Notes under the pieces: generated by a model
What the model saw: only the letters and a program-made list of their open reading frames with translations
Databases searched by the model: none
What the model was told of the DNA's origin: nothing
Assembly: GCA_947176965.1 (NCBI GenBank)
Contig: CAMWSU010000001.1
Coordinates: 1 to 64,000 of the forward strand
Length of the DNA stretch: 64,000 nt
DNA from: an uncultured Lachnospiraceae bacterium
Lineage (GTDB): Bacteria > Bacillota > Clostridia > Lachnospirales > Lachnospiraceae
Direction of reading: 5' to 3'
Position numbers and translations under genes: made by a program
Part shown: positions 1 through 64,000 of the stretch, piece after piece
Numbering within the stretch: the stretch's first letter is position 1
Layout of the letters: each line of letters opens with the position of its first letter

Positions 1-273
1 TAAATTACTCGCTGAATTACCGAATAAGCATTTGTTACCTATCAACCCCTAATAATCAGGAATTATCCTCCATCTATGTATTTTTACATTATACCTCATT
101 TACATCCGTAACTCAACTACTTTTTGAAATTTTTGCAAAATAATCAGTTGCTTCTTAATAATAAATTTGATATTAGACGCAATTATATGATTGACCTTTA
201 CACTATGCTTAATTTGTGCCAAAATAATAGGTAATTACATAATGGAAAATCACCCCACGAAAGGAGTCCCACT
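1..273. other. A/T-rich non-coding leader
   Basis: No convincing gene is visible. The stretch is strongly A/T-rich, and an open frame beginning near 191 is only a shadow of the downstream acetyltransferase. A ribosome binding site (AAGGAG, 261-266) just before 274 belongs to the next gene. No strong sigma-A promoter could be placed. Confidence 0.4.
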
Positions 274-807
274 ATGCTTTACACTCTCAAAAACGGAACA
301 TCCGTCACTATCAGAAAACCGACCACTAAGGACGCGCAGGCCATCGTCTCCATCATTTCCACCGCCGATACGGAGAACTTGTTTTTGGCGCGCAATCCGG
401 GTGAGTTTCGCACGACCGTGGAACGGGAAGAAGCGGTCATTGAAGGTGTCTTAGCCGATGAAGACAGCACATGGTTTGTGGCGGAATACGAGGGCAGGCT
501 GGTAGGTCAATGCTCCGTGGGACTTGTGCGGCGGTCTCAGAGATACCGGCACAGAGCCGAGGTTGCGTTTGTCATCTTGAAAGATTATCAGGGCTTAGGA
601 ATCGGCGGAAAGATGATGGAGGAATGCATCAAGTGGTGCAGGGAGAAAGAAGTCACGCAGATTGAACTGGATGTGGTCACGGCCAATCAAAAAGCGCTTT
701 CCATGTATCGGGGCTTTGGATTTGAAGTGACAGGGACCCTGCCGAATGCATTGCGCTATACGGACGGAACATACGCGGACGAATATAAAATGGTAAAGCG
801 GCTATAG
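274..807 (+). CDS. GNAT family N-acetyltransferase
   Basis: A 177-residue acetyl-CoA-dependent N-acetyltransferase of the GNAT fold; the substrate cannot be read from the sequence. The acetyl-CoA pyrophosphate loop is seen as a GLGIGGKM-type segment around residues 110-117, preceded by the beta-4 strand (EVAFVILKDY) and followed by the typical ANQKALSMYRGFGF segment near residues 136-150 that closes the fold. Length is normal for a single-domain GNAT. The ATG at 274 is supported by AAGGAG seven bases upstream. It opens a run of single, same-direction genes. A 24-base piece of this gene (682-705) recurs exactly in the intergenic region at 1569-1592. Confidence 0.85.
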   Translation: MLYTLKNGTSVTIRKPTTKDAQAIVSIISTADTENLFLARNPGEFRTTVEREEAVIEGVLADEDSTWFVAEYEGRLVGQCSVGLVRRSQRYRHRAEVAFVILKDYQGLGIGGKMMEECIKWCREKEVTQIELDVVTANQKALSMYRGFGFEVTGTLPNALRYTDGTYADEYKMVKRL

Positions 808-871
808 AAAAGTGTTTGCTTCCTGAAAATAGCTGATACGGATTCTCAACATAGCGAAATTGAGGAGAGAA

Positions 872-1546
872 ATGATAAAGGCGATATACTTTGATTTGTT
901 TTTTACATTGATTGTTCCTGCATACGGAAAAATAAATAATGAATTTGACATATTAAACTTGTCCGTTGGAGAGTGGGAACAGTACTCAGAAAATAATAAT
1001 TTATACCGCGAAAGGGCTTTGGGTTTCGTTAAAAATGAAACAGAAATAATAGATAAGATAGTGTCTCTTATGCCGTTTGAGGTTCGTGTTGTTCAAAAAC
1101 AGCAGGTTTTGAATGCTCGCGAAAAGAGAATGCAAAATGCCCTAAAAATGGTATCAAAAGAAATATTAGACGTTTTACAAAAATTAAAAGCAGAGAATAT
1201 CAAATTAGGGCTGATAAGTAATGCGGACTGCATTGATTGTAAATATTGGGAGCAATCACTGTTATTTCCGTATTTTGATGATGCCATCTTTTCGTGTGAC
1301 GTTGGATTGTTAAAGCCTGATAGACAGATTTATGAGTTGGCAATGCAGCGTTTGCATGTATCTCCGGAGGCCTGTCTGTTTGTTGGCGACGGCGGTTCAA
1401 ATGAATTGTGCGGTGCAAAGGAGGCAGGTATGGGTACTGTTTTCTCCGAAATGCTTGAAACGAAAAACGATGAGCAGAAAGAAACAATTATCAAATATGC
1501 AGATTATCATATTAAGCATATTAACGAACTGTTTTATTTGTTGTAA
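872..1546 (+). CDS. HAD superfamily hydrolase
   Basis: A haloacid dehalogenase-like hydrolase of about 224 residues, probably a cytoplasmic small-molecule phosphatase. Motif I is the N-terminal YFDLFFTL with the nucleophile Asp at residue 8; the usual second Asp two places on is Phe, as in dehalogenase-type members and some phosphatases, so phosphatase activity is less certain. Motif II is in GLISNAD, the motif III Lys in KPDRQIYELA, and motif IV is the FVGDGGSNE segment. The ATG at 872 is chosen over the in-frame TTG at 860 because GAGGAGAG lies directly upstream. Base composition is much more A/T-rich than the genes after about 8 kb, suggesting acquisition. Confidence 0.75.
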   Translation: MIKAIYFDLFFTLIVPAYGKINNEFDILNLSVGEWEQYSENNNLYRERALGFVKNETEIIDKIVSLMPFEVRVVQKQQVLNAREKRMQNALKMVSKEILDVLQKLKAENIKLGLISNADCIDCKYWEQSLLFPYFDDAIFSCDVGLLKPDRQIYELAMQRLHVSPEACLFVGDGGSNELCGAKEAGMGTVFSEMLETKNDEQKETIIKYADYHIKHINELFYLL

Positions 1547-1568
1547 AAAACTTCCGCTTTATCCAACA

Positions 1569-1592
1569 GCCAATCAAAAAGCGCTTTCCATG
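1569..1592 (+). repeat. 24-base exact copy of GNAT gene segment 682-705
   Basis: GCCAATCAAAAAGCGCTTTC plus CATG is identical to bases 682-705 inside the first acetyltransferase gene. A little further on, GAATATAAA also matches that gene's 3' end, so this looks like a remnant of a GNAT 3' end. The preceding CGCTTT (1553-1558) can pair with AAAGCG (1578-1583), so a hairpin reading is also possible. Confidence 0.6.
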
Positions 1593-1634
1593 ATGTATTT
1601 ATGAATCAGAATATAAATTCAGGAGGATCTCTGC

Positions 1635-2111
1635 ATGTCAATACAAATATCTGCCCAAGAAACGATCAATGCACTAAATGCAATTTTTGAGAAACATAAA
1701 AAGGAGCGTATTTGTGTTTTGGGAACAACATGTTGTGGGAAGACAACCTTATTAAAACAAATTCCTCTTTGTGTAGATTTGGATGATGAATTATGGCCGC
1801 AATTAACCAAAGAGGAAGCAGATTTTATCAGCCAAAAACCATGGACAAATGAAATCGGTGACTTTATAGATAAACTGGTTTATGAAAAAATATCAGTAAA
1901 AGTTGGTCATCCGTTGTTCACTACAATTATTGTAGATTGCGATGTGGTAATCTATTTGGATATCAGCGATGAGCTATTGGCTGAACATTGTAAAAAGCGG
2001 GGAAATGATTTTACGGATTCAATAAATGTAAAGAAATCTATAGAAGAAGATTGGAATAATCACAGAAAAAGGGGTGGAAAAACATTTTATTATTTAACCG
2101 TCAATGAATAA
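1635..2111 (+). CDS. P-loop nucleotide-binding protein, kinase-like
   Basis: A 158-residue protein with one clear Walker A motif, GTTCCGKTT, near residues 30-38, preceded by the hydrophobic strand RICVLG. A DLDDE segment around residue 50 could coordinate magnesium and a VVIYLDI strand near residue 115 resembles the core of shikimate-kinase or adenylate-kinase-like folds. The substrate is unknown. The start at 1635 follows an AGGAGG at 1621-1626. It stands alone between a HAD gene and a DUF4037 gene, with strongly A/T-rich codon use, consistent with a transferred cargo gene. Confidence 0.6.
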   Translation: MSIQISAQETINALNAIFEKHKKERICVLGTTCCGKTTLLKQIPLCVDLDDELWPQLTKEEADFISQKPWTNEIGDFIDKLVYEKISVKVGHPLFTTIIVDCDVVIYLDISDELLAEHCKKRGNDFTDSINVKKSIEEDWNNHRKRGGKTFYYLTVNE

Positions 2112-2189
2112 TAATTAGGAAAAGAGAATTATAAAAAATAGCATCGCAGGGATACAACAGCATACCATCCGATGAGGAGCGAAAATCAT

Positions 2190-3353
2190 ATGGAACATAA
2201 AGGAACAGTCAAAATGGAAACAGAAAGATTGATCTTGCGGGAATTAAAAGAGAGTAAGCAGATCAAAGGACTGGAACTGTGTGAAAGTTTTTTCAATGAT
2301 TGCGCGAAAGCAATCCTCGATGAAAACTTCCCCGAATTAAGATATTCAGCAGGACTGATCGGCTATGGCTCCGATGTATTAGGATATGATGATGCCGTAT
2401 CAACAGATCACATGTGGGGACCGCGGTTTTATCTTTTTTTAACAATAGAAGATATGATAAAAAAGAATGACATCCTTTCGGTATTATCCGAAAAGCTCCC
2501 CTATACATACGAGGGTTACAGCGTGAATTTCACACAACCCGATCCAAACGATTGCGGCGTGCAGCATCCTAAACTGATCAGCGAAGGCAAGGTAAATCCG
2601 CTGATCTTCATTTACACATTTGAGGAGTATTTGACAGAACAGATCGGGAAGTCCGACTTGGATCATATCAGTCCGCTAGAGTGGCTTGCGTTTTCGGAAC
2701 ACAGATTGTTATCATTGGTCTCGGGTAAATTCTTTGTCGATCAGCTAAATTGTGCCGGGACGATCTCCAAGCTGAAATACTATCCGAAAGAGGTGAAGCT
2801 GTATCTGATCGCCTCCAATTGGGAATGCATTGCATCGGAGCAGGCTTTTATGAAACGCTGCGGCGCATGCGGGGACGAGATTGGTTCACGGATTATCTGC
2901 GCCAGAATTGCGGAACGCCTGATGAGGTTATGTTTTTTGTATCAGAACACATACGCGCCGTATAGCAAATGGTTCGGAACGGCATTCGGCAAGCTCCCGA
3001 TTGATGAAAAAATCAAGCGGGCGATAGAAGGCGCGCTGACAGCAAATTGTTTGACAGAACGGGAAGACCGGCTCATCGAAGCACAGGCGCTGGTCGCGGA
3101 TATGCATAATGCAGGCAGGATTACCGATTTTGTTGCTTATCAGATCGAAAGCTATTTCGGCAGAAATATCAAGGTGATCTTTGCCGACAAATTTGTTGAA
3201 GCAACAGTCAAAGAATTGAAAGGAACGGTATTTGAGAACATGCCGTTGATCGGAACATTCAGTCAGATCGGCGGGTTCTCGGGATTCGCGGATGAAAAGG
3301 AATGGTACGGGCGGATCATGGGATTGTATTGTGGTGATGAAAGATATAGTTAG
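2190..3353 (+). CDS. DUF4037 domain protein with GNAT-like N-terminal tail
   Basis: A protein of about 387 residues matching the DUF4037 family (nucleotidyltransferase-like, function unproven). Recognisable landmarks are ELCESFFNDC near residue 27 and the block GYGSDVLGYDDAVSTDH near residues 57-75, where the GSD and DD residues resemble a nucleotidyltransferase metal site. The extreme N-terminus METERLILREL, about 9 residues in, is the canonical opening of RimJ-like GNAT acetyltransferases and does not belong to DUF4037, so a GNAT gene start appears fused in frame to this gene. ATG 2190 is preferred over 2172 because GAGGAG sits about ten bases upstream of it. Confidence 0.75.
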   Translation: MEHKGTVKMETERLILRELKESKQIKGLELCESFFNDCAKAILDENFPELRYSAGLIGYGSDVLGYDDAVSTDHMWGPRFYLFLTIEDMIKKNDILSVLSEKLPYTYEGYSVNFTQPDPNDCGVQHPKLISEGKVNPLIFIYTFEEYLTEQIGKSDLDHISPLEWLAFSEHRLLSLVSGKFFVDQLNCAGTISKLKYYPKEVKLYLIASNWECIASEQAFMKRCGACGDEIGSRIICARIAERLMRLCFLYQNTYAPYSKWFGTAFGKLPIDEKIKRAIEGALTANCLTEREDRLIEAQALVADMHNAGRITDFVAYQIESYFGRNIKVIFADKFVEATVKELKGTVFENMPLIGTFSQIGGFSGFADEKEWYGRIMGLYCGDERYS

Positions 3354-3451
3354 ATGATTGTAAAGGGTAACAATTTCACTAACTCATATTGAGTTTTCCG
3401 GCAGCCTATGATAATATTCAGAGCAATAAATCGGGACCCGCGGAGGACGAT

Positions 3452-3928
3452 ATGGAGATTTATTCCAATCAGATTGATGAAGCAATTAGAATTATGAAGG
3501 AAGTTGCTATGTGGGGGCGAAATAAGGGCTTTCGTATATGGCGAGATGAATGGCTGACAAAAGAAGAACTGATTACAATAGATGCACAGCCGGAGAATTT
3601 TTATGTTGGTAAAATGGATGGAGTTGCAGTCTGTGCGTTTATTTTACAATGGAGGGACTCAGAGTACTGGGCTGATGCGGAAAATGAAGCTGTGTATTTG
3701 CACAAGCTTTGTGTAAAACGTGAATTTGCCGGTAAAAATATGACCCGTTTCATCATAGAAGAAATCAAGCAGCTTTGCAAAAAGAAGGGAATAAGGTATA
3801 TACGGTTAGATACAGCACTTGATGAAAAAATTGTAAGAAAGATATATTTAAAATTGGGATTTAAAATTGTGGATATTATAGACTATCCCAATGGACGTTC
3901 TGTTGCATTGTATGAGTTAGAGGTATAA
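3452..3928 (+). CDS. GNAT family N-acetyltransferase
   Basis: A 158-residue GNAT-type acetyltransferase. Seen features: YLHKLCVKREFAGKNMTRFI, which corresponds to beta-4 and the acetyl-CoA loop (degenerate, with GKNM in place of the usual GxGxG/A), then IRYIRLDTALDE and IYLKLGFKIV, the closing beta-alpha segment. The substrate is unknown. ATG 3452 is chosen because CGGAGGA ends about six bases upstream; a longer reading from TTG 3389 has no ribosome binding site. A/T-rich composition like the neighbouring HAD and kinase-like genes. Confidence 0.75.
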   Translation: MEIYSNQIDEAIRIMKEVAMWGRNKGFRIWRDEWLTKEELITIDAQPENFYVGKMDGVAVCAFILQWRDSEYWADAENEAVYLHKLCVKREFAGKNMTRFIIEEIKQLCKKKGIRYIRLDTALDEKIVRKIYLKLGFKIVDIIDYPNGRSVALYELEV

Positions 3929-4048
3929 ATATCTGTTTATCGGGTCGCTATCTGTTATGGCTGGCTGCCCGTTTTGACACTTTGGCGAAAAATATAGAAA
4001 AGAGAGCATTAACAACCCTGATCTGAAAAGGGAGAGCGCGAAAACTAA

Positions 4049-4633
4049 ATGGATGGGAGAATGATTCACATGGGTTCTTTATTGCAATCGACAAGAAACA
4101 CGCGGGTGTTACCGACAGGTACGATGCGATATATCAGGAGTGATGTTCCGGAAAATTTGACTGCTCAGGAAATTCAGTGGCTGCTGGATCATCAGGTAAC
4201 AACGATTGTGGATTTGAGGTCGGAGGGGGAGGCTGTCAGAAAACCGTGCTGCCTGAAAGATCGAGACGGTTTTACATATTTTCATCTTCCGGTTACCGGC
4301 GGAGGGGATACACCAAAATCACGGGAACATCTTCATATGGTATATCGGCAGATGTTAGATGAAAAAATGGAGAAGATTATCGACACGATCATGAATGCGG
4401 AATCGAACGTGATGTATTTCTGTACGGCAGGCAAAGACCGCACCGGCGTCGTATCGGCTGTGATCTTGAAACGGCTGGGTTTCAGTGATGAAGTGATCAT
4501 CAATGATTATATGGAATCAAAAGACAACTTAATGGAGATGCTCATGGCATATGTGAGCGTTCATCCGGAAGTGGATATAGAAATCATCATCCCTCATAGG
4601 GAAAACATGGAACAAGTATTGAAACATTTATAA
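4049..4633 (+). CDS. Tyrosine-protein phosphatase, IphP/Y_phosphatase3 type
   Basis: A 194-residue cysteine-dependent phosphatase. The P-loop signature CX5R is present as FCTAGKDRTG around residues 126-135, with Cys as nucleophile and Arg for phosphate binding; the residue before the Cys is Phe rather than the commoner His. An N-terminal NTRVLPTGTMRYIRSD segment and IVDLRSEGE fit the family of bacterial tyrosine/dual-specificity phosphatases. Start is uncertain between ATG 4049, 4061 (GGGAGA five bases upstream) and 4070. It sits alone between a GNAT and a HAD gene. Confidence 0.8.
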   Translation: MDGRMIHMGSLLQSTRNTRVLPTGTMRYIRSDVPENLTAQEIQWLLDHQVTTIVDLRSEGEAVRKPCCLKDRDGFTYFHLPVTGGGDTPKSREHLHMVYRQMLDEKMEKIIDTIMNAESNVMYFCTAGKDRTGVVSAVILKRLGFSDEVIINDYMESKDNLMEMLMAYVSVHPEVDIEIIIPHRENMEQVLKHL

Positions 4634-4657
4634 ATCATAGTCGCCCCCCAATATTGC

Positions 4658-4686
4658 TTGACACGAAAACCGGAGTATGATAGCTT
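4658..4686 (+). promoter_or_regulatory. Possible sigma-A promoter
   Basis: TTGACA at 4658-4663 is a perfect -35 element; 17 bases downstream lies only a weak -10 (TAGCTT, 4681-4686), and TATGAT at 4677 is too close. It would drive the HAD gene at 4743. The surrounding CCCAATATTGCTTGAC resembles the strong promoter region at 45338-45353. Confidence 0.35.
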
Positions 4687-4742
4687 ATTAAAAATTACTT
4701 GAAAAAGGACGTACTTTCAACAATGAAGGGGGCATTTCGATC

Positions 4743-5522
4743 ATGAATATCAAAATGATTTTGACAGATCTTGATCATACGCTGCTTCGTTCGGATGGCA
4801 GCATATCAGAGTATACAAAGCAGATTTTGAAGGAATGTCAGAAGCGCGGGATTCTGGTTGTGATTGCTACTGCGCGATATTGGATAGGGGCAGAACGTTA
4901 CATAGAGGAAATGCAGCCGGACTATGAAATCACAACAGATGGAACGCTGATTCATCAGCGCGGGAAGCAAATTTATAGCTGCAGCATGGATCATAATGAT
5001 GCGAATCAGATCATACAGGATTTGCTGGAAAAGAATCCAAATACAGAAATCACTGTGGCAGCAGGTCGCCAGGTTTTTTGGAACAGTCATCATATAGCAG
5101 AATCCGAAAAATTGCATAAAGCAGTTTTTCATGATTATCGTGAGCCTTTGCGTTGTCAAATAAATAAAATTGTAGCAGAGCTTTCTGACGGTGATATGGC
5201 TGCAGAGATTGCAAAAAAGAATCACTGTCGTCTGCAAGGCTATCGGGGAGAGAATTGGTATGCGTTCCTACCGGAAACGGCGGGCAAGATACAGGCAATT
5301 CACGAATTGGCCAAGTCGTTGAACATCTCTCTAAGTGAGATTGTATCTTTTGGCGATGATACAAATGATATGGAAATGCTCCAAATCTGCGGCATAGGAG
5401 TTGCTGTTTCCAATGCTGTGACGGAGGTTAAGGCTGCTGCGGATTGTGTCACATCATCGAATGATGAGGATGGCGTGGCAGATTGGATTGAAAAAAATAT
5501 ACTCACGGATGGGAATAAATAA
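4743..5522 (+). CDS. Cof-type HAD-IIB family hydrolase
   Basis: A 259-residue cytoplasmic sugar-phosphatase-like hydrolase of the Cof/YkrA type. Motif I is ILTDLDHTLL at residues 6-15 with both catalytic Asp residues, motif II is the IATAR segment, the C2B cap lies roughly at residues 80-185, and motif IV is SFGDDTNDMEML near residues 204-215, followed by GVAVSNA. All core HAD-IIB residues are present, so phosphatase activity is expected; the physiological substrate (often a phosphosugar or flavin precursor) cannot be told. A structured repeat follows directly after the stop codon and leads into the next gene. Confidence 0.88.
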   Translation: MNIKMILTDLDHTLLRSDGSISEYTKQILKECQKRGILVVIATARYWIGAERYIEEMQPDYEITTDGTLIHQRGKQIYSCSMDHNDANQIIQDLLEKNPNTEITVAAGRQVFWNSHHIAESEKLHKAVFHDYREPLRCQINKIVAELSDGDMAAEIAKKNHCRLQGYRGENWYAFLPETAGKIQAIHELAKSLNISLSEIVSFGDDTNDMEMLQICGIGVAVSNAVTEVKAAADCVTSSNDEDGVADWIEKNILTDGNK

Positions 5523-5528
5523 TCAAAT

Positions 5529-5580
5529 GCCCAAATTCGCAAAGCGAACTTGTTCGCTTTGGCGTTGGCAGCATGGAGGA
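5529..5580 (+). repeat. Modular structured repeat, copy A, ending in a Shine-Dalgarno
   Basis: The element runs from GCCCAAATTCGC into a perfect 9-bp hairpin (CAAAGCGAA, loop CTTG, TTCGCTTTG; 5540-5561) and then GCGTTGGCAGCATGGAGG. The final GGAGG is six bases from the ATG at 5586. About 50 bases match the copy at 42805-42853 with two differences, and the 3' part matches the copies at 7772 and 32553. Confidence 0.8.
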
Positions 5581-5585
5581 TTAGA

Positions 5586-6020
5586 ATGATAAAACAGGCA
5601 GAACAAACAGATGCGTTAACCTTGGCAAAATTGGCGATACAAATGTGGGATGACACTACATTATCTGAATTGGAGTCCGGTTTTGTGGAAATGCTTAGCG
5701 GCGAAAATGCGGCTTGCTTTATTTGGTATGAGGAGGACGAGCCGATCGGATTTGCGCAGTGTCAGCTCAGGCATGATTATGTCGAGGGCACGGAGACATC
5801 ACCGGTTGGCTATTTGGAAGGAATCTTCATCCAAGAAGAATTTCGGCATAGAGGATTTGCAAGGATGTTGTTGCAGGAATGCGAAAAGTGGGCAAAAGGA
5901 AAGCATTGTTCCGAATTCGCAAGCGATTGTGAATTAGACAATATGAATAGTCTCAAATTTCATTTGGCGATGGGGTTTGAGGAAGCCAATCGCGTTATTT
6001 GTTTTCGAAAAAATATTTGA
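5586..6020 (+). CDS. Aminoglycoside 6'-N-acetyltransferase-like GNAT
   Basis: A 144-residue GNAT closely resembling the AAC(6') group of aminoglycoside-modifying enzymes. Diagnostic segments are YVEGTETSPVGYLEGIFI near residues 61-78, the acetyl-CoA loop RHRGFARMLL, FASDCELDN near residues 112-120, and FH.AMGFEEANRVICFRK at the C-terminus; these positions are the family's signature. It would acetylate the 6'-amino group of drugs such as kanamycin or tobramycin, but resistance in this host is inference. The true start is ATG 5586, six bases after the GGAGG supplied by the repeat before it. A silent-relative or different-substrate role is possible. Confidence 0.75.
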   Translation: MIKQAEQTDALTLAKLAIQMWDDTTLSELESGFVEMLSGENAACFIWYEEDEPIGFAQCQLRHDYVEGTETSPVGYLEGIFIQEEFRHRGFARMLLQECEKWAKGKHCSEFASDCELDNMNSLKFHLAMGFEEANRVICFRKNI

Positions 6021-6143
6021 GTAAATACAAATGGTGTGGGATCAACGGATGCAGGGCGAATGCAGCAAGGATGAACGAATCAAGAATCAATGTATGCAAT
6101 AAGAACGCATCAAAGAGTATTGCGTTGGAACACGCAAACGAAT

Positions 6144-6361
6144 GAGAGGATAGGAAAAATGGAAAAGCGGAAAATGAGGACATTGCCGGAAAATTGCGGA
6201 CAGCTTTTGCAGAGTGGATCGATAACGGACACAACAATTTTGAAGATGAAAACACAGTCATCCTGTGTGTGCGGCTGACGGATGGTGTTCTTTTTTCACA
6301 GGGAGTAAGATACGACATGGATTTCACCCGAATTTCAATTGTATATAATGAAAGACTGTAG
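6144..6361 (+). pseudogene. Unidentified gene remnant
   Basis: A reading frame of about 70 codons without a convincing start runs to a TAG at 6359-6361 and encodes, for example, GKLRTAFAEWIDNGHNNF and VILCVRLTDGVLFSQGVRYD. The amino-acid composition looks like real protein rather than a shadow, but the upstream part is missing (a TGA precedes it) and I do not recognise the family. Confidence 0.35.
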
Positions 6362-6399
6362 AAGACTAAAAAACGATGAAAATAGCCGATTGTCTTTGA

Positions 6400-6707
6400 A
6401 CTGGAACCTGAATAGGGAGATTTCTAAGTTAAATTATAGGATACATACGGATGCAATTAAAGAAAATTTAATACCACCTGAATTAACGTCCGCGCAAATC
6501 GCCTATACCTATGCAAATGAAGCAGATATGCTGAATGTGGTTTTGTTTGGAATGACAGCAAGGCAATGGAAAGTTACAGCGCTGTTTTAATTCATCAGGG
6601 AAAGAATCAAAAAGAGCGGATGGAATTACTTCGGCAGTTAGCGGTACAGCAGTTACAGACATTGGAAGCGATAAGTTTACACAATTTTTCGAGATTGGAG
6701 GAAAACC
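6400..6707 (+). pseudogene. KilA-N/RhuM-type gene remnant, deleted and frameshifted
   Basis: One frame encodes RIHTDAIKENLIPPELTSAQ followed by YANEADMLNVVLFGMTARQW (about 6438-6570), the conserved C-terminal region of KilA-N/RhuM-like phage-type proteins. The family's following segment is missing, and the sequence resumes in another frame with SAVLIHQGKNQKERMELLRQ and AVQQLQTLE (about 6565-6660), which is the next conserved block. The remnant has thus lost its N-terminal DNA-binding part and about 25 internal residues, with a frameshift. It points to past phage or mobile DNA here. The family name is from memory of these motifs. Confidence 0.6.
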
Positions 6708-7148
6708 ATGATTCATTTTGAAGCGATAACAGAAGAAAATTTTGATGCGATCATCCAAATGAAGCGTCCGCCGGAGGAGCATTTTGTGGCGTCAAACGCG
6801 TACTCTCTTGCGCAGGCGTGGCTGTATCGGGATGCGGGCGATGTGTACCCGTTTGCGATCTGCAATGGCGATGCACCGGTCGGTTTTATGCTGCTTGATG
6901 AGGATTTGGAAGAACGCTGCCTGATCATATGGAGGATCATGTTCCCGCCGGAGCATCAGAATCAGGGCTATGGAACACAGGCCATCCAAGAGATTATTCG
7001 CATGGCAAAGGAATCCGGGAAATATGATTTTTTACTTCTGAACTGCGCGCCTGAAAATCATATTGCGGCGCATGTTTATGAAAAGCTGGGATTCGAACCG
7101 ACCGGCGTTATCAGTAACGGAGAGACTGAGTTAAAGCTGCTTTTCTGA
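6708..7148 (+). CDS. GNAT family N-acetyltransferase, spermidine-acetyltransferase-like
   Basis: A 146-residue GNAT. The pattern PFAICNGDAPVGFMLL, then IWRIMFPPEHQNQGYGTQAI (beta-4 and the QGYG acetyl-CoA loop near residues 84-95), then APENHIAAHVYEKLGFEPTG resembles spermine/spermidine acetyltransferases (BltD/PaiA-like), but the substrate is inferred only. The start ATG 6708 follows GGAGG at 6698. The gene overlaps the end of the decayed KilA-N remnant, so it probably replaced or inserted beside it. Confidence 0.8.
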   Translation: MIHFEAITEENFDAIIQMKRPPEEHFVASNAYSLAQAWLYRDAGDVYPFAICNGDAPVGFMLLDEDLEERCLIIWRIMFPPEHQNQGYGTQAIQEIIRMAKESGKYDFLLLNCAPENHIAAHVYEKLGFEPTGVISNGETELKLLF

Positions 7149-7229
7149 ATGTTGCAGAATGAAGCACATTCATAAACTGAAATTCTGTCGGAAATCCAGA
7201 AAACGGAAATTGCAAGGAGGAGTACACCA

Positions 7230-7775
7230 ATGAAAAGATGCAGATTATCCTATGATGAATGGAAATGCATTCTGTCGAAAGAGATGATCGGAAAAAGAGT
7301 AACGGGGGACTTCTTTGAGGGATATCTCGGTATGATCGACATTCGGCAGGTAAGTGAAGCTCAGAAATGGGGCGTCGATGGGAAAGCGACCGTGATCTGC
7401 GACCGAGGCATCAAATGGCTGTCCATTTTGCCGCAGAATGATTTTTATTGTATCACTGCCATGATGAATGAAAAAAATGATATCTTGGTATGGTATATTG
7501 ATATGATCGCGGGACAGGGAACGGATGCGGACGGTATGCCGTGGTTTGATGATCTGTATTTAGATTTGATCGTTTCTCCGAATGGCAGTATCAAAGTGGA
7601 TGACATGGATGAACTGGGGGAAGCGCTGCGTCAAAAAGACATCACGCAGGAGCAATTCGATCTTGCGCTCCATACAGCCGATCAGTTGAAAAAAGGATTG
7701 TTAAAGGACATCCATTCTTTTATGGACTATACATATGCATGCTATGAGCTCCTATGCAAAGAGGAAACAGATTGA
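7230..7775 (+). CDS. DUF402 domain protein
   Basis: A 181-residue protein of the DUF402/FomD-like family, some members of which hydrolyse nucleotides or nucleotidyl conjugates. The family core is visible as WYIDMIAGQGTDADGMPWFD, then DLYLDLIVSPNG near residues 90-125, with the cluster of acidic residues expected to bind metal, followed by DMDELGEALRQKDITQEQFD. Start 7230 is preceded by AAGGAGG. Its stop codon (7773-7775) overlaps the first base pairs of the structured repeat at 7772, so the repeat probably also shapes the 3' end of its mRNA. Exact substrate unknown. Confidence 0.8.
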   Translation: MKRCRLSYDEWKCILSKEMIGKRVTGDFFEGYLGMIDIRQVSEAQKWGVDGKATVICDRGIKWLSILPQNDFYCITAMMNEKNDILVWYIDMIAGQGTDADGMPWFDDLYLDLIVSPNGSIKVDDMDELGEALRQKDITQEQFDLALHTADQLKKGLLKDIHSFMDYTYACYELLCKEETD

Positions 7776-7865
7776 AAAAACAAAGATTTTTCAAAAACGA
7801 ACAAGTTTGCTTTGCAGATTTGTGCGGACGCACAAATTCGCGGGCTGTTGGCAGCATGCAGGATT
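7772..7865 (+). repeat. Modular structured repeat, copy B (decayed Shine-Dalgarno)
   Basis: Starts with hairpin TTGAAAAA...TTTTTCAA, continues with the CGAAC/GTTTG hairpin, a TTTGTGC-GGAC-GCACAAA hairpin and ends in CGGGCTGTTGGCAGCATGCAGG. It shares this order with the copy at 32553. Here the terminal GGAGG has become GCAGG and a replacement site (AAAGGGAAAAGA) has arisen nearer the next ATG at 7885. Confidence 0.75.
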
Positions 7866-7884
7866 CGCTTGAAAGGGAAAAGAA

Positions 7885-8484
7885 ATGGACATGGGATTTC
7901 AGATCATAGCGATCGTGATATTACTCGCTTTTTACGGATGCTATTTTACAAAAATGATATTGCAGAGAAAAAAGGGCATACAGACCAATCAGATGGGAAA
8001 AGGGAAGACGGGGCTTGTGAAGCGTATTGAGATTACAATGAAGATCGCGTCACTTCTCGTCCCTGCGGCGGAGTTTGTTAGTATTGTTTTGGACACATCG
8101 CCCCTGCCGCTATGGGCAAGAATAGCGGGCGCGTTTGTGGGAAGCTGCGGAGTGGTTGTTTTCATTTTCGCGGTGGTGACGATGCGGGACAGTTGGCGTG
8201 CAGGTGTTTCGGAGACGGAGCGCACGGAGCTTGTCACGATCGGTATTTATCAGATCAGCCGCAATCCCGCGTTCCTTGGCTTTGACCTTGTTTACATAGG
8301 GATTGTGCTGATGTTTTTTAACTGGGTTCTGCTTGCAGTATCGGCATTTGCAGGTCTGATGTTCCATTTGCAGATCGTGAATGTGGAGGAAGATTTTCTC
8401 GCTCGGACATTTGGGGAAGCCTATCTGGATTACAGAAAAAAGGTGAATCGATATTTGGGGAGAAAGATTGGAGGAGCAACATGA
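7885..8484 (+). CDS. Isoprenylcysteine carboxyl methyltransferase family membrane protein
   Basis: A 199-residue membrane protein with an N-terminal transmembrane helix (GFQIIAIVILLAFYGCYF), two more around residues 50-100, and the family's C-terminal SAM-binding region: GIYQISRNPAFLGFDLVYIG near 120-140, a hydrophobic hairpin, and NVEEDFLARTFGEAYLDYRK near 175-192 with the Glu residue used in the family. Bacterial members methylate small or membrane-associated substrates that are mostly unknown. It overlaps the next methyltransferase gene by four bases, so the two are translationally coupled. Confidence 0.82.
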   Translation: MDMGFQIIAIVILLAFYGCYFTKMILQRKKGIQTNQMGKGKTGLVKRIEITMKIASLLVPAAEFVSIVLDTSPLPLWARIAGAFVGSCGVVVFIFAVVTMRDSWRAGVSETERTELVTIGIYQISRNPAFLGFDLVYIGIVLMFFNWVLLAVSAFAGLMFHLQIVNVEEDFLARTFGEAYLDYRKKVNRYLGRKIGGAT

Positions 8485-9203
8485 ACATACACGATTTGGG
8501 AACATGGGAACAGCTTCAGAAAAAACTGACATGGCAGCAGCTCGGGGAATTTTCGGGAAAACGAATTTTGGAGTTCGGCTGCGGAAACGGCGTGATGGGT
8601 GCGCATTATGCGAGGGAAAACACCGTGATTGCGATAGAGCCGAATGCGCAGGTTTTAGCGGAGAATCCATATGAAGATGTGGAGCAGATCTGCGGGGATT
8701 TCAAATTGTTGCCCCGGTATGAGGACGAATCGTTCGACGTGATTTTTTGTCATAATGTGCTGGAATACGCCGCAGAGCGCGCGGAAATCCTAAAGGAATT
8801 TCAAAGACTGCTAAAAAAGGACGGTCTTCTTTCCGTATTGAAGCATAACCGTCCGGGGCGCGTCATGCAGATGGCGGTACTGCTGAACAATTTTGAACAT
8901 GCGAATGAATTGCTGGATGGAAAATGCGGCGTGAGTCCCCAGTTTGGGGAAATTCATTATTATGAGGATGAGGATCTGATCAAATGGGCGCCGGAGCTGC
9001 GGATCGAAAAGATCCTGGGTATGCGGACGTTTTGGGATTTACAGCAGAATCAGGACATACAGAAGGAAGAAGAATGGCAGCAGAAGATGATGCATTTGGA
9101 GCAGCGGGTTTCTGATATAGAAGAATATCGGAGCATCGCATTTTTGCATCATGTTTTTTTGAGAAAAAGGAACTGTTTGGAAAGTGCCTCTTCAAAGCTG
9201 TGA
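8481..9203 (+). CDS. Class I SAM-dependent methyltransferase
   Basis: A 240-residue methyltransferase. Motif I is RILEFGCGNGVMGAHYA near residues 28-44, the acidic end of strand 2 is AIEPNA, and the post-motif DESFDVIFCHNVLEYAAER leads into the helix and KKDGLLSVLKHNRPG. The layout resembles CmoM/UbiE-like small-molecule methyltransferases; the substrate is unknown. The start overlaps the end of the preceding ICMT-type gene (ATGA). The pair could act on one substrate. Confidence 0.85.
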   Translation: MNIHDLGTWEQLQKKLTWQQLGEFSGKRILEFGCGNGVMGAHYARENTVIAIEPNAQVLAENPYEDVEQICGDFKLLPRYEDESFDVIFCHNVLEYAAERAEILKEFQRLLKKDGLLSVLKHNRPGRVMQMAVLLNNFEHANELLDGKCGVSPQFGEIHYYEDEDLIKWAPELRIEKILGMRTFWDLQQNQDIQKEEEWQQKMMHLEQRVSDIEEYRSIAFLHHVFLRKRNCLESASSKL

Positions 9204-9357
9204 GGAACGAGGTTCTGAACGCTTACGAAAAAATAAAGTCAGCATGAGTGAGGGGATACAAGCATGGACTTGTCCTCTATACGAATATGGTGTCTGTGGC
9301 ACGGCACAACTCATACGCGTTGCAGTTTGCAGGGTGTGGAAAGGCAGGAGCATTTTT

Positions 9358-10125
9358 ATGATTTTAACAGAATTTGATCCAAGTAAAAAAGCAGTGATTA
9401 ATCCGGAAGATATTATCACCCCGGTGGAGGGCATGCCGGAGGTGGCGGTCGCCTGCTATTCTCATATGACGTTTGAGAGAATGATCGGGGAATTGGACGC
9501 AGAGGTGATTGCGGAGACCAGTAATGCTAATGGCGTGGATCTGATCTACAAAGCAGCGTACAAGGGAATCCACGTTGCATTGTTCATGATCGATGTGGGC
9601 GCGCCTATGAGCGTGGGGATATTGGAAGAAGTATTTATGATGGGCGTGAAGAAAGCGATCATTTTCGGAACCTGCGGTGTGCTTGATAAAAGCATCGACG
9701 ATTGCTCTGTCATCATTCCTGATTGCGCGGTGCGGGATGAGGGGACAAGCTACCATTATGCGCCCGCATCGGATGAGATTGAAGTAAATAGGAAATATCT
9801 GAAAGTGTTTACCGGAATGCTGGATGAACTTCAGGTGAAATATACGATAGGAAAAACATGGTCGACGGATGCGTTTTATCGTGAGACACCGGAAAAAGTC
9901 AGGCGCAGAAAAGAGCAGGGCTGTATCTGTGTGGATATGGAATGCTCGGCGGACGCTGCGCTGGCTCAGTTTCGGGAAAAAGATCTGGTGCAGTTTTTCT
10001 ATGCGGCGGATAATCTGGATGCGGAGGAATGGGATGTGCGAAGCTTAAGCAATCATTCCAGATTAGAAGAAAAAGACCGGATCGCCATGATCGCGCTGGA
10101 GCTGGCAGTGAGGATTTCGCGTTAG
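9358..10125 (+). CDS. Purine/uridine-type nucleoside phosphorylase
   Basis: A 255-residue member of the PNP_UDP_1 family, expected to split a nucleoside with phosphate into base and ribose-1-phosphate. Seen are the phosphate/nucleoside loop AIIFGTCGVLD near residues 97-107 and the hallmark CVDMECSADAA near residues 197-207, where the Met-Glu pair binds ribose. ATG 9358 is chosen over upstream in-frame starts because AGGAG lies seven bases before it and the family begins here. It is followed closely by the CPBP protease gene. Specificity (uridine, purine or other) is not decidable. Confidence 0.85.
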   Translation: MILTEFDPSKKAVINPEDIITPVEGMPEVAVACYSHMTFERMIGELDAEVIAETSNANGVDLIYKAAYKGIHVALFMIDVGAPMSVGILEEVFMMGVKKAIIFGTCGVLDKSIDDCSVIIPDCAVRDEGTSYHYAPASDEIEVNRKYLKVFTGMLDELQVKYTIGKTWSTDAFYRETPEKVRRRKEQGCICVDMECSADAALAQFREKDLVQFFYAADNLDAEEWDVRSLSNHSRLEEKDRIAMIALELAVRISR

Positions 10126-10185
10126 GTGATGACCCGGCAGAGAAAAGCGGTGCGGACGATTGAAACGGTGATGAAGGAGAGAAAA

Positions 10186-10815
10186 ATGAACGCGTATTGG
10201 AAGAAAAATCTGCTTCCGCTGGCGGTAGAAATTGCTTTTATTATTTCGTGTTTGGTGATTCCGGCGGAGTATTTTATTTATACAAATTTTCTGTTTTATT
10301 TTGTGCTGCTCCTTTATTTCGTCGCGGTAAAGGATTTCTCGGCAAAGGAGTGGGGAAGAAACTTAAAAGGCGGAAAAACGTTTTGGAAGCCCGTGGGGAT
10401 TACCGTATTCTTTTTTATGCTGGCGTTTGCGGCAACCATGATCTTGGAAAGCACTTTTCCGCAATTGGATACGGGAATGATCGGATTAAGGCGTGACAAT
10501 TGGTTCACGCTTGTATTGTTTGCTATTTCGACGATCGTGCTGCCGCCCGTTGTGGAGGAGACTTTTTATCGGAAAAACTTAATTTTGACGGAAAATAAAA
10601 ATGTGATGGCGGTGACCGTGGTATGCAGCATGCTTCTTTATGCGGCGGAGCATTCCCTGACACCGTGGGGGATTTTTCTCACGATGCTCTGGGCGCTGCC
10701 GCTCAGCATTTCCTATGGTAAAACCAAGAATGTATTTATCCCGATGACGGCGCATTTCATCGTCAATTTCATAGGAAACGGAGCGGATGTGGTATTTACG
10801 ATCATCGGCATGTGA
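10186..10815 (+). CDS. CPBP family intramembrane glutamic endopeptidase
   Basis: A 209-residue integral membrane protein of the CAAX protease/bacteriocin-processing (Abi) family. About six hydrophobic helices are visible. Motif 1 EETFYRKN (EExxxR) lies near residue 127, the second catalytic region is YAAEHSLTPWG, and the last helix carries MTAHFIVN with the conserved His. Such proteins cleave prenylated or peptide substrates or give bacteriocin self-immunity. ATG 10186 is preferred over the start at 10126 because AAGGAGAG precedes it. Its target is unknown. Confidence 0.85.
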   Translation: MNAYWKKNLLPLAVEIAFIISCLVIPAEYFIYTNFLFYFVLLLYFVAVKDFSAKEWGRNLKGGKTFWKPVGITVFFFMLAFAATMILESTFPQLDTGMIGLRRDNWFTLVLFAISTIVLPPVVEETFYRKNLILTENKNVMAVTVVCSMLLYAAEHSLTPWGIFLTMLWALPLSISYGKTKNVFIPMTAHFIVNFIGNGADVVFTIIGM

Positions 10816-10854
10816 TAGTCGGCACGGATGGATCGCAGAAAGAGGGGGAATGCC

Positions 10855-11073
10855 ATGTTCGGAAAAAAGAAACCGCAAGTGGAATACTATGACAAAGAAA
10901 ATGTAAAGCCGATTATCCGTGCCAGCATCTGCACGGGAGAACAAGTTGCCGGATTTAAGAATATTCATACCGGAAAATTTGAGGAGATCATGCTGATCCG
11001 GGGCGAGCGGGATAAAGAAGTATTTATGAGCAGGTACGGCATTTCGGTGGGGGAGATCACAAAGGAATATTGA
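10855..11073 (+). CDS. Small conserved hypothetical protein
   Basis: A 72-residue basic protein beginning MFGKKKPQVEYYDKENVKP, with ASICTGEQVAGFKNIHTGKF in the middle. I recall similar short proteins in Clostridia without a proven function; database names for them are unreliable. The ATG at 10855 follows GAGGGGG. An imperfect inverted repeat follows the stop codon. No signal peptide or membrane segment is seen. Confidence 0.6.
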   Translation: MFGKKKPQVEYYDKENVKPIIRASICTGEQVAGFKNIHTGKFEEIMLIRGERDKEVFMSRYGISVGEITKEY

Positions 11074-11086
11074 TTTTATTTTTTAG

Positions 11087-11119
11087 CACAAACACGACAC
11101 ACAGTTGTCGTGTTTTGTG
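11087..11119. promoter_or_regulatory. Inverted repeat, terminator or operator
   Basis: CACAAACACGACA (11087-11099) pairs with TGTCGTGTTTTGTG (11106-11119) with one bulge. It lies between the small gene and the WYL regulator. Only a weak T-tract follows, so it may be either a terminator or an operator for the regulator gene. Confidence 0.45.
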
Positions 11120-11198
11120 TTCTATGATAGGGTAAAGGCAGGGACGGAGATAGAAGCAATGTGCCGCGGATAGGAACGCGGCGTGTGAGGAGATTGTC

Positions 11199-12113
11199 AT
11201 GAAAATAGACAGACTGATCGGAATTTTGTCCATATTACTGCAAAAGGATACAGTGACTGCGCCCGACCTGGCGGAGAAGTTTGAGGTTTCCAGACGAACG
11301 ATCAATAGGGATATCGAAGATCTTTGTAAAGCAGGCATTCCCATTGTGACAAGGCAGGGAGCGGGCGGCGGCATCTCGATCATGGACAACTATAAGATAG
11401 ACCGGACACTGGTAAATCATGCGGAGATGCAGGATATTCTTGCAGGGCTTCGCAGCTTGGACAGCGTAAACGGAACGAATCGGTATGGGCAATTGATGGA
11501 AAAGCTGTCGGTGGGATCATCTGATTTTTTGGTCGGAAATCAGTCGGTGCTGATCGATCTGTCTTCATGGTATAAAGAAGCACTTGCGCCTAAGATCGAA
11601 TTGATACGCGCTGCGATCGATGTGAGAAAAGAACTGCTGTTTACCTACTATTCTCCGAGCGGCGAATCCGTCCGGCGCATCGAGCCGTATTATCTGATTT
11701 TTCGATGGTCAAGCTGGTATGTGTGGGGCTGGTGCAAAATGAGGGAGGATTTCCGGCTGTTCAAGTTAAACCGCATGGAGGATGTGCGCATGACGGAGGA
11801 GGTGTTTATAAAGAGGAAAGCAGATGTGCCGGACTTAAATGATGAGGGTATCTTTCCCGGAGGAATCAAGGTGAAAGCGCTTTTTGAACCGGAATGCAAA
11901 TGGAGACTGGTCGAAGAGTTCGGGACGGAATGCTTTCGGGAAACGGAGGACGGGAAGCTGCTTTTTCAGGCGGATTATACAAACAGGGAAAATCTGATCA
12001 CATGGCTCATGACGTTTCGGGAAAAAGTGGAGCTTTTGGAACCGAAGGAGATTCGAGCGGAGATCCTTGCGTGTTTTGAACGGATACGCAGAAAATATGA
12101 TTCGGATAGATGA
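11199..12113 (+). CDS. WYL domain transcriptional regulator (YafY/DeoR-type)
   Basis: A 304-residue regulator with an N-terminal winged helix-turn-helix (TAPDLAEKFEVSRRTINRDI at about residues 19-40) and a central WYL ligand-sensing domain starting near residue 135, where RRIEPYYLIFRWSSWYVWG holds the family's conserved segment, followed by the WCX-like C-terminal part. It is first of three genes with a MmcQ/DUF3795 fusion and a GyrI-like protein, an arrangement I recall from other Clostridia, so it may control them. The ligand is unknown. Confidence 0.88.
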   Translation: MKIDRLIGILSILLQKDTVTAPDLAEKFEVSRRTINRDIEDLCKAGIPIVTRQGAGGGISIMDNYKIDRTLVNHAEMQDILAGLRSLDSVNGTNRYGQLMEKLSVGSSDFLVGNQSVLIDLSSWYKEALAPKIELIRAAIDVRKELLFTYYSPSGESVRRIEPYYLIFRWSSWYVWGWCKMREDFRLFKLNRMEDVRMTEEVFIKRKADVPDLNDEGIFPGGIKVKALFEPECKWRLVEEFGTECFRETEDGKLLFQADYTNRENLITWLMTFREKVELLEPKEIRAEILACFERIRRKYDSDR

Positions 12114-12133
12114 AGTAAGAATGGAGGACGAAG

Positions 12134-12886
12134 ATGAGATATACATGGATCGATGAATTTTTGTTAAGCAAACCGGGAGTGACGAAAGATCTGCAGAAGG
12201 ATTGGAATTGGCTTCGTTATCAGATCGGCGGCAAGATGTTTGCGGCCGTCTGCATGGGGGAAAACGATGAACCCTACTATATCACATTGAAACTGGAACC
12301 GATGGAGGGGGAGTTCTTCCGACAGCAATATGAGGACATCATTCCCGGCTATTATATGAATAAAGTGCATTGGAATTCCGTGAAACCGGACGGCGCAGTA
12401 CCGGATGAGCTGTTAAAAGATTTGCTGGACAAGTCGTATCAACTGGTGCTTGGCGGACTTGGCAAAAAAAAGCAGAAAGAGATACTGGAAGCCGCGGCTT
12501 GCGGCCAGATTGCGGACGGCGAAAAAGGAGCATCGGGCGGAAGCGGGGATCATGGCGGGGAGACAGCGCACGAAGCAGAAAACACTTGCAGCGAGACAGC
12601 GTGCAGCACATTCAGCTGCTGCGGTACGCAGTGCAGTGAATGTGCCTTCTATGGAACGATGTGCAAGGGCTGTAATGAGAGTGACGGAAAAGTATTCCAC
12701 GCACCGGAGGGACAGGCCTGCCCCATTTATGAATGCTCGGTTAATCAAAAAAAGCAGAAAAACTGCGGCGGCTGTCAGAAACTTCCGTGCGATATTTGGA
12801 GAAACACGAAAGACCCTTCCATGTCGGACGAGGAATTTGAAAACAATATCCGGCAGCGGGTGGAAAATGTGAGAAGGAGTTTTTGA
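12134..12886 (+). CDS. MmcQ/YjbR-like protein fused to a DUF3795 cysteine-rich domain
   Basis: A 250-residue two-part protein. Residues 1-115 are MmcQ/YjbR-like (double-stranded DNA-mimic fold; W.RYQIGGKMFAAV, IPGYYMNKVHWNSV). Residues 165-250 form a cysteine-rich DUF3795-like domain with CGTQCSECAFYGTMCKGC and CGGCQKLPC, probably metal binding. A Gly/Ala/Glu-rich linker of about 45 residues joins them. The two domains are usually encoded separately, so this is a fusion. It lies 20 bases after the WYL regulator in the same operon. Function is not established for either domain. Confidence 0.75.
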   Translation: MRYTWIDEFLLSKPGVTKDLQKDWNWLRYQIGGKMFAAVCMGENDEPYYITLKLEPMEGEFFRQQYEDIIPGYYMNKVHWNSVKPDGAVPDELLKDLLDKSYQLVLGGLGKKKQKEILEAAACGQIADGEKGASGGSGDHGGETAHEAENTCSETACSTFSCCGTQCSECAFYGTMCKGCNESDGKVFHAPEGQACPIYECSVNQKKQKNCGGCQKLPCDIWRNTKDPSMSDEEFENNIRQRVENVRRSF

Positions 12887-12943
12887 GTTCGCGCCAATGA
12901 CCGCAAGCGCAGGCAGAAACGAAAGAGAGAAAAGGAAAAGCAT

Positions 12944-13582
12944 ATGGCATTTGATTATAAAAAAGAATATAAGGAGTTCTACATGCCTAAAAATAAACCG
13001 GGCATTGTGGAAATACCGCCCATAAATTATCTGGCGGTCCGCGGCAGCGGGGATCCGAACGAAGAAGGAAGCGAATACAAGCAGTCCATCGGACTGCTCT
13101 ATGGGATTGCGTTCACGATTAAAATGAGCAAAATGGGAGATCATCGGATCAACGGATATTTTGACTATGTCGTTCCGCCGCTGGAGGGCCTTTGGTGGCA
13201 GGACGGCGTAAAGGGAATCGATTATGTCCACAAAGAGAACTTTCAATTTATCTCCGTGATCAGACTGCCGGATTTTGTAAAAAAAGAGGATTTTGACTGG
13301 GCGGTCAAAGAAGCGGAGCGGAAGAAGAAAACCGATTTTTCGAAAGTGGAATTTATGAGCTATCATGAGGGGCTGTGCGTTCAGTGCATGCATATCGGCG
13401 CATATGACGATGAGCCGAAAACGGTCCGCCTGATGCACGATTTTATGGAGGAGCAGGGGTATGAGCTCGACATTACGGAAAGCCGTTATCATCATGAGAT
13501 TTATTTAAGCGACGCAAGAAAGGTGGCGCCCGAACGACTCAAAACCGTTTTAAGACATCCAATCAGGGAAATTACATCCTAG
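12944..13582 (+). CDS. GyrI-like small-molecule-binding protein
   Basis: A 212-residue stand-alone GyrI-like (effector-binding, SHS2-fold) protein. The family opening PGIVEIPPINYLAVRGSGDPN is at about residues 17-37, and LYGIAFTIKM, PPLEGLWWQ and the C-terminal YHHEIYLSDARK match stand-alone GyrI-like proteins, which bind or hydrolyse small cytotoxic molecules. Last gene of the WYL regulator operon; a clear terminator follows at 13599. A detoxification role controlled by the WYL protein is inference. Confidence 0.82.
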   Translation: MAFDYKKEYKEFYMPKNKPGIVEIPPINYLAVRGSGDPNEEGSEYKQSIGLLYGIAFTIKMSKMGDHRINGYFDYVVPPLEGLWWQDGVKGIDYVHKENFQFISVIRLPDFVKKEDFDWAVKEAERKKKTDFSKVEFMSYHEGLCVQCMHIGAYDDEPKTVRLMHDFMEEQGYELDITESRYHHEIYLSDARKVAPERLKTVLRHPIREITS

Positions 13583-13598
13583 AAAAAGTAATCTGTAA

Positions 13599-13627
13599 GA
13601 CGGCTGGGGCAGACCCAGTCGTCTTTT
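13599..13627 (+). terminator. Rho-independent terminator
   Basis: GACGGCTGGG, loop GCAGA, then CCCAGTCGTC followed by TTTTT. Ten-base-pair stem with one mismatch; ends the WYL/MmcQ/GyrI-like operon. Confidence 0.85.
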
Positions 13628-13675
13628 TGTATTTTGTATCATACAGAGCATTGTGAAACACTGACAAGAAAAGTA

Positions 13676-13703
13676 TTGGCATACTGGAAGAATCTATTAT
13701 AGT
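13676..13703 (+). promoter_or_regulatory. Probable sigma-A promoter for the Fic gene
   Basis: TTGGCA (13676-13681), 16-base spacer, TATAGT (13698-13703), about 85 bases before the proposed GTG start of the Fic gene. Confidence 0.45.
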
Positions 13704-13789
13704 TTAATAAACAGAGATTGCACATAAAACATAAGAGAAAATAGTATGCAATAAATTTTTGAAAATTGCGTTGTGAAAGGGGGGATGGT

Positions 13790-13945
13790 GTGGATAATCA
13801 TAGTATATGGCATCCACTTGTATTTGACGATCACTGGAATGATGTGAACACGGAGAAGTTTGATAACATTTATCCGTCTTGGGAGAGAAGGAGAAAAGAG
13901 CTTCAAAAGATGAGGAACAATATGAACGGTTCATGGAACAACTAA
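13790..13945 (+). pseudogene. Detached N-terminus of the Fic protein
   Basis: A GTG at 13790, five bases after GGGGGG, opens a 51-codon frame coding for VDNHSIWHPLVFDDHWNDV and then PSWERRRKELQK. This looks like the natural beginning of the Fic protein encoded from 13879 in another frame. Adding one A to the four-A run at 13905-13908 joins both frames into one continuous protein (ELQ-KDEEQYERF). Either a real frameshift, a sequencing error or slippage at the A-run explains it. Confidence 0.6.
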
Positions 13946-15255
13946 AGAGGAAGCAGGCGATTGATACTGGAATTATTGAAAGAATGTATGACTTAAAAAG
14001 AAGGATAACAGAAACCTTTATAAAGGAAGGCTTTGTAGATGCTTATTTGAAGCATGGAGATTCTGATATTGAAGGCAACTTATTGATGAAATATCTGGGA
14101 GATAATTTTGAAGCAATTGACTTTATATTTGACTTTGTAAAGAACAATAGGCAGCTAAGCGTCAGTTATATAAAAGAATTGCATAGCTTAATAACAAGGC
14201 ATCAGGAAGTGACGGATGCAATTGACCAGTTTGGGCATCATGTAAAAATTTCTCTGCTAAAAGGAGAATTTAAGGTGGCGCCCAATAATCCGGTCAGAGA
14301 TCATACAATATATCATTATTGTCCGCCTGAACAAGTAGCTTCCGAAATGGATCATTTAATTAGAATTTATAATAGTGAACTTTCGGGGGTTCATATTCTT
14401 GTAAAAGCGGCCTTTTTGCATCACGCATTTGTTCAAATTCACCCATTTCAAGATGGAAACGGAAGAATTGCGCGGCTTTTGGCCAGTTTTGTGTTGATAA
14501 AAGGTGGATTGTTTCCGCTTTCTATAGACCGCGATGAAAGGGCGAGATATATAGGGGCGTTAGAAAAGGCAGATAAATCAGAATATCAGGATCTGATTGA
14601 TGTTTTTTCAAACAATCAGATTGCCTCTATAGAAAAAGCGCTTAATTGGAAAATTGTGGAAGATACATCGAATTATGATAGTGTTTTGGGGGTTCTGGGA
14701 ACAAAACTTTCCGCCTATCGTACTGCAGAAAAAGAGCAGATGACCAGGCGTGCTATACAAAACATGCAGGACATTTTCGTATGTATGGAAGAAGAGTTGG
14801 AGCATTATAAAAATGATTTGCGGAGACGGCTTGATAGAACTACACAGATTGATGTCAGCTGTTGCTCTCCCGGTGAAACAAATGCGCACTATTATGCAAG
14901 GCAGATTATAGAATATGCCAAGTTATATAACTATTATGCAAATTTGTCATTGATTAGGTGTTGGGGGCGAGTGACTATTGCAATAGATAAAACGAAACGA
15001 TATCGTCTTGTTATATCCCTTCATCATTATGGCTATGATAATAGTACATTTGCGATTGGTGCGTTTTTATCAAAGGGAATTGTAAATTCTAAAAGAGAAG
15101 ATAGTAGAAGCACGGACTATATGGATGTCCCATTAGGCGTGCCGCCATTGACAATGTCATCTGAAAAAGAAATCAGAGAGCTGGCATCGTCCGTGAAGCA
15201 GCAAATAGAATTGTCGATTATGTCAGTATTGGCGTATATCGCAAATGAATTATGA
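13879..15255 (+). CDS. Fic family protein (AMP-transferase)
   Basis: The readable part is about 458 residues with a complete Fic core: HHAFVQIHPFQDGNGRIARL near residues 180-200 contains the catalytic His and the nucleotide-binding HPFxDGNGR motif. YLKHGDSDIEGN near residue 55 recalls the autoinhibitory (S/T)xxxE(G/N) helix but lacks the Ser/Thr at the right place. Fic proteins usually AMPylate Tyr or Thr of target proteins. The C-terminal 200 residues are not recognised. The true N-terminus probably starts at GTG 13790 in a different frame, separated by a one-base deletion at 13905-13908. Composition is A/T-rich, suggesting transfer. Confidence 0.82.
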   Translation: MGEKEKRASKDEEQYERFMEQLKRKQAIDTGIIERMYDLKRRITETFIKEGFVDAYLKHGDSDIEGNLLMKYLGDNFEAIDFIFDFVKNNRQLSVSYIKELHSLITRHQEVTDAIDQFGHHVKISLLKGEFKVAPNNPVRDHTIYHYCPPEQVASEMDHLIRIYNSELSGVHILVKAAFLHHAFVQIHPFQDGNGRIARLLASFVLIKGGLFPLSIDRDERARYIGALEKADKSEYQDLIDVFSNNQIASIEKALNWKIVEDTSNYDSVLGVLGTKLSAYRTAEKEQMTRRAIQNMQDIFVCMEEELEHYKNDLRRRLDRTTQIDVSCCSPGETNAHYYARQIIEYAKLYNYYANLSLIRCWGRVTIAIDKTKRYRLVISLHHYGYDNSTFAIGAFLSKGIVNSKREDSRSTDYMDVPLGVPPLTMSSEKEIRELASSVKQQIELSIMSVLAYIANEL

Positions 15256-15338
15256 CATATATTTTGTGATTAAATGATGGGAGAAATAAGCGGTCGTGCC
15301 GCGCAGAGGCAGAGGCGATAAAAGCAGGAGATTTTGGT

Positions 15339-16061
15339 ATGTGCGGACGGTATTATGTGGATGATGATACGGCAGGGGAGATTGAAAAGGTCATCCGGCA
15401 GGTGAATGAAAAGCTGCAAACGCAGAAGGCGGGGGATAGAGAAGGCATTGTGGCTGAACGGACAGCGGGACAGTGGGAAAGGGAGTCGGTCCTGCAGAAA
15501 CAGGAGCTTTGGGAAAACAAACAGCTTGATATACCGTTCGGAGACATTTACCCTGCGGCACTTGCACCCGTGCTCGGCGCCGGCATGGAAACCGCGGGAT
15601 ACAGAACCTTGCATTGCCGCATGCTGCGCTGGGGACTGCCGGGATATCCGCCGAAGGGAAGCGGCAAAAAGGGACAGGTTATTTTTAATGCCCGGAGTGA
15701 AACAGCGATGGAGAAACCGACCTTTCGGGAGGGGATAAAAAACCATCGCATTGTGATTCCGGCGGCAGGCTTTTATGAGTGGAACTGCAAAAAAGAAAAA
15801 TTTCGTTTTCGCAGAACCGATTCGTCCGTACTTTTTATGGCGGGATGTTTTCGGCATTATGAGGACGGCGACCGGTTTGTCATTCTGACGACGGCGGCGA
15901 ATGCATCCATGGAACCGGTGCATGACCGCATGCCGCTCATTTTGGAGCAGGATGAGATCACGGATTGGATATGGGACGGGGAGCGGACGAAACATCTGCT
16001 GGAAAAGCAACCCTGTCTGTTAGAGCGTACGACGGACTATGAGCAGATGACGCTTTTTTAA
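15339..16061 (+). CDS. yedK: SOS response-associated peptidase (SRAP/YedK, HMCES family)
   Basis: A 240-residue protein that would form a thiazolidine crosslink with abasic sites in single-stranded DNA through Cys2 (MCGRYY) and so protect them. The other active-site parts are present: NARSET near residue 116, IPAAGFYEW with the catalytic Glu near 143, and EPVHDRMPLIL with His near 192. Residues 20-65 include an extra charged, Gln-rich stretch not typical of the core. It lies directly upstream of an SOS-controlled translesion polymerase, a sensible DNA-damage pairing. Confidence 0.92.
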   Translation: MCGRYYVDDDTAGEIEKVIRQVNEKLQTQKAGDREGIVAERTAGQWERESVLQKQELWENKQLDIPFGDIYPAALAPVLGAGMETAGYRTLHCRMLRWGLPGYPPKGSGKKGQVIFNARSETAMEKPTFREGIKNHRIVIPAAGFYEWNCKKEKFRFRRTDSSVLFMAGCFRHYEDGDRFVILTTAANASMEPVHDRMPLILEQDEITDWIWDGERTKHLLEKQPCLLERTTDYEQMTLF

Positions 16062-16082
16062 GTGCATGGAAAAAAATACCAG

Positions 16083-16111
16083 TTGAATACAGAACGTGTG
16101 TTTGTTACAAT
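16083..16111 (+). promoter_or_regulatory. Sigma-A promoter with embedded SOS box
   Basis: TTGAAT (16083-16088), exactly 17 bases, TACAAT (16106-16111). Within the spacer, AGAACGTGTGTTTG (16091-16104) agrees with the Bacillus-type LexA site CGAACRNRYGTTYG except at the first base. LexA binding there would block the polymerase gene promoter. Confidence 0.75.
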
Positions 16112-16137
16112 GTGTCACACAGGAGGTGAACACACGT

Positions 16138-17400
16138 TTGGAATCAGTGATATTTCATATCGATGTGAATGCAGCCTTCCTCAGTTGGGAGGCTGTTTAT
16201 CGTCTGTATCATAAGGGCGGGACGGTGGATCTTCGTGAGATTCCGGCCGCGGTAGCCGGGGATGCAAGTCTGCGCCACGGTATTATTCTTGCCAAGTCCA
16301 TACCGGCGAAGCGCTATGGCATACAGACGGGCGAAAGCATTCCGGAGGCAAAAAGAAAATGTCCGGGGCTCATACTTGCCGCGCCGAACTATAACCTGTA
16401 TGAGCGCTGCTCTGCGGCGCTGATGGAGATACTGCGGGAATACTCGGACACCGTGGAGCAGTACAGCATTGATGAGGCATTTGCGGATATGACGCAGACC
16501 TGCCATTTGTTCGGGGAGCCGGAGCAGACTGCGGAAATGATAAAGGATCGGATTCACCGGGAATTGGGATTTACGGTAAACATCGGGGTGTCGGAAAACA
16601 AGCTGCTCGCTAAGATGGCATCCGATTTTCGGAAGCCGGATAAGGTGCATACATTGTGGAAATCGGAAATACAGAGGAAAATGTGGCCGCTCTCCGTGTC
16701 GGAACTGTTTTTTGTGGGAAGGGCGACGGCGAAAAAGCTATTTTCCGTTGGAATCAGGACGATCGGGGAGCTTGCACAGGCGGATCCGGCATATATCAGG
16801 AGCATACTCAAAAAGCAGGGAGAGATCGTGTGGGCGTTTGCGAACGGGCTGGACTTTTCTCCGGTACTCAAGCAGGCACCGGCGAACAAAGGCTACGGGA
16901 ACAGTACGACGATTCCTTTTGACGTGACGGATGCAGCGACAGCCAAAAAAGTGTTGCTGGCGCTGTCAGAAACGGTGGCGGCAAGGCTTCGCGCGGATGG
17001 CGTGCAGATTGGCGTGGTTGCCGTGGGGATCAAAGACACGGACTTCTCTTATCGCTCGCATCAGCGCACGCTGACGGTCTCCACCAACATTACGCAGGAG
17101 ATTTATCAGGCGGCGTGCGGGCTGTTTGATGAGCTTTGGGGCGGGCATCCGATCCGGCATCTGGGCGTGCATACCTCCGGCGTATGCAGAGAGAACTTCA
17201 CAAGACAGATGAGTCTGTTTGAGAGGGTGGACTATGCGAAGCTGGCGCGGCTGGATACGGCGGTGGACGCTGTTCGGGAACGGTTCGGTGCGGATGCGCT
17301 GATGCGGGCAGCCTTCTTGAATCAGCCGATTGACCATATGAGCGGAGGAATTTCAAGGGAAAAGAGAGAGGCGGACTACAGCGGAATGAAACCGGAATAG
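16138..17400 (+). CDS. dinB: Y-family DNA polymerase, DinB/UmuC-like
   Basis: A 420-residue translesion polymerase. The palm begins at the N-terminus with IFHIDVNAAFLSWEA (first metal-binding Asp near residue 8), the second catalytic site is YSIDEAFADM near residues 100-109, fingers and thumb follow, with the helix-hairpin-helix region VGRATAKKLFSVGIRTIGEL near 197-216 and a little-finger domain to about 390. Start is TTG 16138, eleven bases after an AGGAGG; the longer GTG reading lies inside the SOS box. Regulated by LexA according to the promoter. Followed at ten bases by a small companion gene. Confidence 0.9.
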   Translation: MESVIFHIDVNAAFLSWEAVYRLYHKGGTVDLREIPAAVAGDASLRHGIILAKSIPAKRYGIQTGESIPEAKRKCPGLILAAPNYNLYERCSAALMEILREYSDTVEQYSIDEAFADMTQTCHLFGEPEQTAEMIKDRIHRELGFTVNIGVSENKLLAKMASDFRKPDKVHTLWKSEIQRKMWPLSVSELFFVGRATAKKLFSVGIRTIGELAQADPAYIRSILKKQGEIVWAFANGLDFSPVLKQAPANKGYGNSTTIPFDVTDAATAKKVLLALSETVAARLRADGVQIGVVAVGIKDTDFSYRSHQRTLTVSTNITQEIYQAACGLFDELWGGHPIRHLGVHTSGVCRENFTRQMSLFERVDYAKLARLDTAVDAVRERFGADALMRAAFLNQPIDHMSGGISREKREADYSGMKPE

Positions 17401-17410
17401 GAGGTGCGCG

Positions 17411-17722
17411 ATGGCATTCGGGGCAGAAAAAGAGCATCGGGACGGAAATGCAGGACGGATACGCGGGAGGCAGCAGGAGGTTGCCTGTGAATGCTGGTTT
17501 ACCAGTACCGGAAGGATGATACCATTGATGCTGAAGCTAAAAGACGAGGACGGGATGTGCCGGACCATCAGACCGATCATGGTGCATTCCGCTGAGAAAA
17601 AAATGTATGCGGGAACGCCCTTCATCGAGTTTGACTGCGAGATCGTGGTGGGGGAACAAAGGATGCGCGTATGGCTGATCTATTATCAGAGTGAGAACCG
17701 CTGGGTGCTGAATTTCCGGTGA
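17411..17722 (+). CDS. Hypothetical protein, companion of the DinB-like polymerase
   Basis: A 103-residue protein with a variable, charged N-terminus and a conserved-looking core: RMIPLMLKLKDEDGMCRTI, HSAEKKMYAGTPFIEFDCE and MRVWLIYYQSENRWVLNF. I do not recognise a named family; it is not obviously YolD-like. It begins ten bases after the polymerase gene with GGAGGTG as ribosome binding site, so both share the SOS promoter. A role with the translesion polymerase is inference from operon position. A strong terminator follows. Confidence 0.7.
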   Translation: MAFGAEKEHRDGNAGRIRGRQQEVACECWFTSTGRMIPLMLKLKDEDGMCRTIRPIMVHSAEKKMYAGTPFIEFDCEIVVGEQRMRVWLIYYQSENRWVLNFR

Positions 17723-17750
17723 TGGAGGAAATATCGACAGCAACAGAAAC

Positions 17751-17788
17751 TTCCGGTGACAGCAAGAGTTGTCACCGGAAATTTTCTT
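17751..17788 (+). terminator. Rho-independent terminator
   Basis: TTCCGGTGACA (17751-17761), loop, TGTCACCGGAA (17770-17780), then ATTTTCTTTTTTT. It ends the polymerase operon; its right arm also codes for the last residues and stop codon of the convergent EAL gene. Confidence 0.9.
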
Positions 17789-19679
17789 TTTTTATAAAAT
17801 CAATAAATGCCTGCTCTTCAAGGGGTTTTGAGAAATAATAGCCCTGAATATAATCAATCCCCAGTTCCTCGAGCACGGTCAACTGCTCTTTTGTCTCCAC
17901 ACCCTCAGAGACGACCTTTAAGTGCATATCGTGAATCATGTTCATGGCGGCGCGCAGGACGAACTTTGCTTTTTCATCCTTAAAGTATGACTGCGTCATA
18001 TCGCGGTCAAATTTCACGATCCGGACCGGCATGTCCACGATATAGTTTAAGTTTGACTGCCCGCTTCCGAAATCGTCCAGCGAAAAAGACACGCCGTAAT
18101 CGATCAAACGCCGCATGTTTTCAAGCAGCGTCTTTCGTGTGCTGATCGATGCGGATTCCGTGATTTCCAGATTGATGGATTCGGGAGCGATATGATGTTT
18201 TTGCATAATATTGATATACGTGTTTGCGAGAGCCTCGTTGTCACACTGTATGACGGAGAGGTTTGACTCGACATATTGAATGCCGTAGTCGTTCAGATTC
18301 TGTTCTTTGATAAAACGGCAGGTTTTGTCGAACATGATCTCGCCGACCTCGCTGATGAGCCCGGTCTCCTCCGCGATGGGAATAAAAAGTCCCGGCGGGA
18401 TGATGCTGCCGTCTTCCCTGCGGATGCGCGCCAATGCCTCCGCGGATACGAATTTCTTTTCTTTTGTGGAGTAAATGGGCTGATAAAACACCTCAATCCG
18501 GTCTTCTTTGATGGCGCGCGCAAGTGTGCCCAGCATTTCGTCATGCTCGCGTCGTTTTTTCACGCTGTCTTCGTCTATCGTTATAGCAGAGTCCTCCGAT
18601 GATTCCGCACAGTGGGAACGGAAATATTTGAGAACGCTGAGCATCTCCTCTGCACTTTCCGCCACCTTGCAGGAGGGGATGAGGATGTAGTTCGGCTGTA
18701 AAAATACCGGTTCCGTATCGGCATTGTCTGTAAGCCAGCTGCGCCGAAAACGGTCATAAATGATGCCGCAGGCGTGATAGAGTGCCTCCTTCTCTTCAAA
18801 TTCCAGTGAAAACTCCCGCTCATCCGTCTTGAACACCCTGACACCCGGAAGCAGGCGGATAAACTGCACGATCTCCGCCATGGCCGCCTCCATTTTGGCA
18901 GGCGTCATATTGTTGATAACATGCACATTTTCAAGTGAAAGGAGGATGCCGCAGCAGTCAATGTCCATGTGGTAGCGCTGTTTGATAAACTCAACAAATG
19001 CATAGCTGTTAAAAAACCCGGTGCTTCTGTCAATATAAATCTCAGGATTTTCAAGTTCAAAAAATAAAATGACCATTCCCATAACGCCCGCGAAACCGAC
19101 CAACAAAATCTTGCTGTTTAAGAATTGGGTCAGAGCAGCCGCAATCCATATCAGCAGCCATAGGCGAATAGCGCTGCGGCGTTTGGGATTCATTGTTTTT
19201 CCGTGCAGAAAAATCTTGAGCAGCGTTGCGAGGATCAAGAGCAGTGCGCCTACATAGGTGGCTGAGCACGCCAGACCATGTGTGTATACAATATTGTAAC
19301 CGTCATAATAAGTAGAAATGGGAAGCGCAAAGATCAGGATGGCGAGCACGGCGACCACCATCCCCAGCCTGCGGGTAAACTTGTCCGCCCTGACTAAATG
19401 ATGAATATCGGCACTTGCGTAGGCAAACGCGATATAGCCGGTTGAGATGAGCGAGACGAGATACGCCTTGCATTCGGTTTTTACAAGCCATATCGGGAGC
19501 TGAGCCTGATTGACGATGAGAACGATCGATAAAATATCCAGGATCAGACAAGCGATCGTAATGTAAAGCGCACGCAAAAAAAGTCTTCCGGTATACAGCC
19601 CGATGGTATGCTGGCGTTTATAGAAGTAAAGCAGCAGCAATAGAATGAATACGCCGCCTGTTTGCATCTGAATATTCAT
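17772..19679 (-). CDS. Membrane-bound EAL-domain c-di-GMP phosphodiesterase
   Basis: A 635-residue protein: about seven transmembrane helices in residues 1-215, a degenerate GGDEF domain at about 225-360 (TDEREF where GGDEF should be), and an EAL domain from about 385. The EAL active site is complete: SAEALAR, the metal-binding Asn in VESNLSV, NLEITES, DDFGSGQSN, VKFDRDM and SEGVETKEQ. It should hydrolyse c-di-GMP to pGpG; the GGDEF part may bind GTP or be structural. Transcribed divergently from the thymidylate kinase gene, with GAGAGGAGAG upstream of its ATG. The membrane part probably senses an unknown signal. Confidence 0.9.
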   Translation of the reverse strand: MNIQMQTGGVFILLLLLYFYKRQHTIGLYTGRLFLRALYITIACLILDILSIVLIVNQAQLPIWLVKTECKAYLVSLISTGYIAFAYASADIHHLVRADKFTRRLGMVVAVLAILIFALPISTYYDGYNIVYTHGLACSATYVGALLLILATLLKIFLHGKTMNPKRRSAIRLWLLIWIAAALTQFLNSKILLVGFAGVMGMVILFFELENPEIYIDRSTGFFNSYAFVEFIKQRYHMDIDCCGILLSLENVHVINNMTPAKMEAAMAEIVQFIRLLPGVRVFKTDEREFSLEFEEKEALYHACGIIYDRFRRSWLTDNADTEPVFLQPNYILIPSCKVAESAEEMLSVLKYFRSHCAESSEDSAITIDEDSVKKRREHDEMLGTLARAIKEDRIEVFYQPIYSTKEKKFVSAEALARIRREDGSIIPPGLFIPIAEETGLISEVGEIMFDKTCRFIKEQNLNDYGIQYVESNLSVIQCDNEALANTYINIMQKHHIAPESINLEITESASISTRKTLLENMRRLIDYGVSFSLDDFGSGQSNLNYIVDMPVRIVKFDRDMTQSYFKDEKAKFVLRAAMNMIHDMHLKVVSEGVETKEQLTVLEELGIDYIQGYYFSKPLEEQAFIDFIKKENFR

Positions 19680-19735
19680 AGTCTGAGTAACTCTCCTCTC
19701 CGATATGACCTTATTTTACCATATTTTACATTTGG

Positions 19736-19790
19736 CTGACAATTCCTGTCAGAGTTATTTTTATGCTGTTCATGACAGTAAAAAATAACT
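19736..19790. promoter_or_regulatory. Inverted repeats in divergent promoter region
   Basis: CTGACA-ATTCC-TGTCAG (19736-19752) is a perfect six-base inverted repeat, followed by a longer one with arms AGTTATTTTT (19753-19762) and AAAAATAACT (19781-19790) enclosing CTGT...ACAG. A TATAAT at 19815-19820 could serve the kinase gene and TTGTCA plus TAAAAT on the other strand the EAL gene. Looks like an operator region. Confidence 0.45.
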
Positions 19791-19893
19791 GTGGTAGATT
19801 TTTCTGTCATACGTTATAATGAAATGCATGGAGCAAAACAGATGCTGCATGAAAAAATGTTCCTACAAAGAATAGCAGGAGAACGAAACACAT

Positions 19894-20562
19894 ATGGGGA
19901 AAGCAACGGATAGCAGGGAAAACACAGGGCGGGGCAGCCTGATCGCCTTAGAGGGCATTGATGGGAGCGGAAAGAGCACACAGGCGGCGTATCTTTATGA
20001 ACGGCTAAAAAAAGAAGGCGTCTGCTGTGAGCTGACGATGGAACCGACCGCTTCGCCGATCGGGGCGTTGATCCGGCAGATTTTGAAGGGGGAGTTTCGG
20101 ACGGACAACCGTGTGATCGCGGGGTTATTTGTCGCGGATCGTTTAGATCATTTATTAAACGAAGCGGACGGGATCGCAGCAAAAGTGGAATCCGGCATGA
20201 CCGTGATCACGGACAGATACTATTTTTCCTCCTATGCCTACAACAGTGTTGATATGCCCATGGACTGGGTCATTCAGGCCAATAAGCCAAGCAGCGCGAT
20301 CCTAAGGCCGGCTGTGAATCTGTTCATCGATGTTGACCCGGACGTTGCGCTGGAGAGGATTGCGAAGAACCGCCGCCATGTGGAGCTGTTTGAGACAAAG
20401 GAAAGGCTGAGGCTCGTGCGGGAAAATTACAGGAAAGCGTTTCAGATGCTGGAAAATGAGGAGCGCTGCGTGATCATTGACGGAAACCGCCCGCAGGCAG
20501 AGATTGCGGAGAACGTATGGGGGGTCGTGTGGGAGATCCTATCTAAGGAAGCGCTTATTTAA
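19894..20562 (+). CDS. tmk: Thymidylate kinase
   Basis: A 222-residue dTMP kinase, which phosphorylates dTMP to dTDP in dTTP synthesis. Seen are the P-loop LEGIDGSGKSTQAAYL near residues 17-32, the DRY-type motif TDRYYFSSYAY near 106-116, and a Lys/Arg-containing lid region around ERIAKNRRHVE. A preceding EPT motif (TMEPTASPIG) contacts the substrate phosphate. The last codons (LSKEALI and the stop) fall inside a dispersed CTAAGGAA palindromic repeat, which thereby provides the C-terminus. A bidirectional terminator follows. Confidence 0.93.
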   Translation: MGKATDSRENTGRGSLIALEGIDGSGKSTQAAYLYERLKKEGVCCELTMEPTASPIGALIRQILKGEFRTDNRVIAGLFVADRLDHLLNEADGIAAKVESGMTVITDRYYFSSYAYNSVDMPMDWVIQANKPSSAILRPAVNLFIDVDPDVALERIAKNRRHVELFETKERLRLVRENYRKAFQMLENEERCVIIDGNRPQAEIAENVWGVVWEILSKEALI

Positions 20563-20573
20563 TCAGTGTTTCC
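20543..20573. repeat. CTAAGGAA palindromic repeat, copy 1
   Basis: CTAAGGAAGCGCTTATTTAA followed by TCAGTGTTTCC forms an imperfect stem with G-T wobbles. It overlaps the thymidylate kinase stop codon. Related copies lie at 31569, 47324 and 63426. Confidence 0.65.
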
Positions 20574-20575
20574 AT

Positions 20576-20625
20576 AAAAAACAGACCGATTCGATACAAT
20601 GGTGTATCAGATCGGTCTGTTTTTT
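20576..20625. terminator. Bidirectional rho-independent terminator
   Basis: AAAAAACAGACCGAT (from 20576) pairs with ATCGGTCTGTTTTTT (20611-20625). It has T-runs on both strands and separates the convergent thymidylate kinase and bactofilin genes. Confidence 0.9.
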
Positions 20626-20643
20626 ATGTACCAAAATTCTTTT

Positions 20644-21075
20644 TTATTCTGTCGTGGAAACCGTTTCCTGCTCCGCCGGCTTTGCTTTTTTGCGGTCAAA
20701 GGGCTTGGAGGCCGGATCAGGCTGCACGGTCGTCATGGTACACTTGCCGTCAAAGCATGCATCCTCGTCTACGATCAAAGAGCGCGCGGTAACATTGCCG
20801 GTAACTTTTGCAGTGGAGAAAAGCTCCAGTCTGCCCTGCGCGTGAATATCGCCCGTCACCCTGCCTGAAAGCGTGACATTCAACGCTGATATGTTGCCGA
20901 TGATCACGCCGTCCGTTCCGAGTATGACATTTTCCTTACACGTACAGTCGCCGTTTAAGCTGCCGTCAATGCGGATGGTTTCAGGAGCGTTGATGTTTCC
21001 GTCAAAAACAGCTCCGACGCCGATCAGTGTGCCGATTGTCTGTGTTTTTCCAACGTCAGTATTTTTTTTCCTCAT
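20644..21075 (-). CDS. Bactofilin (polymer-forming cytoskeletal protein)
   Basis: A 143-residue bactofilin. The central beta-helix is visible as repeating strands such as VFDGNINAPETIRIDGSLNG, GVIIGNISALNVTLSGRVTG and ARSLIVDEDACFDG at residues 25-115; short polar tails flank it. Bactofilins form nucleotide-independent filaments that position cell wall enzymes. It follows a LytM/M23-like gene on the same strand, a known functional pairing in other bacteria. Four tandem hairpins lie between the two genes, so the downstream bactofilin may have its own promoter or be expressed at a different level. Confidence 0.9.
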   Translation of the reverse strand: MRKKNTDVGKTQTIGTLIGVGAVFDGNINAPETIRIDGSLNGDCTCKENVILGTDGVIIGNISALNVTLSGRVTGDIHAQGRLELFSTAKVTGNVTARSLIVDEDACFDGKCTMTTVQPDPASKPFDRKKAKPAEQETVSTTE

Positions 21076-21139
21076 GATTTGTTCCTCCCTTTAGTGCATT
21101 GCATTTTGCGATGCCTGTGTTCATGTACGATTTCTCAAA

Positions 21140-21261
21140 AGAGTTTCTCTCGGAAACTCTGAAATGAGCGAAGCTCATTTTTTAGCTATAGGACTTTCAT
21201 TATCCCGAAAGAATCCGCTTCGCGGATTCTTTGAAAGATTGGTGCACCTGCGCCAATCTTT
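21140..21261. terminator. Four tandem hairpins between LytM-like and bactofilin genes
   Basis: AGAGTTTC/GGAAACTCT (21140-21160), AAATGAGC/GCTCATTT (21162-21180), AAAGAATCCGC/GCGGATTCTTT (21208-21232) and AAAGATTGGTGC/GCGCCAATCTTT (21234-21261). The last begins directly after the LytM stop codon on the minus strand and could terminate it. The last two belong to a hairpin family also found at 42753, 45225-45335 and 59494-59548. Confidence 0.75.
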
Positions 21262-21262
21262 T

Positions 21263-22036
21263 TTAGCCCTTGGTGTCCATAATGGAGAGCGGATCGATCC
21301 ATTCGTCTCCGAACAGTACCCCATAGTCCAATTCCGTGCCCTCTGAAGTGATTGTGAACAGGGAATCTCCTTTATTTACCTGTGCACCCTCTTCCACTTT
21401 CAATTCGGCATTCAGTCGGTAGAGATAGTAGGTTGTATAACCGCTTTCATGCACGATCTCGATCATGTAGCGGTAGGTGTCATCCGAACTGATCGACCTG
21501 ACCGTGCCGTTGCCGGCTGCAATAACATCGGTCCCCGCCTCAACGGTGAATGAGGTGTACGGGTGCTCGTCAGAAAAGGTGGAAGTGATTACTCCTACAC
21601 CGGAGGACGGATATAAAGTGGGAACCAATGCCTCCGCCGCTTCGCGTTCCGCTGCTTCCGCCGCTTCCCGCTCGGCATCTGCAATTGCCTGCAGCTCCTG
21701 TTCGCGCGCGTCTAAATCTGAGCGGACCGTGGCAAGCTCATCCTCCAATGCCTGTTTTTCCTGTGCCCATTTGTCTTTTTCGTCTTCCCATTCCGAAACG
21801 AGCCGTTCTTCGGCAAGCTGTTGTTCACGAAGCTTTTGCCGCAGTCCGCTCTCGTCCCGCACTTGGGTCAGCGCCTGATAGCTGAGCCATCCGGCAGCGG
21901 CCAAAATCGTAAAAACGAGAACAAACAACAGATGCAGCGTAGAGCGTGCAATGCGAAAGCGCCGATTGCGTCTGTCTATGTTGGAGACAAAAAGTACGGA
22001 ATAGGATTCCTTGCGTTTATGTCGTCGGTTCTTCAT
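21263..22036 (-). CDS. LytM/M23-like envelope protein, zinc site degenerate
   Basis: A 257-residue protein: basic N-terminus, one transmembrane helix (about residues 31-50), a coiled coil rich in Glu, Gln and Ala (about 65-150), and a C-terminal M23 peptidase fold (about 165-255). The fold is recognisable from GVITSTFSDEHPY, VIAAGNGTVRSI and SGYTTYYLYRL...GAQVNKGDSL, but the zinc ligands are missing: the HxGxD position reads SFTVE, the YAHL His is Tyr, and the HLHF motif reads ELDYGV. It is therefore probably a non-catalytic scaffold, like EnvC-type activators. A good promoter lies upstream at 22081-22109. Confidence 0.82.
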   Translation of the reverse strand: MKNRRHKRKESYSVLFVSNIDRRNRRFRIARSTLHLLFVLVFTILAAAGWLSYQALTQVRDESGLRQKLREQQLAEERLVSEWEDEKDKWAQEKQALEDELATVRSDLDAREQELQAIADAEREAAEAAEREAAEALVPTLYPSSGVGVITSTFSDEHPYTSFTVEAGTDVIAAGNGTVRSISSDDTYRYMIEIVHESGYTTYYLYRLNAELKVEEGAQVNKGDSLFTITSEGTELDYGVLFGDEWIDPLSIMDTKG

Positions 22037-22080
22037 ATCGCAAAACCTCCCTCGGAGTCCTGTAAGTACTCGGTACGCAT

Positions 22081-22109
22081 ATTATAGTAGCAAATCGCAA
22101 GAAAATCAA
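22081..22109 (-). promoter_or_regulatory. Sigma-A promoter, minus strand
   Basis: Reading the minus strand: TTGATT (22109-22104), 17 bases, TATAAT (22086-22081). Drives the LytM-like gene. Confidence 0.75.
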
Positions 22110-22193
22110 ATAGAAAATGCGTTTTTGGGGGTAGAAATTACCGCGTTTTGGTAAAATAAGGCGATGGAAAGCACTCTGCGGCGATTTTTTCTC

Positions 22194-22222
22194 TTGTTTT
22201 TACCGGGGAGGCACACTATAAT
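22194..22222 (+). promoter_or_regulatory. Sigma-A promoter of the sugar ABC operon
   Basis: TTGTTT (22194-22199), 17 bases, TATAAT (22217-22222), followed by a leader of about 95 bases before the ATPase gene at 22319. No catabolite-repression site could be placed with confidence. Confidence 0.65.
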
Positions 22223-22318
22223 GGGAATGCAGGAATCCGGCGTGCGGGAGTGCAAAAGCGCGCGTGTCGGAAAAAGGAGACCGGATTTGCGGGCAGCAGA
22301 AAGGCATGAGTATCGGTT

Positions 22319-23413
22319 ATGAAAGTAGTATTACAAAATTTGACAAAAAAATTTCCGAACCGCAATAAAAAGGCGGGCGGCGAGGTCGTTGCAGTGAATG
22401 ATTTTTCATTTGAGATTCCGGACGGGAAGCTCGTCGGGCTGCTCGGGCCCTCAGGCTGCGGAAAAAGCACGACGCTTTTTATGATATGCGGGCTGCAAAA
22501 GCCGACGAGCGGTAAAATCTTTTTCGGCGAGGACGATGTGACGGATTTACCGCCCGAAAACAGGGGCGTCGGCGTGGTGTTCCAAAATTATGCGCTCTAT
22601 CCGCATTTAACAGTCAGACAGAATATCACGTTTCCGCTGGAAAATCTCAAGGGTGAGGATAAGCTCACGAAGCAGGAGATGCAGGACAAAGCATATGAAG
22701 CGGCAAAGCTCGTACAGATCGAGGAATTGATGGACAGAAAGCCGAATGAGCTTTCCGGGGGCCAGCAGCAGCGCGTTGCGATCGCGCGTGCGATGGTGAA
22801 GATGCCGAAGGTGCTTTTGCTGGACGAGCCGCTTTCGAATCTCGATGCGCGCCTGCGCTTACAGACGAGGGAGGAGATCCGGCGCATTCAGCGGGAGACG
22901 GGCATTACGACCGTGTTTGTGACGCATGATCAGGAGGAAGCGATGAGCATTTCCGATGTGATCGTTGTTATGAAGGACGGCGAAGTGCAGCAGATCGGAA
23001 AGCCGCAGGATGTGTATGACGATCCGGTTAATTTATTTGTTGCGAAATTTTTGGGCACGCCGCCGGTTAATCTCTTTGACGGCGAGGTGAAGGCGGGAAC
23101 GCTCTATATCGGTGACGACGCCGTACTGTCTGTTCCGGGCGCAGCGGACGGGGCTGTGGACGTCGGCATCCGTCCCGAGGGATTTCTCTTAAAAGAAGAC
23201 GGCGCATTATGCTGTGCGCTGACGGGTGTGGAGGTCATGGGACGCGACATCAGCGTCGTCTCGACGAATCCGCATGCACAGAGCAAGGCGATCCGCTCTA
23301 TCATCAACGCGGAGAATAAAGTGGACACGGATGCGAAGGACGTCCGTTTTGCGCTAAAACCGAATAAGGTGCTCTTGTTTCAGAAAGAGACGGGAGAACG
23401 GATTTATTTTTAA
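22319..23413 (+). CDS. Sugar ABC transporter ATP-binding protein (UgpC/MsmK-like)
   Basis: A 364-residue ATPase that powers an ABC sugar importer. Walker A is GPSGCGKSTTLFM near residues 42-54, the Q-loop follows in VVFQNYALYP, the signature is LSGGQQQRVAIARA near 145, Walker B is LLLDEPLSNLD, and the switch His is in VFVTHDQEEA. The C-terminal 115 residues form the regulatory TOBE domain of MalK/UgpC-type proteins. The first gene of the operon with an FRG-domain protein, two permeases and a binding protein. Ribosome binding site is weak. Confidence 0.92.
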   Translation: MKVVLQNLTKKFPNRNKKAGGEVVAVNDFSFEIPDGKLVGLLGPSGCGKSTTLFMICGLQKPTSGKIFFGEDDVTDLPPENRGVGVVFQNYALYPHLTVRQNITFPLENLKGEDKLTKQEMQDKAYEAAKLVQIEELMDRKPNELSGGQQQRVAIARAMVKMPKVLLLDEPLSNLDARLRLQTREEIRRIQRETGITTVFVTHDQEEAMSISDVIVVMKDGEVQQIGKPQDVYDDPVNLFVAKFLGTPPVNLFDGEVKAGTLYIGDDAVLSVPGAADGAVDVGIRPEGFLLKEDGALCCALTGVEVMGRDISVVSTNPHAQSKAIRSIINAENKVDTDAKDVRFALKPNKVLLFQKETGERIYF

Positions 23414-23434
23414 TACGCAGGAAGGCATACGGAT

Positions 23435-24205
23435 ATGTCAAAGATTAGTTCCTATGATGAATATATTGAAGAATTAGATGGGCGGGGCGACGTCATCGTG
23501 TTCCGCGGACAGGCAAACAGCGAGTTTGTGCTGATTCCGTCAGGACTTCGCGGAGACCACATTCGCATTGCGGACAGTCAGATGTTCCGCTTTGTCGATG
23601 AAATGAAGCAATTGTTTAATTTTGATGAGCTGACCTGTATTGAGATCGCGCAGCATTTTGCGCTTCCGACGAGAATGCTCGATTTCTCCTATTCGTTTGA
23701 CGTGGCTTTGTTTTTTGCATGCCATGACGCCAAGGGACGGTACGCGGAAAATGACGGCAAGGTGTTCATTTTTAATAAGAGTAAATATGAGCAGGCGCTC
23801 AGGGAAAGAAGAAAGCTTTCCAGCGAGGTCATCCGGAATAATAAATTTCTGTATGAATGGCTGCAAAAATACATAGATAAGGAATCAACGCTCATGGGGA
23901 ACGAGGGCGTTGATATGCCGATCTTTGTGGATGCGACGCAGCAGTTCGACCGATTATATATGCAGAAGGGGTTGTTCCTGCTCTGGGGGCGGGACGAATG
24001 CTCCCTTGAAAAAATACTGGAAAATGAACGGATACCGATGTCGCAGCTCATCGATACGATCACGATCAACGCGTCCGCCAAGCCGCGTATTTTGTCCGAG
24101 CTTGCAAAAAAGCACATCAGCGAGGATACACTATATATGAACATCGGAAAAATCAAGGATTTGGTTTATCATATCAAATATGGAGATAAACCAAAACAGG
24201 AATGA
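23435..24205 (+). CDS. FRG domain protein inside sugar ABC operon
   Basis: A 256-residue protein with the FRG domain: the namesake VIVFRGQANSEFVLIPSGLR at about residues 20-39, then IEIAQHFALPTRMLDFSYSF near 68-88 with the conserved Gln-His and Asp, and FACHDAKG. FRG domains occur in poorly characterised, often defence- or toxin-like proteins. Here it is encoded between the ATPase and permease genes of a sugar importer and its stop codon overlaps the next start (ATGA), so it is co-translated with the transporter. What it does there is unknown. Confidence 0.82.
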   Translation: MSKISSYDEYIEELDGRGDVIVFRGQANSEFVLIPSGLRGDHIRIADSQMFRFVDEMKQLFNFDELTCIEIAQHFALPTRMLDFSYSFDVALFFACHDAKGRYAENDGKVFIFNKSKYEQALRERRKLSSEVIRNNKFLYEWLQKYIDKESTLMGNEGVDMPIFVDATQQFDRLYMQKGLFLLWGRDECSLEKILENERIPMSQLIDTITINASAKPRILSELAKKHISEDTLYMNIGKIKDLVYHIKYGDKPKQE

Positions 24206-25107
24206 GGAATCGTATGGAAAAAAATAAATTGAAAGGCTGGCTGTATCTGCTGCCCGCCATTCTGTTTTTGGGATGCTTTATGGTATATCCGCTCATTGAC
24301 GTATTTGTGTATTCGTTTGAGGAGAGCTATAATTTTGCTTCCCAGACCTATCAGGGAACCGGTGGTTTCAATTTTGCGTATGTTCTGCATGATACGTATT
24401 TTTTGCAGGCGGTAAAAAATACCTTCCTCATGGTGATCATTACCGTGCCGCTCTCAACGGGCATCGCGCTTTTGATCTCTGTGGGATTAAGCTCCATCAA
24501 ACCGCTTCGCAGGCTTTTTCAGACGGTTTATTTTCTGCCGTATGTGACAAATACGCTTGCTGTCGGGCTTGTCTTTATGATCCTGTTCAAAAAGACGGAG
24601 TATACGGACGGGCTCGTGAACCTGCTCATTCATTGGTTCGGCGGAGAGTCGGTCGATTTCATTTCCGGACCGTACTGGGCGAAAATGTTTGTTATGTGTT
24701 TTTATATCATATGGGTCGTCATGCCGTTTAAGATCCTGCTCCTCACAAGTGCGCTCTTATCCGTGGATCAGAGCTATTACAACGCGGCAAAGGTGGATGG
24801 CACGTCGGGCGCGCGTATTTTTAGAAAGATCACGCTGCCGATGATCTCGCCCACGATCTTTTATCTTGTCATCACGGGCTTTATCGGCGCGTTCAAGGAA
24901 TACAGCGACGCTGTCGCATTGTTCGGGACGAACTTAAACGCTGCTGGAATGAATACGATCGTCGGATATGTGTACGACATGCTTTACGGGGACAGCGGCG
25001 GCTATCCGTCGTACGCTTCCGCCGCGGCGATCATACTGTTTGTGATCGTTTTGACCATCACCTGTATCAACCTGCTCATCAGCAGTAAGCATACAACGTA
25101 CAATTAA
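24202..25107 (+). CDS. Sugar ABC transporter permease (MalF-like)
   Basis: A 301-residue inner-membrane permease with six helices; helix 1 is GWLYLLPAILFLGCFMVYPL near residues 11-30. The EAA-type coupling loop is YYNAAKVDGTSGARIFRKIT near residues 192-211, with the Gly that contacts the ATPase. It pairs with the next permease. The start is uncertain between ATG 24202, which overlaps the FRG gene by four bases, and ATG 24214 behind GAGGAA. Confidence 0.9.
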   Translation: MRNRMEKNKLKGWLYLLPAILFLGCFMVYPLIDVFVYSFEESYNFASQTYQGTGGFNFAYVLHDTYFLQAVKNTFLMVIITVPLSTGIALLISVGLSSIKPLRRLFQTVYFLPYVTNTLAVGLVFMILFKKTEYTDGLVNLLIHWFGGESVDFISGPYWAKMFVMCFYIIWVVMPFKILLLTSALLSVDQSYYNAAKVDGTSGARIFRKITLPMISPTIFYLVITGFIGAFKEYSDAVALFGTNLNAAGMNTIVGYVYDMLYGDSGGYPSYASAAAIILFVIVLTITCINLLISSKHTTYN

Positions 25108-25121
25108 GGAGGAATCCTTCC

Positions 25122-25997
25122 ATGGCGAAAACGGATACTTACCAAGAGATCGAGCGCACGGCGGCGCGGCGCAAAAAAGGCATGCGCACGACCACCTATA
25201 TCCTGCTCACATTGTGGGCGCTCATCGTGCTGTTTCCTTTTTACTGGATGTTGCTGACGAGCATCAAAAGCTACGGTGCGTACAACTCGGAATATATTCC
25301 GCAATTTATTACCCTGTCGCCGACGCTTCAGAATTATGCGGATGCGTTCAGCGCCGTCCCTCTCGGCAGATACCTGCTCAACACGTTTATTTTTACGGTG
25401 GCGACGACCGCGATCATGATGGTGGTCATCACATTGGCGGCGTTCGCGTTTGCGCGTCTGAACTTTCGGGGAAAAAATCTCGTGTTCACGCTGTTTCTGG
25501 CGCTGATGATGATACCGAACGAGCTTGTCATCATCACGAACTTTGCGACGATCACAAACATGAACATGCGCAATTCGTTTTTGGGATTGATCTTACCGTC
25601 CGTCACATCCGTTTTTTATATTTATCTGTTAAAAGAGAATTTTGCGCAGGTGCCGGATTCGCTCTATTATGCGGCGAAAGTGGACGGCACCTCCGACTTA
25701 AAGTATCTGTGTAAGGTGATGGTGCCGATCTGCCGCCCGACGCTCATTACGATCGTGATCTTAAAGGTGATCGAGTGCTGGAATTCCTATGTGTGGCCGC
25801 GCCTCATCACCGACGACGAGCGCTATTTTCTGGTGTCGAACGGCATTCAGGAAATCCGGGAGAACGGCTTCGGCCGCGAGAATATCCCTGCGATGATGGC
25901 GGCGGTCGTTGTGATCTCGCTGCCGCTCATCGTGCTGTTTCTCATTTTCCGTGAAAAGATCATGGCGGGCGTATCAAGAGGGGGGACAAAAGGGTGA
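25122..25997 (+). CDS. Carbohydrate ABC transporter permease (MalG-like)
   Basis: A 291-residue inner-membrane permease with six helices and the EAA loop YYAAKVDGTSDLKYLCKVMV at about residues 186-205. The N-terminal helix TYILLTLWALIVLFPFYWML follows a short basic cytoplasmic tail. Start 25122 follows AAGGAGG. Its end overlaps the start of the binding-protein gene by four bases, so stoichiometric expression with the rest of the importer is expected. Confidence 0.92.
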   Translation: MAKTDTYQEIERTAARRKKGMRTTTYILLTLWALIVLFPFYWMLLTSIKSYGAYNSEYIPQFITLSPTLQNYADAFSAVPLGRYLLNTFIFTVATTAIMMVVITLAAFAFARLNFRGKNLVFTLFLALMMIPNELVIITNFATITNMNMRNSFLGLILPSVTSVFYIYLLKENFAQVPDSLYYAAKVDGTSDLKYLCKVMVPICRPTLITIVILKVIECWNSYVWPRLITDDERYFLVSNGIQEIRENGFGRENIPAMMAAVVVISLPLIVLFLIFREKIMAGVSRGGTKG

Positions 25998-27595
25998 CAA
26001 AAAAAAGAAAGACCGTTCGTTATTTGCTGTTATGTCTGCTTTTTGCATCCGCCGCGCTGCTTGCGGGCTGTCATGGGTCGAAGGGGCTTGACCCCTTTGG
26101 GATGCCGGAGGAATTCGACACCTCAAGAAATTATACGATCACGTTTTGGGCAAAAAACGATACAAACAAGACGCAGACGGACATTTACGAGCGGGCGATC
26201 GCTGAGTTTGAACAGCTGTATCCGAATATTAAAGTGAATCTGCGTTTGTATACGGATTATGGAATGATCTATAATGACGTCATTACGAATATTTCCACGA
26301 ATACGACGCCGAATGTCTGTATCACCTATCCGGACCACATCGCAACTTATCTGACGGGAACAAATGTTGTGGTTCCCTTGGATGAGTTGTTTGCCGATGA
26401 ACGCTATGGTTTCGGAGGGAGCGAGGTGCGTTTTGACACGGTGGCACAGAGCGAGGTCATTCCCCGCTTTTTGGAGGAGGGCGCGTTTGACGGGCACTAT
26501 TATGCAATTCCGTTCATGCGTTCCACCGAGGCATGCTATGTGAATAAAACCTATGTGGAAGCGCTGGGCTATACGCTGCCGGATGTGCTGACATGGGATT
26601 TTGTGTGGGAGGTGTCCGAGGCAGCTCTGGCGGCGGACGCGGACGGAAATTTTGTCGTCAACGGACAGAACGTGCTGATCCCGTTTATCTACAAATCCAC
26701 GGATAACATGATGATCCAGATGCTCAGGCAGACGGACGGTGACTATTCCACGGACGAGGGGGACATTCTTCTTTTTAACGATACGACGAAGGCGTTTCTC
26801 TACACGATTGCGGAGCATGGAAAAAGCAGGGCGTTTTCCACGTTTAAGATTTCGAGTTATCCCGCCAATTTCCTCAATGCCGGGCAGTGTATTTTTGCGG
26901 TCGATTCCACGGCGGGCGCGACTTGGATGGGAACGGATGCACCGCTTCGGGACATCAGTGATGAGAAGCTGGTGCAGTTTGAGACCGAGGTCATGACGGC
27001 CCCGCAGTTTGACCCGGGTGCGCCGCAGATGATCTCGCAGGGACCGTCCGTGTGCTTATTTAACAAGTCCGACCCGCAGGAGGTATTGGCGTCGTGGCTG
27101 TTTGCGCAGTATCTTTTGACGAACGATGTGCAGATCGCGTATGCCGAGACGGAGGGGTATATCCCCGTGACAACGAGGGCGCAGAACGCGGCGGAGTATA
27201 CGGACTATCTGGCGAGGGGCGGCGAGGACAACGCCCTGCACTATGACATCAAGATCAAGGCGGCAAAGCTGCTGCTTGACAATATTGACAATACTTTTGT
27301 TACGCCTGTGTTTAACGGCTCGGCATCCTTGCGCAACGCCGCGGGGCAGTTGGTCGAGGAGACGGTGAAGGCGGTCAGGCGGGGACAGACCGTGGATGAG
27401 GCGTTTATGGAGACGCTCTATGCCGACACGACAGCACTGTACCGCCTAGATCAGGGCGGGTCGTCCGCGACAGGAAAAACGGACTTAGGTCCGCTCCCGA
27501 AAACGGCGGTTGTTCTGCTTGTTTCGCTGGCGGTCGTATGGATTTTGATCATACTCTATGTCATTTTGCAGGCAAAAAAGCAGAAAAGCTATTGA
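25994..27595 (+). CDS. Sugar-binding lipoprotein of ABC importer with C-terminal anchor
   Basis: A 533-residue extracellular solute-binding protein (family 1). A lipoprotein signal peptide ends in the lipobox LLAGC with Cys near residue 26. The mature part shows YTITFWAKNDTNKTQTDIYE and AIAEFEQLYPNIKVNLRL typical of the fold. Unusually, the C-terminus carries a transmembrane helix (TAVVLLVSLAVVWILIILYV, about residues 503-522) followed by a basic tail, so the protein would be anchored at both ends. It is the last gene of the importer. Substrate is unknown; nearby glycosidases suggest an oligosaccharide. Confidence 0.88.
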   Translation: MTKKRKTVRYLLLCLLFASAALLAGCHGSKGLDPFGMPEEFDTSRNYTITFWAKNDTNKTQTDIYERAIAEFEQLYPNIKVNLRLYTDYGMIYNDVITNISTNTTPNVCITYPDHIATYLTGTNVVVPLDELFADERYGFGGSEVRFDTVAQSEVIPRFLEEGAFDGHYYAIPFMRSTEACYVNKTYVEALGYTLPDVLTWDFVWEVSEAALAADADGNFVVNGQNVLIPFIYKSTDNMMIQMLRQTDGDYSTDEGDILLFNDTTKAFLYTIAEHGKSRAFSTFKISSYPANFLNAGQCIFAVDSTAGATWMGTDAPLRDISDEKLVQFETEVMTAPQFDPGAPQMISQGPSVCLFNKSDPQEVLASWLFAQYLLTNDVQIAYAETEGYIPVTTRAQNAAEYTDYLARGGEDNALHYDIKIKAAKLLLDNIDNTFVTPVFNGSASLRNAAGQLVEETVKAVRRGQTVDEAFMETLYADTTALYRLDQGGSSATGKTDLGPLPKTAVVLLVSLAVVWILIILYVILQAKKQKSY

Positions 27596-27611
27596 TTTCA
27601 AAAGAAATCTA

Positions 27612-27640
27612 TTGATTTCTTTGCGATAGTTGAGTACAAT
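27612..27640 (+). promoter_or_regulatory. Sigma-A promoter
   Basis: TTGATT (27612-27617), 17 bases, TACAAT (27635-27640). It drives the lipoprotein gene at 27712. A small hairpin GATTTC-AAAA-GAAATC lies just upstream, at the importer operon's end. Confidence 0.65.
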
Positions 27641-27711
27641 GTCAACGTGTGATTGTTGATGGGAGTTCTGAAAGAGACTTCCGCGCATAAAGAAAAAGAG
27701 GAGAGAAAAAA

Positions 27712-28437
27712 ATGAAAAAAAGTGTGGCATTGATTTTGACGTTTTCCCTGATGCTTGCGCTTGCAGGCTGCGGTGGAAAGGGTGATGCAGGAAGCGATGT
27801 AAAGTCCGAGGGTGTTATGACCTATGCGGAGTACATGGCCGCGGCAGTGGACGACCAGGTTGTCGTAGAGACCTATGTGCAGGCAAAGCAGTCCTGGTGG
27901 GATAATACGGCGACGATTTATACGCAGGATAAGGACGGCGCATATTTTATTTACAATATGGCTTGCTCCGAGGCGGACTACGATAAGCTGACGCCGGGTA
28001 CGAAGATCAAGGTAACGGGCTATAAGGCAGAGTGGTCGGGCGAGGTTGAGATTGTTGACGCAACGTTCGAGATCGAGGACGGCAATTATGTTGCATCGGC
28101 GCTTGACGTAACGAGCATGCTCGGATCAGATGACCTGATCGCACATCAGAATGAATTTGTATCGTTCAAGGGGATGACCGTGGAGGATGCGGGCAACGGC
28201 TCTGCATTCATGTATAAGTGGGACAATTCCGGTACGGACGGCGACGATCTGTACTTCAATGTTTCCTTAAACGGACAGACCTATACGTTTACGGTAGAGT
28301 CCTATCTGTGTGATAACACGACGGATGTTTACGCTGCAGTCAAGAATCTGCAGATCGGCGATGTAGTCGATATGGAAGGTTTCTTATACTGGTATGAGGG
28401 CGTGAATCCGCACATCACATCCGTGACTGTAAAGTAA
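27712..28437 (+). CDS. Lipoprotein of unknown function
   Basis: A 241-residue secreted lipoprotein: signal peptide with lipobox ALAGC (Cys at about residue 20), then a beta-rich mature part with ATIYTQDKDGAYFIYNMACS, LTPGTKIKVTGYKAEWSGEV and LQIGDVVDMEGFLYWYEG. The alternation of KIKVTGY and DVVDMEGFLYW segments resembles OB-fold proteins that bind nucleic acid or small ligands, but I do not recognise the family. It has its own promoter and terminator, hence a single-gene unit. It would sit on the outer face of the membrane. Confidence 0.8.
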   Translation: MKKSVALILTFSLMLALAGCGGKGDAGSDVKSEGVMTYAEYMAAAVDDQVVVETYVQAKQSWWDNTATIYTQDKDGAYFIYNMACSEADYDKLTPGTKIKVTGYKAEWSGEVEIVDATFEIEDGNYVASALDVTSMLGSDDLIAHQNEFVSFKGMTVEDAGNGSAFMYKWDNSGTDGDDLYFNVSLNGQTYTFTVESYLCDNTTDVYAAVKNLQIGDVVDMEGFLYWYEGVNPHITSVTVK

Positions 28438-28459
28438 TCGGATAGAAGGATTAGTATGT

Positions 28460-28506
28460 AAAATGAGCGATACATTTGCCAAACGGCGGGGTACCGCTCA
28501 TTTTGT
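28460..28506 (+). terminator. Rho-independent terminator
   Basis: AAAATGAGCG (28460-28469) pairs with CGCTCATTTT (28495-28504) across a 25-base loop that itself contains a short GCC/GGC stem. Ends the lipoprotein gene; symmetric enough to act on both strands. Confidence 0.7.
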
Positions 28507-28534
28507 TATCATTGGCATAAAGAGGAAGTAAACC

Positions 28535-30652
28535 ATGAGGTATCAGATACGGCATGCGCTGGTGCAGTACGGCGCGGATACGATTATAGAGGATGTAAAT
28601 TTTGAGATTCACGATCATGAGAAAATCGCGGTGGTCGGACGGAACGGCTGTGGGAAGACAACGCTCTTAAAGCTGATCAACGGCGACATTACCATGAATA
28701 ATTTGGACAGCGACGAGACGTGCGGCATTACGATGGCGGGAAAGCAGGAGATCGGTTTTTTACATCAGATCAGCTTTCCGGACGCGGATTTAAGCGTGGA
28801 AGAGGAGATCAAGAAAACCTTCGCCGCGGTGTTTGCCTGCGAAGCGCGCATGAAAGAGATCGAGTGTCAGTTGGAGAGCGGCACCGCGCAGCAGGACGCA
28901 GAGCCGCAGGACGAAGAACAGCGGCGGCTGCTCGGCGAGTACAATGCGCTGCAAAGACGGATGGAGGCGCTCAGAGGATATAGCTGGCGCAGGGACATGG
29001 AGATCATGTTTCAGCAGTTTGGTTTTGCGCTTGCGGACTTACAGCGCCCGATCGGGAGCTTTTCAGGCGGGCAGCAGACGAAGATCGCGTTTATTAAGCT
29101 GCTGCTCTCCAGACCGGACATCATGCTCTTGGACGAGCCGACCAACCACCTTGACCTGAAGACGATCGAGTGGCTGGAGGATTATTTGCAAAAATATGAC
29201 AAGGCTGTCGTTATTGTTTCGCATGACCGCATGTTCTTGGACCGCGTGATCGATGTGACCTATGAGATTGAGTACCACCGCATCAAGCGTTATCCGGGCA
29301 ATTACAGTGCGTTTATGAAGCGCAAGGAGGAAGACCTGCAAAAGCAGGAGAAGGATTATGAGGCGCAACAGAAGGAGATCAAGCGTCTGACAGAGTGGAT
29401 CGAAAAATGGAAGAACACGCCGACAAAGGTGGCATCCGCGCATTCTAAGCAGATGATGATCGAGCATATGGTGAAGATCGAGAAGCCGAGGAGGTTTGAC
29501 ACGAAAACCTTCCGCGCCATGTTTCTGCCGCGCATCGAAAGCTATACGGAGGTATTGAATGTCAAAAACCTAAAGATCGGTTATGACAAAGAGCTTGCGG
29601 AGGTTTCTTTTTTATTGGAAAAGGGGCAAAAGCTGGCAATCCTCGGAGAGAACGGTATCGGGAAATCGACGCTGCTCAAAACGCTCGTCGGGCTGGTCCA
29701 GCCGCTTTCAGGCAAATTCTCCTTCGGTCACAATGTGGAGTGGGGGTATTTCGACCAACAGGAAGCGGTCATGAAAGACGCGCCGCCGGAGCAGACGATA
29801 TTGGATAATTTTTGGGAGGAATATCCGAAGCTTTTGCGCGAGCAGGTGCGGGGCGCGCTCGGTGCATTTCTCTTTTCGGGGGAGGATGTCATGAAGCAGA
29901 TGGGGCAGCTCTCCGGTGGGGAGAAGGTGCGATTAGAGCTTTGTAAAATGTTTTATCGCAAGCCGAATCTGCTCATTTTGGATGAGCCGACCAACCATAT
30001 GGATATGGCGGGAAAGGATGCACTCGAAAAAATGCTGGGCGATTTTCCGGGGACGATCCTGTTTGTTTCGCACGACCGCTATTTTGTGAGCCGGATCGCA
30101 ACGGGCGTGCTGGAGTTTGACTTGGGTGAGGTGCGGCAGTATCGGGGCGGCTACGAGGAGTACTTAGAGGAAAAGCAGAAGCGCATGAGCGGTATCGTGA
30201 AGGATACCGTGCGGGAGAAAGGAAGCCCTGCGCAGGAAAAAAAGAATACCGCCGGAGAGAGCGCGGGCGCGGTACGTGCCGGACAGGACGCGGCAGGGAT
30301 AAGCGGAAGCAGTGCGCGGGATGATAAAGGCGCAGCAGGGATGAACGGCAGCGGGAACGCCGCCAAGAATCCGACGTTGGATGACGTATTTGACAAAAAA
30401 ACATATTATAATCCGGGAAAGATTCTGTCCCGACTCAAAAAGCAGTTGGAAAAGTACGAGAAGCAGCTTGAGGAGAGTGAGGCGCGGGCGGCGGAGCTGT
30501 CCTTACGTCTCATGGAGCCGGAGCTTGCCTCGGACTATCAGAAGCTGATGGAGCTGCAGGAGCAGTTAGACGGCGAGGAGCATTTACAGGAGACGCTGTT
30601 AGAGCGGATGATGGAGACCGAGACCGAATTGCAGGAGATGGAGCAGGCATAG
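28535..30652 (+). CDS. ABC-F family ATPase
   Basis: A 705-residue soluble ATPase with two ABC domains and no membrane part, expected to act on the ribosome E site in translation or antibiotic protection. First Walker A is GRNGCGKTTLLKLINGD near residue 39, second GENGIGKSTLLKTLVG near 372; both signatures are present (FSGGQQTKIAF, LSGGEKVRLELCKM), as are LLDEPTNHLD and ILDEPTNHMD. The P-site tRNA-interaction linker (about 235-320) is Lys/Glu rich. Between the second ABC domain and the C-terminal coiled coil lies a 45-residue Ala/Gly/Asp-rich insertion. Whether it gives drug resistance cannot be decided. Confidence 0.92.
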   Translation: MRYQIRHALVQYGADTIIEDVNFEIHDHEKIAVVGRNGCGKTTLLKLINGDITMNNLDSDETCGITMAGKQEIGFLHQISFPDADLSVEEEIKKTFAAVFACEARMKEIECQLESGTAQQDAEPQDEEQRRLLGEYNALQRRMEALRGYSWRRDMEIMFQQFGFALADLQRPIGSFSGGQQTKIAFIKLLLSRPDIMLLDEPTNHLDLKTIEWLEDYLQKYDKAVVIVSHDRMFLDRVIDVTYEIEYHRIKRYPGNYSAFMKRKEEDLQKQEKDYEAQQKEIKRLTEWIEKWKNTPTKVASAHSKQMMIEHMVKIEKPRRFDTKTFRAMFLPRIESYTEVLNVKNLKIGYDKELAEVSFLLEKGQKLAILGENGIGKSTLLKTLVGLVQPLSGKFSFGHNVEWGYFDQQEAVMKDAPPEQTILDNFWEEYPKLLREQVRGALGAFLFSGEDVMKQMGQLSGGEKVRLELCKMFYRKPNLLILDEPTNHMDMAGKDALEKMLGDFPGTILFVSHDRYFVSRIATGVLEFDLGEVRQYRGGYEEYLEEKQKRMSGIVKDTVREKGSPAQEKKNTAGESAGAVRAGQDAAGISGSSARDDKGAAGMNGSGNAAKNPTLDDVFDKKTYYNPGKILSRLKKQLEKYEKQLEESEARAAELSLRLMEPELASDYQKLMELQEQLDGEEHLQETLLERMMETETELQEMEQA

Positions 30653-30658
30653 GGTAGT

Positions 30659-31564
30659 ATGGATGAGAAGTTATTTAGGATACTAAAAAAGGTATATTAT
30701 AAAAAAGACGAGATCAAAGATGAAAAAGGAAATAAAATACGAATCAAAACAGGGGATGTATTTGATCTGAAAACAAGTACCAGACAGTATTCTTTAGAAA
30801 ACCTTTCGCCGGAGGAAATCCTGCATTTACAGAAAAGCGGATTTGTTGTAAATGACATTGTCTATGATACACATGACGATAATATTCATAAATTAAAGGA
30901 AATAATCGGTAATCCAAATCTGTCATTGCATAATGTACTTTCTGCTTATATTGCCGGGTTTGGGAGTTTTCCAAGGGGACGGCAGCCGATTATGAGCTAT
31001 TTATTCGCACATGCAGTGCCGTTTCATCATTTTTGCAATTCGCAGGGGAGAGAAATATGCGAAATCTGCACGGTAAAAAGGGATTTTTGGTCCGAAAGAG
31101 GAAAGGAAATATTTCGCAGATATTGGGGATATTCATGGAATGAGTTTGCTGATCAGTTTTATATTGATTTAGAAGAATTTGTGAAATTGCCCCCACGGAC
31201 AGCTACGGAAGAAGATTTGCAGATTTTCCGCTCCGTAATTGATATGATACGGAATGCGCCGGAGGATGAAACACCCGGACAGTTGGAACAACGGATCAAA
31301 AAGTCGAAACTGATTCCAAACTGTGAAAAATATAGGCTGCGGGGGCAGCTTATGACATTAGCGGAGCTTGGTGTTATGTATAATCCGTTTATCAAACCAT
31401 TATTTGATGGTTTTACGAATTCTAATACCCGCTGCGAGATAGGACGAAAAGTGCCGGGAGGCAGCCGTTCAGATATCATCCTTCCGCTAAGCGGCTGGCG
31501 CGGCAAATATGGAATCTGTGAAGAACGGTTTGGGGAACTCTTCGGCTCGTTCTATCGAGAATGA
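30659..31564 (+). CDS. Hypothetical protein
   Basis: A 301-residue soluble protein not recognised. It contains AYIAGFGSFPRGRQPIMSY, an HHFCNSQGREICEICTVKRD segment (two Cys pairs or triads that could bind metal) near residues 120-140, and a C-terminal NTRCEIGRKVPGGSRSDIILPL. It starts six bases after the ABC-F stop codon, but its A/T-rich composition contrasts sharply with that neighbour, suggesting a newly acquired gene that uses the ABC-F transcript. A strong palindrome follows at 31569. No ribosome binding site better than GGGTAG is seen. Confidence 0.65.
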   Translation: MDEKLFRILKKVYYKKDEIKDEKGNKIRIKTGDVFDLKTSTRQYSLENLSPEEILHLQKSGFVVNDIVYDTHDDNIHKLKEIIGNPNLSLHNVLSAYIAGFGSFPRGRQPIMSYLFAHAVPFHHFCNSQGREICEICTVKRDFWSERGKEIFRRYWGYSWNEFADQFYIDLEEFVKLPPRTATEEDLQIFRSVIDMIRNAPEDETPGQLEQRIKKSKLIPNCEKYRLRGQLMTLAELGVMYNPFIKPLFDGFTNSNTRCEIGRKVPGGSRSDIILPLSGWRGKYGICEERFGELFGSFYRE

Positions 31565-31568
31565 AGGT

Positions 31569-31603
31569 CTAAGGAAGCGCTGATTAAATCAGCACTTCCT
31601 TAG
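31569..31603. repeat. CTAAGGAA palindromic repeat, copy 2
   Basis: A 35-base near-perfect palindrome: left arm CTAAGGAAGCGCTGATT, one central base, right arm AATCAGCACTTCCTTAG with a single mismatch. It lies five bases after a stop codon and could act as a transcript end or mRNA stabiliser. Copies at 20543, 47324 and 63426. Confidence 0.85.
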
Positions 31604-31681
31604 TGCCTCCAGCAGATGCACACGGATTTGCAGAGAAATTTGCCGCATTTTCTGCAGAGCTCAGAAAGAAGGAGAGACAAC

Positions 31682-32467
31682 ATGGACGTGCAATGTCTGA
31701 TCGTGGACGATGAGGTGGAACTTGCGCAGATGACCTGCGAGTATTTTGAGATGTTCGGCGTAAGCTGCAAGTATGTGGAGTCGGCGCAGGAGTGCCTTGC
31801 TTTTTTAGCCGAAAACACGGTGGGACTCATTCTGCTTGACATTAATCTCGTGAACGAGAGTGGATTTTCTCTGTGTAAAAAAATAAGGGAAACCCTGGAT
31901 ATTCCCATATTATTCATCAGTGCGCGCGACAGCGACAGCGATGTGCTGATCGCCTTAAACATCGGCGGGGACGATTATATCAAAAAGCCCTATTCCCTAA
32001 GCGTGCTGCTTGCGAAGGTGCAGGTTGTCTTAAAGCGCATGGAGGCAGGAAGACGCGCCGCGGAGAGCATGAAGAGAGAAGCGGTGCAGTGGGAAGTGCT
32101 CGGGATGGGAAGCGAAGGGGAGGATGACGCTGCAGGAAGCAGGACGGACGCGGGGCAACAGGACGCTCCGCTCCGCCTTGCGGAGGAAAAGCTGTGCGTG
32201 TACCTGAAAAAGAATAGGACAGGTGCGGAGGAACAGGAGATCCCCTTAAAAGCGAAGGAGTTTGCGCTGCTCAAATGCCTATATGAGCACCGCGGAACGA
32301 TCGTGACGAAGGAGCAGCTGTTCCTTTCGGTGTGGGGCGATGCGTTTTACAGTGACGGCACCCTGAATGTCCATATCAGAAGGCTGCGCGAAAAGCTGGA
32401 GGAGAACCCGTCCGACCCAAGGCTCATTAAAACAATCTGGGGAACGGGATATATGCTGGAAGGATGA
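31682..32467 (+). CDS. OmpR-family response regulator
   Basis: A 261-residue two-component regulator. The receiver domain (residues 1-118) has acidic residues DDE at 9-11, the phosphorylated Asp in LILLDINLVNE near 53, the Thr/Ser in LFISARD near 80 and the Lys of YIKKPYS near 102. The winged-helix DNA-binding domain (about 175-260) ends with IRRLREKLEENPSDPRLIKT and GTGYML. Between them sits a Gly/Ala/Asp-rich insertion of about 45 residues, longer than usual. ATG 31682 follows GAAGGAGAG. Partner kinase lies downstream after a structured repeat. Confidence 0.92.
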   Translation: MDVQCLIVDDEVELAQMTCEYFEMFGVSCKYVESAQECLAFLAENTVGLILLDINLVNESGFSLCKKIRETLDIPILFISARDSDSDVLIALNIGGDDYIKKPYSLSVLLAKVQVVLKRMEAGRRAAESMKREAVQWEVLGMGSEGEDDAAGSRTDAGQQDAPLRLAEEKLCVYLKKNRTGAEEQEIPLKAKEFALLKCLYEHRGTIVTKEQLFLSVWGDAFYSDGTLNVHIRRLREKLEENPSDPRLIKTIWGTGYMLEG

Positions 32468-32552
32468 TAAAGACGTCCGCCGGCATGGTGGAAAGTGCAG
32501 GCTGTTAAGGGGCGGAGTTGTCGGCACGACGTGCTTAGGGAGAGGAAATAGA

Positions 32553-32650
32553 TTGAAAAATCAGAGATTTTTCAAAAACGAACTAGTTCGTTTTGCAAAT
32601 ATTGTGCTTACGCCCAAATTCGCGGGCTGTTGGAAGCATGGAGGATTTTC
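32553..32650 (+). repeat. Modular structured repeat, copy C, ending in a Shine-Dalgarno
   Basis: Hairpin TTGAAAAA/TTTTTCAA, palindrome AAACGAACTAGTTCGTTT, the TTGTGC...GCCCAAATTCGCGGGC module and finally TGTTGGAAGCATGGAGG, six bases before the kinase ATG at 32651. Same module order as the copy at 7772. Confidence 0.8.
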
Positions 32651-33916
32651 ATGACGAAACTGCGGTATTGGTTTTTCTGTTATCTGGCAGTCATGCTTTT
32701 GCTTTTACTGTTCATCGGATACGGTTTTGAGAGAACGGACGCGGAAGGCAGAGACATGGTTTTTTATCATGAGCAGCGCATATTGGTACAGCAGGCGCTG
32801 CAGCGGGGGGAGAACCGGGAGCGCGTGGAACGGGAATACGGCTGCCGGATTCTTCTTTTTTCGGACGAGGATTATGAGATCGCGCTTGGCGGGGCGTATC
32901 AAAATGAGGCGCTCATCATGGATCTGATATGGGAACGAGAGCCGGAGACAGCCCGGCAGGACGGGGGAGCGGCCGGCAAGATCGTTTGGAATGTGTCCGA
33001 ACAACGTTATCGGAGCATGGAGCGGGTATTATACAGGCGCATGCTGATCATGTGGGGGATTGTGCTGGCTGGCGGTCTGTTGTTGTTCGGCTTTTTTTAT
33101 GTACGCTTTATCCGTCCGTTTACACAACTGCAGACATTTGCGAGGCAGATCGCAAAGGGAAATCTCGATTTTCCGCTGCCGATGCGGAAGCGTCAGTATT
33201 TCGGCGCATTTACGGAAAGCTTCGACCTGATGCGCGAGGAGTTGAAGCGGGCGAAGGAGAGCGAGTATCAGGCGAACCGCAGTAAAAGGGAGCTGGTCGC
33301 GGAGCTGTCGCATGATATCAAGACGCCGATCGCCACGATCCGGGCAACCTGTGAGGTGTTACAGGTCAAGGAACAGAATCCTGATACAAAGGCAAAGGTT
33401 GCCGTCATTCATGCGAAGGCGGGCATGGTGGATGCGCTGGCGAACAATCTGTTTCAGGCAAGCTTAGAGGAGCTGGAGGTCCTGAAAGTGGAACCGGCGG
33501 AGGAGCAGTCCCCGTGTATTCGCGGGATGTTTGAGGAATTAAAGGATTACAGCGAGATCCATATAGAGGGGGATGTGCCGCATTGCCTTGTGTGGATGGA
33601 CAAGCTTCGCCTGCGTCAGGTCATTGACAATGTGGTCAGCAATTCATGGAAATATGCGGGTACGCCTGTGACGGTTACTTTTTTTGAGACGGATCAAAGC
33701 CTCGGGATTCGGATCCGGGACGAGGGTACGGGCGTGGAGACGGACGAGCTTGTCCTGCTCGGCGAGAAATTTTACCGGGGAAGCAACGCGAAGGGAAAGA
33801 GCGGTTCGGGACTCGGGCTGTATCTGGCCAAGCTGTTTATGGAGCGGATGTACGGCGGTATTCAGTTTTGGCAGGAGGGAGGCTTTGTTGTGGAGCTTTC
33901 CCTGAAAAAAGTGTAA
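32651..33916 (+). CDS. Sensor histidine kinase
   Basis: A 421-residue membrane kinase partner of the OmpR-type regulator upstream. A transmembrane helix at about residues 6-25, an extracytoplasmic loop of about 100 residues, a second helix near 131-153, HAMP to about 205, the dimerisation box LVAELSHDIKTPIATIRA with phospho-His near residue 220, and the ATPase domain with N-box DNVVSNSWKYAG, G1 IRDEGTG and G2 GSGLGLYLAK. Start ATG 32651 is six bases after the GGAGG supplied by the repeat. The signal is unknown; adjacent ABC exporters suggest envelope or antimicrobial stress. Confidence 0.92.
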   Translation: MTKLRYWFFCYLAVMLLLLLFIGYGFERTDAEGRDMVFYHEQRILVQQALQRGENRERVEREYGCRILLFSDEDYEIALGGAYQNEALIMDLIWEREPETARQDGGAAGKIVWNVSEQRYRSMERVLYRRMLIMWGIVLAGGLLLFGFFYVRFIRPFTQLQTFARQIAKGNLDFPLPMRKRQYFGAFTESFDLMREELKRAKESEYQANRSKRELVAELSHDIKTPIATIRATCEVLQVKEQNPDTKAKVAVIHAKAGMVDALANNLFQASLEELEVLKVEPAEEQSPCIRGMFEELKDYSEIHIEGDVPHCLVWMDKLRLRQVIDNVVSNSWKYAGTPVTVTFFETDQSLGIRIRDEGTGVETDELVLLGEKFYRGSNAKGKSGSGLGLYLAKLFMERMYGGIQFWQEGGFVVELSLKKV

Positions 33917-33980
33917 AAGATAAAAAAGCGGAAGGGAAAAGCAGTAGGCAAGACGAAACAATGAAATAGGGGCAGCAAGA

Positions 33981-34018
33981 AACAGCATCCAAGCCATAAA
34001 CGGTTTAGGTGCTGTTTT
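33981..34018 (+). terminator. Rho-independent terminator
   Basis: AACAGCATCCAAGCC, loop ATAAAC, then GGTTTAGGTGCTGTTTT; about 15 paired bases with two wobbles and one mismatch, ending in a short T-run. Ends the two-component operon. Confidence 0.7.
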
Positions 34019-34104
34019 GCGTCAGGATGAAAAAACTTGCACATGTTGTCAGATTTTAAGCGGTTGAAAAGTATATAGAGTAGAAGAACAGAAGGAGGTC
34101 ATTT

Positions 34105-35412
34105 ATGAAAAAAGGAATCTTATATCTGGCAGCGATCGTATTTCTTCTTGGCTTATCGGGCTGCGGTAAAGAAAAGCTGCCGGATACTTATATCGAGGGC
34201 AGCGATTTCCAATATATGCAGATGGACAGCGCGGGAGAATATATGAACGTTCAGCAGGGGGAAGAGGGATATTATCTCCGGCATGGAGATTATATTTATT
34301 ATCTGGATGAATCATTGGGAGAAATCATGCCCCTCTGCAGCCGGGTTGAATGCCTGCACGACAAGGAGACGGAGCAGAGCCGGAAAGAGAACTGCAATGC
34401 TTATGTGGAAAATGACAATGATAACAGCAGGGGGATCGCTTACTGTAACGGATATGTATATTGCCTTGATGGAGTCACCTGGTATGATCACGGAGATACG
34501 CTGACGCTGTATCGGATATCGGCGGACGGTTCAAAGAAAGAAAAGGTTTATCAGTGGGAGGATGACAGGCGCATTGTCCGGTGGATCGTACATAGGGACG
34601 TATTTTATTATGCAGAGCAGAAATTCGTGGAAAAGGAGGAAGAAGGAGAAACGGAGCTGATCGAGATTGATACCCTGTATGCCATGGACTTGACGAAGGC
34701 AGTGCTGCGCTCGGAAGCGGTTTATACTGTCAGCAGTGAGGAAGTGATCCAGCCGGTGATTGCGCATATAAAATGCTTTGGGAATTATCTGTACTTTATG
34801 TTTAATGGGGTGAAAATGATAGAGTCGGACAATAGCTACCAGATGTTCGTGACAGGATTTGTCTATGATATGAAAAGGCATGAACTTAGGGAGTTAGGGG
34901 TGCCGGGCATGCAGGAGGAGGATCAGGTCAGCGACATTAAATTTTGGCAAAATAAAATATTGTTTGAGGTAGTAACAGGGTATGACGATGATTATTTCAG
35001 GCAGGAAACAGTCTATATCGCCAATCTGGACGGCTCGGATGCGGAAGCTTATCTGCAGGATATCATGGGATACAACTATTACAGCGATGGGCAATATCTG
35101 ATCAAAACAGATGCAGTAATGGTATTTCTGGCATCGCTGGATCTTGGATATTGCGATTATGATAAAGAAAAAAGCACCTTTTGGGTGTATGACAGTCATC
35201 TTGACTTCGTAGATTCGTTTGCCCTGCCGCCTGAAATACAGAGCCATGTGATCGATGCCCCGAGAATGGGAAATGCGGAAGAGATGTATTTATTGTATGA
35301 TGATGCGCAAAATCCGGGGGAATGGGGAGTATTGCGGTGGGATAAAAGCGGGATCGGCAGTTATGAGGGCGGTGAATTTACTGTGACTGTTATCCCATAT
35401 GGCGGAGAGTAA
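34105..35412 (+). CDS. Lipoprotein with DUF5050-like repeats
   Basis: A 435-residue secreted lipoprotein with lipobox GLSGC (Cys near residue 20). The mature part resembles DUF5050/beta-propeller-like proteins of Lachnospiraceae, with repeated segments such as GYYLRHGDYIYYLDES, GIAYCNGYVYCLDG and TLTLYRISADGSKKEKVY, and a small Cys cluster (CSRVECLHDKE...CNAY). Function unknown. It is the first gene of an operon with an ABC permease and its ATPase, the stop codon being one base before the permease start, so it may be the extracellular component of that system. Confidence 0.82.
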   Translation: MKKGILYLAAIVFLLGLSGCGKEKLPDTYIEGSDFQYMQMDSAGEYMNVQQGEEGYYLRHGDYIYYLDESLGEIMPLCSRVECLHDKETEQSRKENCNAYVENDNDNSRGIAYCNGYVYCLDGVTWYDHGDTLTLYRISADGSKKEKVYQWEDDRRIVRWIVHRDVFYYAEQKFVEKEEEGETELIEIDTLYAMDLTKAVLRSEAVYTVSSEEVIQPVIAHIKCFGNYLYFMFNGVKMIESDNSYQMFVTGFVYDMKRHELRELGVPGMQEEDQVSDIKFWQNKILFEVVTGYDDDYFRQETVYIANLDGSDAEAYLQDIMGYNYYSDGQYLIKTDAVMVFLASLDLGYCDYDKEKSTFWVYDSHLDFVDSFALPPEIQSHVIDAPRMGNAEEMYLLYDDAQNPGEWGVLRWDKSGIGSYEGGEFTVTVIPYGGE

Positions 35413-35413
35413 T

Positions 35414-37480
35414 ATGAGAATGATAAAGTATGAGCTCATGAAGCTTTGGAAAAAGAAGCCGGTAATCCTGATGTCCCTGTTGCTTTTGGCAGGCAACCTC
35501 TTTCTGATCGTTACCTATGAGAAAAATACGGAGGAATTTTTTTATATCCATACGCAGGGGGAAAATTATCGTGCTTTTTTAGCGGGGAATGAGTCGGCGG
35601 ATGTCGACGGTTATTACCGGCAGGGGCAGGAGGCGCAGGAGGCATATCTGGAGACTTACTCTGCGTTTATTGATGAAATGGAAGCGCGTGCCGACAGGAT
35701 GAGGGAGGTTTCTCTGTTCCAAAACAAAGAGAGTTATGTATATCGGAATCTGGTGAAGAGCGTGATGGATTTTGCACCATTTTCCGGCATTGTCTTAAAG
35801 GCGGATTCTTGTTACGGCGTGAATGCAGCGGCAGGATATGGCGGCGGCATTCTGTTTGTACTGATATTTTTGGCGCTTCAAGGTTACTATGTCCTTTTCC
35901 GGGAACGGGATCAGAATCTGCTCTTATTGCTGAAATGCAGCAGGAAGGGTCATGTGCCGCTTCCTGCCGCAAAGCTGGCCGCTATGGTCTTTTCGTCGGC
36001 GGTGTTTACGGCGCTTTTGGAGTGCGGCACGATTTTGGCGTTTGGGTGGATGTATGGATATGGGGACATGGGAAGGGCAATCCAGTCGGTACCGCTTTTT
36101 CGAAACTGCACCTATATGCTGACCGTTGCGGGAGCATTTGCGGCAATGATGCTGATCCGGGTGCTGATCGCCGTCGTGCTTACCTGTATTTTGTTCTGTG
36201 TCGGTATGGTGTTGAAAAATGAAATTTCAGCGGCGGTCTTTTTGACCGCAGTTTTGGGGGCGGAGTATTTTTTCAGCAGAGTTTTTTCTATCAGCGGCGT
36301 ATTTGGAGGAATTAAGACCATCAATCCGTTTTACTGCTGGAATATGGGGCAGGTGCTGGGCGAATATTACAACCTGAATGTATTTGCGTATCCGGCAGGG
36401 AAAAACCTGCTTGCTTTGCTGACAGCCGCAGCGCTGATCATAGTCCTGTCCGCGGCGGGGATGTTTGTGTTCCATAGAACCTGTCAAATAAGGGCGGAGA
36501 GCCGGGTGGAGGTTTTTTTCCAATGGCTCAGGCAGCAGACGGGACGTTTTGACCGGCACCTCAGTCTGGTTTATTACGAATTCTACAAGGTAATGATCCA
36601 GCAGAAAAAGGGGATTGTATGGATCGTGTTGTTTCTTTGGTGGCTTTCGGAGTTCTCCGGCGTCTTTGCCGTAAAATATTACGGGGATGCAGAAATCGCA
36701 GCATACCATGTGTATTTGCAGAACCTGCAGGGGCGGATCACGGAGGAAACGTATGCGTATCTGGAGGGGGAGGAGGCATATCTGGAGGAGCTCAGGCAGG
36801 CGGTTTTTTCGCCGGAGACGGACGAAACCATGAGGCAGATATATTCGGCGGAGCTTACGATGCACGAAAGAGGATTTGCTTTGGTGCAAAAGCAGCTTGC
36901 CTTACTGGAGGCAAAGCCGGGAGATATCGGGGATAAGTATTTACTGGACGAGCTTGCATATACAGAATTATGGAAGGATAGCGGCACGGACATTGTGTTT
37001 TGGTTTATTGGGACGGCAGCGGCGCTGTTTTTTGCAGTGAGTATCGTGAGCGTGGATGAAAAGAAGGAAATGCCGGTGCTGATATGGTCAACCAAAAACG
37101 GAAGGGAGAGGCTTAAAAAAAGTAAGGCATATTTTTCGGCAATCTGTACCGGTGTTCTTTTTCTGCTCGTGGAGACGCTGCTGTTTTTGCGCTATTACCG
37201 GATCGATCATTTTTTGACGGCAAAGCAGAAGCTCTGTGATTTTACCATGCAGGATTTTACAAGCAGTATGGCGTTGGGGATCATGATAGCGTGCGTATTT
37301 ATCCTGAAGGCATGCAGCTTTTTTGCGGTCAGTCTGTTCGGGAGGAAACTTGCAGGGGTTATGAAAAATGAGATGGTGGCGATCTTTACCGGGATTGGTG
37401 TTTTGGGTCTGACGGCCTTGGTCCTTTATCATTTTAAGTGGGATTTTACCATGATATTCCTTGCGGGGGTAAAGAGGTAG
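35414..37480 (+). CDS. ABC-2-type exporter permease
   Basis: A 688-residue membrane protein that works with the ATPase at 37548. It starts with a cytoplasmic MIKYELMKLWKKKPVILM and a first helix near residue 20, a long extracytoplasmic segment (about 40-130), a cluster of helices (about 140-360), a second extracytoplasmic region (about 410-520), and further helices to the C-terminus; this two-fold layout suggests an internal duplication of a permease unit. No substrate can be read. ATG 35414 follows GGCGGAGAG and lies directly after the lipoprotein stop codon. Confidence 0.8.
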   Translation: MRMIKYELMKLWKKKPVILMSLLLLAGNLFLIVTYEKNTEEFFYIHTQGENYRAFLAGNESADVDGYYRQGQEAQEAYLETYSAFIDEMEARADRMREVSLFQNKESYVYRNLVKSVMDFAPFSGIVLKADSCYGVNAAAGYGGGILFVLIFLALQGYYVLFRERDQNLLLLLKCSRKGHVPLPAAKLAAMVFSSAVFTALLECGTILAFGWMYGYGDMGRAIQSVPLFRNCTYMLTVAGAFAAMMLIRVLIAVVLTCILFCVGMVLKNEISAAVFLTAVLGAEYFFSRVFSISGVFGGIKTINPFYCWNMGQVLGEYYNLNVFAYPAGKNLLALLTAAALIIVLSAAGMFVFHRTCQIRAESRVEVFFQWLRQQTGRFDRHLSLVYYEFYKVMIQQKKGIVWIVLFLWWLSEFSGVFAVKYYGDAEIAAYHVYLQNLQGRITEETYAYLEGEEAYLEELRQAVFSPETDETMRQIYSAELTMHERGFALVQKQLALLEAKPGDIGDKYLLDELAYTELWKDSGTDIVFWFIGTAAALFFAVSIVSVDEKKEMPVLIWSTKNGRERLKKSKAYFSAICTGVLFLLVETLLFLRYYRIDHFLTAKQKLCDFTMQDFTSSMALGIMIACVFILKACSFFAVSLFGRKLAGVMKNEMVAIFTGIGVLGLTALVLYHFKWDFTMIFLAGVKR

Positions 37481-37547
37481 GGATGCGCTGCGGGCAGTAG
37501 GGGATTTCGAAGTGTATTTTGGATAATGGAGGATAACGGGAGACAAC

Positions 37548-38417
37548 ATGGAGCTGAAATTGGAAGGGATCACAAAGAGCTATAATAAGGGGAAGACCTA
37601 TGCGGTAAACGATTTTCATGCGGGTTTTACGCCGGGGGTATACGGGCTGCTTGGACCGAATGGCGCGGGGAAGAGTACGTTGATGAACATGATCACGGAC
37701 AATTTAGATGCCGATTCCGGCAGCATTACATTGGACGGGGCTTCCATAAAGGAAATGGGAACAACTTACCGGAGCCTGCTCGGTTATATGCCGCAGCAGC
37801 AGGGCGTTTACGATGATTTTACCGGAGAGAAGTTTTTGTGGTATATGGCGGCATTAAAGGGTCTTGGCAGGAAGGATACAAAAGAGACGATCGAACGGAT
37901 CCTGGCGGTGGTAAACCTGCAGGGGGACCGCTATAAGAAGCTGAAGTCTTATTCCGGCGGTATGAAGCAGCGCATCCTGATCGCACAGGCGCTGCTGAAC
38001 GATCCGAAAATCCTGATCATGGACGAGCCGACGGCAGGGCTTGATCCGAAGGAGCGCATCCGGATCCGAAATTTTATCAGTGACATATCCAAGGATAAAA
38101 TCGTTTTGCTTGCCACACATGTGGTATCGGATGTGGAATCTATTTCAAAGGAAATCCTGATCATGAAATCCGGAAGGGTAGTACGGCAGGGAACGCCGCA
38201 GGAGCTGCTTTCGGAGATGGAGCACAAGGTGTTTGAGGCGTTGGTGACGCCGGAGGAGCGGAAGGAGTACGAGGGAGCGGGCTTCAAAATTGCCAACGTC
38301 GTGCTGACTGCAGATAAGGTATGTCTGCGCGTAGTTTCCGATATCCGGCCGGATATCGGAGAGGTTCATGAGGTGCGGCCGAATCTGGAGGATGTGTATC
38401 TTTATTTTGTGGAGTAA
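37548..38417 (+). CDS. ABC transporter ATP-binding protein (exporter type)
   Basis: A 289-residue ATPase: Walker A GPNGAGKSTLMNMI near residues 38-51, Q-loop YMPQQQGVYDDF, signature YSGGMKQRILIAQALL near 134, Walker B LIMDEPTAGLD, and switch VLLATHVVSDVE. The C-terminal 75 residues are the extension common in ABC-2 drug and bacteriocin exporters. It powers the permease encoded just upstream. Similar in design to the ATPase at 39723, so this region holds related exporter modules side by side. A terminator follows. Confidence 0.92.
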   Translation: MELKLEGITKSYNKGKTYAVNDFHAGFTPGVYGLLGPNGAGKSTLMNMITDNLDADSGSITLDGASIKEMGTTYRSLLGYMPQQQGVYDDFTGEKFLWYMAALKGLGRKDTKETIERILAVVNLQGDRYKKLKSYSGGMKQRILIAQALLNDPKILIMDEPTAGLDPKERIRIRNFISDISKDKIVLLATHVVSDVESISKEILIMKSGRVVRQGTPQELLSEMEHKVFEALVTPEERKEYEGAGFKIANVVLTADKVCLRVVSDIRPDIGEVHEVRPNLEDVYLYFVE

Positions 38418-38449
38418 AGGATGGAGGATGTCTAAATTCTTTATAAGAA

Positions 38450-38487
38450 AAATCGCTGAGGCTGTACAGCTTCAGCGATTTTTTTGT
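38450..38487 (+). terminator. Rho-independent terminator
   Basis: AAATCGCTGAGGCTG, short loop, then CAGCTTCAGCGATTTTTTT; strong stem with a seven-base T-run. Separates the lipoprotein/ABC operon from the sigma-factor operon. Confidence 0.9.
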
Positions 38488-38571
38488 ATGATGAATCATG
38501 AGAATTTTCGTAAAATGCCGCACATTCCGCACGGCGAAAACGTTATACATGATGAGAGGAGGTTGTAAGCG

Positions 38572-39021
38572 GTGAATGATCTGGCTGACATTTATGACAA
38601 AATATACCGTTTTTGCTTTTATAAAGTGAGAAATTCCTCTGTTGCCGAGGATATCACGCAGGAAACCTTTCTCAAATATTTCGGGCAGCAGTCAAAAATA
38701 CGGCGCGGCGGAGATATGGCTTATCTGTACACGATCGCCAAGAACCTGTGTGTCGATCACTTCCGGCGGAAGCAGGCTTTGGATTTGGCCGATGATTACC
38801 CTGTGGAGGATTTCACGGAGCAGAGAGAGATCAAAGTAGCTGTCCGAGGCGCGCTCGAAAAGCTTGACGAGCGGCAGCGCGAGATCATTGTTTTGCGGTA
38901 CATCGGCGAGCTGTCGGTGAACGAAACCGCATGTGCCGTGGGAATTTCAAGATTTGCGGTATATCGTCTTGAGAAAGCTGCCATAAAAGAATTGAAAAAA
39001 CTGATGGAAGGAGTGTTGTAG
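38572..39021 (+). CDS. ECF-type RNA polymerase sigma factor
   Basis: A 149-residue sigma factor of the extracytoplasmic-function class. Region 2 is at residues 5-70 (IYDKIYRFCFYKVRNSSVAE, ITQETFLKYF, MAYLYTIAKNLCVDHFRR) and region 4 at 92-145 (LDERQREIIVLRYIGELSVN and a final helix-turn-helix). Start is GTG 38572, nine bases after GGAGG. It overlaps nothing but is one base from the next gene, which encodes a membrane protein, and heads an ABC exporter operon; autoregulation of the operon is likely but no autoregulated promoter was confirmed. Confidence 0.88.
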   Translation: MNDLADIYDKIYRFCFYKVRNSSVAEDITQETFLKYFGQQSKIRRGGDMAYLYTIAKNLCVDHFRRKQALDLADDYPVEDFTEQREIKVAVRGALEKLDERQREIIVLRYIGELSVNETACAVGISRFAVYRLEKAAIKELKKLMEGVL

Positions 39022-39022
39022 T

Positions 39023-39739
39023 ATGAAAATCAAGGAGGCTCTGCGAGGTGCTTTTACACCGCCTGAGCCGCGAAACAAGGACAGGTTTATCAGTTCGATA
39101 CGCTATCCGAAGCTGTCCTATTCAGAATTTATTTTGTCGCAGATAGGCTATATCCGCAAGAGAGTGTGGCTTTTTTCGGGGGCAGTGCTGTTGATGGTGA
39201 TCAGCGCGGTGTATGTGATTCCGCAAAACGAAAGGTATCTCGTGTGGATCGTATCGGCGCTTATCCCGTTTTTGGCATTGATGACGGCAATGGAAATCTC
39301 GCGCTCCGATATTTTCGGAATGTCGGAGATCGAGGCAGGGTGCAGATATTCCATGCCGCAGCTTGTCGGCGCGCGAATGATCATTCTGGGTGTATGTAAT
39401 TTCGCGGTCATATCGGCGATAGCGGTCATTCTTGGCTTTTTTTCGCCGCTTGGCATGATGAAAGCGGCCCTGTATATTTTAACTCCTTATATCACAGTCA
39501 ACGGAATATCTCTTGTTGTTTTGGATAAGGTCACAGGCTTAGAGTGCGTATACATCAGCACTGCGGCAACGCTCGGCGTCAGCTTGACGGGCATATTTTT
39601 ATTAGGCGGGATTCTTTTTGATACGCACTTTGTAAACACCTTATACACCGTGCTGTGTGCAGGCGGTGTGATCGTGACTGCGGTTCAAGTCAGAAAAATA
39701 ATGAATGGAAGGGATGATTGTTATGGAATTAGTAATTGA
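39023..39739 (+). CDS. Six-helix membrane protein of the sigma/ABC operon
   Basis: A 238-residue membrane protein: a soluble N-terminus of about 45 residues (MKIKEALRGAFTPPEPRNKD) followed by about six transmembrane helices, the first near VWLFSGAVLLMVISAVYVI. The family is not recognised. Its position right after an ECF sigma gene and its cytoplasmic N-terminal segment make it a candidate membrane anti-sigma factor or sensor; this is inference. Its 3' end overlaps the start of the following ATPase gene by 17 bases. Confidence 0.7.
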   Translation: MKIKEALRGAFTPPEPRNKDRFISSIRYPKLSYSEFILSQIGYIRKRVWLFSGAVLLMVISAVYVIPQNERYLVWIVSALIPFLALMTAMEISRSDIFGMSEIEAGCRYSMPQLVGARMIILGVCNFAVISAIAVILGFFSPLGMMKAALYILTPYITVNGISLVVLDKVTGLECVYISTAATLGVSLTGIFLLGGILFDTHFVNTLYTVLCAGGVIVTAVQVRKIMNGRDDCYGISN

Positions 39740-40601
39740 CCGCGTGACAAAAAATTACGGCAGCAAAATTGCCTGTGACAGAATATCGACGACGCTTCAC
39801 AACGGTGTATACGGACTTCTGGGCGCGAACGGAGCGGGAAAAACAACGTTAATGCGAATGATGTGCGGATTATCTAAGCCGGCATCGGGAAATATCTCCT
39901 ACAATGGGATCGACGTTTCACGGGAGGAATACCGCGATATTCTCGGATATCTTCCGCAGAATTTCGGATATTATCCTGAATTTACTGCGCGGGATTTTAT
40001 GATGTATCTTTCCGCGCTGAAGGGCATTCCCAAAAGCAGGGCGAAAGCAAAGACCGCCGAGCTGCTGGAGATGGTCTCGCTGAAAAACGAGGCGCGGAAG
40101 AAAATAAAAACATTTTCGGGAGGTATGAAACAGCGGCTCGGTATCGCGCAGGCAATGCTGAACGATCCGCAAATACTGATACTCGACGAGCCGACTGCGG
40201 GACTCGACCCCAAAGAACGAGTGAAGTTCCGCAATATGATTTCCCGTATGGGCGCGGACAGAATCATCCTTTTATCTACGCATATTGTGTCGGATATCGA
40301 ACATATCGCAAACACGATTCTCGTGATGAAAAGCGGTCAGCTGATTCACGAAGGATCGCTCGATGAGATTATTTCGGTCATAGACGGCAAAGTCTGGGAG
40401 TGTATTGTTTCCTCAGAAACCGCCGATGAGCTCAGCTTGAAATATCCGCTCATCAATACAAGAAATGAGAACGGCGGTGTATTTCTCCGCCTTGTCAGTG
40501 ATGAGAAGCCCTGCGGGAACGCAGAAAATGTGCAGGCGACTTTAGAGGATCTGTATCTGTATTATTTTAATGAAGAAACGACGGAGGGATACGCGATATG
40601 A
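39723..40601 (+). CDS. ABC transporter ATP-binding protein
   Basis: A 292-residue exporter-type ATPase: Walker A GANGAGKTTLMRMM near residues 36-49, Q-loop YLPQNFGYYPEF, signature FSGGMKQRLGIAQAML near 132, Walker B LILDEPTAGLD, switch ILLSTHIVSDIE, and a C-terminal extension. It pairs with the permease at 40598 (four-base overlap). ATG 39723 is chosen over 39705 because GGAAGGGATG lies just upstream. Sigma-factor linkage suggests an antimicrobial peptide or envelope-stress exporter. Confidence 0.9.
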   Translation: MELVIDRVTKNYGSKIACDRISTTLHNGVYGLLGANGAGKTTLMRMMCGLSKPASGNISYNGIDVSREEYRDILGYLPQNFGYYPEFTARDFMMYLSALKGIPKSRAKAKTAELLEMVSLKNEARKKIKTFSGGMKQRLGIAQAMLNDPQILILDEPTAGLDPKERVKFRNMISRMGADRIILLSTHIVSDIEHIANTILVMKSGQLIHEGSLDEIISVIDGKVWECIVSSETADELSLKYPLINTRNENGGVFLRLVSDEKPCGNAENVQATLEDLYLYYFNEETTEGYAI

Positions 40602-41824
40602 ATTTGTTTTTTGAACTGGTAAAGTTTGAACTGAAGAAAATCCTGAGCAGAAAACGCACCGTGATCGTGCTCGCGCTTGTTATGATCGTTGGGGCCCTCA
40701 GCGTTTTCGGCATTATTATAGGAACATATTACTATACGGACGAGAACGGCGGCGAGGTTGCTATTTCAAGATATGAGGACGAGATGATAGAGCGTCACAA
40801 CGGCGAGGCGCTTTCGGGCAGAGTCATAGACGCCGATTTGATCATGGAGGCGGTTGAGGCTTACAAAAGTGTAGTACCGCTTGAAAGCGGAAATTACATC
40901 GGCACTTTGGAATATCAGAATCATGCGAGAAAATACAGCGAAATTTACGGTATCGTACGCATGACATTTCATCTAAGCAGTTTAGAGGAATTTCAGAACC
41001 TGACCCGCGAGCAGGCGGAGCAGTTTGACGCTGTGCGCCGCCAAAATATGGAGCAGGCAATGATGAACGGTGCGGGTAGTGAAAATGTGTGCAGATATCG
41101 GCAAAAGTGTCTGAATAACTCTCCCGCGTCCCTGACCTATGAGTATTGGGGCGGGTATTACAGATTTGTTACAATCATGTTTACAACTGCGGTCATGGCG
41201 GGTGCAGCGATCGCAGTAATGATCTCGGGCATTTTTTCTGATGAGTACACAAGCGGCGCCGACAGTCTTATCCTTTCGTCAAAGCATGGCAAGGGGCTTG
41301 TGATCGGCGCAAAATTGTTCACTGCGTTTTTGCTCTCGGCAGCGCTGATTGCGCTGCTATCGGCAATCAGCCTGGTCGAGTCGTTTCTTGTCTGGGGTGC
41401 AGGCGGAGCAAACGGATCTTTGGAATTGGCGTATGGTGTTTTTCCATACCCGATCACGATCGGGCAGGCCGCGCTGTTTTATTTTATATGTATGCTTGCA
41501 GGCTGCATCATGTTTGCGGCAATCACCGCACTGTTTTCTTCAAAGCTGAAGCTGCCGTTTAACACCATTGTGGTCATGATCGCGCTGCTGATCGTTCCTT
41601 TATTTATCGCCGTTCCCGAAGGAGCGCCTGCCTGGGTAGACTGCCTGATAAATCTCCTGCCCATAGGGATGTTCACTTTTTGGCATGTGATGCTTGAATT
41701 TCAATATGAAATACTCGGGCTGGTAATTCCTCCGTATATTTTCCTGCCGGTATTTGCATTGATCGTTACCTGCATTTGCTCGTATTTTGCCTGCCGCGGT
41801 TTTAAGGGGCATCAAATAAGCTGA
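40598..41824 (+). CDS. ABC exporter permease
   Basis: A 408-residue membrane protein with a first helix near residues 23-42 (VIVLALVMIVGALSVFGIII), an extracytoplasmic stretch of about 140 residues, and then about five more helices from residue 190 to the end. It belongs with the ATPase just upstream and is last in the sigma-factor operon. Substrate unknown. The arrangement of one helix, a long outer segment and a C-terminal helix cluster is that of ABC-2 permeases. Confidence 0.82.
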   Translation: MNLFFELVKFELKKILSRKRTVIVLALVMIVGALSVFGIIIGTYYYTDENGGEVAISRYEDEMIERHNGEALSGRVIDADLIMEAVEAYKSVVPLESGNYIGTLEYQNHARKYSEIYGIVRMTFHLSSLEEFQNLTREQAEQFDAVRRQNMEQAMMNGAGSENVCRYRQKCLNNSPASLTYEYWGGYYRFVTIMFTTAVMAGAAIAVMISGIFSDEYTSGADSLILSSKHGKGLVIGAKLFTAFLLSAALIALLSAISLVESFLVWGAGGANGSLELAYGVFPYPITIGQAALFYFICMLAGCIMFAAITALFSSKLKLPFNTIVVMIALLIVPLFIAVPEGAPAWVDCLINLLPIGMFTFWHVMLEFQYEILGLVIPPYIFLPVFALIVTCICSYFACRGFKGHQIS

Positions 41825-41833
41825 TCGACCTAT

Positions 41834-41898
41834 TTAAGAATCAGTTAAGAAACGGACAGGAAATAGGTTAAGACTTTGTAGGAGAATGCTGTTACAAT
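41834..41898 (+). promoter_or_regulatory. Promoter with three TTAAGA repeats
   Basis: TTAAGA occurs at 41834-41839, 41845-41850 (11 bases apart) and 41868-41873 (23 bases further), upstream of TACAAT (41893-41898). The third copy occupies the -35 position, which has no good consensus. This spacing by helical turns suits an OmpR-type activator for the ABC pair downstream. Confidence 0.55.
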
Positions 41899-41931
41899 GA
41901 GACAAGGGTTAAGTAAGACAGGAGGATTCGT

Positions 41932-42685
<754 letters not shown>

Positions 42686-42687
<2 letters not shown>

Positions 42688-42853
42688 TGTGAGAAGAACT
42701 TCTAACGCTCATGCCAATGGGCATTTCGCGTAGAAGTTCTATGTCTCACACTGAAGAATACCCAAAATGCGGGTATTCTTCTCATTATAAATTTGTGCTG
42801 ACACCCAAATTTGCAAAGCGAACTTGTTCGCTTTGGTGTTGGCAGCATGGAGG
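42686..42853 (+). repeat. Compound hairpins and modular repeat, copy D
   Basis: Begins within the ATPase stop codon. First a long stem (AGTGTGAGA-AGAACTTCTA with TAGAAGTTCT-ATG-TCTCACACT, 42686-42752), then GAAGAATACCC/GGGTATTCTTC (42753-42781), AAATTTGTG/CACCCAAATTT (42789-42812), CAAAGCGAA/TTCGCTTTG (42814-42835) and GTGTTGGCAGCATGGAGG, six bases before ATG 42860. The last 50 bases match the copy at 5529 with two changes. Confidence 0.85.
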
Positions 42854-42859
42854 TGTTAT

Positions 42860-45223
42860 ATGGAGGCGCTGTGGTTTATCATTTGGAATAATGTGAAAAA
42901 GAAAAAGAGGGACGTTGTGGTGTTGTTTTTTTTGATCGCGCTTGCGGCGTTGTTTCTCTATGTGAGCGTATCTGTCTTCGCGGGCTTGAACGGTATGCTG
43001 GATGCGGCTTATGAGCGCGCGCATACGGCGGATATGATCTATGTTACAAATCAGGGGGGCGACCGGATACCGGATATTTTTAAGTCACAGGAGGAGGTTG
43101 TGGAATACGAGGCATCCGAATGTCTGTATTTTGTCAGCGCTGATTATCGGAAAGAAAATGAGGAAGAGTCGCAGCAGAGCAGCGCGTTCTTCTTCGGCAG
43201 GATCGAGGAGGAGCGCACGATCTGCACGCTGGCGGGCTGCGAGCATGTGACCGCACGCGAGGACAGCATCCTGCTCCCCTATTATCTGAAAGCGGCCGGC
43301 GGTTATGCGGTGGGCGACCCGTTTTATCTTTTGATCGGGGAGACGGAGTGGGAATTTCATGTGGCGGGCTTTGTGGAGGATCCGCTGTTTGCCACGCCGA
43401 TGAATGTGACTGTGTTCAGCTGCTATATCAGCAGTGCGCGGTTTCAGGAGATGCAAAAAGAAAACGACGCGGCGCGTGAGGGACAGCGCAGCATATGCTA
43501 TAAGGTCCGGCTGCGGGCAGGAGAGGACAGCATTGCCTTTGAGCATAAAATGTCACAGATTCTGGTGACGGAAATACCGGAACTTGGAAATTCGATGAAT
43601 CTGGGCATGAACTGGACGACAATGAGGGGCGGTGTGGCGATGCTGTCAAAAATCAGCATGGGTGTCATGCTTGTCTTTTCCCTGCTGCTCATTGCGGTTG
43701 CACTCATCATTGTTCGTTTCAGTGTCTATAACTTTTTGGAAATGAACCGCAAAAACACGGGAATTTTACAGGCAGCAGGTTTTACGACAAGGCAGCTTCA
43801 GAGCGCGGTCATGCTGGAAATGGCGTTCCTTGCTTTTTTGGCATCCGTAACGGGCATTCTGTTTGGTACTTTAGGGAGCGGTCTGATCGGCAACATCCAG
43901 GGGATGATGCTCGGTCTTGGCTGGAATCAGAAATTCCATACCGGAGCGGCGCTTGTGACAATCGCAGCGTTGATGATCATTGTCTCCGGCGTGGCGTGGT
44001 TTTGCGGACGTGCTTATCGGAAGACGCCGGTTTTGGATGCGCTCCGGGGCGGGATTTCGACACATAATTTTAAGCGCAATCCGTTTCCTTTTGAAAAGAG
44101 CAGGCTGCCGAAAGCGTTTGTGCTTGCGGGAAAACATCTCTTTGGTGAAAAGGGAAAGACCTTATCGGTACTCTGTATTGTGACACTGCTTTCTTTTGCT
44201 GTGTGCATGGGCTTTGGCCAGTATGAAAATTTTGCGGTCCGCACGGATACACTGCTCAAGATTGTCGGTTTGGAGGTGGGAGATATTTCGGTTACGGGAG
44301 ACGGAGTGGAACAGGCGAGCGAAGAACTTGCGCAGTGGGACGGTATCGAGAGCGTACTGTATTACGGTAATATATCCGTTCACATCGAAAGTGCGGACGC
44401 CGAGACGGAAGTGACCTGTGATTACTGGCGCGATCCTGAGGCGCTGCATAGCGAGATGCTCGTACAGGGCCGTCTGCCGAAATATGAGAATGAGATCGTG
44501 CTGACAACAAGTATTGCAAAGCGGCTTCATGTGAAGCCGGGCGATACCGTTTATGTGACAGGGGGCGGAGAGCGGCTTTCCTATGTAGTCAGCGGTATCG
44601 ATCAAAAAATGAATAATATGGGCTTAAAAGCGATGATGTGCGAGGCAGGCGCAAAGCGCCTGATCGATACGGTGGAACTGGTGCAGGTTTATTGCTATCT
44701 GGAGGAAGGGGTAACTGTTGCGGAGATGTCCGAACGGATCCTTGCGTATTTTCCGGAGCTGACGGTCGCGGATTCCGCAAAGTCGGTTGCGAGTATGATG
44801 AAAATGATCGTGTTTGTCATGGCGGCGATCTGTGTTGTATTTGTGCTGATCACGCTGTTTGTGGTCGTGCTTGTGGAAGTGCTGCTCATCAAGTCAAAGC
44901 TGATCAAGGAGCGTAGGAATTTCGGCATTTGGAAAGCGCTTGGATTTACGACGGCGCAGCTGATCGCGCAGACTATGCTCATGAATGTGCCGGTTATTGC
45001 GGCGGGTGCCGTTTTGGGGGCGGTATGCAGCAGCTTTCTGTTTAGTCCTCTTGTTGTCATCGTGATGTCGTTCTGCGGCATCAAACAAGTAGATATGTCA
45101 GTTCCGCCCATATGGATGCTCATTTCGATTGTGGGCATCGTGCTTGTCGCGCTTGCCGCTTCCTTTCTTTCTTCCGTCAGGATCCGGAAAATCGAGCCGG
45201 TGTCCATGCTCATGGAGGAGTAA
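42860..45223 (+). CDS. FtsX-type ABC permease
   Basis: A 787-residue membrane protein with an N-terminal helix (about residues 18-38), a large extracytoplasmic domain (about 40-255), a first FtsX domain with three helices (about 265-390), an internal helix with a second extracytoplasmic domain (about 420-620), and a second FtsX domain with three helices (about 635-780). This is the layout of two-FtsX permeases of the MacB-like type. It partners the ATPase at 41932. ATG 42860 is six bases after the GGAGG in the repeat; a longer in-frame reading from TTG 42824 would translate the repeat itself. Confidence 0.9.
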   Translation: MEALWFIIWNNVKKKKRDVVVLFFLIALAALFLYVSVSVFAGLNGMLDAAYERAHTADMIYVTNQGGDRIPDIFKSQEEVVEYEASECLYFVSADYRKENEEESQQSSAFFFGRIEEERTICTLAGCEHVTAREDSILLPYYLKAAGGYAVGDPFYLLIGETEWEFHVAGFVEDPLFATPMNVTVFSCYISSARFQEMQKENDAAREGQRSICYKVRLRAGEDSIAFEHKMSQILVTEIPELGNSMNLGMNWTTMRGGVAMLSKISMGVMLVFSLLLIAVALIIVRFSVYNFLEMNRKNTGILQAAGFTTRQLQSAVMLEMAFLAFLASVTGILFGTLGSGLIGNIQGMMLGLGWNQKFHTGAALVTIAALMIIVSGVAWFCGRAYRKTPVLDALRGGISTHNFKRNPFPFEKSRLPKAFVLAGKHLFGEKGKTLSVLCIVTLLSFAVCMGFGQYENFAVRTDTLLKIVGLEVGDISVTGDGVEQASEELAQWDGIESVLYYGNISVHIESADAETEVTCDYWRDPEALHSEMLVQGRLPKYENEIVLTTSIAKRLHVKPGDTVYVTGGGERLSYVVSGIDQKMNNMGLKAMMCEAGAKRLIDTVELVQVYCYLEEGVTVAEMSERILAYFPELTVADSAKSVASMMKMIVFVMAAICVVFVLITLFVVVLVEVLLIKSKLIKERRNFGIWKALGFTTAQLIAQTMLMNVPVIAAGAVLGAVCSSFLFSPLVVIVMSFCGIKQVDMSVPPIWMLISIVGIVLVALAASFLSSVRIRKIEPVSMLMEE

Positions 45224-45224
45224 G

Positions 45225-45335
45225 AAAGAACGCTGCGCATTCTTTTCGGAAGAATTTGTTTACACAAATTCTTCGAGAGCCTAAGAGATTTCCAATATGT
45301 AGAAGAAGAACGCACAGCGTTCTTTTTCTACATAT
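45225..45335. terminator. Three tandem hairpins after the FtsX permease gene
   Basis: AAAGAACGC/GCATTCTTT (45225-45245), GAAGAATTTGT/ACAAATTCTTC (45249-45274) and a 19-base-pair stem with one G-T pair, arms 45295-45313 and 45317-45335, with loop ACA. The series starts at the permease stop codon and most likely ends its transcript. Confidence 0.8.
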
Positions 45336-45348
45336 TGCCCAAATTTGC

Positions 45349-45377
45349 TTGACGTGTAGAGAAAATTTTCGTATAAT
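45349..45377 (+). promoter_or_regulatory. Strong sigma-A promoter
   Basis: TTGACG (45349-45354), exactly 17 bases, TATAAT (45372-45377). It starts a leader of about 210 bases in front of the Rpn-type nuclease gene at 45593. Confidence 0.85.
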
Positions 45378-45592
45378 CAGCACAAAGCATATATTCTTTG
45401 ACGGATTATTTTCGGGTGCGTCAGCCATTTCTGAAATTGATCCGCGTCAGACGGCATTCTGCCGATTTCTAGATATTACCCTTTTCAATGTAATCTATGC
45501 TTTACCCGCAACAAATCAAAAAGCATAGTGCATGGAAATTGAAAAGAGGCGGACAGGCTCCTGTTTTCGTGCACTATGGGAACAGGAGGAAA
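45378..45592 (+). promoter_or_regulatory. Structured 5' leader of Rpn gene with sequestered Shine-Dalgarno
   Basis: A long leader with two visible structures. CTTTTCAAT...CTATGCTTT (from about 45481) pairs with AAAGCATAG...ATTGAAAAG (to about 45546). Then CTCCTGTT (45558-45565) pairs perfectly with AACAGGAG (45581-45588), which contains most of the ribosome binding site AGGAGG of the next gene. Translation would require opening this hairpin. Confidence 0.6.
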
Positions 45593-46471
45593 ATGAGACA
45601 ATTGGAAGAATTGAATCTGGTGGATAACTTTCTGGTGAACAGTCTGACGAGCCACCAAGTCTACGGAGAGCCTGCAGCGCGCTGCATCTTGGAGTGTATT
45701 TTGGGCAGAAAGCTCGGAAAGATCAGGGTGATCCCGCAGCGCATTGTGCAGGGGGAGGACACGGATAAACACGGCATCCGAATGGACGTGTACCTTGATG
45801 AGGAGGACGGAGAACTCTTCGACTTAGAACCCGACAACAATGATGGAAAGAAGGACGTTGCCGCCCTGCCGAAAAGAGCGCGGTTCTATCATGCAATGCT
45901 GGATGCAGGAAGCCTGCGGGCGGGAGAGAAATACAGTGTTCTCAGGAATGTGATCGTGATTTTTGTCACAACCTATGATCCGTTTTCCCTTGACCGGATG
46001 GTCTATACGATCAAGAACGGCTGTATCGAGGTCCCGGAGTTACCATATGAGGACGGAGCGAGGACAATCTTTCTTTACACGAAGGGAACGAAGGGGAATC
46101 CACCTGAGGATTTACGGGAGCTTCTGCATTACATGGAATATTCGTCAAAAGAGAATGCAAAGACAGAGAACTTACAGAGACTGCACGAGATGGTGACGGC
46201 AGTCAAGCGTGACGGAAAGGTAGGGCTTGCCTATATGAAAAGCTTTGAGATTGAAGAGCGGATACGGGAAGAAGGACTTGCGGAAGGAATAGAGAAAGGT
46301 GTGATTCAGGGGAAAATAACTGATATTTTAGACCTGCTTAACGATTTAGGTGAGATATCGCCTGCATTGAAAGAGCGGATCACATCTCAGAGGGATGGAG
46401 AAACGCTCCGTTCATGGTTAAAGCTGGCGGCAAAAGCGGAAAGCGTTGCGGAGTTTACAAAACAAATTTGA
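45593..46471 (+). CDS. Rpn family PD-(D/E)XK nuclease/putative transposase
   Basis: A 292-residue protein of the Rpn/PDDEXK_2 group, recombination-promoting or phage-defence nucleases. The catalytic region is GIRMDVYLDEEDGELFDLEP near residues 62-81, followed by LPKRARFYHAMLDAGSLRAG and VIVIFVTTYDPF; the usual IEMQ end of the motif reads LEPD, a variation in the site. The C-terminal region (about 225-292) with EGLAEGIEKGVIQGK resembles the separately translated small Rpn form known in E. coli. ATG 45593 follows AGGAGG, which can be hidden in a hairpin. It has its own strong promoter. Confidence 0.85.
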   Translation: MRQLEELNLVDNFLVNSLTSHQVYGEPAARCILECILGRKLGKIRVIPQRIVQGEDTDKHGIRMDVYLDEEDGELFDLEPDNNDGKKDVAALPKRARFYHAMLDAGSLRAGEKYSVLRNVIVIFVTTYDPFSLDRMVYTIKNGCIEVPELPYEDGARTIFLYTKGTKGNPPEDLRELLHYMEYSSKENAKTENLQRLHEMVTAVKRDGKVGLAYMKSFEIEERIREEGLAEGIEKGVIQGKITDILDLLNDLGEISPALKERITSQRDGETLRSWLKLAAKAESVAEFTKQI

Positions 46472-46582
46472 AATGATATATAGAAAGAGTGGGACCAAAG
46501 ATGATGAATATTATTGAGAAAAATACAAAGTTCAAAGGTGAAAAGACACACCATAAGCTTTCGACTTTTTGTGGCCAAAATA

Positions 46583-46610
46583 TTGACATAGATCCACAGC
46601 TTGGTATAAT
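46583..46610 (+). promoter_or_regulatory. Sigma-A promoter
   Basis: TTGACA (46583-46588), 16 bases, TATAAT (46605-46610). Drives the PhnB-like gene at 46660. Confidence 0.8.
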
Positions 46611-46659
46611 CAGTTCGTAGAAAATATCGACGTTATTTTAATAGTTGAGGAGATAAATT

Positions 46660-47079
46660 ATGCTGATACCACACTTACATTTTTGTGACAACTGCGAAGA
46701 AGCGATTGCTTTATATGAGAAGGCGTTCAAAACAAAAGCCGAAAGTATCGTATACAGCCGTGATTATGCACATATCGTAGACAACTGTGACGATGAACCT
46801 AATGAATATCCAGACAATAACAGAATAGCGCACGCTGCTATGAACATCCACGGACAAAAAGTTTTTCTGAATGATAGATTTGGGAACAAGGACAAATCTC
46901 TTGATTGTGCTGTTCACTTAATTGTTATGTTTCCATCTGTCGAAGAACTTCTTGCTTGCTATGAGTTTTTCAAAGAAGGAAGCATAATTGTTGACCCGTT
47001 CGAAAAATTACCGTACAGTGAATTATCGGTTAACTTTGTTGACAAATTTGGTGTGCAATGGGGTTTTATGACAGAGTAA
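46660..47079 (+). CDS. PhnB-like/VOC family protein
   Basis: A 139-residue member of the vicinal-oxygen-chelate superfamily, PhnB-like branch. It begins with PHLHFCDNCEEAIALYEKAF, and includes AAMNIHGQKVFLNDRFG and the end strand VDKFGVQWGFM. The usual metal ligands His/Gln/Glu are only partly evident, so enzymatic activity is unproven. A single gene with its own promoter and A/T-rich composition compared with its neighbours. Confidence 0.8.
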   Translation: MLIPHLHFCDNCEEAIALYEKAFKTKAESIVYSRDYAHIVDNCDDEPNEYPDNNRIAHAAMNIHGQKVFLNDRFGNKDKSLDCAVHLIVMFPSVEELLACYEFFKEGSIIVDPFEKLPYSELSVNFVDKFGVQWGFMTE

Positions 47080-47396
47080 CATTACAACTGAATACCCGCA
47101 CCCATTACAGCGGCACATGGAGGCAGTAAATCTGAAAAAGGTTTGCTGCTTTTTTGCAGCCATTCGGCAAATTAGAACTGCCCGACGTATAAAGCCCGAC
47201 CTGTCCGGCAGTCAGTTGTATAGGAACGGCAGAATTTTTTACACTTCTTTTACTTCTTTATCCCACATGAGAAAAAGGGAGCGCTTGTCTGCGGACTTGC
47301 GCGCAGACCACTTTTTTGGTAAACTAAGGAGGTGCTGATTTGATCAGCACGGCTTTTGGTATAAATCGAAAAATACGGGCAAAAAGCGGCGGATGA
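47080..47396 (+). other. Intergenic region with terminator-like stem and CTAAGGAA repeat
   Basis: No gene is supported in this 317-base stretch. GTCTGCG (47287-47293) and CGCAGAC (47302-47308) form a stem followed by CACTTTTTT, a likely terminator. A shortened CTAAGGAA palindrome follows: CTAAGGAG at 47324, then GTGCTGAT/ATCAGCAC (47332-47350). An open frame from 47117 has no ribosome binding site and no family resemblance. Confidence 0.55.
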
Positions 47397-47984
47397 ATGG
47401 GTGATGCGATGGAATGGGGCGGAAAAGACGGCAGGAATCAGGCGTTCGGGCAGGCGTTATCCGATTTTACATTTGACGTGGCGTGCGGAGGCGCGATCCG
47501 TCATCTTGCACATCTCGGCTACACGGCGAAAGAGATCCATGAGCGTTTAAGTTTTCCGGTATCCTATGAGCGTGTGCGGCAGGCATACACGAAATATCTG
47601 CTGGACACGGGCGTTCTGCTTCGGGAGAAGCCGGATGCGCATCAGGAGACGCCGACGTATACCTACGTGCAGGAAGAAGGAAAATACGGAAAAAAGAGCT
47701 TCCGCCGTGTGAAAAAAGAGCCGGAACCCAAGGAAAATGAGGAGCGCACCTATGTCGCATGTGATTTTGGCAGGATGCAGTCTGGGGACGGTTTTGCAGC
47801 GCTTGGATTAAGTGCGAAGCAGCGGGAATATATAGAGGGAATCTGCTGGGAAAAGCAGACCATGTACCATCTTGAGAATGAGAGGATGCGCGGAATCGTC
47901 GAAACGCTTTCAGCGCAAGACATCGGAGGAGTTTATGGACGGGAAAAAAAGAAGACCAAAATGGATGAAGAGACTGAATTATGA
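47397..47984 (+). CDS. Hypothetical protein upstream of channel gene
   Basis: A 195-residue hydrophilic protein. A possible helix-turn-helix-like stretch, LGYTAKEIHERLSFPVSYER followed by VRQAYTKYLL, lies near residues 42-70, then a Lys/Glu-rich linker (about 85-120) and a segment YVACDFGRMQSGDGFAALGL. I do not recognise the family. Its 3' end overlaps the channel gene by 50 bases in another frame, a rather long overlap that implies coupled expression. Start could also be ATG 47409; no clear ribosome binding site decides it. Confidence 0.65.
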   Translation: MGDAMEWGGKDGRNQAFGQALSDFTFDVACGGAIRHLAHLGYTAKEIHERLSFPVSYERVRQAYTKYLLDTGVLLREKPDAHQETPTYTYVQEEGKYGKKSFRRVKKEPEPKENEERTYVACDFGRMQSGDGFAALGLSAKQREYIEGICWEKQTMYHLENERMRGIVETLSAQDIGGVYGREKKKTKMDEETEL

Positions 47985-49860
47985 GTTTGACAAATATATG
48001 TCAAAAGGGGTGGGCGCGCAGTTTGTCATGCTGCTGCTTGCCGCGTTTGTCGTTGTTTTGTTCTTTGGCGTTGCCGGTTCATCGTTTGATAATGAGGAAA
48101 CGACGGCGGGCGGGGTATGGAGCAGCCTCATGCATCTGATCGATCAGGGAACCATTACGGCGGATGGCACAGCCAATAAGCCGCTGCTCGCGCTCATGCT
48201 GGTCGTGACGCTTTGCGGCATGGTTCTGATGGGTGCGTTGATCGGAATCATCGGCAGCGCGCTGGATCGGAAAATGTCCGATCTGCGCAAGGGGCATTCA
48301 CAGATCATCGAAAAAGATCACACGGTCATCATCGGTTTTGATTCGAGTATTTTCTGCATCCTGGAGGAATTGGTCGAGGCAAACGCCAATCAGCCGCGCG
48401 GCTGCGTGGTCGTTTTGGATGATGTCGATAAGGAGGAGATGGAGCAGGCGATCCGGGAGCATTTTAAGGGAGAGGGCTTTCGCACGACGGATATTATCTG
48501 TCGGAAGGGAAAACCGACACAGGAGAGTTTGTTTGAAATGGCATCGCTGGAAATGGCGAAAGCGGTCATCGTCAATAATGATAACGATTTTTATGTGCTG
48601 CGGATTCTTCTTTCCGTTACCGCGTACCTCAAAAATAAGAAGGGCACGATGAAGGGACGGGGGCCGAATATAACGACGCTGCTACATAATAAACGAAGTA
48701 TCGAGGCAGCGAAGATCGCGACCGAGGAATTCCGCGCCCAAACAGAGATTTTGTATTTTGAAGATCTGCTTGCGCGAATCATGGCGCAGGTCTGCCGGCA
48801 GCCGGGCCTTTCCCTCGTACTTGCCGAGGTGTTCAGTTACCAGAAATCGGAGCTGTATTTTGAAGCTCATTATAAGGATGGGAAAAAGTTTGTTGAGAAG
48901 GATACCGTATTCGGCGATCTCATCAACCGCTTTGAAAACGCGGTACTCGTGGGAGTCAGAAGAAACGGCGGAAAAAAGGAGATTGTGATCAATCCCGAAA
49001 ACGATATTGTGATCCATCCGGAGGATGATCTGATCCTGCTCTCGGATGACGACGGAGAGGTGGTCGCGTTTGATGAAAGCCGTCCGCTGCCGGATGAGAG
49101 TCATCTTGCCAATGTGATCCCGTTGGAGGACCGCAAGGAACTGCATGTTCTCGTGCTGGACTGGAATACGGCATTGAAGGACATTTTATGCGGGCTGGAT
49201 GATTTTGTGAAAAAGGGTTCGACCGTGCTGATCGCTTCCGACCGTGATTATGATGTCAGCGTGGTACAGCCGTTGTTAGAGTATATCGACGTGTCATTTA
49301 TCCAATGTGATATTTTTGATCCGGAGATTCTGCAGGATTTAGTAAACGAAAAGGTACCGGGCATCACGAATGTGCTGTTAGTCTGCGAGGATGGTATTCC
49401 GGAGGAGGAAGCGGACGCGCAGACGGCGATGCTGCTTTTGCATCTGCGAAGTCTGGTTGAGAAGTTTCCGGGAAAGATCAATGTGACGAGTGAGGTGACG
49501 ATCGCGGAGGATCAGCAGCTTTTGAAAATTGCGAAGGTCAACGACTTTATTGTCGGAAGCGAGATCGCAAACCGCATTATGGCGCAGGTGTCCAATGAGC
49601 TTGACCTGCATGTGATCTTTCGGGAGCTGCTTCAGTCCGAGGGCTCCGAGATTTATATGAAGCCTGCAGGAAATTATGTGAAGCTTGGCGAGCCGATCTC
49701 TTTTGCGGCGATCACCAAGATCGTCAGGGACAATGCCGAGGTCGCGATGGGCTGGAAGTTAAATGGGGATGATGATGTGACCCTTAATCCGTCCAAGCAT
49801 GATATGGTGACGTTCGGCGAGGATGATACACTTGTTATTTTATCATTAGGGGAGGAATAA
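47935..49860 (+). CDS. CASTOR/POLLUX-like ion channel protein with TrkA-type domains
   Basis: A 641-residue membrane protein. A transmembrane helix at about residues 24-45, a pore-like segment (SSLMHLIDQGTIT) near 62-75 and a second helix near 85-110 (LMLVVTLCGMVLMGALIGII) form the channel part. It is followed by SQIIEKDHTVIIGFDSSIFC and a NAD-binding RCK/TrkA-N-like domain pair, and ends with TrkA-C-like segments; this is the design of CASTOR/POLLUX and related bacterial channels gated by cytosolic ligand or calcium. ATG 47935 follows CGGAGGAG. The transported cation is unknown. Confidence 0.85.
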   Translation: MDGKKRRPKWMKRLNYEFDKYMSKGVGAQFVMLLLAAFVVVLFFGVAGSSFDNEETTAGGVWSSLMHLIDQGTITADGTANKPLLALMLVVTLCGMVLMGALIGIIGSALDRKMSDLRKGHSQIIEKDHTVIIGFDSSIFCILEELVEANANQPRGCVVVLDDVDKEEMEQAIREHFKGEGFRTTDIICRKGKPTQESLFEMASLEMAKAVIVNNDNDFYVLRILLSVTAYLKNKKGTMKGRGPNITTLLHNKRSIEAAKIATEEFRAQTEILYFEDLLARIMAQVCRQPGLSLVLAEVFSYQKSELYFEAHYKDGKKFVEKDTVFGDLINRFENAVLVGVRRNGGKKEIVINPENDIVIHPEDDLILLSDDDGEVVAFDESRPLPDESHLANVIPLEDRKELHVLVLDWNTALKDILCGLDDFVKKGSTVLIASDRDYDVSVVQPLLEYIDVSFIQCDIFDPEILQDLVNEKVPGITNVLLVCEDGIPEEEADAQTAMLLLHLRSLVEKFPGKINVTSEVTIAEDQQLLKIAKVNDFIVGSEIANRIMAQVSNELDLHVIFRELLQSEGSEIYMKPAGNYVKLGEPISFAAITKIVRDNAEVAMGWKLNGDDDVTLNPSKHDMVTFGEDDTLVILSLGEE

Positions 49861-49863
49861 AAC

Positions 49864-51705
49864 ATGGCATGGTATGATGAGGCGGTATTTTATCACATTT
49901 ATCCGTTGGGACTTACGGGAGCGCCGACGGAGAATCCGTACGGAGAGGTCGTGCATCGGCTGAACACGCTGATACCGTGGATCGAACATTGCAGAAAGAT
50001 CGGGTGTAACGCGTTGTATATCGGACCGCTGTTTGAGTCGGTGGGACATGGCTATGAGACGACGGATTATAAGAAGCTTGACAGCAGGCTCGGTGATAAC
50101 GGGGATTTGACGGCGTTTGTGAAGGCTTGCCATGAGCAGGGGATCAAGGTCATTTTTGACGGCGTGTTCAATCATGTCGGACGTGATTTTTTTGCATTCC
50201 GGGACGTGAAGCAGAATCGGGAAAATTCTGCGTATAAGGACTGGTTCTGCAACGTGAATTTTTGGGGGAACAACGAGTATAACGACGGATTTTCTTACGA
50301 TAATTGGGGCGGTTACAATCTGCTTGTCAAGCTCAATCAAAGAAATCCGGCGGTGAGGGATTATATCTGTGACGTGATCCGTTTCTGGGTGAAGGAGTTT
50401 GATGTTGACGGAATCCGCTTAGATGCGGCGGATGTGCTGGATTTTGAATTTATGCGTGCGCTGCGCGGCGTTGCGAATGAAGTAAAGTCGGAGTTCTGGC
50501 TGATGGGAGAGGTCATCCACGGGGATTATACCCGCTGGGTAAACGAGGGGACGCTCCACTCCGTAACGAATTACCATTTGCACAAAGCGCTTTATTCGGG
50601 ACATAACGACCATAATTATTTTGAGATCGCGCATACGGTGACGCGTCTGTACGGGATGGGAGGAAACCGTCCCGACGGGCTGAAGCTTTACAATTTTGTG
50701 GATAATCATGATGTGGAGCGTATTTACACGAAGCTGATGAACAAGGCGCATTATACGCCTGTGCATGTGCTGCTCTATACGCTGCCCGGCGTGCCGAGCG
50801 TTTATTACGGATCGGAGTTCGGGATAGAAGGGAAAAAAGAAAAATTCTCGGATGCATCGCTTCGACCGGCGATTGCGCTTGACGATCACAAGGATGCGCT
50901 GACAAATAATGCCTGCACGAAGCTGACTGCGGCGCTCGGAAAGATCCGACAGGCTTCGAAAGCGCTGTCCTATGGTGATTACCAGCAATTGCTGCTGACA
51001 AACAGACAGTATGCTTTTTCAAGAAATACGCAGAATGAGACCGCCATTGTCACGGTCAACAATGATGACAGTGATTATGTGATGACGGTTCCGTGCGGAA
51101 GCGGCACGGAATTTGTCGGCGCGCTGTCGGGACAAAAAGTTTCCGCGGTAAACGGGACGATCTGCGTCAATGTCAGGGCAAATTCGGGAGAGATCTGGCT
51201 GACAAACGCGGACGGTATTTCCGTATCGGATGCGGAGGAAGCAGCGATGCGGGCGGACACCGGGACAGCCGGAACGGACGGTGCAGGAGAGCATGCGCAG
51301 GAGAGCGAAGCTTTTGCAGAGACGTGCGAGCCGGTGACGGGCGCAAATTTTACCGGAGAAAGCTGTGTGGAGCCGTGGTGTGAATTGAAAACGGAATCAG
51401 ACGCTGCAGGGGCATGTGCCGGCACGTGTGAAGCTAAGGCAGATGAAAATACTGCGGGGACGGATACGGCGGCAGGCCGAGTGAAGACGGAAGCGGATGC
51501 CGCGGAAACGGCGAAGGACGAGGCGCATGAGGCGATGAACCGCGCCTGTGACGAAGCGTTTGAGCGGGGAAAGATTGCCGGACTTCAGGAGGCGATCCTT
51601 GCCATCATGGAAAAGAACGGCAATGTGACCGACAGAATGAGGCAGGATGTTTATGATAATGTATATCATGATTCTTTGATCAACTGGGTAAAGAGTTTCC
51701 GATAG
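49864..51705 (+). CDS. GH13 alpha-amylase family glycosidase
   Basis: A 613-residue enzyme without signal peptide, so acting on imported alpha-glucans. The (beta/alpha)8 barrel starts with AVFYHIYPLGLTG; conserved regions are IFDGVFNHVG, DGIRLDAADVL (nucleophile Asp near 183), WLMGEVIHG (acid/base Glu near 207) and FVDNHDVER (third Asp near 279). A beta-sheet domain follows to about residue 455. Then comes an Ala/Thr/Glu/Gly-rich insertion of about 100 residues before a final helical segment EAFERGKIAGLQEAILAIME. It is four bases after the channel gene. Exact specificity is undetermined. Confidence 0.9.
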   Translation: MAWYDEAVFYHIYPLGLTGAPTENPYGEVVHRLNTLIPWIEHCRKIGCNALYIGPLFESVGHGYETTDYKKLDSRLGDNGDLTAFVKACHEQGIKVIFDGVFNHVGRDFFAFRDVKQNRENSAYKDWFCNVNFWGNNEYNDGFSYDNWGGYNLLVKLNQRNPAVRDYICDVIRFWVKEFDVDGIRLDAADVLDFEFMRALRGVANEVKSEFWLMGEVIHGDYTRWVNEGTLHSVTNYHLHKALYSGHNDHNYFEIAHTVTRLYGMGGNRPDGLKLYNFVDNHDVERIYTKLMNKAHYTPVHVLLYTLPGVPSVYYGSEFGIEGKKEKFSDASLRPAIALDDHKDALTNNACTKLTAALGKIRQASKALSYGDYQQLLLTNRQYAFSRNTQNETAIVTVNNDDSDYVMTVPCGSGTEFVGALSGQKVSAVNGTICVNVRANSGEIWLTNADGISVSDAEEAAMRADTGTAGTDGAGEHAQESEAFAETCEPVTGANFTGESCVEPWCELKTESDAAGACAGTCEAKADENTAGTDTAAGRVKTEADAAETAKDEAHEAMNRACDEAFERGKIAGLQEAILAIMEKNGNVTDRMRQDVYDNVYHDSLINWVKSFR

Positions 51706-51719
51706 AAGGGAGCGGTCAG

Positions 51720-53474
51720 ATGAAATACAAGAATCCCGTCATATCCGGTTTTTATCCGGATCCCAGCGTATGTGCCGCAAACGGTAAATACTATATGGTG
51801 TGCAGTTCCTTTCAGTATTTTCCGGGGGTACCGCTGTTTGAGAGTGAGGATTTGGTCAACTGGAAGCAGCTCGGTTATGTGCTGACGCGCAAAAGTCAGG
51901 TCATGCTGGAGAACATCGGAAGCTCCGGGGGTGTTTTTGCACCGACCATCCGGTATCATGAGGGACGTTTTTATATGGTGACGACCAATGATACCACGCA
52001 TCAGAATTTTTATGTCTATACGGATGATATATACAAGGAATGGTCCGATCCGGTCTATGTTGCACAGGGCGGTATCGACCCGTCGCTTTATTTTGAAGAT
52101 GGCCATGTATATTTTATGAGCAACGGCTGTGATGATGCAGGCGTGGGAGGCGTGACCCAGTGTGAGATTGACGTTGCGACGGGCAAAAAGCTTTCGGAAA
52201 GCAAATGCATCTGGAAAGGTTCGGGCGGACGTTTTCTGGAAAGTCCGCATTTATACCACATCGGCGGGTTCTACTATCTGATGGCGGCGGAGGGCGGTAC
52301 GGAGTACGGTCATATGATCACCTATGCACGCGGCACGTCCGTGTGGGGGCCGTTTGAGAATTACGCGCATAACCCCGTGCTGACAAACCGCAACAAAGCG
52401 CCGTTCATCATTCAGGGGATCGGACACGGCGATCTGATCAAAGATGATTGCGGGGATTGGCATATTTTTTGTCTGGGATTCCGGCAGATGCATCTGTGGC
52501 GTCCGTATCATACGCTGGGGCGCGAAGTGTTTTTGATCCCGGTGCGTTTTGATAAGGACGGCTGGTTTCGTGCAGGCACGGACGGAACGGCTGATTTTGA
52601 GTATGAGCTGGAAGGAACGTTTACCCAGCAGATCACAAAAGAATATACGTTTGAAAACACGGAGTTCGGAATTGACTGGTGCTATCTGCGTCATCCCGAT
52701 GAAAGCCGCTACGAGCTGTCCGCGGACCGCGCGGTTTTGTACGGCGGCGCGGATACGCTGGATGATGTGGCGTCGCCGACGTTCCTCGCCATGCGGCAGA
52801 AGGAGTTTGCGTTTCACCTGTCGGTTCAGCTGAAATTTGAAGCGTTGCCCGCGGCGGAGTCAGACACAGCGGCACTGCGGTCAAAAACGGCGGCGGAGTC
52901 GGGCACAGCGGCATTGCGGTCAAAAACGGCGGCAGAGGCGGACAACGAAGCTGCGCCGGGATCTGCAGACGGGCAGGCCGACAAAGCGCTGTGGGTTTGT
53001 CACGATGAGCAGTGTGCGCGGATGCCCGAGGCGGGAGTCACGCTGTATTCCTGTGAAAACGAGCACTACGAGGCCGCGATTATCAGACGGCGCAGCGCGG
53101 ATAACATGAATGGCGGAACAGACGCGGGCGCGAAGACAGGCGCGGACGCGCGGGCAGATGCAGGCGGAACGGCGGCAGGAGACTATGAAGTCATCCTCCG
53201 CCTTAATATCGGCGGCATCAAACAGATACAGGCGGCGCTCCCAATCCCGACGGACAGCGCAAAGCTGATTGTGAAGGCGGAGAATACCGCGTATCATTTT
53301 TTTGTGGAAACGGATGAAAAGGAGTTCTACCTTGGAACCGGGCAGGCAAAATATTTATCGAGCGAGGTCGTAGAGGGCTTTACGGGCGTCATGATCGGCT
53401 GCTATGCCGTGGGCGGCTGCAGGGCGGAGTTTACGAAGCTGAACCTGACCTACGGGGACAGGGATGATGAATGA
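51720..53474 (+). CDS. GH43 family glycosidase (xylosidase/arabinofuranosidase-like)
   Basis: A 584-residue cytoplasmic enzyme with the five-bladed propeller of GH43. The catalytic base is in SGFYPDPSVC (Asp near 14), the pKa-modulating Asp in GGIDPSLYFEDG, and the acid Glu in FLESPHLYH near 180. A C-terminal beta-sandwich (about 340-584) matches the XynB-like extension, but is interrupted by two low-complexity insertions, one of which (about residues 378-415) is a 39-bp tandem repeat at DNA level. It follows the GH13 gene at 14 bases. Acts on xylo- or arabino-oligosaccharides by family; not provable here. Confidence 0.9.
   Translation: MKYKNPVISGFYPDPSVCAANGKYYMVCSSFQYFPGVPLFESEDLVNWKQLGYVLTRKSQVMLENIGSSGGVFAPTIRYHEGRFYMVTTNDTTHQNFYVYTDDIYKEWSDPVYVAQGGIDPSLYFEDGHVYFMSNGCDDAGVGGVTQCEIDVATGKKLSESKCIWKGSGGRFLESPHLYHIGGFYYLMAAEGGTEYGHMITYARGTSVWGPFENYAHNPVLTNRNKAPFIIQGIGHGDLIKDDCGDWHIFCLGFRQMHLWRPYHTLGREVFLIPVRFDKDGWFRAGTDGTADFEYELEGTFTQQITKEYTFENTEFGIDWCYLRHPDESRYELSADRAVLYGGADTLDDVASPTFLAMRQKEFAFHLSVQLKFEALPAAESDTAALRSKTAAESGTAALRSKTAAEADNEAAPGSADGQADKALWVCHDEQCARMPEAGVTLYSCENEHYEAAIIRRRSADNMNGGTDAGAKTGADARADAGGTAAGDYEVILRLNIGGIKQIQAALPIPTDSAKLIVKAENTAYHFFVETDEKEFYLGTGQAKYLSSEVVEGFTGVMIGCYAVGGCRAEFTKLNLTYGDRDDE
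52849..52935 (+). repeat. 39-bp tandem repeat inside the GH43 gene
   Basis: Two units beginning GCGGCGGAGTC and containing ACAGCGGCA.TGCGGTCAAA, at 52852 and 52891, plus a partial third, encode the repeated peptide AAESxTAALRSKT. Three differences separate the two units. The insertion interrupts the C-terminal domain. Confidence 0.75.
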
Positions 53475-53482
53475 GGTCGGAT

Positions 53483-55180
53483 ATGAAAACTTCAAGTGAA
53501 TTGCAGGCAAAGCTGCGCAGCATCGATCATCGGGGTTATCCCGCATACAAGGATCTGCGCGGAGAATATGAATTTGGGGGCTATGTGCTTTCCATCGATC
53601 ATGTGCAGGGGGATCCGTTTGCGGCGCCGTCGCGCCTCTCAGTGCATGTGCCGATGGCGAAAGCGGGGTTTCCGAAGGAATATATCGGGGAAAAAGTAAA
53701 AAGGATCACGTTTCAGGATCATTTGACAAGGCTGTTTGCGCATGAGATCAGGGGCGGCAGTTTTATCGCGAAGGGGTCGGGAAAGAGCGGTCTGCTTGCG
53801 GTATCGCGCTGCGGGCAGGAAGTGCTGGAGCGCACGGCGTGCCGCGCGGATGAGAAAAAAATCATCGTGCGTTTTGAGGCCGGTTTTCCGGCGAACGGAC
53901 GCTCCGTGAATGCGGGCGAACTGGAAAAAATATTGTTCCGCATTTTGCCGGACTGTGTGCGGAAAAGTCTTTATTTTTCTAATATAGACCAAAAGGCGCT
54001 TGCCTCAGCGATCGCGCTTTGTGAGGATCAGCAGTATATCCGCGATAGACTTCCGCAGATGGGACTGTGCGCGTTTATTGCGGATGGTGCGGTTCTGCCG
54101 AGACAGAGCGGGGTATCGGACAAACCGCTGCAGGGAGCGGTACCGTTTTGCTCTCCGGAATCGCTGAAAGTGGAGCTTGTGCTGCCGAATCGGGGAAAAG
54201 TAAGCGGTATGGGCATCCGAAAAGGTGTCACGCTGTTCGTGGGCGGGGGCTATCACGGAAAATCGACGGTCTTACAGGCAATTCAGGACGGTGTCTATAA
54301 CCATATCGGCGGGGATGGCAGGGAGCTTGTCATAACGGACGAGAGCGCGGTGAAGCTGCGTGCCGAGGATGGAAGGAGCATTGTCAATGTCGATATTACG
54401 CCGTTCATCAGCCATCTGCCCAATAAAAAGGACACGACGCATTTTACGACGGAGGACGCCAGCGGGAGCACCTCGCAGGCAGCGGGATTGATGGAAGCGG
54501 TTGAGAGCGGGTGCGGGCTGCTGCTCATGGACGAAGATACCTCAGCGACCAATTTCATGATCCGCGACCGTCTGATGCAGGAGGTAGTCAAGAGCGAGGA
54601 GGAGCCGATCACACCGTTTATTGAGCGGGTGAACGGTCTGTACGAGAGCAGAGGAATCTCGACTATTCTTGTGGCGGGCAGCAGCGGATCGTATTTTCAT
54701 GTGGCGGATACCATCGTTCAGATGAAGGAATATGTCCCATTGGACATTACGGCGCAGGCAAAGGCGGCTGCGGACCAATTCGCGGTGTTCCGTACGGCGC
54801 AGGCGGAGTTCCCGGCATATAGCGGAAAACGATGCCCGAAGCCGGACAGACGTCTTCTCTCGGAGGAGCGCATAAAGATCAAGACGTTCGGAAAAGATGA
54901 AGTAGCGCTTGCCAAGAACAACGTGATACTGCGCGGACTTGAGCAGTTAAAAGACGAGGAGCAGACGCGCGCGCTCGGCTATGCGCTGAAAGCGCTGGAG
55001 GAAAAACAGTTTAACGGGATGCGGACGCTTGTGCAGGCTGTGGACGCATTGGAGGCGGACTTGGAGAAGGACGGTCCGGAAGCGCTGTTCGGGCGCGGAG
55101 AAGTCGCAGCGTCACTGGCAAGACCGCGCAGGCAGGAACTGTTTGCGTGCGTGAACCGCTATCGGGGATTAGCGTTTTAA
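53483..55180 (+). CDS. ABC-class ATPase, COG3044/PF09818 family
   Basis: A 565-residue soluble protein of the 'predicted ATPase of the ABC class' family. Landmarks are GGYVLSIDHVQGDPFAAPSR near residues 33-52, the Walker A-like GGGYHGKSTVLQAIQDGVY near 251-269, EDASGSTSQAAG near 325, and LLLMDEDTSATNFMIRD near 346-362 as Walker B. Function is unknown; proposals include RNA or nucleotide processing. ATG 53483 follows GAGG at six bases; ATG 53471 would overlap the GH43 stop codon by four. It ends 135 bases before the MurT-like gene. Confidence 0.85.
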   Translation: MKTSSELQAKLRSIDHRGYPAYKDLRGEYEFGGYVLSIDHVQGDPFAAPSRLSVHVPMAKAGFPKEYIGEKVKRITFQDHLTRLFAHEIRGGSFIAKGSGKSGLLAVSRCGQEVLERTACRADEKKIIVRFEAGFPANGRSVNAGELEKILFRILPDCVRKSLYFSNIDQKALASAIALCEDQQYIRDRLPQMGLCAFIADGAVLPRQSGVSDKPLQGAVPFCSPESLKVELVLPNRGKVSGMGIRKGVTLFVGGGYHGKSTVLQAIQDGVYNHIGGDGRELVITDESAVKLRAEDGRSIVNVDITPFISHLPNKKDTTHFTTEDASGSTSQAAGLMEAVESGCGLLLMDEDTSATNFMIRDRLMQEVVKSEEEPITPFIERVNGLYESRGISTILVAGSSGSYFHVADTIVQMKEYVPLDITAQAKAAADQFAVFRTAQAEFPAYSGKRCPKPDRRLLSEERIKIKTFGKDEVALAKNNVILRGLEQLKDEEQTRALGYALKALEEKQFNGMRTLVQAVDALEADLEKDGPEALFGRGEVAASLARPRRQELFACVNRYRGLAF

Positions 55181-55234
55181 GATTTGCCGGAGAAGCGCTT
55201 TCTTGGGCGTTTTCCCAAAAACGTCAATTGGCGA

Positions 55235-55263
55235 TTGCTTTTTTTGACCATAAATAGTAAAAT
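55235..55263 (+). promoter_or_regulatory. Probable sigma-A promoter for the MurT/GatD-like pair
   Basis: TTGCTT (55235-55240), 17 bases, TAAAAT (55258-55263). Located 53 bases before ATG 55316. Confidence 0.45.
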
Positions 55264-55315
55264 AAGGAATGAAATCGTGGAAAAAGCGCAGTCTATGTTG
55301 CAGGGAGGAGAAGCA

Positions 55316-56680
55316 ATGGCAAAGAGAACAGCAAGATTTTATATCGCGATGCTCGTTGGAAAGCTTGCCTACACGACACAGAGACTGCTTGGCATGAACG
55401 CGACCTTTTTTCCGGGGAAGCTGGCATTGCAGATCTGCCCGGATTTTATGGGACAGGTCGGGAGGCCGGAGCATCTGATCGGTGTGACGGGCACAAACGG
55501 AAAGACAACGGTGTCCAATCTGCTGGTCGATCTGCTTCAGACGCAGGGGATTCACACGGCAAACAACCGCAAGGGCTCCAACACAAAGGCGGGAGTGGCG
55601 TGCGCGTTTCTTGTGAATGCCACGCTTTCAGGGAAGTCTAAGAACGATTGGGGCGTCATTGAGGTCGATGAGCGAAGCTCCATGCATATTTATCCGTTCA
55701 TCAAGCCGGATTATGTGGTGTGCACGAATCTGTTCCGCGATTCCATCCTGCGCAACGCGCATGCGGAATATATTGCCGGGATCATATCGGCGTATATGCA
55801 GCCGGATACCAAGATGATCTTAAACGCGGACGACCTGATCAGCAGCGGCGTCGCACCGGACAACCCCCGCGTGTATTACAGTATCAGCCGTCTGCCCTCG
55901 GACACGGAGACCTGCCATAATATTATCAACGACTGCCAGATCTGTCCGAAATGCGCGGCGAAGCTCTCTTACGATTATGTGCGTTATCATCAGATCGGAA
56001 AGGCGCACTGTCCCAACTGCGGTTTTGCGTCGCCCGTGCCGGATTATGAGGCAGAGGTGCGCTTTGAACGTCAGGAGATGATATTAACGGAACGCGGTGT
56101 GCCGCAGATCTATAAACTCATCAGTGACAGTATCTTTAATGTTTATAATCAGGTGGCGGTAACGACGCTGCTTCGGGAAATGGGAATGAGTCCGGATGAA
56201 CTCAGGGACGGATTTTCCAAACTGCATATTGTGGATACGCGTTATAATAAGACGAAGGTCGGCGGCATTGAAGTGATCGATCATATGGCAAAGGAGCATA
56301 ATCCCGTGGCGTGCTCCGTGGTGTTTGATTATTTATCGAAGGAGCCGGGCACAAAGGAAATCCTGTTTTTGCTGGATGATGAAAAACTGCTGGAAAATAT
56401 GACGTGGATGTATGACTGCGATTACGAAAAGTTGAATACGCCGCTTGTGAAACGCATTGTCGTGCCGGGAAACCGTGCAAAGGATCAGAAGCTCAGGCTG
56501 ATGATGGCGGGGATTCCGGAGGAGAAGATCGTGATCGGCATGACGGACGAGGAAGCGCCGGGTTACCTTTCCTTAGACGGAACGGAGCAGGTATTTGTGC
56601 TGCATCAGTGCTATAAACCGGATCTCTCCCATAAGCTGCACCAAAGAATTGAGGAACTGATCAGGGAGAGAGGAGCGTGA
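55316..56680 (+). CDS. Divergent MurT-like Mur ligase
   Basis: A 454-residue Mur-ligase-family protein related to MurT, the ligase half of the enzyme that amidates Glu in lipid II. Seen are ATP loop GVTGTNGKTTVSNLL at residues 56-70, the EVDE motif near 110, the four-Cys zinc ribbon (CPKC...CPNC) near 208-235 and the C-terminal DUF1727 part (SVVFDYL, RIVVPGNRAKD). Unlike typical MurT, the segment after TNLFRD reads SILRNAHAE in place of the LDRYGE-type motif. Start ATG 55316 follows GGGAGGAG. Overlaps the GatD-like gene by four bases. Its substrate may not be lipid II. Confidence 0.82.
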   Translation: MAKRTARFYIAMLVGKLAYTTQRLLGMNATFFPGKLALQICPDFMGQVGRPEHLIGVTGTNGKTTVSNLLVDLLQTQGIHTANNRKGSNTKAGVACAFLVNATLSGKSKNDWGVIEVDERSSMHIYPFIKPDYVVCTNLFRDSILRNAHAEYIAGIISAYMQPDTKMILNADDLISSGVAPDNPRVYYSISRLPSDTETCHNIINDCQICPKCAAKLSYDYVRYHQIGKAHCPNCGFASPVPDYEAEVRFERQEMILTERGVPQIYKLISDSIFNVYNQVAVTTLLREMGMSPDELRDGFSKLHIVDTRYNKTKVGGIEVIDHMAKEHNPVACSVVFDYLSKEPGTKEILFLLDDEKLLENMTWMYDCDYEKLNTPLVKRIVVPGNRAKDQKLRLMMAGIPEEKIVIGMTDEEAPGYLSLDGTEQVFVLHQCYKPDLSHKLHQRIEELIRERGA

Positions 56681-57426
56681 GCGGCGCAATGGCCGATTCG
56701 GAGGAAAAAAAAGAGGTTGTTGTAGAAACGCTGTTCCCCGAGATCGCGAATCTCTACGGAGATCACGCGAATATCCGTTATCTGAAGCTCTGTATGCCGG
56801 AAGCGCGGTATGTGGAGGATGCATTGAGTGAGGAGCCATACTTTGCTGCGCATACACCGGACATGATCTATATGGGACCGATGACGGAGCGGCAGCAGGA
56901 GCTTGTCATAGAAAAGCTGAGGCCGTATCGGGAACGGATCGAAGAACTGATCAAAGCAAATGTACTCTTTTTGATCACGGGAAACGCGATGGAAGTTTTC
57001 TTTGATGGGATCGAAAATGAGGACAAAAGCCGGATCGAGGGGCTTGGCCTGTTTCATTATACGGCAAAGCGCGATATGTTTCACCGCTATAACAGTGCGG
57101 TCATGGGGCGGTTCGAGGGAATGACGCTGGTCGGTTTTAAGAGCCAGTTCACGCAGAGCTACGGCGATAACGGCGCGGAGTTTCTGTATGAGGTGACAAA
57201 GGGAGACGGCATCAACCGGGAGACGAAGCTGGAGGGCGTGCGGAGAGGTAGGTTTCTGGGAACGTATACGATCGGTCCGCTGATGATCTTAAATCCCGAT
57301 TTTGCGCTGTATATTCAGAGACAGCTCGGGGCCGCCGAACCTCATTTGGTATATGAACAGGCGATGCGGGATGCGTATGAAGAACGGGTCCGGCAGTATG
57401 AGTCCACAGAGTTTGTGCTGTTATAG
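56677..57426 (+). CDS. GatD-like glutamine amidotransferase homologue lacking catalytic Cys and His
   Basis: A 249-residue class-I amidotransferase-like protein paired with the MurT-like ligase. The fold is recognisable from FPEIANLYGDHANIRYL, the ANVLFLITGNAMEVF strand-turn and GTYTIGPLMILNPDFA. In GatD the turn reads ICGGYQ with the nucleophilic Cys, here ITGNAM (Thr101); the TYLHGP His is Ile199 here. The only Cys is at 39. Glutaminase activity is therefore not expected. GTG 56677 overlaps the ligase stop codon; ATG 56689 is an alternative. It may be a structural or ligand-binding subunit. Confidence 0.82.
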   Translation: MSGAMADSEEKKEVVVETLFPEIANLYGDHANIRYLKLCMPEARYVEDALSEEPYFAAHTPDMIYMGPMTERQQELVIEKLRPYRERIEELIKANVLFLITGNAMEVFFDGIENEDKSRIEGLGLFHYTAKRDMFHRYNSAVMGRFEGMTLVGFKSQFTQSYGDNGAEFLYEVTKGDGINRETKLEGVRRGRFLGTYTIGPLMILNPDFALYIQRQLGAAEPHLVYEQAMRDAYEERVRQYESTEFVLL

Positions 57427-57437
57427 GCGCATCGCGG

Positions 57438-57496
57438 CATGGATGCCTGATCCGTGGATGTTTGATCCGCGGATGCTTGCCCGAAGATGTTTGATC
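57438..57496. repeat. Four imperfect 15-bp tandem repeats
   Basis: CATGGATGCCTGATC, CGTGGATGTTTGATC, CGCGGATGCTTGCC and CGAAGATGTTTGATC follow one another directly between the GatD-like and BlaI-like genes. They could be protein-binding repeats or a small minisatellite. Confidence 0.6.
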
Positions 57497-57565
57497 AATA
57501 GAGAATACCACACTCTATTATCATGATAGAAATTAATCATCAAATCATTAATAAGGAGAGAGGAA

Positions 57566-57949
57566 ATGGGAAAAGACAAGACGAATCTGACAGAATGTGA
57601 ACAATTGGTAATGAAAGTCATTTGGGAATCCGATGAGGAATTGACCTTGCCCGACATCGTGAAAGGTGTGAACGAACGGTTTCAGAGGGAGTGGAAGCCG
57701 CAGACGGTGTCTACGTTTTTGGCGAGACTGGTGAGAAAGAATTTCCTGACTTCTTATCGGAGCGGACGCACGTTTTTCTATCAGCCGATCGTGAGCGAGA
57801 AGGATTACGGTGATAAGATGATCAAGAGATGCGTGGAGTTTTGGGGAAATAACAATGCGGGAGATCTGTTATGCGCCCTGCACGACAAGAGAAAGCTGCG
57901 CGATGATGAGATCGCGAAGATTAAGGAACTGATTAATGAACTTAGCTGA
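57566..57949 (+). CDS. BlaI/MecI family transcriptional repressor
   Basis: A 127-residue winged-helix repressor: LTECEQLVMKVIWESDEELT, the recognition region RFQREWKPQTVSTFLARLVR near 38-57, the wing NFLTSYRSGRTFFYQPIVSE, and a C-terminal dimerisation helix. In BlaI a cleavable Asn-Phe bond inactivates it; KNFLTS near residue 60 offers a possible equivalent. It overlaps the M56 peptidase gene by 14 bases, the classical BlaI/BlaR1-type pair. TATCATGATA at 57520-57529 is a palindrome upstream of its start and a candidate operator. Confidence 0.9.
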   Translation: MGKDKTNLTECEQLVMKVIWESDEELTLPDIVKGVNERFQREWKPQTVSTFLARLVRKNFLTSYRSGRTFFYQPIVSEKDYGDKMIKRCVEFWGNNNAGDLLCALHDKRKLRDDEIAKIKELINELS

Positions 57950-59357
57950 GACAATTATTTATGTGTTTTATGCCTTTGTGCTGACCACCTTGTCGGGAAG
58001 TGTGTTTTCGCTGCTGTGGCTGCTGTTAAGAAAGCGTTTGGGCACGGGGAGGGAAGTTCTGCTGTCGCGCTGTCTGCGTGTCGGGTTACAGTTCTATCTG
58101 GTTCCGGTGCTGTTCGTCGTCGTACTGTGGCGCAGGGGCGACAACATGCTGCTTCTGCCATGGCTGAAGGATACGGACCCTCGGATAAGGGTATTGGGTC
58201 GTTCGACAATGACTTTTTATCTGTCGATCGCACTGTTATGTATTTGGGCCGTCGGCATGGTCGTGGCGTTCATTCGATATTTGCGGGAAAGACCGGATCT
58301 GAACGACTTGCTGCGGTGCTCTAAGCCGGAGAGCAGACAGGATGTGCTGGATTGCTTTGAACAGATCAAGCAGTGTCTCGGGATACATAGACATATCGTT
58401 CTTTTGCGAAGCTGCGGGGACTGCGCACCGTGTACGGTGGGAATCGTTCGCAAGAAGGTCATTGTACCTGCCCGGAATCCTGAATTCAGCATGAGAGAGC
58501 TGGAAGTCATTTTTTCTCATGAGCTGATGCACTGTAAGCGTCAGGATCTGTTTTTCAAAGCGGAGTTTGTGGCGGCGAATATCATCCATGCGCTGAATCC
58601 GCTTGTGTATCTGATGAGAAAGTGCGACAATGACTACACGGAAACCGCATGCGATCAGATGACCTGCGAGGCGATGGAGGACGCGTTCTCCCATAAGGAA
58701 TACTGCTCGACTATTTTGGGAATGGTCGTGCAGAAGAACGGCGAAAAGGAAGAGGTTGCACTGGGCATTACGGAGAAAAAGAATGCATTGCAGCAGAGAG
58801 TGGAAGCAATGCTTCAATATGAGGGGAGTGGAAAGATGAAAAAACAGATGGCAGTACTGCTGACGGCAGTGTTTGTCTTGGGGAGCTCCATGACGGCATA
58901 TGCGGCAGGAAACGGCGTCGTGATGCTTCATGACGGACTGTATGAAGCGACAAGGTCGGTAACAAGTGAGGAGAACGTCTGGGTCAATACGCTGGAGGAG
59001 CGCGTCATAAGCGCGGAGGAATTCGCAGCTTATGGGAGCATCGTGGTGGAGGATGGAGTAGCAGGCATTGGCAGAGCGGGCGGCACGATCGATTGGGGAA
59101 TGTCTTCCGGTGCGACCTATTCGACGACGGCATTTTTGGCGAAGGCGGGGGATGTAGTAACCATTAATGTATGGACGGACCCGGAAAATCAGAAGATTGA
59201 AGCCGGAGTGGAACGCGTTGGCGGCGGTGCGGTCTCGGTGACGGGAACGGATACGATCGCGCATCAGTTTACGATCTCGGAGGAAGGACATTACCGCGTG
59301 TTTATTAAGAACTGCAGCGGCATGCGCATCACCGTAGGTGGAGCGTTTACGCACTAA
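57936..59357 (+). CDS. M56 family metallopeptidase (BlaR1-like sensor)
   Basis: A 473-residue membrane metallopeptidase, partner of the BlaI-type repressor. Helices at about residues 5-28, 36-55 and 92-112 precede the cytoplasmic zinc protease with VIFSHELMHCKRQDLF (HExxH near 193). The last helix is MAVLLTAVFVLGSSMTAYAAG near 305-325. The outer domain (about 330-473) is a small beta-rich module, not the penicillin-binding domain of BlaR1, so the signal differs. The last helix is preceded by GAGGGGAGTGG and ATG 58836, and looks like a signal peptide ending AYA-AG, so a second internal product is conceivable. Confidence 0.88.
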   Translation: MNLAETIIYVFYAFVLTTLSGSVFSLLWLLLRKRLGTGREVLLSRCLRVGLQFYLVPVLFVVVLWRRGDNMLLLPWLKDTDPRIRVLGRSTMTFYLSIALLCIWAVGMVVAFIRYLRERPDLNDLLRCSKPESRQDVLDCFEQIKQCLGIHRHIVLLRSCGDCAPCTVGIVRKKVIVPARNPEFSMRELEVIFSHELMHCKRQDLFFKAEFVAANIIHALNPLVYLMRKCDNDYTETACDQMTCEAMEDAFSHKEYCSTILGMVVQKNGEKEEVALGITEKKNALQQRVEAMLQYEGSGKMKKQMAVLLTAVFVLGSSMTAYAAGNGVVMLHDGLYEATRSVTSEENVWVNTLEERVISAEEFAAYGSIVVEDGVAGIGRAGGTIDWGMSSGATYSTTAFLAKAGDVVTINVWTDPENQKIEAGVERVGGGAVSVTGTDTIAHQFTISEEGHYRVFIKNCSGMRITVGGAFTH

Positions 59358-59419
59358 CCCGTCCGAATTGATCGTTAGTCATACGGATATAAACGGCGGG
59401 CATCACAAAAACGCCGGAT

Positions 59420-59459
59420 GAAAAAGAGCATTCCGCCATGGGGCGGGGGCTCTTTTTCG
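59420..59459. terminator. Bidirectional rho-independent terminator
   Basis: GAAAAAGAGC and GCTCTTTTTC flank an inner CCGCC...GGCGG stem; T-runs on both strands. Ends the BlaI/M56 operon. Confidence 0.9.
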
Positions 59460-59493
59460 TTGTGTGCCTTGCGGCGCAAATTTCATGGTCCCA

Positions 59494-59548
59494 GAAGAAT
59501 TCGCCTTTGGCGAATTCTTCGAAAGAATGGCGCCCTGCGCCATTCTTT
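59494..59548. terminator. Two tandem hairpins after the XRE gene
   Basis: GAAGAATTCGCC/GGCGAATTCTTC (59494-59520) and AAAGAATGGCGC/GCGCCATTCTTT (59522-59548). The second starts immediately after the minus-strand XRE stop codon, with the same geometry as the hairpin at 21234-21261 after the LytM-like gene. Confidence 0.8.
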
Positions 59549-59549
59549 T

Positions 59550-59879
59550 TTAGTCGTGATTGATGTCCATCATGACACCCACGATGCGTTCTAATTGTTC
59601 CATATTCATTTTGTTCAATTCCCGGACGGCAATCTTAATCTCAAGCGGAAATGCTTCGTCGGTGTTAAAAAATTCCTGTGGTGTAATAGTAAAATAGTCG
59701 CAGATCGCGAAAAAAGTATGCATGCTCGGAAGTGCCTTCTCGTTTTCGAGCTTATTGATGTAGCCCTCGCTTAAGCCGAGGGAGAGACTCATATCGCGGG
59801 CTGAGACGCCGGCATTGATCCGAAGCTGTGTCAGCCGCCGGCAGAAAATCGTTTTGTATTTGGCTTGAAAATCACTCAT
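59550..59879 (-). CDS. XRE family helix-turn-helix regulator
   Basis: A 109-residue Cro/CI-type DNA-binding protein. The helix-turn-helix is at residues 14-65: LTQLRINAGVSARDMSLSLG, LSEGYINKLENEKALPSMHT and FAICDYFTITPQEFF. The C-terminal 40 residues are helical (EIKIAVRELNKMNMEQLERI). Start at 59879 (MSDFQ) is preferred because AGAGGATGACC precedes it; a longer reading upstream would add an A/T-rich, unlikely N-terminus. Convergent with the M56 gene and separated by terminators. Its targets are unknown. Confidence 0.85.
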   Translation of the reverse strand: MSDFQAKYKTIFCRRLTQLRINAGVSARDMSLSLGLSEGYINKLENEKALPSMHTFFAICDYFTITPQEFFNTDEAFPLEIKIAVRELNKMNMEQLERIVGVMMDINHD

Positions 59880-60079
59880 GGTCATCCTCTTTTCTGAACA
59901 TAGATCTATAGTGCGTATTCTGTGTAATATTATATAATAGGAATCTTCAAATAATGAGGAATAATATTCGCTAAAAATAGAGATAAATAGAATTGCAGTG
60001 GATACAACTCGCAAAAGAGAGAATTAAATTCGATTCAAAAAAGAAATGTCAGAAAAAGAAAGCAAAATATCGGAAGGGA

Positions 60080-60088
60080 TGCTATAAT
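60080..60088 (+). promoter_or_regulatory. Extended -10 promoter element
   Basis: TGCTATAAT at 60080-60088 is an extended -10 element (TGnTATAAT); no good -35 lies 17 bases upstream. It precedes the NUDIX gene by 45 bases. Confidence 0.5.
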
Positions 60089-60133
60089 AAACTCAAAAAA
60101 TCGAACGGACAAAGAAGGGCGAGAGGATCATTG

Positions 60134-60745
60134 ATGAAAAGATACACTGACATACGAAAGCAGACGGACAATCGTTTTTTGAATCTCTATGAGATGGATG
60201 CACTCACGGAGAAGGGCGCGCCGTTTTCCTATTATTTTGCGAGCCGTAACGATCAGGATCATATCAAGGCGGTCACGCATGATCAGCATGCGGAAGGCAT
60301 CGTGATCTATCCGGTCTTAAGGGACGAGCCGGACAAGATCGTGCTCATCAGACAATACCGCTATCCGCTTGACGCATGGCTCTACGAGCTGCCGGCAGGA
60401 TTGATCGATGCGGGGGAGACCGCTGCGCAGGCGGCGGTGCGCGAAATGAAGGAGGAGACGGGACTTGCCTTTACCGTTTATGAGGGCGGTGATATGGCGT
60501 ACCGCAGGGCGTTTTTCTTGGGAGCCGGCATGACGGATGAGAGCTCGCAGGCGGTGTTTGGTTACGCGTCCGGCACACCGCGGACGGATTTGCAGGAAGC
60601 GACCGAATCCATTCAGGTATTGCCTGCCGACCGCGCCGAGGCAAAGAGAATCCTGCGGGAAGAGCGGGTTTCCCTGCGCTGCGCGTATCTGCTCATGCAG
60701 TTTATACACATGGATGCAAAAAATCCGTTCGCTTTTTTGGAATAA
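60134..60745 (+). CDS. NUDIX hydrolase, ADP-ribose pyrophosphatase type
   Basis: A 203-residue NUDIX enzyme, expected to cut ADP-ribose or a similar nucleoside diphosphate derivative. The Nudix box GX5EX7REUXEEXGU is intact as AGLIDAGETAAQAAVREMKE then ETGL near residues 95-117, and RQYRYPLDAWLYELPAG just before it is typical of the ADP-ribose branch. ATG 60134 follows GAGAGG; longer in-frame readings upstream have Lys-rich, unlikely sequence. Next to a beta-mannosidase-type gene, separated by 46 bases that contain a TATAAT at 60750. Confidence 0.88.
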   Translation: MKRYTDIRKQTDNRFLNLYEMDALTEKGAPFSYYFASRNDQDHIKAVTHDQHAEGIVIYPVLRDEPDKIVLIRQYRYPLDAWLYELPAGLIDAGETAAQAAVREMKEETGLAFTVYEGGDMAYRRAFFLGAGMTDESSQAVFGYASGTPRTDLQEATESIQVLPADRAEAKRILREERVSLRCAYLLMQFIHMDAKNPFAFLE

Positions 60746-60791
60746 TGTGTATAATGGGGATAAAGCATAAAAGGAAAGGCATGATAATACG

Positions 60792-63428
60792 ATGATCAAA
60801 GAGACATTAAACGGAACATGGCGGATGCGCCGGGTAGGGGACGATCAGGAGTATCCGGCGGCGGTGCCGGGCTCGGTGCTTTCCACGCTTTTGGATGCCG
60901 GAGTCATTTTGGACCCGTATGACCGGGACAATGAGTACCGTATGCGGGAGCTGTTTTGGGACGACTACGAATTTGTGAGGAATTTTGACGTCCGTGCGGA
61001 GCAGCTTTCCTATGAAAAAATAGAACTGGTCTGTCACGGGCTGGATACGCTCGCCGAGCTGTTCATCAATGGGACGAGCATTGCATCGACCTCGGATATG
61101 CACAGGACTTATCGCTTTGAAGTCGGCGGGCTGCTCCACGAGGGCGAGAATGAGATCCGGGTCGTGTTTTCCTCCACACTCCGCTACATAGAGAATTATC
61201 GTCCGGCAAAGGGCAAAGAGATCACGGTCATCCCGGCAGGAGGAATGCGGGGCAATCAATATCTGCGCAAAGCACACTCCATGTTTGGATGGGATTGGGG
61301 TGCACAGCTTCCTGACGCCGGTATCTGGCGTGACATGGAGCTGGTCTGCTACAGCGAGGCGCGCATTGCGGATGTGCGTATCCGTCAGCGGCATGGGGAC
61401 GGCATCGTAACACTTCAGGTGGAAACGGCGCTTGAGGTCTTGGAGGCAAAAAATTATAAAGTGTCCCTGACCCTGACGCCCTCCTATTATAACGGACAAA
61501 AGCTGCCTGCGACCGAGGTGCTTGCAAAGACGGCAATCGTCATGGCGGGCAATTCACATCTTGCGATGGAGCTTGCGGTGGAAAAGCCGAGACTTTGGTG
61601 GCCGAACGGTCTCGGAGACCAAAACCTTTATCAACTGCATGTCAGCCTGAAGCCTGCGGGAGTCGCGGCAGGCGGCGCCGCGGCGCTTCAGATCACGAAA
61701 ACCGAGCCGATCGACGAGCGGGATTACACGATCGGTCTGCGGACGCTCACCGTTTCGCAGGACGAGGACGAATGGGGGAGCGAGTTCTGCTTTCAGGTAA
61801 ACGGGGTAAAACTGTTCTCAAGGGGCGCAAACTATATTCCCGAGGACTGCATTTATTCCCATATTAGCGAGCAGCGCATCGGCATGCTGCTTACGAGTGC
61901 GAAAAGAGCAAATTATAATACGATTCGTGTATGGGGCGGCGGCTACTATCCGTCCGATACGTTTTATGAGCTTTGCGACCGTTACGGACTCATTGTGTGG
62001 CAGGATCTGATGTATGCGTGCAACGCCTATGAGCTTACGGAGGAATTTGAGAAAAATATTGTGGCGGAAACGCATGATAACGCGGTACGCCTGCGTCATC
62101 ACGCGTCGCTCGGCTTATGGTGCGGCAACAACGAAATCGAATCCGCATGGTATCATTGGCCGAGCTTTGCGCACGAAACACCGTATGTGCGTGCCGACTA
62201 CATTAAGATGTTTGAATATATTTTGCCGAAGGCCTTAAGGGAAGCGGATGATACGACCTTTTACTGGCCGTCCTCCCCGTCGTCGGGCGGAAGTCTCGAC
62301 AATCCCGATGACGCGAACCGTGGGGATACGCATTATTGGGCGGTATGGCACGGACAGCTTCCGTTTTCGGATTATCAGAATCATTTTTTCCGGTTCTGCT
62401 CCGAATTTGGGTTTCAGTCGTTTCCGAACTGGAAAACGGTGGAGAGCTATACGCGTCCGGAAGACCGTAATATTTTCTCCCGCGTGATGGAAGATCACCA
62501 GAAAAACGATTCCGCGAACGGAAAGATGCTTTACTATCTTTCTGAAAACTTCCGATACCCGAAGGATTTTTGCAGCCTGCTCTATGTAACGCAGGTTTTA
62601 CAGGCGGTCGCTGTCAAAAGCGGTGTGGAGCATTGGCGGAGAAACCGCGGCCGGTGCATGGGAACGCTTTACTGGCAGATCAACGACAACTGGCCGGTCG
62701 CGTCATGGGCGAGCATTGATTATTTCGGGAGATGGAAGCCGCTCCACTATATGGCGGCGCGTTTCTATGCGCCTGTGGCGGGTTCCCTTGTGCGTCCGAA
62801 TACAGGGGAAGGCGATTCCTGTCCGGTGGAGGCACATTGCCAGAACGAATCGCAGCACCGTGTTACGGTAGCGGTCGAGCTGTCCTTAAAGACCATGACC
62901 TATGAGGTGCTAAGGACGGTTTCGGCGGAAACGGTGGTAGAACCGTTCACCGCATGCTGCCTGTTAAAAGAGGACTTCGCGGACCTGCTGTTACAGGAAA
63001 TTCGCACGAGCAGGCCGCCTGAAACCTGTGTGGATACGGCATCACGCCACACCCGCGAGGACGTGTTTGTGGAGGCGGTCTTTACGGTTACGGATGAAAA
63101 GGGAACTGTGACGCGGCAATATGAGCATGAGGTGCTGCTTCCCTATAAACACATGCGTCTGCCCGAGGTTTCGGTACGGGCGGACGTTGCTGAGAATGCG
63201 GAAGGAACAGCGTATGAGATCACGCTGACGGCGGATGCCTATGCGCCTTTTGTGACACTTGATTTTGCGGATGCGGACGTTATTTTTTCAGACAACTGCA
63301 TCGGTATCACGGGCGAGAAGCCGCGCGGCATCACATTGGCAAAAAAAGACATTCTGCGCGGCAGTTTCGCGGATGCGTCGGACGTACAAAAACGCCTGCG
63401 AATCACGAGCCTGCGGGATACCTATTAA
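60792..63428 (+). CDS. GH2 family beta-mannosidase-like glycosidase
   Basis: An 878-residue cytoplasmic glycosidase. The order is that of GH2 beta-mannosidases: sugar-binding domain (FDVRAEQLSYEKIELVCHGL, about 50-180), immunoglobulin-like domain, and a TIM barrel with RVWGGGYYPSDTFYELCDRY, acid/base Glu in LWCGNNEIES near 438, and nucleophile Glu in RFCSEFGFQSF near 538. The HYWAVWHG segment is also typical. It should release terminal beta-mannose from mannan oligosaccharides or N-glycan fragments. No signal peptide. The stop codon forms part of a CTAAGGAA-type palindrome. Confidence 0.9.
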   Translation: MIKETLNGTWRMRRVGDDQEYPAAVPGSVLSTLLDAGVILDPYDRDNEYRMRELFWDDYEFVRNFDVRAEQLSYEKIELVCHGLDTLAELFINGTSIASTSDMHRTYRFEVGGLLHEGENEIRVVFSSTLRYIENYRPAKGKEITVIPAGGMRGNQYLRKAHSMFGWDWGAQLPDAGIWRDMELVCYSEARIADVRIRQRHGDGIVTLQVETALEVLEAKNYKVSLTLTPSYYNGQKLPATEVLAKTAIVMAGNSHLAMELAVEKPRLWWPNGLGDQNLYQLHVSLKPAGVAAGGAAALQITKTEPIDERDYTIGLRTLTVSQDEDEWGSEFCFQVNGVKLFSRGANYIPEDCIYSHISEQRIGMLLTSAKRANYNTIRVWGGGYYPSDTFYELCDRYGLIVWQDLMYACNAYELTEEFEKNIVAETHDNAVRLRHHASLGLWCGNNEIESAWYHWPSFAHETPYVRADYIKMFEYILPKALREADDTTFYWPSSPSSGGSLDNPDDANRGDTHYWAVWHGQLPFSDYQNHFFRFCSEFGFQSFPNWKTVESYTRPEDRNIFSRVMEDHQKNDSANGKMLYYLSENFRYPKDFCSLLYVTQVLQAVAVKSGVEHWRRNRGRCMGTLYWQINDNWPVASWASIDYFGRWKPLHYMAARFYAPVAGSLVRPNTGEGDSCPVEAHCQNESQHRVTVAVELSLKTMTYEVLRTVSAETVVEPFTACCLLKEDFADLLLQEIRTSRPPETCVDTASRHTREDVFVEAVFTVTDEKGTVTRQYEHEVLLPYKHMRLPEVSVRADVAENAEGTAYEITLTADAYAPFVTLDFADADVIFSDNCIGITGEKPRGITLAKKDILRGSFADASDVQKRLRITSLRDTY

Positions 63429-63456
63429 GGAAACACTGATTAGCAGTGTTTCCTTA
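63426..63456. repeat. CTAAGGAA palindromic repeat, copy 4
   Basis: TAAGGAAACACTG (63426-63438), loop ATTAG, CAGTGTTTCCTTA (63444-63456): a perfect 13-base-pair stem overlapping the GH2 stop codon. Possible transcript end between the GH2 and GH36 genes. Confidence 0.85.
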
Positions 63457-63505
63457 GAAAATGATATGGGCGATTGCCTAAAAGAATAAAAAACAGGAGG
63501 GTGAC

Positions 63506-64000
63506 ATGAGCGTACAATATTTTGAGAAGGAACGCGTATTTAAGCTGGACACGCCGAACAGCAGCTATCTGATCGGCATCATTGACGAGGAGAATTTTAT
63601 CGGGCACATCTATTACGGCAAAAAAATAAACAGCCATGAGCTGACGTATTTACTGCGCACGGAGGAACCGCCCTTTGTGCCGAGCAAAAATAACCGCGAC
63701 CGGTTATCGTTTTTGGATTCCTGCCCGATGGAATATCCGACGCATGGACTCGGAGACTTTAGGGAGGACGCGATCAGCGTGCGCACCGTGGACGGACATA
63801 CGGCATTGCAGCTTTCCTATGAGAAGCATGAGATCTGTCCGGGTAAGCAAAAGCTTACCGGGCTTCCGGCAACCTTCGGGGGCGAGGGAGAATGCACGAC
63901 GTTAAAGCTCCACTGCGTGGACCGTATCTTGAACCTGCGCGTGATCCTGTCCTACACGGCATTTGAAGATGTGGACGTGATCGCGAGAAGCGTGGAGGTC
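63506..64000 (+). CDS. GH36 alpha-galactosidase-like protein, 5' part
   Basis: The first 165 codons of a gene that continues beyond the window. The N-terminal beta-supersandwich domain of GH36 alpha-galactosidases is seen: VFKLDTPNSSYLIGIIDEEN, IGHIYYGKKINSHELTYLL, SFLDSCPMEYPTHGLGDFRE and VILSYTAFEDVDVIARSVEV. The catalytic domain is outside the window, so activity cannot be judged. Start ATG 63506 follows AGGAGG. With the GH2 enzyme just upstream it fits degradation of galactomannan-type oligosaccharides. Confidence 0.88.
   Translation, partial: MSVQYFEKERVFKLDTPNSSYLIGIIDEENFIGHIYYGKKINSHELTYLLRTEEPPFVPSKNNRDRLSFLDSCPMEYPTHGLGDFREDAISVRTVDGHTALQLSYEKHEICPGKQKLTGLPATFGGEGECTTLKLHCVDRILNLRVILSYTAFEDVDVIARSVEV

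Follow-up and report, generated by a model that had tools for sequence, protein, structure and literature searches.

The rpn gene of the window (the whole 64-kb stretch of DNA analysed here) is preceded by a leader RNA that probably exists in two states and controls translation of this gene. The leader is a chain of strands, Z-A-B-C-(D)E, in which neighbours would compete for pairing. In the proposed closed state, A pairs with B within the helix P1 and the strand E, which carries the Shine-Dalgarno sequence (SD), pairs with the anti-SD strand D, an arrangement that would block ribosome binding. In the proposed open state, A is instead engaged by Z, the RNA's own 5' end, and B is released to pair with C, so that the SD hairpin would be pulled apart and the SD exposed. 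All these strands lie within the leader, from the transcript start to the SD, and their pairings are conserved, with covariation in B:C. We infer that translation follows the fold, being off in A:B + D:E (or C:E in a second type of leader) and on in Z:A + B:C. By analogy with the Rpn proteins of E. coli, the full-length and potentially toxic RpnL form may be kept low in this way until it is permitted by a signal or by a kinetic window during transcription. The first-pass annotation had proposed that the leader hides the ribosome binding site and makes translation conditional, and this view is supported by the conserved sequestration of the SD together with the conserved and covarying Z:A + B:C combination predicted to open it.

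The strong promoter and the leader of about 210 bases claimed in that annotation were both found again. The promoter, TTGACG-17-TATAAT, matches the consensus at 11 of 12 positions in a consensus scan, which places the predicted RNA start near 45383-45385 and implies a leader of ~210 nt (45384-45592), the start codon of rpn being at 45593. Near-identical promoter boxes precede the other leaders of the same kind (type 1), and in the inspected leaders Z follows the -10 box at a distance of 5-7 nt. The elements of the locus are as follows.

45349-45377, + strand: promoter, with -35 box TTGACG (45349-45354), 17-nt spacer and -10 box TATAAT (45372-45377).
45384-45400, + strand: Z, the 5'-terminal element AAAGCATATATTCTTTG, nearly invariant.
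45452-45464, + strand: P0, a short stem-loop CGGCATTCTGCCG separating Z from A; many leaders of both types have a GGC..GCC hairpin resembling it at this place (judged by eye).
45482-45489, + strand: 5' strand of P1, TTTTCAAT, with its partner at 45538-45545, from folding; comparable strands occur in other leaders.
45495-45503, + strand: A, CTATGCTTT, partner of Z (open) or of B (closed), with little or no variation across 29 leaders.
45504-45519, + strand: apical loop of A:B, ACCCGCAACAAATCAA, with a C-rich CCCA/CCAA-like motif; candidate sensor site.
45520-45538, + strand: B, AAAGCATAGTGCATGGAAA, of which 45520-45528 pairs with A and 45524-45538 with C.
45538-45545, + strand: 3' strand of P1, ATTGAAAA, from folding.
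45558-45568, + strand: D, the anti-SD strand CTCCTGTTTTC; 94.7% of D:E cells are paired in 29 leaders.
45564-45578, + strand: C, TTTTCGTGCACTATG, the complement of B inside the loop of the SD hairpin, with a conserved 10-bp core at 45569-45578.
45578-45589, + strand: E, GGGAACAGGAGG, containing the SD AGGAGG (45584-45589), from alignment and folding.
45593-46471, + strand: rpn, 292 aa, Rpn family recombination-promoting nuclease / putative transposase, from profile matches.
46219-46471, + strand: candidate internal RpnS-like frame, ~78 aa to the stop, with GGTAGGG at 46219-46225 and an ATG (codon 215) at 46235-46237.

Upstream of the promoter, two GAACGC..GCGTTC-type palindromes with T runs lie at 45228-45335, between an ABC-permease gene and the rpn promoter. 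Similar hairpins are inserted between P1 and A in the leaders of several relatives (e.g. L003, L006, L040 and L043), which suggests that they are a dispersed hairpin repeat of the genus. The gene following rpn (46660-47079, a VOC-like protein) has a perfect consensus promoter with a TG at 46583-46610 (TTGACA-16-TATAAT, 12/12).

The closed fold of the window leader agrees with what had first been read from its letters. The strand CTCCTGTT (45558-45565) is perfectly complementary, as had been claimed, to AACAGGAG (45581-45588), a stretch that includes most of the SD, and the extended hairpin announced upstream of it consists of P1 (45482-45489/45538-45545) plus A:B (45495-45503/45520-45528). In the full fold, the SD hairpin D:E is lengthened by G-U pairs to 14 pairs and the computed pairing probability of the SD is 0.99. 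The 243-nt leader is more stable than shuffled sequences (z = -2.78), only 1 of 200 shuffles being as good.

Two further complementarities were absent from the first-pass annotation. The RNA 5' end (45384-45391) is complementary to A, and 15 positions of B (45524-45538) can pair with C (45564-45578). C lies between the arms of the SD hairpin, and B doubles as the partner of A in the upstream hairpin. Z can pair with A in the open state (AAAGCATA:TATGCTTT) or form a small local hairpin. When B:C was imposed on the window leader, Z:A appeared unprompted in the minimum free energy (MFE) fold. The predicted energies are -61.4 kcal/mol for the closed state (P1 + A:B + D:E) and -58.9 kcal/mol for the open state (Z:A + B:C); MFE predictions are uncertain at such differences, and ~3 kcal/mol leaves the dominant state in cells undecided. 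The two states are thus near-equal in predicted stability, with the closed one slightly preferred. Along the growing window transcript, the MFE fold passes from Z:A to A:B, then to Z:A + B:C and finally to A:B + D:E as the SD emerges, and with 47 nt of coding sequence appended the open fold is slightly better again. These alternations show no more than the closeness of the two states.

Conservation of the leader elements extends over 32 distinct leaders, found in the own genome, in four congeners and in other genera (Acetatifactor MAGs, CALZBR and CAMBEF, all Lachnospiraceae). In the alignment of 29 type-1 leaders (A1), 93.4% of the cells of the 10-pair B:C core are paired and 17 two-sided changes were counted, a number inflated by the kinship of the sequences, which come largely from metagenome assemblies. 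These changes turn U-A into C-G in 8 sequences, C-G into U-A in 5 and A-U into G-C in 4. The covariation score of B:C was matched by none of 500 shuffles, and when the partner strand was slid by 1-3 columns only 4-72% of the cells were paired. For A:B and D:E, 96.9% and 94.7% of the cells are paired; no two-sided changes were observed in these helices in the 29 leaders because A and E hardly vary. Substitutions in D are mostly C-U swaps that preserve the D:E pair. The B:C helix is not perfect everywhere: the paralog L050 has a G-G mismatch within it, and L063/L072 keep it only after a one-base shift of register, made by eye. In two type-1 leaders (L047 and L051), ~45 nt are inserted between D and C, and both D:E and the B:C core are intact.

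The leader was too divergent to be followed by DNA search. With the window leader as query, the sole match in 250 Lachnospiraceae genomes was 40 nt long, in one other genus, and a covariance model was therefore required. A search with R1, a model of the leader core, picked up one leader preceding a very distinct Rpn subfamily (G031, L095). This subfamily was searched and the upstream regions were read, giving a second set of leaders (type 2), in which Z is AAAGCATATATTTCT, A is AGAAATCTATGCTTT, B is AAAGCAGGAGATTTCT, C is CTCCTGC and E is AGGAGG. In type 2, the SD is bound directly by C, and B is a mimic of the SD strand, so that B:C and C:E are strictly mutually exclusive.

The same chain of pairings is recovered from these sequences. 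In 24 type-2 leaders, duplexes formed by a leader's own strands were better than swapped ones for Z:A, A:B, B:C and C:E (p<=0.0002, with segments picked by eye), and this preference was absent for all non-neighbour pairs. In a less biased test, the position of C was left free and B was paired with the 30 nt immediately preceding the SD: own pairs gave -16.7 kcal/mol and others -12.9 kcal/mol (p<1e-4), own pairing was better than the median in 22 of the 24 leaders, and a control with B written backwards had no effect. RNAalifold selected Z:A unprompted in a 23-sequence alignment running from Z to B. When 21 type-2 leaders were folded without constraint, A:B had a probability of 0.72-1.00 and the SD was mostly closed, the closed fold being the ground state by 2.5-14 kcal/mol; forcing B:C brought back most of Z:A in 15 of them. 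The closed state is favoured by >8 kcal/mol in many leaders, and the open state may therefore depend on substantial help or be confined to the time of transcription.

SD-hiding switches are already known as a kind; the leader family itself is undescribed in Rfam or in the literature searched. Rfam searches at permissive thresholds with the window leader and ten relatives gave only sub-threshold and unrelated matches, mostly eukaryotic, and no description of a leader for these rpn genes was found in the open-licence literature.

The two leading explanations for what moves the leader between its states concern the trigger, and both are compatible with the two-state anatomy. The first, a serious contender that we nevertheless hold to be somewhat doubtful, is a kinetic timer acting with no ligand, in which the open fold is transient, or closed folds sequentially block premature translation, and the mature mRNA is off and activated by processing. 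The hok mRNA is a toxin-type message whose SD is masked through elements of alternative folds. The H. pylori aapA1 and aapA3 toxin mRNAs, with their SD hairpins and a 5'-3' interaction, are a precedent for metastable SD hairpins in such messages (PMC6733600). The rpn leader resembles both in masking the SD of a toxin-type mRNA by alternative or metastable folds; it differs in that its switching strands are all within the leader, that the encoded protein is a large member of the PD-(D/E)XK family and that Rpn control is reported to involve an intragenic protein antitoxin (PMC10327210). A timer would agree with the alternation of the MFE fold in the growing window transcript and with the position of Z at the very 5' end of the RNA. 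Against it, the conserved C-rich loop of A:B suggests a binding site, and a consensus scan for an antisense RNA promoter revealed no sigma-70-like minus-strand site within 45378-45592.

The second explanation, possible and rather less probable, is that the balance is shifted by something bound to the A:B loop region, which could be a small molecule, a small RNA or a protein (perhaps Rpn), the leader then being an orphan riboswitch or an autoregulatory site. The loop motif CC[CAT]?A is present in 29 of 32 type-1 loops and in 26 of 36 type-2 loops (mean of 11.3 and maximum of 19 in shuffled loops), and motifs of the CCCA/CCAA type are common to leaders that diverge elsewhere; this C-rich loop is the best candidate for a sensor or contact site. 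The near-isoenergetic states of the window leader and the sharing of the leader by many Rpn subfamilies also fit a sensor. On the other side, no large conserved aptamer-like core is seen, and the downstream Rpn proteins are so diverse that direct binding by Rpn is less likely. Like the translational riboswitches SAM-II and preQ1, the leader has two exclusive folds, backed by covariation, that would open and close the SD; unlike them, it has no known ligand, recognised aptamer core or Rfam match, only a short conserved loop motif being visible. A bolder form of this proposal, which we consider unlikely, makes the leader a widespread orphan RNA sensor of Lachnospiraceae, common to many divergent Rpn-superfamily genes, that would hold the mRNAs of anti-phage nucleases closed and open on infection or related stress via the conserved A:B loop. 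Pairing of this loop with the coding start (TTCCAA with TTGGAA), noticed by eye, was dropped because it fails to track changes, for instance in L041.

It is improbable that D:E (or C:E) is a static hairpin that merely lowers translation, the other complementarities being by-products. D:E alone does predict a paired SD, with the probability of 0.99 given above, but B:C covaries though a static closed fold would gain nothing from it, and leaders of divergent sequence retain Z:A and B:C, with own pairing better than swapped pairing. A DNA-level signal, with the complementary strands as the end of a gene-carrying mobile element, is very improbable: leader and gene do form multicopy cassettes, some of them decayed, and Rpn proteins are annotated as putative transposases, but the elements are confined to the stretch from transcript start to SD, a DNA-end role does not predict any competition between B:C and D:E or C:E for the strand facing the SD, and Zhong et al. 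found neither terminal repeats nor target duplications for rpn genes (PMC10327210).

The ermC-type attenuators consist of a strand chain 1:2, 2:3, 3:4 whose final hairpin contains the SD. The rpn leader is likewise a chain of competing strands ending in an SD hairpin; unlike ermC, it has no conserved leader peptide, and its first strand is the RNA 5' end itself. An ermC/trp-like mechanism, in which A:B would be controlled by a ribosome translating a short ORF from the AUG of A, is scarcely credible, and a conserved leader peptide was rejected: ATGCTT is found within A in almost all leaders, but the frame from this AUG spans 2 to 342 codons with no visible SD, the peptide is not conserved between types beyond its first two codons, and L111 and L128 have no AUG in A. 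In the window, the AUG inside A is in frame with rpn (45495-46471), and an N-terminally extended form of 324 residues is possible; this frame relationship is not conserved in most copies.

The two-state leader stands before a gene whose assignment to the Rpn family, already made from the letters, was upheld by profile scores of 62.0 bits for TIGR01784 (cut-off 52.1) and 27.6 for PF12784 (cut-off 27.4). A PDB sequence search with the protein gave no relevant relative. In the PD-(D/E)XK motif the D is kept, and the subfamily has E-P-D (once E-S-D) where other Rpn proteins have E-x-Q; given this unusual catalytic motif, nuclease activity of the window copy should not be assumed. Among the Rpn copies, the N-terminal 236 residues are 73-91% identical and the C-terminal part 33-89%, with a variable number of repeats. 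The candidate RpnS-like C-terminus is variable and made of four-residue EGxx-type repeats. The in-frame ATG at codon 215 and a GGT(A/G)GGG-type sequence upstream of it recur in nearly all listed copies, as judged from their sequences.

Rpn proteins have been presented as a large class of intragenic toxin-antitoxin and anti-phage proteins, and the E. coli relatives as toxic or defence-related RpnL/RpnS toxin-antitoxin pairs, in the sections of PMC10327210 drawn on here. The window gene resembles E. coli RpnL/RpnS in its family, its variable C-terminus with four-residue repeats and its candidate internal start. It differs by its structured leader, of which the same sections make no mention for RpnL/RpnS (Zhong et al. 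2023, PMC10327210); they do say that the L/S ratio suggests 'additional regulation' (PMC10327210). A leader acting on the start codon of the long form would partly answer what sets the balance between the RpnL toxin and the RpnS antitoxin, and can be tested by fusions.

The leader is linked almost exclusively to Rpn-superfamily genes. For searches across genomes we used a model running from Z to B (R2), built mostly from type-2 leaders and with the window leader left out. The window leader was the only significant place in the 64 kb (E 1.4e-5). R2 matched 27 of 149 other Lachnospiraceae genera, at 63 places including those of the own genome, and gave 0 matches over 244 other genomes of the clostridial class sample. 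Thirty-three of the 63 places lie <=350 nt upstream of a gene of the Rpn subfamilies searched. Most of the remaining ones precede other PD-(D/E)XK/Rpn superfamily genes, Rpn remnants or similar Pfam-less proteins; the downstream genes of L312, L319, L323, L340, L344, L348 and L349 match the Transposase_31 or PDDEXK_2 profile, and that of L345 falls just below the cut-off. Several Rpn genes of the same family have no leader, which is therefore not required, and it was absent from the Rpn genes of other clostridial families that were read. In viral contigs, searches for Rpn proteins and for the SD-hairpin pattern were both empty, and matches to a 16-mer of Z were read as chance.

The leader provides a strong sequence tag for further members of the fast-evolving Rpn superfamily in gut bacteria, Pfam-less families included. 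Six leader-bearing genes (L313, L326, L328, L335, L336 and L341) have no convincing Pfam match and carry motifs like EYKSP..DDFYKVYGYACFYK; they probably represent branches of the PD-(D/E)XK/Rpn superfamily that are so far undescribed.

In the own genome, the leader precedes four further intact rpn paralogs (80-89% identical), a broken one and two decayed copies (C21, L023/L031, and C23, L032) that kept the leader and little of the gene. These two, together with L321, L333, L334 and L339, are cassettes in which the leader is followed only by the C-terminal end of rpn. They look middle-deleted and are possibly antitoxin-only remnants. Further R2 places not associated with Rpn are L327, which precedes a coiled-coil protein, and L337, a decayed joint. 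In L317 (about 1501-1610), a truncated leader is fused to a secreted subtilase-like gene, identified by eye, that uses strand B (GCAGGAG) as its own Shine-Dalgarno sequence.
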